A stretch of DNA of 34,472 nt from assembly GCA_003220225.1 (NCBI GenBank), contig QHRU01000074.1:1-34472 (forward strand), given 5' to 3'. Source of the stretch: Candidatus Rokuibacteriota bacterium. Lineage in GTDB: Bacteria > Methylomirabilota > Methylomirabilia > Rokubacteriales > CSP1-6. The translations under genes were made by a program, and so were the position numbers. Within the stretch, counting starts at the first letter, position 1; the number at the start of each line of letters is the position of its first letter. Positions 1 to 34,472 of the stretch are shown here, one piece after another. The notes beneath the pieces are model-generated. The model did not search any database and was not told the origin of the DNA. It was given only the letters and a program-made list of their open reading frames with translations.

Positions 1-1
1 G

Positions 2-100
2 GCGATCTGCGAGGACCACGTCGATGCCGTCCTCACCGTCGAAGAGCTCGCGCCCGCGCTGGCCCAACTCGCCCGCGGCGACGCGGTCGACGTGCGATGA
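2..100 (+). CDS. C-terminal end of an unidentified protein (5' truncated)
   Basis: The window opens inside a reading frame that ends in TGA at 98-100. The last 32 residues read AICEDHVDAVLTVEELAPAL and then AQLARGDAVDVR. The codon use and helical amphipathic pattern look like a genuine C-terminus. I do not recognise the family. The ending helix followed by a short basic/valine tail resembles C-termini of several dehydrogenase-type enzymes, but this is too little to name it. The stop lies only 14 bases before a good promoter (115-144) for the next gene, so this gene belongs to a separate upstream unit. Confidence 0.55.
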   Translation, partial: AICEDHVDAVLTVEELAPALAQLARGDAVDVR

Positions 101-114
101 TCGGCCCTCTCGCC

Positions 115-144
115 TTGACTTCGATCCGAGCCGGAGCCTAGGCT
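115..144 (+). promoter_or_regulatory. Sigma70-type promoter, leaderless, for the cyclophilin-like gene
   Basis: TTGACT (115-120) and TAGGCT (139-144) are separated by 18 bases. The ATG follows the -10 hexamer after only 7 bases (152), so transcription would start at or next to the start codon. No Shine-Dalgarno sequence fits in the gap. This is the best complete example of an arrangement that recurs in this window. Confidence 0.6.
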
Positions 145-151
145 CGGTTCG

Positions 152-529
152 ATGGCCCGCGCGATCCGGATCACTGCTGGAGACGTGTCCGCCTCGGCCG
201 AGCTGAACGACTCCAAGACCGCCAGCGCGATCTGGGACACGCTGCCGATCGAAGCGAAGGCCGAGACGTGGGGCGACGAGATCTACTTCGGCATCCCGGT
301 GCGCGCCGAGGCGGACCGGGCGAAGGAGGTCGTGGCGCTCGGTGACCTCGGCTACTGGCCGCCGGGTCACGCCTTCTGCGTCTTCTTCGGGCCGACGCCG
401 GCCAGCCGGGGCGACGAGATCCGGCCGGCGAGCCCGGTGAACGTGGTGGGGCGCGTGAGCGGCGACGCGACGGTGTTCAAGAACGTCCGCGCGGGGACGC
501 GCGTGACGATCGAAAGGGGGGCCTCGTGA
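152..529 (+). CDS. Cyclophilin-like fold protein (TM1367/DUF369 type)
   Basis: This is a 125-residue soluble protein with no signal peptide. The sequence follows the small bacterial/archaeal cyclophilin-like family: an N-terminal strand ([20 protein letters not shown]), a central [10 protein letters not shown] strand, then [20 protein letters not shown], the family's most conserved block. Structural members of the family have a cyclophilin beta-barrel, but prolyl isomerase activity is not established for them. The start is the ATG 7 bases after a -10 element, and the only open frame begins there. Its stop overlaps the GTG start of the transaldolase (GTGA), so the two are translationally coupled, although no functional link is obvious. 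Confidence 0.85.
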
Positions 530-1176
530 AGATCTTTCTCGACACGGCCAACGTGAACGAGATCAAGGAGGGCGTGGCGCTCGGCGTCGTCGACGGCGTC
601 ACCACGAACCCGTCGCTGGCGGCCAAGGAGAAGAAGCCCTTCCGCCCGCTCGTCGAGGAGATCTGCTCGATCGTGCCCGGAGACGTGAGCCTCGAGGTGG
701 TCGCCACCGACTTCGAGGGAATGATCAAGGAAGGCCAGGAGCTGGCCCAGATCGCGCCCAACGTCGTGGTGAAGTGCCCGCTCACGGCCGACGGGCTCAA
801 GGCCGTGAAGTACCTCACGGGCAAGGGCCTCCGCGTGAACCAGACGCTCTGCTTCTCGGCCACGCAGGCGCTGCTCTCGGCCAAGGCCGGCGCCTACTAC
901 ATCAGCCCCTTCCTCGGCCGGCTCGACGACATCGGCGCCGTCGGCATGGACCTCATCCGCGATATCTGCGAGATCTACCGCGTGCAGGGCTTCAAGACGC
1001 AGGTGCTCGCCGCGTCCATCCGCAATCCGCTGCACGTGATCGACGCCGCCAAGGCCGGCGCCCACGTGGCCACCATGCCGTTCAGCGTGCTCCAGCAGCT
1101 GATCAAGCACCCGCTCACCGACATCGGGCTCAAGAAGTTCCTGGAGGACTGGCAGAAGAGCGGCGGCAAGCTGTAG
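526..1176 (+). CDS. Transaldolase / fructose-6-phosphate aldolase-like (small TalB/FSA subfamily)
   Basis: 216 residues, the normal size of the short transaldolase class. It is a single TIM barrel beginning with [15 protein letters not shown] and [12 protein letters not shown]. The Schiff-base lysine is K83 in [38 protein letters not shown] and the C-terminal ASIRNP and [12 protein letters not shown] blocks are all family-typical. It should interconvert sugar phosphates of the non-oxidative pentose phosphate pathway in the cytoplasm; the alternative FSA activity cannot be separated by sequence alone. The GTG start at 526 overlaps the previous stop and is preceded by a G-rich AAAGGGGG ribosome-binding region. 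A hairpin cluster follows the stop. Confidence 0.93.
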
Positions 1177-1180
1177 TGCC

Positions 1181-1316
1181 TCGGAGGGGGGCTTTGCCGG
1201 TTCTTAAGCGAGGGGGCTGACGCCCCCTCGGACTCCCCGGCCGACCGTCGTCGCGCGCCTGCGGCGCGCTCCTCCGTGCCTCCCCCCAGGACGGATTGCG
1301 CCGGCGAAGCCGGCGC
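1181..1316. repeat. Cluster of three perfect intergenic hairpins
   Basis: Three perfect inverted repeats lie in one 198-base spacer. CGAGGGGGC/GCCCCCTCG (1209-1230) is 9 bp around loop TGAC. GCGCGCC/GGCGCGC (1253-1269) is 7 bp around TGC. GCGCCGGC/GCCGGCGC (1298-1316) is 8 bp around GAA. They follow the transaldolase stop and could end its transcript, but none has a T-tract. The combination looks like a REP-type or other dispersed intergenic element; copy number cannot be judged from one window. Confidence 0.6.
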
Positions 1317-1374
1317 TCGGAGAGTCCTCAGACGTTCGGGGTGCGGTCGTACACTGGCGAGTGTCAAGGAGCGA

Positions 1375-2412
1375 ATGAGTCTTGCGGAATTCGATGACGA
1401 CCGCCCCGGACGCTGCCGTGAACGAATCCCGCCAGAGTCAGTAGGCGCGATGGCGGCCGGCGTCGTCGACACGCGGCTCGGCCGCCGCCTCGTCCTCGAC
1501 GAGATCTTCGACCTCTCGCTCTACCGCGCGCTGCGCGACGTCGCGCCGGCGCGCATGCAGCCCATCTTCGACGCCCTCATCCCGATCGAGACGCGCCACG
1601 TCGCCTTCTGGCAGAGATTCTTCGGGCTGGAGTCGCTCGCGACGCTCGACGCCGGTCGCCGGCTGAAGCTCGCCCTCCTCGTCGCCGTGTGCCGGCTCTT
1701 TGGCGCGCCCGCCATCCACGTGGTGCTCGAGGCGATCGAGGTCCACGGCGTCCGCAAGTATCTCGAGGTGTGGAAGCGCTACGCCGACGGCCCGCTGGGC
1801 GCCGCCGTGCGCGAGGTGCTCGAGGACGAGTTCAAGCACGAGGACATGGTGGTCACCGCCGACGGCGGCGAGCTGCGCGTCAACCCCGAGATGGTCCGCA
1901 ACCTCTTCCTCGGGCTCAACGACGGCCTCGTCGAGATCCTCGGCGCCGTCAGCGGCTTCTTCGCGGCGTTCAACAGCTCGGTCGCCGTCGTCACCGCTGG
2001 CTTCACGGTCGGCGTGGCCGGCGCGCTCTCCATGGCCGCCGGCGCCTACATCGGCGCCGGCTCCGAGGCCGAGCTGCGCGAGACCGAGGACGCGCGCCAG
2101 CGGTTCCTCGGCGAGCCGGTGACCAGCGAGGCCGGCCAGCGCCCGCTCGTGGCCGCGGCCATCGTGGGTATCGGCTACCTCGTCGGCGCGGTCGTGCCCG
2201 TGCTGCCGGTGCTCTTCGGCGCGCGCACCGTCCTGCCGACGGTGCTGACGGGCGGCACGATGATCGTCGCCGTCTCCGCGATCGTCGCCTTCATCTCCGG
2301 CATGAACGTGCGGCGCCGCATCGTGCTGAACGTCATCATCACCGGCATCGCCGTCGTCGTGACGTACGCGCTCGGGCTGCTGACGAAGCGGCTGCTGGGC
2401 GTCGAGATCTAG
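1375..2412 (+). CDS. MbfA-like membrane protein: ferritin-like domain fused to VIT/CCC1 transporter
   Basis: 345 residues. The N-terminal half (about 35-165) is a rubrerythrin/ferritin-like helical domain with E43, E72xxH75, the VHGVRKYLEVW helix and EDEFKHE as likely iron ligands. The C-terminal half is a VIT-type membrane domain (NLFLGLNDGLVEILGAVSG, then helices rich in A, V and G). This architecture matches MbfA, a membrane ferritin that exports iron; the role here is inferred as Fe2+/Mn2+ efflux or storage. I chose ATG 1375 because AAGGAG lies 3 bases upstream, with a TACACT -10-like box at 1350-1355. An in-frame ATG at 1450 is the alternative. The stop overlaps the stop of the convergent oxidoreductase gene by 4 bases. 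Confidence 0.85.
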   Translation: MSLAEFDDDRPGRCRERIPPESVGAMAAGVVDTRLGRRLVLDEIFDLSLYRALRDVAPARMQPIFDALIPIETRHVAFWQRFFGLESLATLDAGRRLKLALLVAVCRLFGAPAIHVVLEAIEVHGVRKYLEVWKRYADGPLGAAVREVLEDEFKHEDMVVTADGGELRVNPEMVRNLFLGLNDGLVEILGAVSGFFAAFNSSVAVVTAGFTVGVAGALSMAAGAYIGAGSEAELRETEDARQRFLGEPVTSEAGQRPLVAAAIVGIGYLVGAVVPVLPVLFGARTVLPTVLTGGTMIVAVSAIVAFISGMNVRRRIVLNVIITGIAVVVTYALGLLTKRLLGVEI

Positions 2413-3290
2413 AGTCTCGCGCGGACTTCGGCGGCGAACCGCTCGATGGCCGCGCTCATCGAGGCGAGATCGCGCGCGGCGGGCTCTACGATCACGTGAT
2501 CCACGCCGAGGTCGCGCAGCGCTTTGACCTCGGCCAGCAGCTCGGCGCTCGGCTTCTTGCCGGGCAGCCCGAGCCGCGCGCTGAGCGTCAGCGTCTTGGG
2601 ATCGCGGCCCGCCTTCGCGCACGCCGCGCCCAGGTGCCCGATCCCTTCCCTCAGCGCGGCGGCGGTCGGGAACGCCGCGTGCCAGCCGTCGCCCAGCTCG
2701 GCCACGCGGCGCAGCGCGCGCGGGGTGTGGCCGCCGATCCAGATGGGAATGCTCCCGCGCGCCGGCGCGGGCCGGCAGGCGAGCGCGTCGAAGCGGAAGA
2801 ACTCGCCGGTGTGCGCGACCCGCTCGTCGCGCCAGCACGCGCGCATCACACGGATGGCCTCGTCGCTCCAGGCCCCGCGCCGATCGAAGGGCGCGCCGAG
2901 GGCCTCGATCTCCTCGCGCATCCAGCCCACGCCCGCGCCGAGGATCACGCGGCCCGGCGCCAGGTGATCCAGGGTGGCCAGCATCTTGGCGGCGAGCAGC
3001 GGGTGGCGGTGCGGCAGGACGAGCACGGTGGTGCCGAGCGCGGCGCGCTCGGTGACACCGGCCACCAGGGCCAGCGCCGTCAGCGGCTCGAGGAAGTCGG
3101 TGGCGGGTGGCAGCGGGAAGTCGCCGGTGGCGTTGTAGGGATAGCGCGAGGCGATGCGCCAGGGCAGGACCACGTGATCGCTCGCCCACAGCGAGTCGTA
3201 GCCGAGCGCCTCCGCGCGACGCGCGAAGCCGACGAGCGTGTCGCGCGTGGCCGCCGGGCCGTAGACGGGCAGGTGGCACCCGAAACGCAT
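2409..3290 (-). CDS. LLM-class F420-dependent oxidoreductase (TIGR03619-like)
   Basis: 293 residues with a luciferase-like TIM barrel. It begins MRFGCHLPVYGP, then has ARRAEALGYDSLWASDHVV, the GTTVLVLPHRHPLLAAKMLA strand-helix, GRVILGAGVGWMREEIEALG, and PIWIGGHTPRALRRVAELGD. These are hallmarks of single-component F420 (less often FMN) oxidoreductases; the substrate cannot be told. The start is placed at MRFG rather than 18 bases upstream (MGGPLA) because family members begin at this strand and a GGGGGG stretch precedes it. It lies 39 bases after the fatty acyl-AMP ligase and is probably the last gene of that unit. Confidence 0.9.
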   Translation of the reverse strand: MRFGCHLPVYGPAATRDTLVGFARRAEALGYDSLWASDHVVLPWRIASRYPYNATGDFPLPPATDFLEPLTALALVAGVTERAALGTTVLVLPHRHPLLAAKMLATLDHLAPGRVILGAGVGWMREEIEALGAPFDRRGAWSDEAIRVMRACWRDERVAHTGEFFRFDALACRPAPARGSIPIWIGGHTPRALRRVAELGDGWHAAFPTAAALREGIGHLGAACAKAGRDPKTLTLSARLGLPGKKPSAELLAEVKALRDLGVDHVIVEPAARDLASMSAAIERFAAEVRARL

Positions 3291-3329
3291 CGCTAGCGGG
3301 CCCCCCACGTGCGTTCCGTGCCGGCGCTC

Positions 3330-4931
3330 TTATTCAATGATGCGGTTGGCGAGCTCGCCGTCCTGGATCATCTGCACGAGACGCGAGCGCTGGATCTTGC
3401 CGCTCGACGTCTTGGGAATCGTGGACGGCGGCACGAGCAGCACGCGCGCGGGACGGTGGCCCCGGCCGCGGTGCACGCGCTGCACGATCTCGCGCACCAG
3501 CGTCTGGCCGGCGGCGGCGGCCGCGTCGCGCAGCTCGGCCACCACGTAGAGCCGCTGGGTCCCGGTGCGCTCGCTGTCCACGCCGACCGCCGCTGAATAG
3601 CGCACGCCCGGCACGTGGTCGACGATCTCCTCGACGTCGGCCGGCACGATGTTCTCGCCGCCGAGGATGATGATGTCCTTGAGCCGGCCGGTGATATAGA
3701 GGTAGCCCTCGGCGTCGACGAAGCCGAGGTCGCCTGTGCGCAGCCAGCCATCGGGCGTGAGCACTCTGGCCGTCGCCTCCGGGTTGTTGTAGTAGCTCTG
3801 CATCACGCCCGGGCTCTTCACGCAGATCTCACCCTCGGTGTCCGGCGGCAGGTCCACCAGCGCGACGGACCCGCCCTCGCGCATCGGCTCGGAGATGCGC
3901 AGGGAGACGCCGCGGCAGGGCTGGCCGACGGAGAGCCAGCGGCCCGACGCGTCGTAGCGCAGCGGCACGCCGCGCGGCCAGATGGCGACGGCCAGCGTCG
4001 CCTCCGCGAGGCCGTAGCACGGCAGGATGACGCGCTTGACCCCGAAGTGGGACTCGAAGGCGTCGATGGTGGAGGTCCGCACGGGCTCGGCGCCCGAGAG
4101 CGCCGCCTTCAGCGAGGAGAGATCGAACTCCGAGACGTCGTGCACGTTGCGCACGCAGTTGCGGTAGCCGAAGTCCGGCGAGACGGTGAAGGTCGCGCGC
4201 ACCTTCGTGATCATTTCGAGCCACGGCCGCGGATTCCTGAGATCCGGCGGCAGCAGCCAGATCGGCGTGGCCGTGAGCGGCGGCGTGAACGCGCAGCCGA
4301 TCAGCCCCATGTCGTGGTACAGCGGCAGCCACGACACGACGCGATCGTCGGCGCTGAGCCCGGCCGCCTCCGACATGAACTTCGTCGTCTCGACGACGTT
4401 CGCGTGCGTGAGCACGACGCCGCGCGGCCGGCCCGTCGAGCCCGACGTGTACTGCAGAAAGCACAGGTCGTTCGGTTGCGTCGGGTGATCGGGCGGCGGC
4501 GGAGCGTCGGAATCCAGCTCGTTGGGCTCGAGCACCATGCGGACGTTCGGCGCGAGGGCGACGCTCTCGTCCACGCCCTTGCGGAACCAGCCGATCGTGG
4601 CCACCGCCACCGCTCTGGCATCGCGGAAGATGCCGCCGGTCGCCTCGACGCCGAGCGTCGGGTAGAGCGGGACGGGAATGGCGCCGAGGCGCACGGCCCC
4701 GAAGAACGTGTAGAAGAACTCCGCGCACGTCGGATAGATGAGGCACACCTTGTCGCCCGGCCGCACGCCGGCGGCCGCGAGGCCGGCCGCGTAGCGCCCG
4801 CTCTGGGCCCAGAGCCGGGCGTAGGTCACCGTGTCGTCGAAGAGCGAGAAGTACTGCGCCTGGGGCGTCAACGCCGCGCGGCGCCGCATCACGTCGATGA
4901 GCGTGGTTGCTCCCTTCGGGTCGAGGCTCAT
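3330..4931 (-). CDS. Fatty acyl-AMP ligase / acyl-CoA synthetase (AMP-forming)
   Basis: 533 residues of the ANL adenylating superfamily. The P-loop-like A3 motif YTSGSTGRPRG is at 161-171, WLPLYHDMGLIG at about 201-212, CYGLAEATLAVA in the middle, the hinge region GWLRTGDLGFVDAEGYLYIT, and the catalytic lysine of the mobile C-terminal domain about K512 in PKTSSGKIQRS. The LPLYHDMGLIG block and overall layout fit the FAAL/FadD32-type group, which makes acyl-adenylates for carrier proteins, better than classical acyl-CoA ligases. No carrier protein or polyketide synthase is in the window, so the acceptor is unknown. The start ATG overlaps the stop of the M28 peptidase gene (ATGA). Confidence 0.88.
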   Translation of the reverse strand: MSLDPKGATTLIDVMRRRAALTPQAQYFSLFDDTVTYARLWAQSGRYAAGLAAAGVRPGDKVCLIYPTCAEFFYTFFGAVRLGAIPVPLYPTLGVEATGGIFRDARAVAVATIGWFRKGVDESVALAPNVRMVLEPNELDSDAPPPPDHPTQPNDLCFLQYTSGSTGRPRGVVLTHANVVETTKFMSEAAGLSADDRVVSWLPLYHDMGLIGCAFTPPLTATPIWLLPPDLRNPRPWLEMITKVRATFTVSPDFGYRNCVRNVHDVSEFDLSSLKAALSGAEPVRTSTIDAFESHFGVKRVILPCYGLAEATLAVAIWPRGVPLRYDASGRWLSVGQPCRGVSLRISEPMREGGSVALVDLPPDTEGEICVKSPGVMQSYYNNPEATARVLTPDGWLRTGDLGFVDAEGYLYITGRLKDIIILGGENIVPADVEEIVDHVPGVRYSAAVGVDSERTGTQRLYVVAELRDAAAAAGQTLVREIVQRVHRGRGHRPARVLLVPPSTIPKTSSGKIQRSRLVQMIQDGELANRIIE

Positions 4932-6523
4932 TCCTGGCTCCTCTCGAGCGTCGCGGAAGTCTCGTGGTCCCGACCGTCGCGCAGGTACACCAGCCGCACC
5001 GTGTCGCCGGGCTGCCGCGCGCGGATCGCGGTGCGCAGCGCCTCGAAGCCGTCGACCGACACGCCGTCCACGCGCACGAGCACGTCGCCGTCGCGCAGGC
5101 CCGCGCGCTCGGCCGCGCTGCCGGGCATCACGTGGGCCAGCCGGGCCCCGTCGCCGCCGTGGCCGTCGCCGCCGACGCCGAGAAACGCGGCGCTGCCCGT
5201 GCCGCCGCGCCGCCGCGCCGGCGGCGTCAGCTTCGCATAGACGGGCCGCGCGCCGTCGTCGAGCGCGGTCACGATGGACGCGCCGATCGCCGCCACCCGC
5301 GCCATCCCGTCGACGTTGAGCTTGTCGGCGGTGTCGCCCGGCCGGTGATAGTCGTCGTGGCCCCCGGTGTGGAGGAAGAGGACGGGCGTGCCGGCGGCGT
5401 AGAAGCGCGTGTGGTCGGAGGGCGAAAAGGGCGTGCCACGCAGGTCGGCGTTCACGCCGGCGGCGCGCGCGGCGTCGGCGGTGGCGGCGCGCAGCCGGTC
5501 GCCGGAGTCGACGCCGCCGATCGTCAGCGTGCCGTCGCGCATACGCCCGACCATGTCGAAGTTCAGCATGGCCGCCGTCTGCCCGAGCGGCAGCGCGGCG
5601 TGGCGCACGTAGTGGCCGGAGCCGATCAACCCGACCTCCTCGGCGCCGAAGAGCACGAACACGAGTGTGCGGCGCGCGCCGCCGGCGGCGGCGAAGGCGC
5701 GGGCGAGGCCGACGACGACGGCCGTGCCCGACGCGTTGTCGTCGGCGCCGTGGTAGGTGGCGCCGCCCGAGGAGCCGAGATGATCCCAGTGGGCGCCGAG
5801 CACGATCGTCTCGCCGGCGAGCACGGGATCGGCGCCGGGCAGCACGCCGATGACGTTGGCCGCGCGAAGGTCCGCGGGCGCCAGGTCGACGGCGAGGCGC
5901 GCCGTCGTCCCGGTCGGTGCCGCGCGCAGCGCCTCGGCCGCCGCGCGCGTGAGCGCGCCGGACGCGATGTCCACCGGCGCGGCCGTCGCGTCGAGCGTGG
6001 GGAGTGGATCGGCGACGAGCAGCAGCGCGGCGGCGCCGCGCTGGCGGGCGAGAATCAGCGTCTCGAGTCGCGAGCCGCGCGCTGTCGCCACGACGATCTT
6101 GTCCCGCAGATCGCCGCTCCAATCGTCGTCGGCGAAGGCGAGCGCCCCCGTCACCTCGCCGCGCCGCGAGCCGCCGTGAGGCGTCCAGTCGACGCCGGCC
6201 TTCACGGTGTGGCCACCCACCTCGAGCGCGCTGCCCGCGCCGAGCCGGCGGCCCGGCGCCACGGTGAACGATTGTAAAAACGTCCCCGAGTCGCCGCCGG
6301 GCCGCAAGCCGGCGGCGCCCAGCCACGCGGCGAGGCGCTCGGTGGCGCGGTCGCCGCCAGGCGTACCCGCGCGGCGCCCGTCCATCTCGCGGGTCGTGAG
6401 CGTTTCTACAATCGCGCGGAGGTCCGAGGCGGTCGGGGGGACGACGGGCGCGCGGCCGAGCGCCGCGGTGGACGTCAGCAGCAGCGCGCACACGATCAGC
6501 AGCGTCGCTGGCCGGCGCATCAT
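4928..6523 (-). CDS. Exported M28-family zinc aminopeptidase with PA and PDZ domains
   Basis: 531 residues. A signal peptide (MMRRPATLLIVCALLLTSTA, then ALGRA) marks export. A protease-associated domain lies at about 115-225. The M28 catalytic domain carries the co-catalytic zinc set H245 (AHWDHLG), D261 (GADDNASG), E295/E296 (GAEEVGLIGS), D323 (NFDMVGR) and H393 (DDYHRPGDT). A PDZ domain fills about 440-525 (FLGVGG, RAGLRDGDVLVRVDG). It probably removes N-terminal residues from peptides outside the cytoplasm, the PDZ domain helping substrate recognition or oligomerisation. The start at the double ATG (6523) sits 7 bases after a TAGAAT box. It is the first gene of a probable unit with the acyl-AMP ligase and LLM oxidoreductase. 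Confidence 0.92.
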   Translation of the reverse strand: MMRRPATLLIVCALLLTSTAALGRAPVVPPTASDLRAIVETLTTREMDGRRAGTPGGDRATERLAAWLGAAGLRPGGDSGTFLQSFTVAPGRRLGAGSALEVGGHTVKAGVDWTPHGGSRRGEVTGALAFADDDWSGDLRDKIVVATARGSRLETLILARQRGAAALLLVADPLPTLDATAAPVDIASGALTRAAAEALRAAPTGTTARLAVDLAPADLRAANVIGVLPGADPVLAGETIVLGAHWDHLGSSGGATYHGADDNASGTAVVVGLARAFAAAGGARRTLVFVLFGAEEVGLIGSGHYVRHAALPLGQTAAMLNFDMVGRMRDGTLTIGGVDSGDRLRAATADAARAAGVNADLRGTPFSPSDHTRFYAAGTPVLFLHTGGHDDYHRPGDTADKLNVDGMARVAAIGASIVTALDDGARPVYAKLTPPARRRGGTGSAAFLGVGGDGHGGDGARLAHVMPGSAAERAGLRDGDVLVRVDGVSVDGFEALRTAIRARQPGDTVRLVYLRDGRDHETSATLERSQE

Positions 6524-6530
6524 CCCGCGT

Positions 6531-6580
6531 ATTCTATCGCCGGTTCGCGCACCGCGCCCGCAGACGAAACGCATTGCGTT
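6531..6580 (-). promoter_or_regulatory. Promoter region of the M28 peptidase unit with a small dyad
   Basis: On the minus strand TAGAAT (6536-6531) lies 7 bases before the first ATG (6523), again leaving no room for a leader. About 32 bases upstream of it is a perfect dyad, AACGCA-T-TGCGTT (6568-6580), placed where an operator could sit. No clear -35 hexamer is visible. Confidence 0.4.
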
Positions 6581-6628
6581 ATCGCGACGGGCTGGGGCCC
6601 CACCGTCCGAGGCGAGCCTGAGAAAAAG

Positions 6629-7117
6629 TCAAGAAACGGCGACGACGCGGCCGCCGGCGATGCGGACGAGCTCGTCCGGCGTGAGACGGAACACCGTGTG
6701 GGGATGCCCGCCCGCCGCCCAGATCGCCTCCCACTTGAGCAGGGCTTCGTCGATGAGCGTGGTGAGCGGCGCGGGATGCGCGAGAGGCGCCACGCCGCCG
6801 ATCGCGAAGCCGGTGTGCGCGCGCACGAAATCCGCGTCGGCCCGGCCGACGGATTCCCCGAGGAGCGCGCCCAGCTTCGCCTCGTCCACGCGGTTGGCGC
6901 CGCTGGTGAGCACGAGCAGCGGCCGGCCGCTCTCGCGCAGCCGGAACACGAGGGACTTCACGATCTGCCCGACGTCGCAGCCGACGGCGGCGGCCGCCTC
7001 GGCGGACGTGCGCGCCGCGTGCTCGAGCACGACGATCGTCGTTCTCACGCCGGCCGCCGCCAGCGCGTCGGCGACGCGGCGCGCGCTCGCCGGCAGCTCA
7101 CGCCCAGGTTCGATCAT
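6629..7117 (-). CDS. YbaK/EbsC-type aminoacyl-tRNA deacylase
   Basis: 162 residues, a single YbaK/ProX editing domain. The conserved lysine K54 in QIVKSLVFR and the GFAIGGVAPLAHPAP glycine-rich loop are the two signatures of the fold. LLVLTSGANRVDEAKL is also typical. Family members hydrolyse mischarged aminoacyl-tRNAs (Ala- or Cys-tRNA-Pro and others) in trans in the cytoplasm; the specificity here is open. It lies 30 bases after the tandem DinB gene and ends the minus-strand unit that begins with the PIG-L gene. Confidence 0.9.
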   Translation of the reverse strand: MIEPGRELPASARRVADALAAAGVRTTIVVLEHAARTSAEAAAAVGCDVGQIVKSLVFRLRESGRPLLVLTSGANRVDEAKLGALLGESVGRADADFVRAHTGFAIGGVAPLAHPAPLTTLIDEALLKWEAIWAAGGHPHTVFRLTPDELVRIAGGRVVAVS

Positions 7118-7147
7118 TTCACCGCTCGCTTCGCCGGAGGCACCGGC

Positions 7148-8113
7148 TCAGCTCGCACTGCCACGCGCGGTGACGACCGCGCGGCAGGCGCGCATCTGGG
7201 CGAGGTGCTCGAGGTCGTGGTCGGCCATGTGCGTCGCGTAGTGCGCGAGGGTGAGCGGGCCGAAGTGGCCGGAGAGGCCCGGGCGCTCGCCGGCGCCGGG
7301 CGGCAGCGTGGCGAGGTAGGCCAGCGTCTCGGCGCGGGCGCGGCGAAAGGTCGCGAGGTCGTCCTCGAAGCGGCCCTGGCGCCGATCGCGCTCGCGGCCC
7401 CACGCGATCGGATCGAACGCCTCGAAGCGCGGGCGCTCTTCGGTCGCCATGAGCCTGAAGCGCGGCAGGAAGAGCCGGCTGTCCAGCTCCATGAGGTGCG
7501 CGAGGACTTCCTTCATGGACCACTCGCCGGGCTCCGGGCGCGCGACGAGCGTCGTCGCGTCGAGCCCGGCGGCCTGCTCGGCCACGCGGTCGGGCGTGGT
7601 GGCCAGGGCTGCGAGCAGCTGCGAGATCGTGAGCGCCACGCGCGCCTCGCAGCGCTTCGGTGTCAGCCCGAGCGTCGCGCGCACGTCCTGGATCTGCCGC
7701 AGGTGCTCGGTGTCGTGCGCGTCCATCGTCGCCGCGTACGTCGCCACCGTGAGCGGGCCGCGGCTCGGGCTCACGCCCTCGCGGCGCCAGCCGGCGTCGT
7801 CCAGCCCGCCGAGCAGCGCCACCGCCTGCCGCCGCGCGGCGGCGAACGCGTCGAGCAGTGTCGCGAGGTCGGCGCGATCGCCGTCGGTACGCCGCCCCTT
7901 GTCGAAGACGGGACGCGACTCCGCCAGCATGCGGCGCAGGCGCGGCACGAAGGTGTCGCGGTCGCCCTCGACGAGGTGACGCACGACCTCGCCGATCGAC
8001 CACTCGCCGGGCTTGGGCGGCGTCCACGCCTCGCCCGCGCCGTCGCGCGCCATCTCGCGCAGCAGCGTCGGCGTGGCGGCGAGTCGCGCGACCGTCAGCT
8101 CACGCTCGGTCAT
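7148..8113 (-). CDS. Tandem DinB-fold protein (two DinB_2 domains)
   Basis: 321 residues made of two similar four-helix DinB/YfiT units, about 5-150 and 160-310. Each repeats the signature PGEWSxxEVxxHLxE (first metal histidine, H46 and H206) and a late HD(T/L)EHL pair (H133/H137 and H299/H303), so each domain keeps a complete three-histidine metal site. The families include thiol-dependent S-transferases (bacillithiol, mycothiol) and hydrolases; no substrate can be named. The ATG overlaps the VOC gene's stop (ATGA). Its unit also holds a selenocysteine redoxin and a PIG-L deacetylase, which favours a thiol-linked role (inference). Confidence 0.88.
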   Translation of the reverse strand: MTERELTVARLAATPTLLREMARDGAGEAWTPPKPGEWSIGEVVRHLVEGDRDTFVPRLRRMLAESRPVFDKGRRTDGDRADLATLLDAFAAARRQAVALLGGLDDAGWRREGVSPSRGPLTVATYAATMDAHDTEHLRQIQDVRATLGLTPKRCEARVALTISQLLAALATTPDRVAEQAAGLDATTLVARPEPGEWSMKEVLAHLMELDSRLFLPRFRLMATEERPRFEAFDPIAWGRERDRRQGRFEDDLATFRRARAETLAYLATLPPGAGERPGLSGHFGPLTLAHYATHMADHDLEHLAQMRACRAVVTARGSAS

Positions 8114-8502
8114 CGCGACCGCTTCGGCGCCGGCTCGAACAGCTCGACGAGGTTGCCGGCGGGATCCTCTATCAGGATTTGCTTACCGCCGTTGCCCACG
8201 ACGATCTCGTTGCGGAATCGAGCGCCCGCCGTCCGCAGTCGCTCGACCTCGCGCCCCAGGTCCACGACCTCGAGCTGGATGCGGTTCCAGCCGCCCGGCT
8301 CGGGCTTGCGGCCGTCGGGCATCGCCTGGCCCGCTCCGCCGCCGCCGCCCGGCGTGCTCAGGAGCAGGCGCAGGCCGCCGCGCGAGAGCATCGCGAAGCC
8401 GGGACCCGGGTGGAACTCGACGCGAAATCCGAGCTGGCCGGAATAGAACGCGATCGCGGCCTCGACGTCACTGACGATATAGCGCACGCTGACGCTCGCC
8501 AC
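8110..8502 (-). CDS. VOC-family (glyoxalase/bleomycin-resistance fold) protein
   Basis: 130 residues with two beta-alpha-beta3 modules. SVSVRYIVSDVEAAIAFYSG followed by QLGF is the typical first half, and KQILIEDPAGNLVELFEP is the metal-binding second half ending in the conserved glutamate. A glycine-rich loop (TPGGGGGAGQAMPDG) lies between. VOC proteins include glyoxalases, dioxygenases and thiol transferases such as FosA/FosB, so the exact reaction is unknown. The start is GTG with GGAGG 7 bases upstream, a clear ribosome-binding site. It lies 18 bases downstream of the selenocysteine redoxin gene and overlaps the DinB gene. Confidence 0.85.
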   Translation of the reverse strand: MASVSVRYIVSDVEAAIAFYSGQLGFRVEFHPGPGFAMLSRGGLRLLLSTPGGGGGAGQAMPDGRKPEPGGWNRIQLEVVDLGREVERLRTAGARFRNEIVVGNGGKQILIEDPAGNLVELFEPAPKRSR

Positions 8503-8520
8503 TCTGAAGCCTCCGCGGGC

Positions 8521-9255
8521 CTAGAGCGCCCGCACCGCACGGAGCACGTCGTTGGGATCGGGCCGCACCTGGAAGTTGTCGCTCACCCAGAGCCAGCGCA
8601 CGACGCCGTCGCGGTCGAGCACGACCGTCGTGGGCCGCGGCACGTCCTCGCCCTGCTGCCCGCCCCGCGCGTGCACCAGCCCGTAGCGTCGCGTCACGGC
8701 GAGATCGGGATCCGCGACAAAGCGGTAGCCGAGGCGCAGGCGCTGCGCCATCTCGTGGCTGCGCTCGTTGGGATCGGGCGAGACGGCGACGATCTCGACG
8801 CCGGCCTTCTCGGCTTCCGACAACGCGGCTCCAAGCCCTTGGAGCTCCGCCACGCAGAAGGGTCACCAGTAGCCGCGGTAGAAGACCAGCACCACCGGCT
8901 TCGTGCCACGATAGTCGGCGAGCGACACGGGACGACCGCCGGCGTCGGGCAGCGTGAAGTCGGGCGGGCGCTCGCCCAGGCGCAGATTGGTCTGCGCGTC
9001 CGGGATGCGCGCGAGCACAAAGTTGAACGCGGCGCCGCCGGCGAAGAGCACGAGCGCGAGGGCCAGCGCCGCCCACGCGTACCAGCGCCGCCCCAGCGCG
9101 ACGGCGAGCCCGGCGATGGTGGCGGCGATCGCGAACACCGCGACGTACCCCTCGGGATGGTTGCGGATCGCGGGCACGCGCAGCAGCAGCGCGTAGACGG
9201 CGATCGCGGTGCCGCAGAGCACCATGCTGAGCGCGGTGAGCCAGCCGGGTTTCAT
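8521..9255 (-). CDS. Membrane-anchored selenocysteine redoxin (UxxC, AhpC/TSA-like)
   Basis: Read with UGA as selenocysteine, this is one 244-residue protein. Three hydrophobic segments (about 6-26, 37-55, 58-82) precede a complete redoxin domain: ERPPDFTLPDAGGRPVSLAD, then VVLVFYRGYW, U131, PFCVAELQGL, VEIVAVSPDPN, and DVPRPTTVVLDRDGVVRW. Relatives have cysteine at 131 (YWCPFC). The single in-frame TGA (8865-8863) falls exactly there, C134 is kept, and the frame is intact on both sides. A SECIS-like hairpin lies at 8850-8825. It probably reduces peroxides or disulfides at the membrane; topology is ambiguous. The start is 12 bases after the PIG-L stop. Standard callers would split it into two ORFs. 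A nonsense mutation is the less likely alternative. Confidence 0.85.
8825..8850 (-). promoter_or_regulatory. Candidate bacterial SECIS element of the redoxin gene
   Basis: In the mRNA, GCG-(GA bulge)-GCUCCAA, loop GGGC, UUGGAGC-CGC forms a 7-bp plus 3-bp stem. The apical loop starts with G, as in bacterial SECIS hairpins, and begins 24 bases after the UGA. That is within the spacing known for the class, roughly 16-37 bases. The element lies wholly inside the coding frame, as bacterial SECIS elements do. Confidence 0.65.
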
Positions 9256-9267
9256 CGCGCGGAACGC

Positions 9268-9963
9268 TCAGGCCATGACGATGCGGTCGAACGCCTCGGC
9301 GTACGCATAGCCCGCCGGCTTGCCCAGCTCGGCCCCGCGCTGGCGCACGCGCTTTTCCACCGCCGCGAAGTCCTTGAACTGGCTCGCGTGGCAGGCGAGC
9401 GCCTTGATCTTGAGGTCCATGACCTCGCTGATGTCCACCATCACGTGCGGGTCCTGCCACTGCATGACGTAGACCTCCCGTACCTTGTGCGGCTCGAACT
9501 CCGGCATCAGCTCGGGGAAGGCGAGGTGATCGCGCGAGAGCGGATAGATGCAGTCCAGCGCGACGCCGCCGACGATGCGATGGTCGCGGTGCGAGGCGCC
9601 GAGGTTGTACGTCCGCCGTGGGTTCTGGCAGACGACCATGTCGGGCCGGTAGCGTCGGATCTCGCGCGACACCTCGAGCCGCAGCTGGCGCGTGTCCTCG
9701 ACCTCGCCGTCGGGATAGCCGAGGAACGTGACCTGCTCGACGCCGAGCGTGCGCGAGGCGTTGCGCTGCTCCTCGGCCCGGATCTCGGCCAGCCTCGGCG
9801 AGGTCATCGTGCGGTCGCTCGAGCCCTTGTCGCCGTTGGTGACGACGACGAGGGCGACGTCCTTGCCCTCTTTGACGAACTTCGCCACCGTGCCGCCCGC
9901 GCCGAACTCGCAGTCGTCGGGGTGGGCGGTGATCATCAGCACGCGCCGGATCGGATCGGTCAT
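9268..9963 (-). CDS. PIG-L family deacetylase (BshB/LmbE-like)
   Basis: 231 residues. The zinc motif AHPDDCE (H14, D16, D17) near the start, the glycine run GAGGT and the second histidine site SHRDH (H125, H128) mark an active LmbE-fold N-acetyl-sugar deacetylase. Members deacetylate GlcNAc conjugates, including BshB in bacillithiol and MshB in mycothiol synthesis. Which conjugate is used here is not visible. I start at the ATG with GGAG 3 bases upstream (9963) rather than 54 bases earlier, since the family begins just before the first strand. It heads a minus-strand unit with the selenocysteine redoxin, VOC, DinB and YbaK genes, and is divergent from 10057 across a 93-base spacer. Confidence 0.9.
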   Translation of the reverse strand: MTDPIRRVLMITAHPDDCEFGAGGTVAKFVKEGKDVALVVVTNGDKGSSDRTMTSPRLAEIRAEEQRNASRTLGVEQVTFLGYPDGEVEDTRQLRLEVSREIRRYRPDMVVCQNPRRTYNLGASHRDHRIVGGVALDCIYPLSRDHLAFPELMPEFEPHKVREVYVMQWQDPHVMVDISEVMDLKIKALACHASQFKDFAAVEKRVRQRGAELGKPAGYAYAEAFDRIVMA

Positions 9964-10041
9964 GCGCTCCGTCGTCTCCCGTCGAGAGTTAATCGTTGAG
10001 ATGCCATCGACCAGCATACCGATTCACCCGCGACGCCGTGC

Positions 10042-10047
10042 GATAAT
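10042..10047 (+). promoter_or_regulatory. -10-like box before the small membrane protein gene
   Basis: GATAAT (10042-10047) ends 9 bases before the ATG at 10057, suggesting a leaderless or nearly leaderless transcript. No convincing -35 hexamer is seen. The 93-base spacer also has to hold the promoter of the divergent PIG-L unit. Confidence 0.35.
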
Positions 10048-10056
10048 CCACCGCAG

Positions 10057-10254
10057 ATGTCCGCGAACCGCGGCCGGCGAATCGCGGTGGTCGTGCTGAT
10101 CCTCCTGCTCCTCCTCCCGCCGCTCGCGAGCGTGCTGCCGGGCTCGCCGGGCGCCCTGCGCGTCGCCGGCATCACGCTGCTCTGGTGGTACGCGGCGCTC
10201 GTGGGGCCGCTCGCCGCCGCCGTCACCGTCGCCCTGTCGCGCGCGCCTCGATGA
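10057..10254 (+). CDS. Small two-helix membrane protein, unknown function
   Basis: 65 residues: a basic start (MSANRGRR), one hydrophobic helix (IAVVVLILLLLLPPLASVLP), a short glycine/proline turn, a second helix (AGITLLWWYAALVGPLAAAV) and a basic tail (SRAPR). The charge pattern puts both ends in the cytoplasm. I do not recognise the family. The pattern LLPP...ITLLWWY resembles small subunits that accompany sodium/solute symporters, but the next gene is not a recognisable symporter, so I do not name it so. Its stop overlaps the next start (ATGA), and the two are surely co-translated. Confidence 0.7.
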   Translation: MSANRGRRIAVVVLILLLLLPPLASVLPGSPGALRVAGITLLWWYAALVGPLAAAVTVALSRAPR

Positions 10255-11690
10255 CCGCCTGGCGCGCGCTCGCGGCGTGGCCGGGCCCCGCGCTCGTGGC
10301 GGCCGTCGTCGCTGCCGTCGCCGCGGGCGCCGCCGCCGCCCCGCTCCTCGTGCTCGCCGCCGCCGTGGCGCCGCTGCTGGCCCTGCTGCAGGCGCGGCGC
10401 GCGGCCACGCCAGCACATCCGGTGACGCTCCTCATCACCGCCGCCGTCTCCGCGCTCCTGCTCTGGGCGCACCTCGCCGTGCTCGCCGACGTCGCGACGC
10501 TGCTCGGCGCACGCCGCTGGCAGGGCTCGGTGCTCGCGGCGGCGCTGGCGCTGCTCGTCACGCAGATGCCCGGCGCCGAGCGCTGGCGCGGCCTCGCGCT
10601 GGCGGCGGGCGGGGGCGCGCTGCTGCTCGTGCTCGTCGCCGCCGGCACGGCGATGGGGATCACGCCATGGGCCGCCTGGCGTGAGGCCGCGGGGCGGCCG
10701 GCGCTCGTGTTCAGCGGCCGCAGCGCATGGGTGACGGACGGCGAGCGCTTCGTGCGGCACGCGACGCTCGCCTTCGACGAGGCCCATCGCGTCGTTGCCG
10801 TCACACCCGGCACGTTTCGCGTGGTCGAACGGGACGGCGCCCGCCGCGTGGTGCGCGACTGGGGGCTGGCGGCGGGCGACGCCCTCAGCGTGCGGCCGGG
10901 CGACACGCTCACGGCAGAGCCCGGCAGCCGGCTGCGCTTCGAGCCGGGCAAGCGTGTGCCGGGCGCGGCGGCGTCCGGATCCGCGTGGGCCGCCGCCGCG
11001 ACGCGCGTGTCGCCGACTCCCGCGCTCGGCGTGCTGGCGACGCTGGCGCTCGGCGCCTGCGCGCTCGTCCCCGCCGGCGAGCGGCGCATGGCCGCGGCGC
11101 CGGCGCTGCCGCTCGCGCTCTCGCTCGGCGCCGCGTCGTGGGGCGTCTACGCGACGCTCGCCGCGCCCGAGGCCGGCCTGGCGGGCTCGCCGGCCGGGGC
11201 CCTGCTCTCGCTGCCGCGCGCCACGTCGCAGCCCGCGCACGGTCTGTGGCCCGCCGCGCTCGCTGCCCTCGTGGCGCTCGGGCTGCTCGCGCTGTTCGTC
11301 GCGGCCGCGGCCGGGCTGTGCGAGCGAGTCGGCGCGGCGGCAGGCGCGCACCGGGCGACCCTGTGGACGCTGACGCTGGTGGCCGCCGCGATCGCTGCCA
11401 CGGTGCCGGCGGTGGACCCGTGGACACCGCTGGCTGCGGGACTCGGCCTGGCCGGCGCGGCCGTCGCGGCGCCCCGCCTCGCGGGGGCCGAGGGCGCCCG
11501 GATCGGGCCGTGGCCGGCGTCGGTCGTCGGCGGAGTCGCGGGGGCGGCTGTTTTCGCGGGGCTCGTGGCGCTCGGGGCGCGCCTGCCGGGCCCGGCGGCC
11601 TCGCTGCGAGAGGTCCCGGTCCTGGCGGCGGCGCCGGCGGCGTGGCTGGTCGTGAAGGTGTTACGACGCGCGGCGGCCGGGGCCTCCTGA
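10251..11690 (+). CDS. Polytopic membrane protein with a central soluble beta-rich domain, unknown
   Basis: 479 residues, extremely rich in alanine, leucine and glycine. About four hydrophobic helices occupy 10-145. A polar segment follows (about 150-245) with short strands: [38 protein letters not shown] and a GD-turn pattern. It suggests a small beta domain on the outside. About seven more hydrophobic stretches fill 255-475. I know no family for it. The start at 10251 overlaps the stop of the small membrane protein, implying a two-subunit complex. The stop lies 41 bases before uvrA, whose own promoter is in that gap. Confidence 0.65.
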
Positions 11691-11693
11691 GAG

Positions 11694-11731
11694 TTGGCAA
11701 GGAGCCCGCCGGACCACCATAATGGTGGTCC
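11694..11731 (+). promoter_or_regulatory. uvrA promoter with a 21-bp perfect dyad over the -10 box
   Basis: TTGGCA (11694-11699) and CATAAT (11718-11723) are 18 bases apart, and the uvrA ATG (11732) follows after 8 bases. A perfect dyad, half-sites GGACCACCAT (11711-11720) and ATGGTGGTCC (11722-11731) around one A, covers the -10 box and runs up to the start codon. A protein bound there would block polymerase. In RNA it could also hide the start region. Confidence 0.6.
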
Positions 11732-14533
<2,802 letters not shown>

Positions 14534-14539
14534 ACGGGC

Positions 14540-15976
14540 ATGCGGCGCACGAAGATCGTGTGCACGATCGGGCCGGCGTCCTCGACGGTCGAGCAGCTCG
14601 ACCGCCTCGCCGCCGCCGGCATGGACGTCGCGCGCCTGAACTTTTCGCACGGCACGCACGCCGAGCACGCCGAGGTCATCCAGCGCATCCGCGAGGCGGA
14701 GGCGCGGTGGAACCGGCCGGTCGCCATCCTGCAAGACCTGCAGGGTCCGAAGATCCGGCTCGGGACCTTCGGCAAGGGCGGCGGCGGGCGGGTGGATCTA
14801 GAATCCGGGCGCCCGTTCGCCCTCTGCCGCACGCCGTGCGTCGGTTCCGCCGAGCGCGTGTTCGTCTCGCCGCCCGAGTACCTCGGACGTGTCAGGGCCG
14901 GCGACGAGATCTGGATGGACGACGGCATGATCCAGCTCCGCGTGGAGGCGACGACGCCGCAGGAGGTTCGCTGCGTCGTCGTCGCGGGCGGCCGGATCAG
15001 CGACCACAAGGGCATCTCGCTGCCGCACGTGGATCTGCCCGCGTCGTGTCTCACCGAGAAGGACGTGGACGATCTCAGGTTCGGCATCGAGCAGCGCGTG
15101 GACTTCGTGGCCGTCTCGTTCGTGCGCACCGCCGACGACATCCGCGAGGTGCGCCGGTTCCTCGAGGCCCAGGGCGCCGACATCCCGCTCGTCGCCAAGC
15201 TCGAGCGTCACGAGGTGCTCGACAACCTGCCCGCCGTGGTCGGCGCCGTCGACGCGGTGATGGTCGCGCGCGGCGACCTCGGCGTGGACGTCCCGCTCGA
15301 GGACGTGCCCCACATCCAGAAGGAGATCATCCGCCAGGCCCACGTGGCCAAGGTGCCGGTGATCGTGGCCACGCAGATGCTGGAGTCGATGGTCACCCAC
15401 ACACGGCCCACCCGCGCCGAGGTGGCCGACGTGACGGCCGCGATCTTCGACGGCGCCGACGCCATCATGCTCTCCGCCGAGACGGCGTCCGGCCGCTACC
15501 CCGCGGAAGCCGTCGAAGTCATGGCGCGCATCGCCGAGCGCGCCGAGCAGGCCACGCTCGCGCTCGAGCCGACGCGCCGGCGGCGCGAAGCCCGCGGGCC
15601 GGTCGGGTTCCCCGAGGCCGTGTCCGACGCCGCCGCCAGCGCCGCGCGCGCGCTGGATGCGCGCGCCATCGTCGCCTTCACGCAGTCCGGTTTCTCCGCG
15701 CGCCTCATCTCGCAGGAGCGGCCGCCCATGCCCATCATCGCGTTCACGCCGTTCGCCGCGGTGCAGCGGCGCCTCGGGCTCACGTGGGGCGTCACCTCGC
15801 GGCTCATCCGCAAGGTGGAGACCACCGACGAGATGGTCGAGGAGATCGAGGCGACGCTGCTCGGCGACGGCACCGTGCGCGCCGACGACGTGCTCGTGAT
15901 CATCTCGGGCTCGCCCATGTGGGTCACCGGCACCACCAATCTCGTCAAGCTCCACCGCGTCGGGGAACGCCGCTGA
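14540..15976 (+). CDS. pyk: Pyruvate kinase
   Basis: 478 residues, full length. RRTKIVCTIGPASST, MDVARLNFSHGTHAEH, ILQDLQGPKIRLG, the B-domain DEIWMDDGMIQL, the substrate-phosphate lysine region FVAVSFVRTADDI, VAKLERHEVLDNL, MVARGDLGVDVP and VATQMLESMV cover the active site. The C-terminal domain with IVAFTQSGFSARLISQERP is complete. It makes pyruvate and ATP from phosphoenolpyruvate and ADP in glycolysis. ATG 14540 is 6 bases after the uvrA stop, so it is likely in the uvrA transcript, an unusual pairing of repair and glycolysis. Its stop overlaps the probable CTG start of the sensor kinase. Confidence 0.97.
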   Translation: MRRTKIVCTIGPASSTVEQLDRLAAAGMDVARLNFSHGTHAEHAEVIQRIREAEARWNRPVAILQDLQGPKIRLGTFGKGGGGRVDLESGRPFALCRTPCVGSAERVFVSPPEYLGRVRAGDEIWMDDGMIQLRVEATTPQEVRCVVVAGGRISDHKGISLPHVDLPASCLTEKDVDDLRFGIEQRVDFVAVSFVRTADDIREVRRFLEAQGADIPLVAKLERHEVLDNLPAVVGAVDAVMVARGDLGVDVPLEDVPHIQKEIIRQAHVAKVPVIVATQMLESMVTHTRPTRAEVADVTAAIFDGADAIMLSAETASGRYPAEAVEVMARIAERAEQATLALEPTRRRREARGPVGFPEAVSDAAASAARALDARAIVAFTQSGFSARLISQERPPMPIIAFTPFAAVQRRLGLTWGVTSRLIRKVETTDEMVEEIEATLLGDGTVRADDVLVIISGSPMWVTGTTNLVKLHRVGERR

Positions 15977-18900
15977 GCAGGAGCCGCCGGCTCCTGCTCC
16001 TCGCCGTCGCCGTCGCGGGCGTGGCGGGGCTCTGGACCGGTGGCGGGGCGCTGCTGCTGCGCGAGGTCGACGCGCGCCACGCCGGCGTGATCGACGTCAA
16101 CCTGGAGCGCGTGGTGGCCACCGTGTCCGAGGAGCGGCGCGGGCTGCTCCGCGAGGCCATGCTGCTCGCGCGGGATCCGGCCGTCGTCGAGGGCGCGCGC
16201 AAGGGCGACTGGGCGACGCTGGCGCGCGGGGCGGCCCGCCTGCGCGCGCTCACGCTCGAGCGCCTCGCCGACCTCGTCGTCGTCCTCGACGCCGGTGGTG
16301 TGGCGCTGCTGCAAGTGCCGGCCACGCCGCGCGTCGAGCTGCCCGCGCCGGCGCTGCCGGGGAACGCCGCGGTGACGCTCGCCGTGCTCGGCGGCCGCGC
16401 CTACCTGCTCGGCGTGGCCGCGGTCGGCGGCGAGCCCGGCGGCGGCCTGGTCGTCGTCGGCCGGCGCGCCGACCGGCTCGGTCCGAGTCTCGGCGAGCGG
16501 GCGGGCGTCGTCGTCGTCAACGGCGACGCTCTGCGCTATTCGACGCTGCCAGAGGCGCCCACGACGGGCTGGGCGGCGGCGACGGCCGCCGGCGTGCGCG
16601 ACGTCGCCGGCGAGCGCTGGCGCCTGAGGCCCGTCGAGGGATTCGGACGCGACGTGGCGTGGGCCGCCGTCCGCGTCGGTGACGGCGTGGCCGAGCGCCG
16701 CCGCGTCGTGCGGGCGCTCGTCGCCAGCGGCGCGCTCGCGGGGCTCGTGGCGTCCCTGGTGGTGGCCTTCGCCACGCGCCGTCGCGTCACCGCGCCGGCG
16801 TGGGCGGCCGCCTCGCGAGCGCCGGCGGCATCCTCCGCGCCCGCCGCCTCCCCGGTGCCCGGGGAGGCCTCCGCCGCTGCCGCGCCGCCGACGAGCAGCC
16901 GCGAGCTCCAGGCGCTCTACGCCGCCGCCGTGGCCGTGGGCAGCGGCACCGAGCTCGAGTCGACGGCGACGCAGACGCTCGACGTGATCTGCACGGTGGC
17001 GCGCATCGATCTCGGCATGGTCTATCGCGTCGATCGCGACACCGGCCGCCTCGCGCTCGTCGCCCACTACGGCATCCCGCCGCGCTACATGGAATTCCTG
17101 AAAACGCGCGCGATCGAGCGCACGCGCATCGGCCAGACCGCGCGTACGGGCGAGTACACGCTGGTGGACCTCGATCCCGCGCGGATCAAGGACCCGACGC
17201 TGCAGGAGGCGGTGACCAGCGAGGGCTATCGCACGCAGCTCTCGCTGCCGATCCCGGTGCAGGGCGCGACCTGGGGCGTGATGGCGCTCGTGTCCAGGGA
17301 GCAGCGCCGCTTCGAGGCCGACGAGCTGACGCTGCTGCACGCGGCCGCGCACCAGGTGGGCCTCGCCGTCGGGCGCGCCGCCCTCTTCGCCGAGCTCCGC
17401 CTGAAGTCGCGGCGGCTCGAGATCCTCACCCGCGTCGCCCAGGGACTGGCGGCCACGCTCCCGGGCCCGGAGATGCTCCAGCGCGTCGCGGAGGCCGCGC
17501 GCGAGATGTTCGACGCGGCCATCGCCCGGCTGTGGCTGATGGACGACGACGGCGACACGCTGTCGGTGCGCGTCAGCGCGGGGCTCGAGGTGGGCGGCGG
17601 CGTCGACCGGCTGCGCGTCGGCGAGGGGTTCGTCGGGCGGGTGGCGGCCACGCGGGCGCCCCTCACCATCGCCGACCTCGCGAGCGACCCGCGTCCGCTC
17701 AACACCGAGCGGCTGCGGGCCCGCGGCCTGGCCGCCTTCGCCGGCGTGCCGCTGCTGGTCGGCGAGCGCGTGCTCGGCGTGCTGGCGATCGGGCTCACCG
17801 AGCGCCACGAGTACTCGGCCGAGGAGCTCGACGTCTTCACCTCGCTCGCCAACGGCGCGGCGGTCGCGCTGGAGAACGCGCGGCTGCTCTCCGGCGAGCG
17901 CACGCGGCGCGAGTATCTCGCCGCGCTGCTCGAGATCAACACGAAGATCGGCGCCAGCGTGATGGTCTCCACCACGACGCTGCTGTCCTCCATCGCCGAG
18001 GAGGCGGCGCGCCTGCTCGACGTGGACAACGCCGGCTTCCGGCTGCTGGAGGGCGACGACCTCGTGCTGGCCGGGTGCGCGGGCACCGCGCGCGAGACGA
18101 TGGTGCGGGAGCGGGTCAAGCTCGGTCAGGGCCTCAGCGGCCGAGCCTTTGCGGCCGGCCACGCGCTCGTGCTCGACGTCGAGGCCGCCGATATCGCCCC
18201 GGACGAGCTCGCCAACGTCCGGCGCCTCGGCTACACGACGTTCCTCGGCGTCCCGCTGAAGATCGGCGGGCGCGCGATCGGGGTGCTCACGTTCCGCGCG
18301 CGCCGGCCCTTCAGCGCGCGCGACCAGGAGCTGGCCGAGGCCTTCGCCGGTCAGTCCGCCATCGCCATCGAGCATGCGCGCCTCGTCCGCGAGGCCTCCG
18401 AGCAGGCCGATCGCATGCGCGCGCTGGCCGACCTCTCCCGCGTCTTCGCCGGGACGCTCGATCCCGACGTCGTGAGCGAGCGCATCGCGGACAGCGTGCG
18501 CAGCCTCTTCTCGTCGGTCTCCGCCTCGCTCTTCCGCGTGGAGCCGGGCAGCGGCGACCTCGTTCCCGTCGCCACGTCGACCGGCCGCGGGGGAGACACG
18601 CCGCCGGCGCCCGTGCTGCCGCGCGGGGTCGGCATCTCGGGCCTGGCCGCGGAGTCGCGTCACGTGGTCGTGTCCTCCGACGTCCCCGCCGATCCCAGGA
18701 TCGAGAAGACGGACGCCGTCCGCGACTGGATCGCCGCCGTCGGCCACTACTCGGCCATCGCGGTGCCGCTGATCGTCAACGACGTCGTGGTCGGTGTGCT
18801 CACGGTCAGCGGCGAGCGCGGCCGCGTCTTCGGCGAGGACGACGCGCGGCTGGCCCAGACCTTCGCCGACCAGGCGGCCCTCGCGCTCGCCAACGCGCGG

Positions 18901-21900
18901 CTCTACGCCGAGTCGGCGCAGCGCCGCGCGGAGGCCGAGGAGCTGGCGCGGCTGGCGCGCACGCTCACCGAGTCGCTCGACGTCTCGGAGGTGGTGGAGC
19001 GCACGGTCGAGAGCGTGCTGCCCCTCTTCCGCGCCCAGTCCTCCGTGGTCCGGCTGCTCCAGCCCGACGGCTCCCTGGCGGCCCTGGCCCTCGGCGGCCG
19101 CACGCGCGCCTATTTCCAGCCCGGCCACGTGCTGCCGCCGGGCGTCGGGGTGCTCGGGCGGGCGGTGGCCGAAGGGCGCGCGATCGCGACCGCCGACGCG
19201 CTCGCCGACGCGGCCACGCGCGTGTCCGACGACCTGCGCGCGAACTTCCAGAATTCGGGCGACGGCGCGGTGCTGGCGGTGCCGATGCGCGCCAAGGGCG
19301 TGATCATCGGCGCCCTCGGCATCGTCGACCGGGTCGGGCGCGTCTTCACCGACGGGGAGGCCGCGCTGCTGCAGGCCTTCGCCGACCAGGCCACGCTCGC
19401 CCTCGAGAACGCGCGCCTCTTCTCGATCGAGCGCTCGCGCCGGCAGCAGATCGCCGCGCTCGCCGACATCGAGCGCGAGCTGGCGGCCGTGCTCGACGCC
19501 GAGCGGCTGCCCGCGCTGGTCGTCGAGCGCGCCACCGGCCTCTTCAAGGCGAGCGGCGCCCTCTGGACGCTGGACGAGGATCGCACGCTGATCCCGCGCG
19601 CGTGGACGGGCCAGGACCTGGCGGGCGAGCGACTGGCGCCGGGCGAGGGCTTCGCGGGCCTGGCCATCGGCGAGCGCCGCGGTCTCATCACCAACGACTA
19701 CGCGCGCTCGCCGCACGCGGCGCCGCGCTTCGTGGCCGCCGGCGTGCGCAGCGTCATCGTACAGCCCGTCATCCTGCGCGACCGTCCCCTCGGCGTGCTG
19801 ACGATGAGCCGCGCGGGCGTCGAGGCGGCCCCCTTCGGCGCCGAGGATCTCGCGCTGCTCCAGAGCTTCGCCGCCCACGCCGCCACCGCCCTCGAGAACG
19901 CGCGCCTGTACGAGGAGGCCACGCGGTATGCGCAACGGCTGCGCGCGCTGGAGGAGGTCAACCGGCTCGTCTCCTCGTCGCTCAATCCCGACGAGGTGCT
20001 CGCCAACCTCGCCCGCGCCATCTCGCAGTTCTTCGACGCGCCCTACGTCAGCGTGTGGGGGCTGGACGAGACCACGGGCCGGCTGCGGCGCACGCTGACG
20101 CACGGCGATCCCGCCCTGGCCGCCGAGCTGCACGACACGCTGGCGCCGGGCGAGGGTGGGATCGGCTGGGTCGTCCAGCGCCGCGAGCCGATCTTCTGGA
20201 CGGAGGTGGCGCGCGACGCGCGCACCGTCGACGCGGCGGCGCTGCTGCGCCACGGGCTCGGGTGGGTGACCGCGTACCCCATCGCCATCGGCGAGCGCGT
20301 GCTCGGCGCGTTCTCGGTGCACCGCACGGCGTCGTGGCCCGTCACGCCGGAGACGGCCTCGCTCATGGGCTCGCTGGCCGCGCAGGCGGCGGTGGCGCTG
20401 GAGAACGCGCGCCTGTACTCGGAGACGACGCGCCGCCTGACGGAGACGCGCGCGCTGCTCGAGGTGGCGGAGATCCTGAACTCCACGCTCGACGCGCGCC
20501 AGCTCCTCAAGCGCCTGGCCATCAAGGTGGCCGAGGTGTGCGACGTGGACCGCTGCTCGATCGAGCGCTGGGAGGGCGACCGCGTCGTCCCCCTCATGTC
20601 GCAGTTCGCCGACGGACGGAAGATGCCGGCCATGTGGGACCAGTTCCTCAGCGTGACCAACCGGCCGCTGCGCGAGGTGCCGACCAACGCGCGCGCGATC
20701 GAGACGCGCCGGCCTGTGATCGTGGAGGACGCGAGCGACGCCTCGCTCACGCCGCCCGACTGGGTGGCGGCCTTCGGCCTCAAGTCGTACGTGGTGGTGC
20801 CGATGCTCCGGCAGGACGAGGTCATCGGCGTGGTCACGCTCGACTACTGCGAGCGCGTGCGACCGTTCGCGCCGTGGCAGGTGGACCTCGCCACCGCCGT
20901 GGTAGGCCAGATCGCCCTCGCGCTGGAGAACACGCGGCTCTACGCGGAGGCGCAGGAGCGGCTGCGCGAGACCACCACGCTGCTCGCGGTGGGACGCGTG
21001 CTCTCGCAGCCGGACGCCGGGGGCGACGTGATGCGGCGGGTCGCGGCCGAGGTCGCGCGCGCCTTCGGCGCCGACATGGTGGGCGCGTACCTGCTCGACG
21101 GGCGCAAGGAGCGCCTCGTGGCGGTGGGCGGCTATCACGTGCCGAAGGATCTGCTGCGCTTCTTCGCGGAGCGCCCCATCGTGCTCGATCGCTTCCCGTG
21201 GCTGCTGGACGCGTGGCGGGCCGGCCGCGCCGTCGCGAGCCCGGACCCGCACGCCGATCCGCGCTTCGACCAGCAGTGGCAGGCCGCGCTGCCGCCGCAC
21301 TCCGTGCTCTTCGTGCCCACGCTCGCCCACGGCCAGCCCGTCGGCGGCCTCTTCCTCGTCTGGTGGCAGACCGGGCACGTGTTCGAGCCGGCCGAGGTCC
21401 GGCTGCTGGAGGGCGTGGCCGCCCAGGTCGGCCTCGCCATGGAGAACGCCGAGCTCGCGCGCCAGACGCAGGTGAAGCTGGCGGAGACCCAGACGCTGCT
21501 CTCGGTGAGCCGCGCGCTGTCGTCGACGCTCGATTTCCAGGCGCTGTTGCGCCATTGCTTGAGGGTGGTGGCGACCACGCTCGGCGCCGACTGCGTCGGC
21601 TCCTGGCTCGTGCAGGAGGACGGCGAGTGGCTGGAGCCCATCGCCGGCTACCGCATCCCGCCCGAGCGGCTCGCCGCCTTCCGCGAGCTCCGCGTGTCGC
21701 TGCTCAAGCATCCCTTCTACGCCGAGGCGGCGCGTACGAGACGGCCGGTCGTCACGAGTGACGCCATGAACGACTCGCGGATCCCGGCGGTGATCCGCGA
21801 GCAGGGGCCGCACCGCACCCAGCTCTTCGTTCCCGTCGTCGTGAAGGACCGGATGATCGCGGCCTTCGCCGCCGTGTGGTGGGAGACCCCGCGCGAGTTC

Positions 21901-23682
21901 TCGGAGGACGAGATCGCGCTCGTGGAGGCCATCGCCAACCAGGCCGGCATCGCGCTGGAGAACGGCCGGCTGTTCGAGGAGAACCGCCAGCGGCTCGAGG
22001 AGCTGTCGGTGCTGCACGACCTCTCGCGCGCGGTCACGGGCCAGCTCGAGCGCGGCGCCGTCGTGGACGCCGTGCGCCGCCACGTCGCGCGCGTGCTGGA
22101 CGCGCGGAATCTCGTGGTGATCGTCCGGGACGCCGAGCGCGAGGAGCTGGAGATCGTCCTGCGCGTCACCGACGGCGCCGACGACTCGCGGGAGCCGCGC
22201 CGCTATCCGCTCGGCGACATCGGCCTGATGTCCGTCGTCCTCGCCACCAGTCGCCCCGTGCGGACCGACGACTACGTGGAGGAGTGCCGGCGGCACGGCG
22301 TGGAGCCCATCGAGGGCTCCGCACAGCTGAAGTCCTGGCTCGGCGTGCCGATGACCGCCGGCGAGCAGGTGCTCGGCGTCATCGTCCTGCGCGGCGGCCC
22401 GCGGCTGTACACGGCCGCCGACGAGCGGCTGCTCCTCAACATCGCCCACCTGGCCGCGCTGGCGCTGCGCAGCGTGCGCCTCTTCGAGGACCGCACGCGT
22501 GCCTACCGCGAGCTGGCCGCCGCCCAGGACCAGCTCGTGCGCACCGAGAAGCTGCGCGCCCTCGGCGAGATGGCCTCCGGGGTCGCGCACGACTTCAACA
22601 ACCTGCTCGCTTCCGTGCTCGGGCGCGCCCAGCTGCTGATGCGCCGCGTGCAGGATCCGCAGCAGCTGCAGTGGCTGCGCGTCATCGAGCGCTCGGCACT
22701 GGACGGCGCGCAGACGGTGCGCCGGCTGCAGGAGTTCACGCGCATCCGCCGCGACCAGCCCATGGTGCCCCTCGACCTGGCGCAGATGGTGGTCGACGCG
22801 CTCGACATCACGCAGTCGCGCTGGCGCGAGGAGCCGGTGAGCCGCGGCATCGTCATCGAGGTGCGCGCCGAGCTGGGCGCGGGGCCGCCGATCCTGGGCG
22901 ACGCCGCGGAGCTGCGCGAGGCGCTGACCAACCTGATCCTCAACGCCGTGGATGCGATGCCCGCGGGCGGGATCCTCAGCCTCGTCACCGGCGCCACCGA
23001 CGACCACGTGGAGGTCGCCGTGTCGGACACGGGCGTCGGCATTCCGGCGGCCGTGCGCGAGAAGATCTTCGACCCGTTCTTCACGACCAAGGGGCCGCAG
23101 GGGACCGGGCTCGGGCTCTCGCTGACCTACGGCATCGTGTCGCGCCACGGCGGCTTCGTCACCGTCGAGAGCGAGGAGGGCCGCGGCTCGACCTTCCGCC
23201 TGTCCTTCCCGTCGGCGGCGATGGTCGAGTCGCCGGCGACGTCACCGGCGCGTGCCGACGCCGCGCCGGCGCGGACGCTGCGCTGTCTCGTGGTGGACGA
23301 CGAGGAGTCGGTGCGCTCCATGCTCGCCGACGTCATCGAGTCCGCCGGCCACCAGGCGACGATGGTCAACGGCGGAGCGGAGGCGATCGAGCGGTTCCGC
23401 GCCGAGTCCTTCGACGTGGTGCTGACCGACCTCGCCATGCCGCGCGTGTCCGGCTGGCAGGTGGCGAGCGCGGTGAAGCAGATCGCGCCGCGCGTGCCTG
23501 TGTTCCTGGTGACCGGGTTCGGCGTGGAGCTGACGCCCGAGGAGCGCCGCGCGCACGGCGTGGACCTCGTGCTCGTGAAGCCGCTGCAGATCCAGGAGAT
23601 CCTCGATGCCCTGGCCGAGGTGGCGCGCAGCGCCGCGTCGTCGGCCCGACCGGAGGACAACCGATGGCCTTTCAGCACCTGA
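15973..23682 (+). CDS. Giant hybrid sensor histidine kinase with eleven GAF domains and a receiver
   Basis: About 2,569 residues. A TM helix (6-27), an extracytoplasmic segment and TM2 (about 249-271) are followed by an Ala/Pro linker. Eleven GAF domains run from about 310 to 2190, each about 165-175 residues and closing with a variant of ALENARLY. HisKA (H2206 in GVAHDFNNLL) and HATPase_c (NLILNAVDAM, DTGVGI, GTGLGLSLTYG) are intact. A receiver follows (about 2436-2555) with D2486 in VVLTDLAMP and the lysine in LVLVKPLQI. No bilin-type cysteine-histidine pair was seen in the GAFs, so ligands are unknown. No ATG or GTG fits before TM1; CTG 15973, overlapping the pyk stop, gives a basic N-terminus. 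GTG 16021 is the alternative but cuts TM1. No DNA-binding output domain is present. Confidence 0.9.
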   Translation: MSRSRRLLLLAVAVAGVAGLWTGGGALLLREVDARHAGVIDVNLERVVATVSEERRGLLREAMLLARDPAVVEGARKGDWATLARGAARLRALTLERLADLVVVLDAGGVALLQVPATPRVELPAPALPGNAAVTLAVLGGRAYLLGVAAVGGEPGGGLVVVGRRADRLGPSLGERAGVVVVNGDALRYSTLPEAPTTGWAAATAAGVRDVAGERWRLRPVEGFGRDVAWAAVRVGDGVAERRRVVRALVASGALAGLVASLVVAFATRRRVTAPAWAAASRAPAASSAPAASPVPGEASAAAAPPTSSRELQALYAAAVAVGSGTELESTATQTLDVICTVARIDLGMVYRVDRDTGRLALVAHYGIPPRYMEFLKTRAIERTRIGQTARTGEYTLVDLDPARIKDPTLQEAVTSEGYRTQLSLPIPVQGATWGVMALVSREQRRFEADELTLLHAAAHQVGLAVGRAALFAELRLKSRRLEILTRVAQGLAATLPGPEMLQRVAEAAREMFDAAIARLWLMDDDGDTLSVRVSAGLEVGGGVDRLRVGEGFVGRVAATRAPLTIADLASDPRPLNTERLRARGLAAFAGVPLLVGERVLGVLAIGLTERHEYSAEELDVFTSLANGAAVALENARLLSGERTRREYLAALLEINTKIGASVMVSTTTLLSSIAEEAARLLDVDNAGFRLLEGDDLVLAGCAGTARETMVRERVKLGQGLSGRAFAAGHALVLDVEAADIAPDELANVRRLGYTTFLGVPLKIGGRAIGVLTFRARRPFSARDQELAEAFAGQSAIAIEHARLVREASEQADRMRALADLSRVFAGTLDPDVVSERIADSVRSLFSSVSASLFRVEPGSGDLVPVATSTGRGGDTPPAPVLPRGVGISGLAAESRHVVVSSDVPADPRIEKTDAVRDWIAAVGHYSAIAVPLIVNDVVVGVLTVSGERGRVFGEDDARLAQTFADQAALALANARLYAESAQRRAEAEELARLARTLTESLDVSEVVERTVESVLPLFRAQSSVVRLLQPDGSLAALALGGRTRAYFQPGHVLPPGVGVLGRAVAEGRAIATADALADAATRVSDDLRANFQNSGDGAVLAVPMRAKGVIIGALGIVDRVGRVFTDGEAALLQAFADQATLALENARLFSIERSRRQQIAALADIERELAAVLDAERLPALVVERATGLFKASGALWTLDEDRTLIPRAWTGQDLAGERLAPGEGFAGLAIGERRGLITNDYARSPHAAPRFVAAGVRSVIVQPVILRDRPLGVLTMSRAGVEAAPFGAEDLALLQSFAAHAATALENARLYEEATRYAQRLRALEEVNRLVSSSLNPDEVLANLARAISQFFDAPYVSVWGLDETTGRLRRTLTHGDPALAAELHDTLAPGEGGIGWVVQRREPIFWTEVARDARTVDAAALLRHGLGWVTAYPIAIGERVLGAFSVHRTASWPVTPETASLMGSLAAQAAVALENARLYSETTRRLTETRALLEVAEILNSTLDARQLLKRLAIKVAEVCDVDRCSIERWEGDRVVPLMSQFADGRKMPAMWDQFLSVTNRPLREVPTNARAIETRRPVIVEDASDASLTPPDWVAAFGLKSYVVVPMLRQDEVIGVVTLDYCERVRPFAPWQVDLATAVVGQIALALENTRLYAEAQERLRETTTLLAVGRVLSQPDAGGDVMRRVAAEVARAFGADMVGAYLLDGRKERLVAVGGYHVPKDLLRFFAERPIVLDRFPWLLDAWRAGRAVASPDPHADPRFDQQWQAALPPHSVLFVPTLAHGQPVGGLFLVWWQTGHVFEPAEVRLLEGVAAQVGLAMENAELARQTQVKLAETQTLLSVSRALSSTLDFQALLRHCLRVVATTLGADCVGSWLVQEDGEWLEPIAGYRIPPERLAAFRELRVSLLKHPFYAEAARTRRPVVTSDAMNDSRIPAVIREQGPHRTQLFVPVVVKDRMIAAFAAVWWETPREFSEDEIALVEAIANQAGIALENGRLFEENRQRLEELSVLHDLSRAVTGQLERGAVVDAVRRHVARVLDARNLVVIVRDAEREELEIVLRVTDGADDSREPRRYPLGDIGLMSVVLATSRPVRTDDYVEECRRHGVEPIEGSAQLKSWLGVPMTAGEQVLGVIVLRGGPRLYTAADERLLLNIAHLAALALRSVRLFEDRTRAYRELAAAQDQLVRTEKLRALGEMASGVAHDFNNLLASVLGRAQLLMRRVQDPQQLQWLRVIERSALDGAQTVRRLQEFTRIRRDQPMVPLDLAQMVVDALDITQSRWREEPVSRGIVIEVRAELGAGPPILGDAAELREALTNLILNAVDAMPAGGILSLVTGATDDHVEVAVSDTGVGIPAAVREKIFDPFFTTKGPQGTGLGLSLTYGIVSRHGGFVTVESEEGRGSTFRLSFPSAAMVESPATSPARADAAPARTLRCLVVDDEESVRSMLADVIESAGHQATMVNGGAEAIERFRAESFDVVLTDLAMPRVSGWQVASAVKQIAPRVPVFLVTGFGVELTPEERRAHGVDLVLVKPLQIQEILDALAEVARSAASSARPEDNRWPFST

Positions 23683-24455
23683 TCGTCGAGCGGGCCGCGC
23701 AGGTCGCCACCGTCACCCTGAACCGTCCCGACGCCTACAACGCGCTGAACCTGGGGCTCGGGCGCGAGCTGTTCACGGCCTCGATCGAGCTCGACGAGGA
23801 CCCCGAGGTGCGCTGCGTCGTCGTCACCGGCAGCGGCAAGTCGTTCTGCGCGGGCGGCGACGTGCGCGACTTCGCCGACAACCTGCCGCGCGTCGGCGCT
23901 CTCATCAAGGAGCTGACGACGTACCTGCACGGCGCCATCTCGCGCTTCTGCCGGAGCGACAAGCCGGTGATCATGGCCGTCAACGGCATCGCCGCCGGCG
24001 GCGGCCTCAGCCTCGCCCTGTCCGGCGACCTCGTGGTCGCGACCGAGTCGGCGAAGCTGACGATGGCGTACTCGAAGATCGCGGCCACGCCCGACGGCTC
24101 GTCGTCGTACTTCCTGCCGCGCCTGGTCGGGCTGCGGCGCGCGATGGAGCTCTATTTCACCAACCGCGTGCTCACCGCGCGCGAGGCGCTCGACTGGGGC
24201 CTCGTCACGCGCGTGGTGCCGGACGCCGAGTTCAAGGGTGCCGTCGACGCGCTCGCGCGCGAGCTGGCGCAGGGGCCGTCGAAGGCCTTCGGCGCCGCCA
24301 AGCGCCTGTTCCACCAGTCGACGTGGGAGAGCCTCGAGACGCAGATGGAGCTGGAGGCGCAGGCCATCGCGAATTCTGGCCGCACCGAGGACTTCAAGGC
24401 CGGCGTCACCGCCTTCGCCAACAAGAAGACGCCGCCGCCGTTCCAGGGGCGCTGA
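23664..24455 (+). CDS. Enoyl-CoA hydratase/isomerase family protein, PaaG-like active site
   Basis: 263 residues, a complete crotonase. The oxyanion-hole segments are GSGKSFCAGGD (56-66) and NGIAAGGGLSLALSGD (107-122). The catalytic glutamate of true hydratases (PEI motif) is absent: this protein has AYSKIAATPDG, with D144, the pattern of PaaG-type ring-oxepin/epoxyphenylacetyl-CoA isomerases and related delta-isomerases. E162 is kept. It therefore probably isomerises rather than hydrates an acyl-CoA, possibly aromatic. ATG 23664 has GGAGG 7 bases upstream and overlaps the end of the kinase gene by 19 bases. Its 3' end overlaps the convergent methyltransferase by 50 bases. Confidence 0.88.
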   Translation: MAFQHLIVERAAQVATVTLNRPDAYNALNLGLGRELFTASIELDEDPEVRCVVVTGSGKSFCAGGDVRDFADNLPRVGALIKELTTYLHGAISRFCRSDKPVIMAVNGIAAGGGLSLALSGDLVVATESAKLTMAYSKIAATPDGSSSYFLPRLVGLRRAMELYFTNRVLTAREALDWGLVTRVVPDAEFKGAVDALARELAQGPSKAFGAAKRLFHQSTWESLETQMELEAQAIANSGRTEDFKAGVTAFANKKTPPPFQGR

Positions 24456-25197
24456 CCGCCACCGCGAACAGCCGATCGCCCGGCAGCGCGACGCGCGCGG
24501 GCGGCACCCGGCGCACGCGCGCGAAGCCCGCGCGGCGGAGTCGCGCCCGCAGCTCCGCCCAGGTCCAGCAGCGCATGACGAATGCGTTCCGCGCGACGGT
24601 GTTCCGCCGCCGCGAGGTGAGCCGGATCTCCTCGCGCAGCAGCAGCCGCCGGCGCGCGGGATCGAGCCGCGTGTCCGAGCGGAAGGACAGGCGACCACGC
24701 GGCGTCCGGACCGTCCGCCCGGTCACGGGCTCGAACCGCTTGCGCGCCGCCGTTCGGCGCCAGTCGCGGACGTCGAGCAGCAGCACGCCGCCGGGCGCGA
24801 GCGCGCGCGCCAGGGTCGCGCAGACGGCGTCGCGCGCGCGGTCGTCCAGCACATCGTTCAGCACGCCGCGGCAGAGCGCGGCGGCAAATGGCGCCCCCGG
24901 ACGATACGTCGTGAGATCGGCCCGCACGAACACGAGTCCGGCGCCTGCGCCCTTGGCCCGCGCGTCGGCGAGCAGCCTCGCCGAGCGGTCCACGCCGACG
25001 ACGCGGTAACCGCGCCGCGCCAGCGCGCGCGCGTAGTTGCCGGTGCCACAGCCGGCGTCGAGGATCCGCGCGGGCGGTCGGACGCCGGCGGCGCGGAGGA
25101 GCGCCGCCAGCCGTCGCACCCGGGCGGCGCTGGCGTCCGGGACGACGAGGTCGAAGGCCCAGGCGAAGCGGTGGTAGAGCGGACGCTGCGATGCCAT
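24406..25197 (-). CDS. Class I SAM-dependent methyltransferase
   Basis: 263 residues. Motif I ARILDAGCGTGNYARALA (about 44-60) binds SAM; VVGVDRSARLLADARAKG is the acidic strand 2 and VFVRADLTTY the adenine-contact region. The motif IV region is FAAALCRGVLNDVLDD, and LAPGGVLLLDVRDW follows as in the Methyltransf_11/25 type. The C-terminal part has a beta-rich substrate region (LLREEIRLTSRRRNTVARNA). The small-molecule substrate is unknown. The start MASQRPLYHRFAWAFD at 25197 lies 24 bases from the divergent selenoprotein gene. The last 50 bases overlap the crotonase gene on the other strand. Confidence 0.88.
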   Translation of the reverse strand: MASQRPLYHRFAWAFDLVVPDASAARVRRLAALLRAAGVRPPARILDAGCGTGNYARALARRGYRVVGVDRSARLLADARAKGAGAGLVFVRADLTTYRPGAPFAAALCRGVLNDVLDDRARDAVCATLARALAPGGVLLLDVRDWRRTAARKRFEPVTGRTVRTPRGRLSFRSDTRLDPARRRLLLREEIRLTSRRRNTVARNAFVMRCWTWAELRARLRRAGFARVRRVPPARVALPGDRLFAVAVSAPGTAAASSCWRRR

Positions 25198-25208
25198 CGC
25201 GCATCGGG

Positions 25209-25214
25209 TATAGT
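25209..25214 (+). promoter_or_regulatory. -10 box of the selenoglutaredoxin gene, shared core with divergent gene
   Basis: TATAGT (25209-25214) is followed by 7 bases and the ATG at 25222. Read on the minus strand the same TATA core gives TATACC, 9 bases before the methyltransferase ATG (25197). With only 24 bases between the two start codons, both promoters must overlap. Confidence 0.45.
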
Positions 25215-25221
25215 GCACGCG

Positions 25222-25968
25222 ATGAAGGCGCGCCTCTACACCCGCCCCGGCTGATCCTCCTGCGCCAAGACGAAGGAGCTGCTCTCGTCTTGGGGGGTCG
25301 AGTTCGACCCCATCGACGTCCAGGCGGACGTCGGCGCGCGCGAGGAGATGGTCCGACTCGGCATCCCGCGCCCGCCCGGCGTCGCCCTCGGCGACCGCGT
25401 CGTGCACGGCTGGAACCCGGACGGCTATGCGGCGCTGCTCGGCGTGACCTACCGCGCGGCCAGACGCTTCTCGCCGGCCGAGCTGGCGTCACGACTGGAC
25501 CGCGTGCTGGAGTCCGCGCAGGGGCTCATCGCCCGCTTCGACGCGCGTCAGATGGATCACGTGCCGCCCGAGCGCAAGCGCACGCTGCGCGACCTCGCGT
25601 TTCACGTCTTCCGGCTGTCGCTGGGTTTCGTCGACGCCGTGGACCGCGCCGAGCTGCCGGAATCCGTGTACGAGGAGCGCGCCTATCCAGAATTGGTGAG
25701 CGGCGGCGACGTCGCGCGCTACGGTGCGCTGGTGCGCGCGCGGCTCAGCGGCTGGTTCCAGGGCGCCGGCGCCGACGAGTACACGCGGACGGTGCAGACG
25801 TATTACGGGCCGCAGGCCGCCGACGCTCTGCTCGAGCGCACCACGTGGCACGCCGGCCAGCACCTGCGTCAGCTGTACGTGCTCGCCGAGCGTCTCGGGG
25901 TGACGCCGCCGGCGCCGCTGCCGATGGACGCGCTCGCCGGCCTGCCGCTGCCCGACGCGCTCTGGTAA
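25222..25968 (+). CDS. Selenocysteine glutaredoxin fused to a DinB domain
   Basis: Read with UGA as selenocysteine, this is a 248-residue protein. Residues 1-75 are a glutaredoxin: MKARLYTRPG, U11, SSCAKTKELL, VEFDPIDVQ, and GDRVVHGWNPDGYAALLGV. Homologues have CxxC at 11-14; here the first cysteine is TGA (25252-25254) and C14 is kept. The rest (about 80-248) is a DinB four-helix domain with metal histidines in DLAFHVFRLS and WHAGQHLRQL. A 9-bp SECIS hairpin starts 10 bases after the UGA. Inferred role: thiol-dependent reduction or transfer, the DinB domain binding substrate or thiol cofactor. Callers not allowing Sec would start it at 25348 and lose the redox site. The gene is monocistronic, diverging from the methyltransferase. 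Confidence 0.87.
25265..25293 (+). promoter_or_regulatory. Candidate bacterial SECIS element of the glutaredoxin-DinB gene
   Basis: A perfect 9-bp stem, CCAAGACGA (25265-25273) with TCGTCTTGG (25285-25293), encloses the 11-base loop AGGAGCTGCTC. The loop has G at positions 2 and 3, like the AGGU loop of E. coli fdhF. It begins 19 bases after the UGA, inside the range known for bacterial SECIS elements. Such a perfect stem right after an in-frame UGA is hard to explain by coding alone. Confidence 0.75.
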
Positions 25969-25990
25969 GCCGCGCCGCGGCGCCCTCGGG

Positions 25991-26938
25991 CTAGCTGTCG
26001 TCCGCGTCCCACGCGCCGGCCAGCTTGTGGGCCAGCGTGCGGTGGCGCCGGAAGTAGAAGGCGAGCATCGCGCTGGCGGCGAGCACGTTGCCGACGAAGA
26101 CCGTCCACCCCGCCACCTCGTCCATCACCCACGACGCGGCGATCAGGATGAGGCCGAAGAAGAAGATCTCGAACGAGGTGAACAGGATCACCAGCGCGAA
26201 GATCAGCATCGGCTGCCGCTCGGCGCCCGCGATGAGGAAGGCTCCGATGACGCCGAAGAGCACGAACGCGACGCCGTGGACCAGCGTGTACGAGAGCACG
26301 GCCGACGTCGGCGTCTGCTGCCGCAGCAACGCGGCGCCAAGCAGCCGGGGCGTGCGCAGCATCTCGCCGTGGATCGCGTCGATGGCGAAGAACCAGAGGG
26401 CGACCACGGCGGCGCCGATGATGCCGGCCACCACGCCCTCGCCGAGCACCGCGCCCCACGCTCCGACGAGCGTACGCGAGAGCGCGTGATGCAGGCGGAA
26501 GAAGTACAACAGCATCGCCAGCGACGCCAGGAGGTTGCCGACCAGCACCGACCACCACGTCAGCTCGCCGGTCTTCGACAGCCCGAACACCTGCACCATC
26601 GCGAAGAAGAACGCCTCGAAGCACGCGAACAGGATGATGAAGCCGACGAACAGCGCCGGCTCGCGCTCGCTCACCGCCATCAGGCTCGCCGCGATGACGC
26701 CGAAGGCGATGAAGGCGAGGCCGTGCAGCACCGTGTAGCCGAGGATGGGGCCCACCGCGGGCTCGACGCCGACCGGCGTGTCGACGCCGTAGAAGACGAA
26801 GGCGCCGAGGAGCCCGGGCGTGTGAAAGGGCCGGCCGCGCGCGATGTCGTAGGCAAAGAACCACACCGCGACGACGGCGGCGCCGATCAAGCCGGCGACG
26901 ATGCCTTCGCGCAACACCGAGCGTCGTTCGCTCGCCAT
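25991..26938 (-). CDS. Eight-helix membrane protein with internal duplication, unknown
   Basis: 315 residues forming two clearly homologous halves of four helices each. E-G-(I/V)-VAG(L/I)IGAAVVA(V/L)WFF opens both. (G/S)YT(L/V)(L/V)HG(L/V)AF and FEAFFFAMVQ/FEIFFFGLIL lie in the middle, and (V)GN(L/V)LA(S/A)(L/S)AML and a basic tail ending (L/K)(V/A)GAW close both. The first half has a longer loop after helix 1 (TPVGVEPAVG). No transporter or enzyme motif is recognised. The start at ATG 26938 (MASERRSVLREG) gives a basic cytoplasmic N-terminus. It lies 46 bases downstream of the HNH gene and converges on the selenoprotein gene with a 22-base gap. Confidence 0.8.
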   Translation of the reverse strand: MASERRSVLREGIVAGLIGAAVVAVWFFAYDIARGRPFHTPGLLGAFVFYGVDTPVGVEPAVGPILGYTVLHGLAFIAFGVIAASLMAVSEREPALFVGFIILFACFEAFFFAMVQVFGLSKTGELTWWSVLVGNLLASLAMLLYFFRLHHALSRTLVGAWGAVLGEGVVAGIIGAAVVALWFFAIDAIHGEMLRTPRLLGAALLRQQTPTSAVLSYTLVHGVAFVLFGVIGAFLIAGAERQPMLIFALVILFTSFEIFFFGLILIAASWVMDEVAGWTVFVGNVLAASAMLAFYFRRHRTLAHKLAGAWDADDS

Positions 26939-26984
26939 GGCCGTGTCGCGGCTATCGTAGCACTCTGGCGCGGCGGCCGCGCGT

Positions 26985-28304
26985 CTACCCAGGGGCGAGC
27001 GGGTGCAGGACGCTGATCGCGTAGCGGAGGTCCAGACGCTCGCCGAACCAGCCGGGGCTCGAGGTCCGCGCGTCGATGTGAAGTCCTCGCGCGTCGTTGT
27101 GCGCCCGCAGCGTCTCGACCGGGTCCGTAGGCACCGCAGCCGCGGACGGGACGTCGGGGAATGGCCGGCCGTTGGGCCGCGTGAACTGCAGCTCGCCATC
27201 GGGCCGCCGTTCCACCTGGTACCCGTCTTCGTGAACCGTGCGGTGGTGACGGCGACATAGCCGAGTGAGATTGGAGAGCGTGGTGGGCCCGCCGTTGGCC
27301 CAGTGCTGGATGTGATGGCCTTGACCGAACGGAAGCCCGCAGCCCGGAAAACGGCAGACCGGGTCGCGGTGATGCAGGGCACGCCTCAGCGCAGGCGGAA
27401 TCGTCCGCGTGCGGGCGCCGACTTCCATCAGCTCACCGTCCGGCCCGTGTCGCATGACGACCCTGGTCGCGTCGCACGCGAGGCGCCGGGACGTTTCCGC
27501 GAAAACGCGCGCGCCGTCTTCGAGGACCGACTGGCCAGGGGCACCGGGATCCGCCAGGACCGGGGCGTCCACGTGAACGACCACCTGATACCGTTCGCAG
27601 GGTGTCCCTGGATCGAGACCGTGGTGCAGCGCCGTCTCGGCGAGCAGCGCCAGCGCGTCGGCCTGCTGCTGGCCCCACGTCGGCGTGTCCTCGCCGACGA
27701 TGAGGCCCGTCACCGGGTCGAGCGTTTCCGCGGAACCGTTTTTGTTTATCACGGGGCCGCGCGCCTCCCGAGCCGCTTCGAGCGCCTTCATCAGCACGGC
27801 CCCGGCCTCCGGCTCCAGCCGCCCCCGGATAACCACCATGCCGTCTTCGTCTTGATAGACATGGAGCGCGCGGCGCCGGTGGCGCCGAATGGTTTCCCGC
27901 GTCTCCGCGATCCGATCCACCCGCCTCCAACCTCGCACGATGCGCGCCACGTGTTCTGCGGTTCCCGCCCGGCCGACCTTGAGCAGCCGCTCTTCGGTCT
28001 CCGGCGTGGCCACGCGAGTGAGCGCGCGGACCTTCGAGTACGACAGCTCACCGCGGGCCAGCGCTCCGGCCAGCAACGGCAGCATGCCGAGCGCCCGCGC
28101 CACGCGAACCCGCTCGCGGGCGGCGCCCGGGTCGAGCCCGACGCGCCACGTCAGCCACGCGGCGCAGGAGCGGAAGCCGTTGCCCCAGCCGCCGCGGAGG
28201 TCGAAGTCGCGGATGAGATCGAGCAGCCGAGCGGTCGCGGCGTCGTGATGGGCGGACAGCTCGGCGATGTCATCGCCAAGGCGCTCGAGCTCTGGAGTGT
28301 TCAT
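26985..28304 (-). CDS. DUF222 (13E12-type) protein with C-terminal HNH endonuclease domain
   Basis: 439 residues. The N-terminal DUF222 region contains GGWGNGFRSCAAWLTWRVGL, ARERVRVARAL, GELSYSKVRALTRVATPE and ADALALLAE, all typical of the 13E12 repeat family. The HNH domain near 350-400 has CRFPGCG, HHIQHWANGGPTTLSNLTRL and CRRHHRTVHEDGY, so metal and catalytic histidines are complete. The family is often multicopy in high-GC genomes; its biological role is not established. The start MNTPELERLG (28304) follows GGGGAG. A TAGAGT -10-like box lies at 28341-28336. The region upstream has somewhat lower GC than neighbours. Confidence 0.9.
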   Translation of the reverse strand: MNTPELERLGDDIAELSAHHDAATARLLDLIRDFDLRGGWGNGFRSCAAWLTWRVGLDPGAARERVRVARALGMLPLLAGALARGELSYSKVRALTRVATPETEERLLKVGRAGTAEHVARIVRGWRRVDRIAETRETIRRHRRRALHVYQDEDGMVVIRGRLEPEAGAVLMKALEAAREARGPVINKNGSAETLDPVTGLIVGEDTPTWGQQQADALALLAETALHHGLDPGTPCERYQVVVHVDAPVLADPGAPGQSVLEDGARVFAETSRRLACDATRVVMRHGPDGELMEVGARTRTIPPALRRALHHRDPVCRFPGCGLPFGQGHHIQHWANGGPTTLSNLTRLCRRHHRTVHEDGYQVERRPDGELQFTRPNGRPFPDVPSAAAVPTDPVETLRAHNDARGLHIDARTSSPGWFGERLDLRYAISVLHPLAPG

Positions 28305-28564
28305 CGGCGCGTCTCCCCTGTTATTTGCTGCGCCGACTCTACACCTGGGTTTTCGACGGCCCCCCGCGACGCCAGGACGCGCGATCGCCGCGCGAGCCGG
28401 AATTTTCGGCGGACACGACCCGACGTCTCGCATGACGTCAACGCGCGCCGCTGCGGCGGAATTCCGCGGCGATTGCGCACGCTGAGCAGGGGTTCAGCCG
28501 AGACGCTGTCAAGAGTGGAAAATCAGATACACGTGCCACCGCAACACGGCACGCGCGCTTCGAC
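28305..28564. other. 260-base spacer without a recognisable gene
   Basis: It holds the probable promoter and ribosome-binding site of the HNH gene at its left end. I see scattered short palindromes: TGACGTCA near 28434 and a perfect 12-bp GCGGAATTCCGC at 28456-28467. There is no open frame with convincing codon use, no T-tract terminator and no RNA gene. Base composition is a little less GC-biased than the coding DNA around it. Confidence 0.4.
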
Positions 28565-29206
28565 TCACACGTCCCGCGCCAGCCTCACGCCGTAGTCGGA
28601 GTAGCGCAGCGCGGGCGGCAGCGACGAGCGGTGACCGACGGCGCTCCACGGATCGGCGTGCCGCCAGGCGCCGCCGCGGCTGACGCGACGCGTGCCCGTC
28701 GGCGGCCCGATCGGATTCATGGCCGGCGACCGCGCATAGTAGTCGTCGGCGTACCAGTCGGCGCACCACTCGTGGCAGACGCCGGAGAGGTCGAAGAGCC
28801 CGAGCGGATTGGGCGGCGTGGCGCGCACGCGCGGCGGCTGCGTGAAGCGCTGCGCCGGCGCGGCGCCCGGCCAGGGCAGGCGGCCGTGGGCGCCGCCGCC
28901 GCGCGCGGCCTTCTCCCACTCGGCTTCCGTCGGCAGCCGCGCCCCCGCCCACGTCGCGAACGCGCGGGCCTCGTCCCACGACACGCCGACCACCGGCTGC
29001 TCGGGATCGTCGAAGCCGGCCTCGCGCCAGAAGGCGGGTGGCGCCGCGCCGGTGGCGGCGAGATAGCGCGCGTAGGCGGCGTTGGTGACGGGCGTGACGG
29101 CGATGGCGAACGCGTCGAGCCGCACGGGGTGCACGGGCCGCTCGCTCGGTGGCCCGTCCGCGTCGCCCATCAGGAACCCGCCGGCGGCGACCTCCACGAA
29201 GTCCAC
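28565..29206 (-). CDS. SUMF1/FGE-fold protein lacking the catalytic cysteines
   Basis: About 213 residues, a compact formylglycine-generating-enzyme sulfatase-modifying (SUMF1) domain: [95 protein letters not shown] and YGVRLARDV. True FGEs end with a cysteine pair in RC(A/S)xR and GFRC; here the positions read GHRSSLPP and GVRLA. Both cysteines are missing, so sulfatase activation is unlikely; a binding or other SUMF1 role is inferred. The start is uncertain: GTG 29206, or GTG 29197, both just after the TATA core shared with the divergent aminotransferase gene. Confidence 0.8.
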
Positions 29207-29211
29207 GAGGA

Positions 29212-29217
29212 TATAAT
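29212..29217 (+). promoter_or_regulatory. -10 box of the aminotransferase gene, leaderless
   Basis: A perfect TATAAT (29212-29217) is followed by 7 bases and the ATG at 29225. No clear -35 hexamer is found. The same core read backwards (TATATC) lies just before the divergent SUMF1-fold gene, whose start is only 18 bases away. Confidence 0.5.
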
Positions 29218-29224
29218 GCGCCCC

Positions 29225-30388
29225 ATGAATGTCGCGGAACGGATGGGACGGCTCGGGACCGAATCGGCCTTCGAGGTGCTCGCGCGCGCCAGGGCCCTGG
29301 AACGGCAGGGCAAGCAGGTCATCCACCTCGAGATCGGCGAGCCCGACTTCGACACGCCGGAGCACATCAGGGACGCGGCCAAGCGCGCCCTCGACGCGGG
29401 CGCGACGCACTACGGGCCGTCGGCCGGACTGCCGGAGCTACGCGAGGCCATCGCGAAGCACATCACCGAGACGCGCGGCGTCCCTGTGTCCCTCGAGCAG
29501 GTGGTCGTCACGCCGGGCGCCAAGCCGATCATGTTCTTCACGATCATGGCGCTGGCGGGCCACGGCGACGAGGTCATCTATCCGAATCCGGGCTTCCCGA
29601 TCTACGAGTCGGTCATCAACTTCGTGGGCGCGACGGCGGTGCCGATCCCGCTGCGCGAGTCGAGCGAGTTCGGCTTCGACCTCGAGCTGCTCGAGAGGTC
29701 CATCTCGTCGCGCACGAAGCTGATCGTCATCAACTCGCCGGCGAACCCGACGGGCGGGGTGCTGGACCGCGCGCAGATCGATCGCGTCGCGGCCCTGGCG
29801 GCGGCGCGGAACATCCCCGTGCTGTCGGACGAGATCTACCGGCAGTTCCTCTACGACGGCGAGTTCGTCTCGATCTACAACCGCCCGGGCATGGCCGAGC
29901 GCACGATCATCCTCGACGGCTTCTCCAAGTCGTACGCGATGACCGGCTGGCGGCTCGGCTACGGCGTCTTCCCGCCGCCGCTCGTCGAGCACATCACGCG
30001 GCTGATGGTGAACTCGGCCTCGTGCACGGCGTCGTTCGTGCAGCTCGCCGGCGTCGCCGCGCTCCAGGGCGAGCAGGCCGGCCGCATGGTCGCCGAGTTC
30101 AAGCGGCGGCGCGACATCCTCGTGGACGGGCTCAACAAGCTGCCCGGCGTGAAGTGCCTGCGCCCGCGCGGCGCGTTCTACGTGTTCCCGAACATCACCG
30201 GCACCAGGCGCTCGTCCGCGGAAGTCGCCGAGCGCCTGCTCAACGAGGCCGGCGTCGCCGCCCTGTCGGGCGCCGCCTTCGGCGCCCACGGCGAGGGCTA
30301 CCTCAGGTTCTCCTACGCCAACTCGGAGGCGAACCTCCGCGCCGCCCTCGACAGCATGCGCCCGGTCTTCGAGTCGCTCGCGCGCTGA
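29225..30388 (+). CDS. PLP-dependent class I/II aminotransferase (aspartate aminotransferase family)
   Basis: 387 residues, fold type [18 protein letters not shown] opens the small domain. [19 protein letters not shown] follows. [23 protein letters not shown] and the PLP lysine K235 in [18 protein letters not shown] form the cofactor site, and [20 protein letters not shown] carries the substrate-carboxylate arginine. This subgroup covers aspartate, alanine and aromatic aminotransferases; the substrate is not resolved. ATG 29225 sits 7 bases after TATAAT. Its stop is overlapped by the probable CTG start of the nucleotidyltransferase. Confidence 0.93.
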
Positions 30389-31155
30389 GTCGTCACCCGA
30401 CGCAGCACCCGGACGTCGACGCGCTGCTCGATTTCTTCCTGTCCGACGTGCAAGCCATCCTCGGACGCGGCTTCGTCGGACTCTATCTCGAGGGTTCCAT
30501 CGCGCTCGGAGAGTTCGAAGCCGATCGTAGCGATATCGACTTCGTCGTGGTGACCGACGGCGACCCCTCGGGGGAGACGTTTCTCGCGCTGAAGGCGCTG
30601 CATGCGCGACTCGCCGCCGCCGAGCCGAAGTGGGGCCTGGAGCTCGAGGGTTCGTACGTCCCCCGGCACGCGATCCGCCATCATGACCCACGGCCCGCCG
30701 CGCAGCCCTACATCGATCGCGGCACGGGCGAGCTGGCCATCGTGCACCAGGAGAGCGGCTACTGGATCATTCACCGTTCCCTCCTGCGCGAGCATGGCGT
30801 GGTGCTGGCGGGACCAAACCCAAAGACGCTGATCGACCCGGTGCACCCCGACCATGTACGTCAAGCCGCGTCGGACGTGTTGCGCGAATGGTGGGTGCCG
30901 ATGCTCGACGATCCGACGCGCTTGCAGAGCTGGGGGTATCGTTGCTACGCCGTTCTCACGATGTGCCGGATGCTGTATACGCTGCGGCACGGGACCATCG
31001 TCTCCAAGAGGTTCGCGGCGCGCCGGACGCAGGACACGCTCGACCCGCGGTGGACGAGTCTCGTTCGCGACGCGCTGGCGTGGTCGCCCGCCGCGCCGCC
31101 AGACCTGAAGGAGACGCTGGAGCTCATCCGGTATGCGTCGCGGCCGCTGACATGA
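30385..31155 (+). CDS. Aminoglycoside adenylyltransferase-like nucleotidyltransferase (DUF4111 type)
   Basis: About 256 residues. The Pol-beta-type nucleotidyltransferase core is GLYLEGSIALGEFEADRSDI with DFVVVTD: G37-S38 and D50-x-D52 are the metal-binding motif. The C-terminal helical domain (DHVRQAASDVLREWWVPML, YAVLTMCRMLYTLRHGTIVS) matches the AadA/DUF4111 partner domain. It may adenylylate a small molecule such as an aminoglycoside; resistance is not implied by sequence alone. No ATG or GTG occurs near the N-terminus. CTG 30385, overlapping the aminotransferase stop, gives [20 protein letters not shown] and the expected length. The stop overlaps the next start (ATGA). Confidence 0.82.
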   Translation: MSRHPTQHPDVDALLDFFLSDVQAILGRGFVGLYLEGSIALGEFEADRSDIDFVVVTDGDPSGETFLALKALHARLAAAEPKWGLELEGSYVPRHAIRHHDPRPAAQPYIDRGTGELAIVHQESGYWIIHRSLLREHGVVLAGPNPKTLIDPVHPDHVRQAASDVLREWWVPMLDDPTRLQSWGYRCYAVLTMCRMLYTLRHGTIVSKRFAARRTQDTLDPRWTSLVRDALAWSPAAPPDLKETLELIRYASRPLT

Positions 31156-32564
31156 GCCGCAGCAGTGTCGCGGCGGTCGTCGCGGACGGTGTCGCTCGCG
31201 CGGGGGTCCCGCGCGTGTTCGCGTCACCCGGCGCCTTGGTCGCCATCGGCGACGCGGCGATCGCGCGCGGCCTCGCGGTCGTCCAGACCGCGGGCGCGAC
31301 CGCAGCCGGCGTGATGGCCGCCATCACCGCGGAGCTGGTCGACGCGCCGGGCGTCGCACTGGTCTCGTTCGCCGGCGGTCTCGCGCCGGTCCTCGACGGC
31401 GCGGCGCACGCGACGCGCGACCGCGCCGCGGTGATCGTGATCTCCGAGGGCGTCGCCGACTCACGGCTCCTCGAGCCGGTGGTGAAGGCGACCGTCGTCG
31501 CGGATCCCGCCTCCGCCGGCCACTCGGTCGCCCACGCCGCGCAGCTCTGCATGGCCGATCCTCGCGGGGCTGTTCACCTCGTCGTCCCCGCCGGCGTGGC
31601 GGAGGCGCCGGCGCTGCCCGTCGTCACCGCGTGTCGTCGCGCGCCGGTGCCCGCGCCGGCGGCCGACGCGCTCGACGCGCTGGCCGACTCGATCGCGCGC
31701 GCGGCGCGTCCCGTGCTGGTCGCCGGCCTCGAGACGGGACCCGACGACGCCAAGTGGCTCCGCGCGCTCGCCGAGTCGGTGCCCGCGCCGGTCCTCACCA
31801 CGCCGAAGGGCAAGGGCGCGTTGCCGGACCCACATCCGCTCGTCCTCGGCCTGCTCGCCGCCGAGCACCCGTTGCTCGCGCAGAGCGATCTCTTGATCGT
31901 GGTCGGCGTCGATCCGGTCGAGGTGAGTCCCGGGGTCTGGCCCGCCGGCGTCCCGCTCGCGCGTGTCGGCCGCGCGCCGGGCAACGGTGTGGTCGGCGAG
32001 ATCGCGCTGGTCATCGAGGAGCTGGCGCCGCGCCTGCGTGGGCGCGCGCGCGCCGACTGGGACGTCGCCGCGCTCGATCGCCTCAAGCGCGGGCTCGGCG
32101 CGGCGGCGGCGGGGGCCGGGCTCGCGCGGCGCCGCGTGGTCGAGATCGCGCGCGAGCTGACGCCCGCGGGCACGCGGCTCGCGCTCGACGTGCCGCTGGC
32201 GGCGGCGTGGCAGTCGGTCGCGCCGCGCGAGTGCCTCGTGCCCAACGGCGTCGCGACGCTCGGCTTCGCGCTGCCGGCCGCTCTGGCGGCTGCCATGGCC
32301 CAGGACGACGCGCGCGTGGTCGCGATCGGCGCCGCCGCGGGTTTCGCGGCGATGGCGGGCGAGTGGCCCACGGCGGCGCGGCTCGGCGCGCCGGTCGTCG
32401 CCGTCGCGCTGAATCAGGGCGGCGCGACCGACGTGACGACCGCCGCAGGCGCGGCGGGCGTCGCAATAGCGACCGCCGGCGACGAGGCGTCGTTTCGCTC
32501 GGCATTCGAGCGAGCGTGGCGCGCCGGCACGCCGATGTTGGTGGACGCCCACGTCAGCCGGTAG
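31152..32564 (+). CDS. TPP-enzyme-fold protein with degenerate cofactor motifs
   Basis: 470 residues with the acetolactate-synthase/benzoylformate-decarboxylase three-domain layout: pyrimidine-binding N-terminus (GVARAGVPRVFASPGALVAI), central domain (RPVLVAGLETGPD, DLLIVVGVDPVEVSPG) and C-terminal PP domain (GVATLGFALPAALAAAMAQD). The key features of active enzymes are missing. The glutamate that activates TPP is absent (TAGATAAGVMAAITAEL in place of a HEQ/GAAFMA type motif), and the GDG...N Mg-diphosphate motif reads IGAAAGFAAMAGEW...ALNQGG. It is also about 80 residues shorter than usual. It is probably catalytically altered or inactive. It is translationally coupled to the nucleotidyltransferase. 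Confidence 0.75.
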   Translation: MSRSSVAAVVADGVARAGVPRVFASPGALVAIGDAAIARGLAVVQTAGATAAGVMAAITAELVDAPGVALVSFAGGLAPVLDGAAHATRDRAAVIVISEGVADSRLLEPVVKATVVADPASAGHSVAHAAQLCMADPRGAVHLVVPAGVAEAPALPVVTACRRAPVPAPAADALDALADSIARAARPVLVAGLETGPDDAKWLRALAESVPAPVLTTPKGKGALPDPHPLVLGLLAAEHPLLAQSDLLIVVGVDPVEVSPGVWPAGVPLARVGRAPGNGVVGEIALVIEELAPRLRGRARADWDVAALDRLKRGLGAAAAGAGLARRRVVEIARELTPAGTRLALDVPLAAAWQSVAPRECLVPNGVATLGFALPAALAAAMAQDDARVVAIGAAAGFAAMAGEWPTAARLGAPVVAVALNQGGATDVTTAAGAAGVAIATAGDEASFRSAFERAWRAGTPMLVDAHVSR

Positions 32565-32567
32565 CAT
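32538..32567 (+). promoter_or_regulatory. Promoter-like pair before the rhodanese gene
   Basis: TTGGTG (32538-32543), an 18-base spacer and TAGCAT (32562-32567) precede the ATG at 32574 by 6 bases. The -35 element lies inside the end of the TPP-fold gene. The arrangement repeats that of the cyclophilin-like and uvrA promoters. Confidence 0.45.
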
Positions 32568-32573
32568 GGGCCC

Positions 32574-33443
32574 ATGACACGCCTCAGCCTCGCCGTGGCG
32601 CTGGTGCTGGCCCTGGTCCTGCCCGCGGTCGCCGCCGACCACCCGCTGCTCGTCACGCCGGCCTGGGTCGCCGAGCGGCTCGGCCGGGCGGACGTCCGCA
32701 TCATCGATCTCTCCGACGCGGAAGATTACGCGAGGGGCCACATTCCCGGCGCCGTGCACCTCGACTTCACCGATACGCGGCCGCAGGCGAGTGAGGGCGT
32801 GTTCCGCGCGCCGACGGCCGAGGAGGGCCGCCGACTGTTCGCGCGGCTCGGCATCACACCGGACACGACGGTGATCCTCTACGACGACGAGGGCGGTCTG
32901 CACGCCGCGTGGCTGTTCCTCGTGCTCGACGTCCTGGGCCACCCGCGCGTCTCGGTGCTGGACGGCGGCAGCCAGCGCTGGCGCGCCGGCGGCGGCGCGT
33001 GGACGACGGACGTGCCCCGCGCCCCCGCGTCGAGCAGGGTGCCCGCGCCGCGCGTCAGCGCCGACCGTCTCGCCGGCGCCGCGTGGGTGCGCGAGCGCCT
33101 CGGCCGCCGCGACGTGGCGCTGGTGGACGCGCGTACGCCCGATGAATTCGACGGGCGCGACGTGCGCGCGCGCCGCGGCGGACACATCCCCGGCGCGCTG
33201 AATGTCGAGTGGCGCCGCCACCTGCGGCCCGACGGGACGTTCAAGCCGGTGGCCGCGCTGCGCCAGATGTACGTCGCCCAGGGGATCACGCCCGACAAGA
33301 CGGTCGTCACGTACTGCCAGACCCACCACCGCGCGTCGCACACGTACTTCGTCCTGCGCCTGCTCGGCTATCCGCGTGTCGTGGCCTACACGGGCTCGTG
33401 GGCCGAGTGGGGCAACCGCCCCGACCTGCCGATCGCGCGCTGA
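32574..33443 (+). CDS. Exported tandem-rhodanese sulfurtransferase
   Basis: 289 residues. A signal peptide (RLSLAVALVLALVLPAVA-A) indicates export to the periplasm. Two rhodanese domains follow. The first (about 25-140) has DVRIIDLSDAEDYARGHIPG but aspartate/glutamate-rich YDDEGG at the catalytic loop, so it is inactive. The second (about 155-289) has C248 in VVTYCQTHHRASH, the active persulfide cysteine, and ends YTGSWAEWGNRPDLPI as in thiosulfate/3-mercaptopyruvate sulfurtransferases. It transfers sulfane sulfur to thiols or cyanide. The donor is not known. Confidence 0.93.
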   Translation: MTRLSLAVALVLALVLPAVAADHPLLVTPAWVAERLGRADVRIIDLSDAEDYARGHIPGAVHLDFTDTRPQASEGVFRAPTAEEGRRLFARLGITPDTTVILYDDEGGLHAAWLFLVLDVLGHPRVSVLDGGSQRWRAGGGAWTTDVPRAPASSRVPAPRVSADRLAGAAWVRERLGRRDVALVDARTPDEFDGRDVRARRGGHIPGALNVEWRRHLRPDGTFKPVAALRQMYVAQGITPDKTVVTYCQTHHRASHTYFVLRLLGYPRVVAYTGSWAEWGNRPDLPIAR

Positions 33444-33478
33444 GCGGACCACTTTCCCCTGAAGCCGGGGTGGTGTAT

Positions 33479-33484
33479 TACACT
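33479..33484 (+). promoter_or_regulatory. -10-like box before the toxin-antitoxin pair
   Basis: TACACT (33479-33484) ends 8 bases before the antitoxin ATG (33493). The surrounding 49-base spacer is visibly AT-richer than the genes and contains no other promoter candidate. No good -35 is seen. Confidence 0.35.
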
Positions 33485-33492
33485 TCTGTCAT

Positions 33493-33705
33493 ATGGGTCA
33501 GACAATTACCGTCCGCCTTACGAAGCAACTCGCGACCTGGCTCGCCGCCACCGCGGAGCGCACCGGTCTGTCTCAGGGTCGCATCGTTCGTGATCAGCTG
33601 GAGAAGGCCAAGGCCGCCGGGCGCGGGCGGGCCTTCATGCGACTGGCGGGATCGGTCCGCGGCCCGCGCGATCTCTCGTCACGGAAGGGCTTTTCGCACG
33701 CGTGA
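33493..33705 (+). CDS. Ribbon-helix-helix antitoxin
   Basis: 70 residues. MGQTITVRLTKQLATWLAAT is the RHH beta-strand and first helix, and AERTGLSQGRIVRDQLEKAK the second helix with the typical S-xx-R turn. The C-terminal tail (about 45-70) is probably the disordered part that folds onto the toxin. RHH antitoxins bind their own promoter, here the short AT-rich spacer. The stop overlaps the GTG start of the PIN toxin. Confidence 0.85.
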   Translation: MGQTITVRLTKQLATWLAATAERTGLSQGRIVRDQLEKAKAAGRGRAFMRLAGSVRGPRDLSSRKGFSHA

Positions 33706-34109
33706 AGGGCATCGCCGACACGGGCTTTCTCGTGGCATTCGCGAACCGTAGCGATCGGTATCACGAATGGGCAGTGCAGGTAGCGGAGCAGATTACGGCG
33801 CCACTGCTGACCTGTGAGGCGGTTCTTGCCGAAGCGGCGTTCCATCTTGGCGACCTCGGTGTGGTGTTGATGATGATCGAGGAAGGCTTGATCAGCCTGG
33901 CGTTCGAATGTCGCGATCATCTCGAGCACCTCGAAGCCCTGGCGCAGCGCTATGCGAACCGACGACCCGATCTGGCCGACCTCTGTCTGATTCGGATGAG
34001 CGAACTGTATCCGCGGCACAGCGTCGTCACCGTGGATCTCGAGGGCTTTCGGATCTACAGACGCAACAAGCGCGAAGCGATTCCCCTCGTCTGTCCACCC
34101 GGCGCCTGA
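33702..34109 (+). CDS. PIN-domain ribonuclease toxin (VapC-like)
   Basis: 135 residues with a complete PIN fold. GIADTGFLVAFANRSDRYHE carries D6, LLTCEAVLAEAAF carries E39 and E44, RRPDLADLCLIRMSE carries D90/D93, and VVTVDLEGF carries D112, so the acidic metal site is intact. PIN toxins cleave RNA (tRNA, rRNA or mRNA) when the antitoxin is lost. GTG 33702 overlaps the antitoxin stop (GTGA). Codon use is less GC-biased than the neighbours, in line with acquisition by transfer. Confidence 0.88.
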   Translation: MKGIADTGFLVAFANRSDRYHEWAVQVAEQITAPLLTCEAVLAEAAFHLGDLGVVLMMIEEGLISLAFECRDHLEHLEALAQRYANRRPDLADLCLIRMSELYPRHSVVTVDLEGFRIYRRNKREAIPLVCPPGA

Positions 34110-34472
34110 CTACGCCCACTCCCGATAGCTGGGGGGCGAGAGCTCGTCGGCGCTGCGGCCGGCCCAATCGAACTGCTTCATGCGCGGCCACATGCGCTCG
34201 CCACCGGCCTGGAGATCGGCGAGGATCTTCGCGTCGTCCGCGGCGAGCACGCGGCCGCGGTCCACCACGAGCCGGCCGCCGACCCAGACGCGATCGACGT
34301 CCTCCGCCGTCGCGTTGTAGACGATGTTCTTCACGGGATCGCGCAGGGGCGTCATGCCCCACGACGACGCCTTCCACAGGACGAGATCGGCGGTGGCGCC
34401 GGCGGCGATGCGGCCGAGGTCGTCGCGGCCCAGCGCGCGGGCGCCGCCGAGCGTGGCGGCGTCGAACACGTC
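34110..34472 (-). CDS. C-terminal part of an amidohydrolase (5' end beyond the window)
   Basis: 121 residues ending YREWA. LGGARALGRDDLGRIAAGAT followed by ADLVLW is the signature of metal-dependent hydrolases of the chlorohydrolase/cytosine-deaminase (amidohydrolase-1) type where the barrel returns to the small beta-sandwich. VWVGGRLVVDRGRVLAAD closes the sandwich. The metal ligands lie upstream, outside the window, so activity cannot be judged. Its stop abuts the convergent PIN gene stop with no gap. Confidence 0.85.
   Translation of the reverse strand, partial: DVFDAATLGGARALGRDDLGRIAAGATADLVLWKASSWGMTPLRDPVKNIVYNATAEDVDRVWVGGRLVVDRGRVLAADDAKILADLQAGGERMWPRMKQFDWAGRSADELSPPSYREWA

Follow-up and report, generated by a model that had tools for sequence, protein, structure and literature searches.

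Selenocysteine (Sec) glutaredoxins (PF00462, UxxC), which have cGrx1 (PDB 7c10/7c12) as a solved relative, have the glutaredoxin fold with Sec as the first residue of the UxxC motif. The fusion protein described here has such a head, to which cGrx1 is the nearest solved relative by sequence profile. The known Sec glutaredoxins are small and consist of a single domain, whereas the fusion carries an additional DinB domain of about 165 residues that is conserved together with the head. NrdH-redoxins (1h75 and 4hs1) are also like the head in sequence and fold, the GWNPD of the head aligning with the GFRPD of NrdH; unlike the fusion, NrdH uses Cys, is a single-domain protein, and serves ribonucleotide reductase. 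The UXX-star families (NF041211, NF041212, and NF047338) share with the fusion a glutaredoxin-like fold and a Sec at the first redox position and differ from it in the second Cys and the DinB partner, both present in the fusion. Membership in UXX-star was rejected because the scores were far below the NCBIfam cut-off (34.5 versus 66 bits for NF041212).

The body of the fusion has the four-helix fold and the three-histidine pattern of the S-transferase-like (STL)/DinB-YfiT proteins BstA/YfiT (1rxq), DR0053 (6iz2), and mycothiol S-transferase (8f5v). The identity to these proteins is only 14 to 21%, the Sec redoxin head belongs to the fusion, and thiol-transferase activity is not known for it. 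For most members of this superfamily, we know of no identified natural substrate. The same architecture with Cys in place of Sec exists in uncharacterized proteins with 28 to 37% identity (Rhizobium, Caballeronia, Variovorax, and Roseomonas plasmids), which public records name "DinB family protein" or "glutaredoxin domain-containing protein."

A 2026 review (PMC13188914) tables 119 prokaryotic selenoprotein families, including glutaredoxin (UxxC), UXX-star glutaredoxin-like proteins, and the families that Haft and co-workers described in two papers on selenoproteins; a DinB fusion is absent from this table. DinB is not mentioned in the other selenoproteome literature that we checked, which excludes the full text of the two Haft papers, a text search found no paper joining selenoprotein and DinB in the sense of a fusion, and no NCBIfam model matched the read-through protein above its cut-off. 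The remark of an earlier sequence-only reading of this DNA, that it knew of no selenoprotein family described with this architecture, stands within a scope that leaves out the two Haft papers and Sec-annotated copies in RefSeq. The Sec-redoxin/DinB architecture is apparently unlisted, and the Cys-type fusion is already in public records under generic names.

The window, a stretch of 34,472 nucleotides, corresponds to contig C144 in a Rokubacteria/Methylomirabilota metagenome-assembled genome (MAG) of 6.0 Mb that is 97% complete. It contains the following features.

23664 to 24455, plus strand: crotonase/enoyl-CoA hydratase family gene, an upstream neighbor kept in Rokubacteria (start approximate)
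24406 to 25197, minus strand: SAM methyltransferase-like gene between the crotonase and fusion genes, probably outside the system
25222 to 25968, plus strand: coding sequence of the Sec-glutaredoxin/DinB fusion, 248 amino acids with UGA as Sec (ATG at 25222, TAA at 25966 to 25968)
25234 to 25404, plus strand: glutaredoxin domain (PF00462, residues 5 to 61), NrdH/YruB/cGrx1-like
25252 to 25254, plus strand: in-frame TGA, almost certainly Sec11, with which the UxxC redox motif begins (PG-U-SSC, codon 11)
25261 to 25263, plus strand: Cys14, the invariant resolving cysteine of U-S-S-C
25265 to 25293, plus strand: candidate bacterial SECIS hairpin with a 9-bp stem and its loop 19 nucleotides past the UGA
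25495 to 25875, plus strand: DinB_2 domain (PF12867, residues 92 to 218), S-transferase-like fold
25603 to 25605, plus strand: His128, first of three invariant histidines and a predicted metal ligand (pattern like H67/H160/H164 of BstA)
25849 to 25863, plus strand: HAGQH with His210 and His214, the second and third predicted metal ligands

The TGA at codon 11 is the only internal stop in a frame that is otherwise open over 248 codons; an internal ATG at 25348 opens a 206-amino-acid ORF. The read-through protein matches PF00462 with 46.3 bits (cut-off, 22.9) and PF12867 with 36.1 bits (cut-off, 24.8). Both the lone in-frame TGA on the first redox position and the fusion of a glutaredoxin to a DinB domain, as proposed in the sequence-only reading, are thus borne out. 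In the alphaproteobacterial member P0002, PF00462 is the sole Pfam match at an E-value of 0.001. The computed AlphaFold2 model has two domains and is confident (pLDDT, 93; pTM, 0.87), and Foldseek matched it to YfiT (1rxq), DR0053 (6iz2), and NrdH (4hs1) and more weakly to mycothiol S-transferase (8f5v). By sequence profile the head is closest to the Clostridium glutaredoxin cGrx1 (7c10) and to NrdH. The assignment of the fusion to the STL/DinB superfamily was tested by PF12867 score and by fold and passed on both.

In a 45-row alignment, the residues U/C11, S13, C14, P52, H128, W178, Y194, R206, H210, Q213, H214, R216, and Q217 are invariant. P52 is the cis-Pro of the glutaredoxin head and, together with U11 and C14, meets the criterion of C/UxxC plus cis-Pro. 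Conservation of the ERTxWHxxQHxRQ helix and of the metal-triad histidines equals that of the redox motif. H67, H160, and H164 of BstA/YfiT are the only residues common to all eight Bacillus subtilis bacillithiol transferases, which need metal (PMC5815605). H128 and the HxxxH pair match this three-histidine pattern, on the basis of which metal binding is predicted.

A contig scan found 15 relatives in Rokubacteria, one Methylomirabilota MAG, SAR324, and several Alphaproteobacteria; codon 11 is TGA in most of them, SAR324 included, and TGC in two (L009 and L010). Of the 95 genomes of the phylum, 49 gave a strong TGA-containing match (partial in 2 of them), and another genome (G001) has a divergent Sec glutaredoxin-DinB copy with 28% identity, a PG-U-TNC motif, and an altered HxxxH helix (FHLKQ). 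We saw no full-length Cys form in these 95 genomes, where the matches without a stop were DinB only. There were 33 matches in 32 of 385 alphaproteobacterial genomes, 19 with TGA and 14 without a stop; a Sec form is present in Vineibacter terrae, an alphaproteobacterium that has been cultured. Among 58 distinct homologues, codon 11 is TGA in 47 and TGC or TGT in 11, and nothing else occurs at this site. Cys replaces Sec in other Alphaproteobacteria and in Betaproteobacteria, and a Sec copy and a Cys copy (L085 and L139) coexist in one genome (G404). The fusion is kept in dozens of soil bacteria, and in its homologues residue 11 is Sec or Cys and the DinB domain follows, which is what the sequence-only reading had named as supporting evidence. 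That reading would have fallen if all homologues started at about 25348 without a glutaredoxin region or if TGC had been misread as TGA. Neither is the case: the only proteins that start after the glutaredoxin region are additional DinB-only paralogues (L149 to L153) in one Rokubacteria genus, 55 to 60% identical to the body of the window protein, and TGA recurs in independent assemblies and is therefore not a read error.

The host genome encodes the complete Sec machinery, the absence of which would also have refuted the proposal. The genes selA (C5:17007-18359), selB (C5:15074-16951), and selC (tRNA-Sec, C5:19682-19775, exceeding the gathering score) form one cluster on contig C5. The selD gene (G000 C159:12780-13730) has one in-frame TGA of its own, and the host SelD is probably a selenoprotein too. 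A selA above the cut-off accompanied the TGA copy in 20 of 21 genomes, versus 3 of 14 genomes with only Cys copies (Fisher P value of 9e-6, not corrected for relatedness). Within the phylum, 45 of 50 genomes with TGA had selA above the cut-off. No full selA was detected in the remaining 5 or in genome G111, which may reflect incomplete assemblies of these MAGs.

The coding sequence is under purifying selection before and after the UGA, in line with the claim that coding is intact on both sides. A comparison of 29 Rokubacteria sequences gave a pN/pS of 0.40 over the 8 codons that precede the UGA and of 0.38 over codons +1 to +31, all of which lie ahead of the internal ATG at 25348. The pS in the latter stretch (0.33) is below that of its flanks (0.47 and 0.45), which is what an additional constraint on the RNA would predict. 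The perfect 9-bp hairpin noticed in the sequence-only reading is present, with CCAAGACGA (25265 to 25273) pairing with UCGUCUUGG (25285 to 25293) at 9 of 9 positions around the loop AGGAGCUGCUC. Alone, the window hairpin is only modestly unusual (z of −1.4 against dinucleotide shuffles and −1.7 against synonymous-codon shuffles). The consensus fold of 24 distinct Rokubacteria sequences has a z of −4.8 against synonymous recoding, a control in which the protein sequence is held constant while codons are reshuffled, and none of 200 shuffles was equally low; its stability thus exceeds what codon choice would give. Compensatory changes in Rokubacteria occur at region positions 19/31 (A-U to C-G in 5 sequences) and 14/36 (A-U to G-C in 2 sequences), and the same two pairs are broken in a few sequences. 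The Alphaproteobacteria have a different hairpin about 31 to 47 nucleotides past the UGA (z of −2.4, P value of 0.015), with compensatory changes from U-A to G-C and from U-A to C-G. The mean single-sequence z is −1.87 for Sec forms versus −0.80 for Cys forms. A downstream hairpin kept by selection as a putative SECIS-like element therefore passed our tests in Rokubacteria and Alphaproteobacteria, as far as sequence comparison can tell. A third hairpin type, in the three Hyphomicrobiaceae Sec sequences, is not significant alone.

A maximum likelihood tree of 53 proteins requires three changes between Sec and Cys, and its starred branches force at least two. The Hyphomicrobiaceae Sec forms (L014, L015, and L017) sit within the Cys group, which suggests that this family may have regained Sec from Cys; repeated loss is possible instead. 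The fusion family as a whole provides a natural series of Sec/Cys exchanges, among them these Sec forms, nested among Cys forms and with a different hairpin, and the genome that has both forms.

From the computed conservation and decoding capacity, we are close to certain that the UGA at 25252 to 25254 is read as Sec, although there are no protein or 75Se data. The alternative is a true stop codon or a MAG error, with a DinB protein made from the ATG at 25348 and a vestigial glutaredoxin stretch. The 206-amino-acid ORF and the DinB-only paralogues of one genus would fit such a protein. They are set against the recurrence of TGA at this codon in about 70 independent genomes from three lineages and Cys elsewhere, the glutaredoxin residues conserved on both sides, the full sel machinery, and the co-occurrence with selA; the chance left to this alternative is negligible. 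A stop codon or pseudogene, a read error, and an internal start at 25348 were rejected on the conservation across assemblies and lineages.

How the Sec residue works is less certain. We consider it reasonably likely, without being sure, that a Sec-decoded NrdH-like redoxin acts in cis for the metal site of the DinB domain. The UGA would be decoded by the SelA, SelB, SelC, and SelD of the host, directed by the adjoining downstream hairpin. The product would be an NrdH-like redoxin with a Sec11-Cys14 selenenylsulfide/dithiol center, fused to a four-helix DinB domain with a His128/His210/His214 site, the metal of which is inferred. A thioredoxin-reductase-type reductant may recycle the head, which could feed electrons to the DinB metal site or resolve a thiol/disulfide intermediate formed there; the reductant and the coupling in cis are both inferences. 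Sec would accelerate the exchange step, and the Cys forms would perform the same job without selenium. The inferred substrate would probably be a small molecule of catabolism or detoxification. It counts against this explanation that a body without a head is possible, as the DinB-only paralogues of one genus demonstrate.

The choice of reductant rests on the low-molecular-weight thiols. In the host genome, BshA (TIGR03999) had no match above the cut-off, and neither of the two glutamate-cysteine ligase families searched (GCS2 and Glu_cys_ligase, the only two glutathione routes covered) was found. Hence, a dependence on bacillithiol or glutathione was not adopted, and reduction of the thioredoxin-reductase type is favored by inference; the absences fit an NrdH-like head that does not need either thiol. 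The sequence-only reading had paired a thiol-redox head with a possible thiol-transferase body. The redoxin head and the DinB fold hold, and the link to bacillithiol or mycothiol is less supported. Because the head resembles NrdH redoxins and cGrx1, the label "thiol transferase" for the body remains an inference from the superfamily only.

The undetected genes for glutathione and bacillithiol synthesis can also be read differently. The Sec11 selenolate might replace a low-molecular-weight thiol as the nucleophile at the DinB metal site, making the protein an S-transferase-like (selenyl-transfer) enzyme with a protein-bound nucleophile. The head is covalently linked to the body, and the STL enzymes of B. 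subtilis are metal dependent and use bacillithiol (PMC5815605). The conserved Cys14, however, indicates redox cycling over plain nucleophilic transfer. Moreover, the Cys forms belong to Alpha- and Betaproteobacteria, groups that would be expected to make glutathione, and there are no distance or activity data. We regard this reading as unlikely, though worth keeping in mind, and equally so the idea that Sec11 and the three-histidine metal form one composite active site with a protein-borne selenol in place of a soluble thiol cofactor. If true, such a Sec-metal site would give the DinB/S-transferase-like superfamily a catalytic strategy that is new to it. It is rather improbable that the head acts as a general module for the reduction of disulfides, peroxides, or methionine sulfoxide and that DinB only binds or localizes without chemistry of its own. 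The best match of the glutaredoxin domain is cGrx1, and a Clostridium Sec glutaredoxin reduces the selenoprotein MsrA (cited in PMC13188914), but the histidines and the helix of the body equal the redox motif in conservation. A part in resistance to metals or metalloids has been proposed for several selenoproteins (PMC13188914), and Sec11 and the histidines could bind soft metals such as mercury, arsenic, or copper. For a metal-handling factor we see very little chance, as there are no metal-resistance genes among the neighbors examined and a UxxC is, on a fold like that of NrdH, a classic redox site.

With the fusion, selenium enters the DinB/S-transferase-like superfamily, and the known selenoproteins gain a widespread and apparently unlisted architecture. 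Ordinary gene calling drops the redox head and leaves a DinB fragment or nothing. With the Sec form in the cultured V. terrae and Cys forms in Rhizobium and Caballeronia, direct tests are possible both of what the protein does and of what Sec offers over Cys.

The genomic context says little about the substrate, since the neighbors are not conserved beyond Rokubacteria. Many Rokubacteria have a crotonase/enoyl-CoA hydratase gene immediately upstream and in the same orientation; in the window this gene ends at 24455, and the opposite-strand methyltransferase gene intervenes before the fusion gene. No neighbors are common to Rokubacteria and Alphaproteobacteria. The surroundings of the plasmid Cys copies vary and are often catabolic, with a run of amidase, isochorismatase, and ABC-transporter genes near the Roseomonas copy and acyl-CoA and tricarboxylate-transport genes near the Variovorax copy. 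A conserved operon as a clue to the substrate was therefore rejected; because the plasmid Cys forms lie among catabolic genes, a role in catabolism or detoxification is plausible but weakly supported. Scans for promoter and terminator patterns at the locus found nothing.

Elsewhere in the window, UvrA is encoded on the plus strand (11732 to 14533), and a plus-strand ORF of 3,360 amino acids (13600 to 23682, start unrefined) with 11 GAF domains, HisKA, HATPase_c, and a receiver encodes a giant hybrid sensor kinase. EgtB joins DinB_2 with an FGE-sulfatase domain; the window encodes a stand-alone FGE-sulfatase domain protein on the minus strand (28568 to 29410), not adjacent to the fusion gene.
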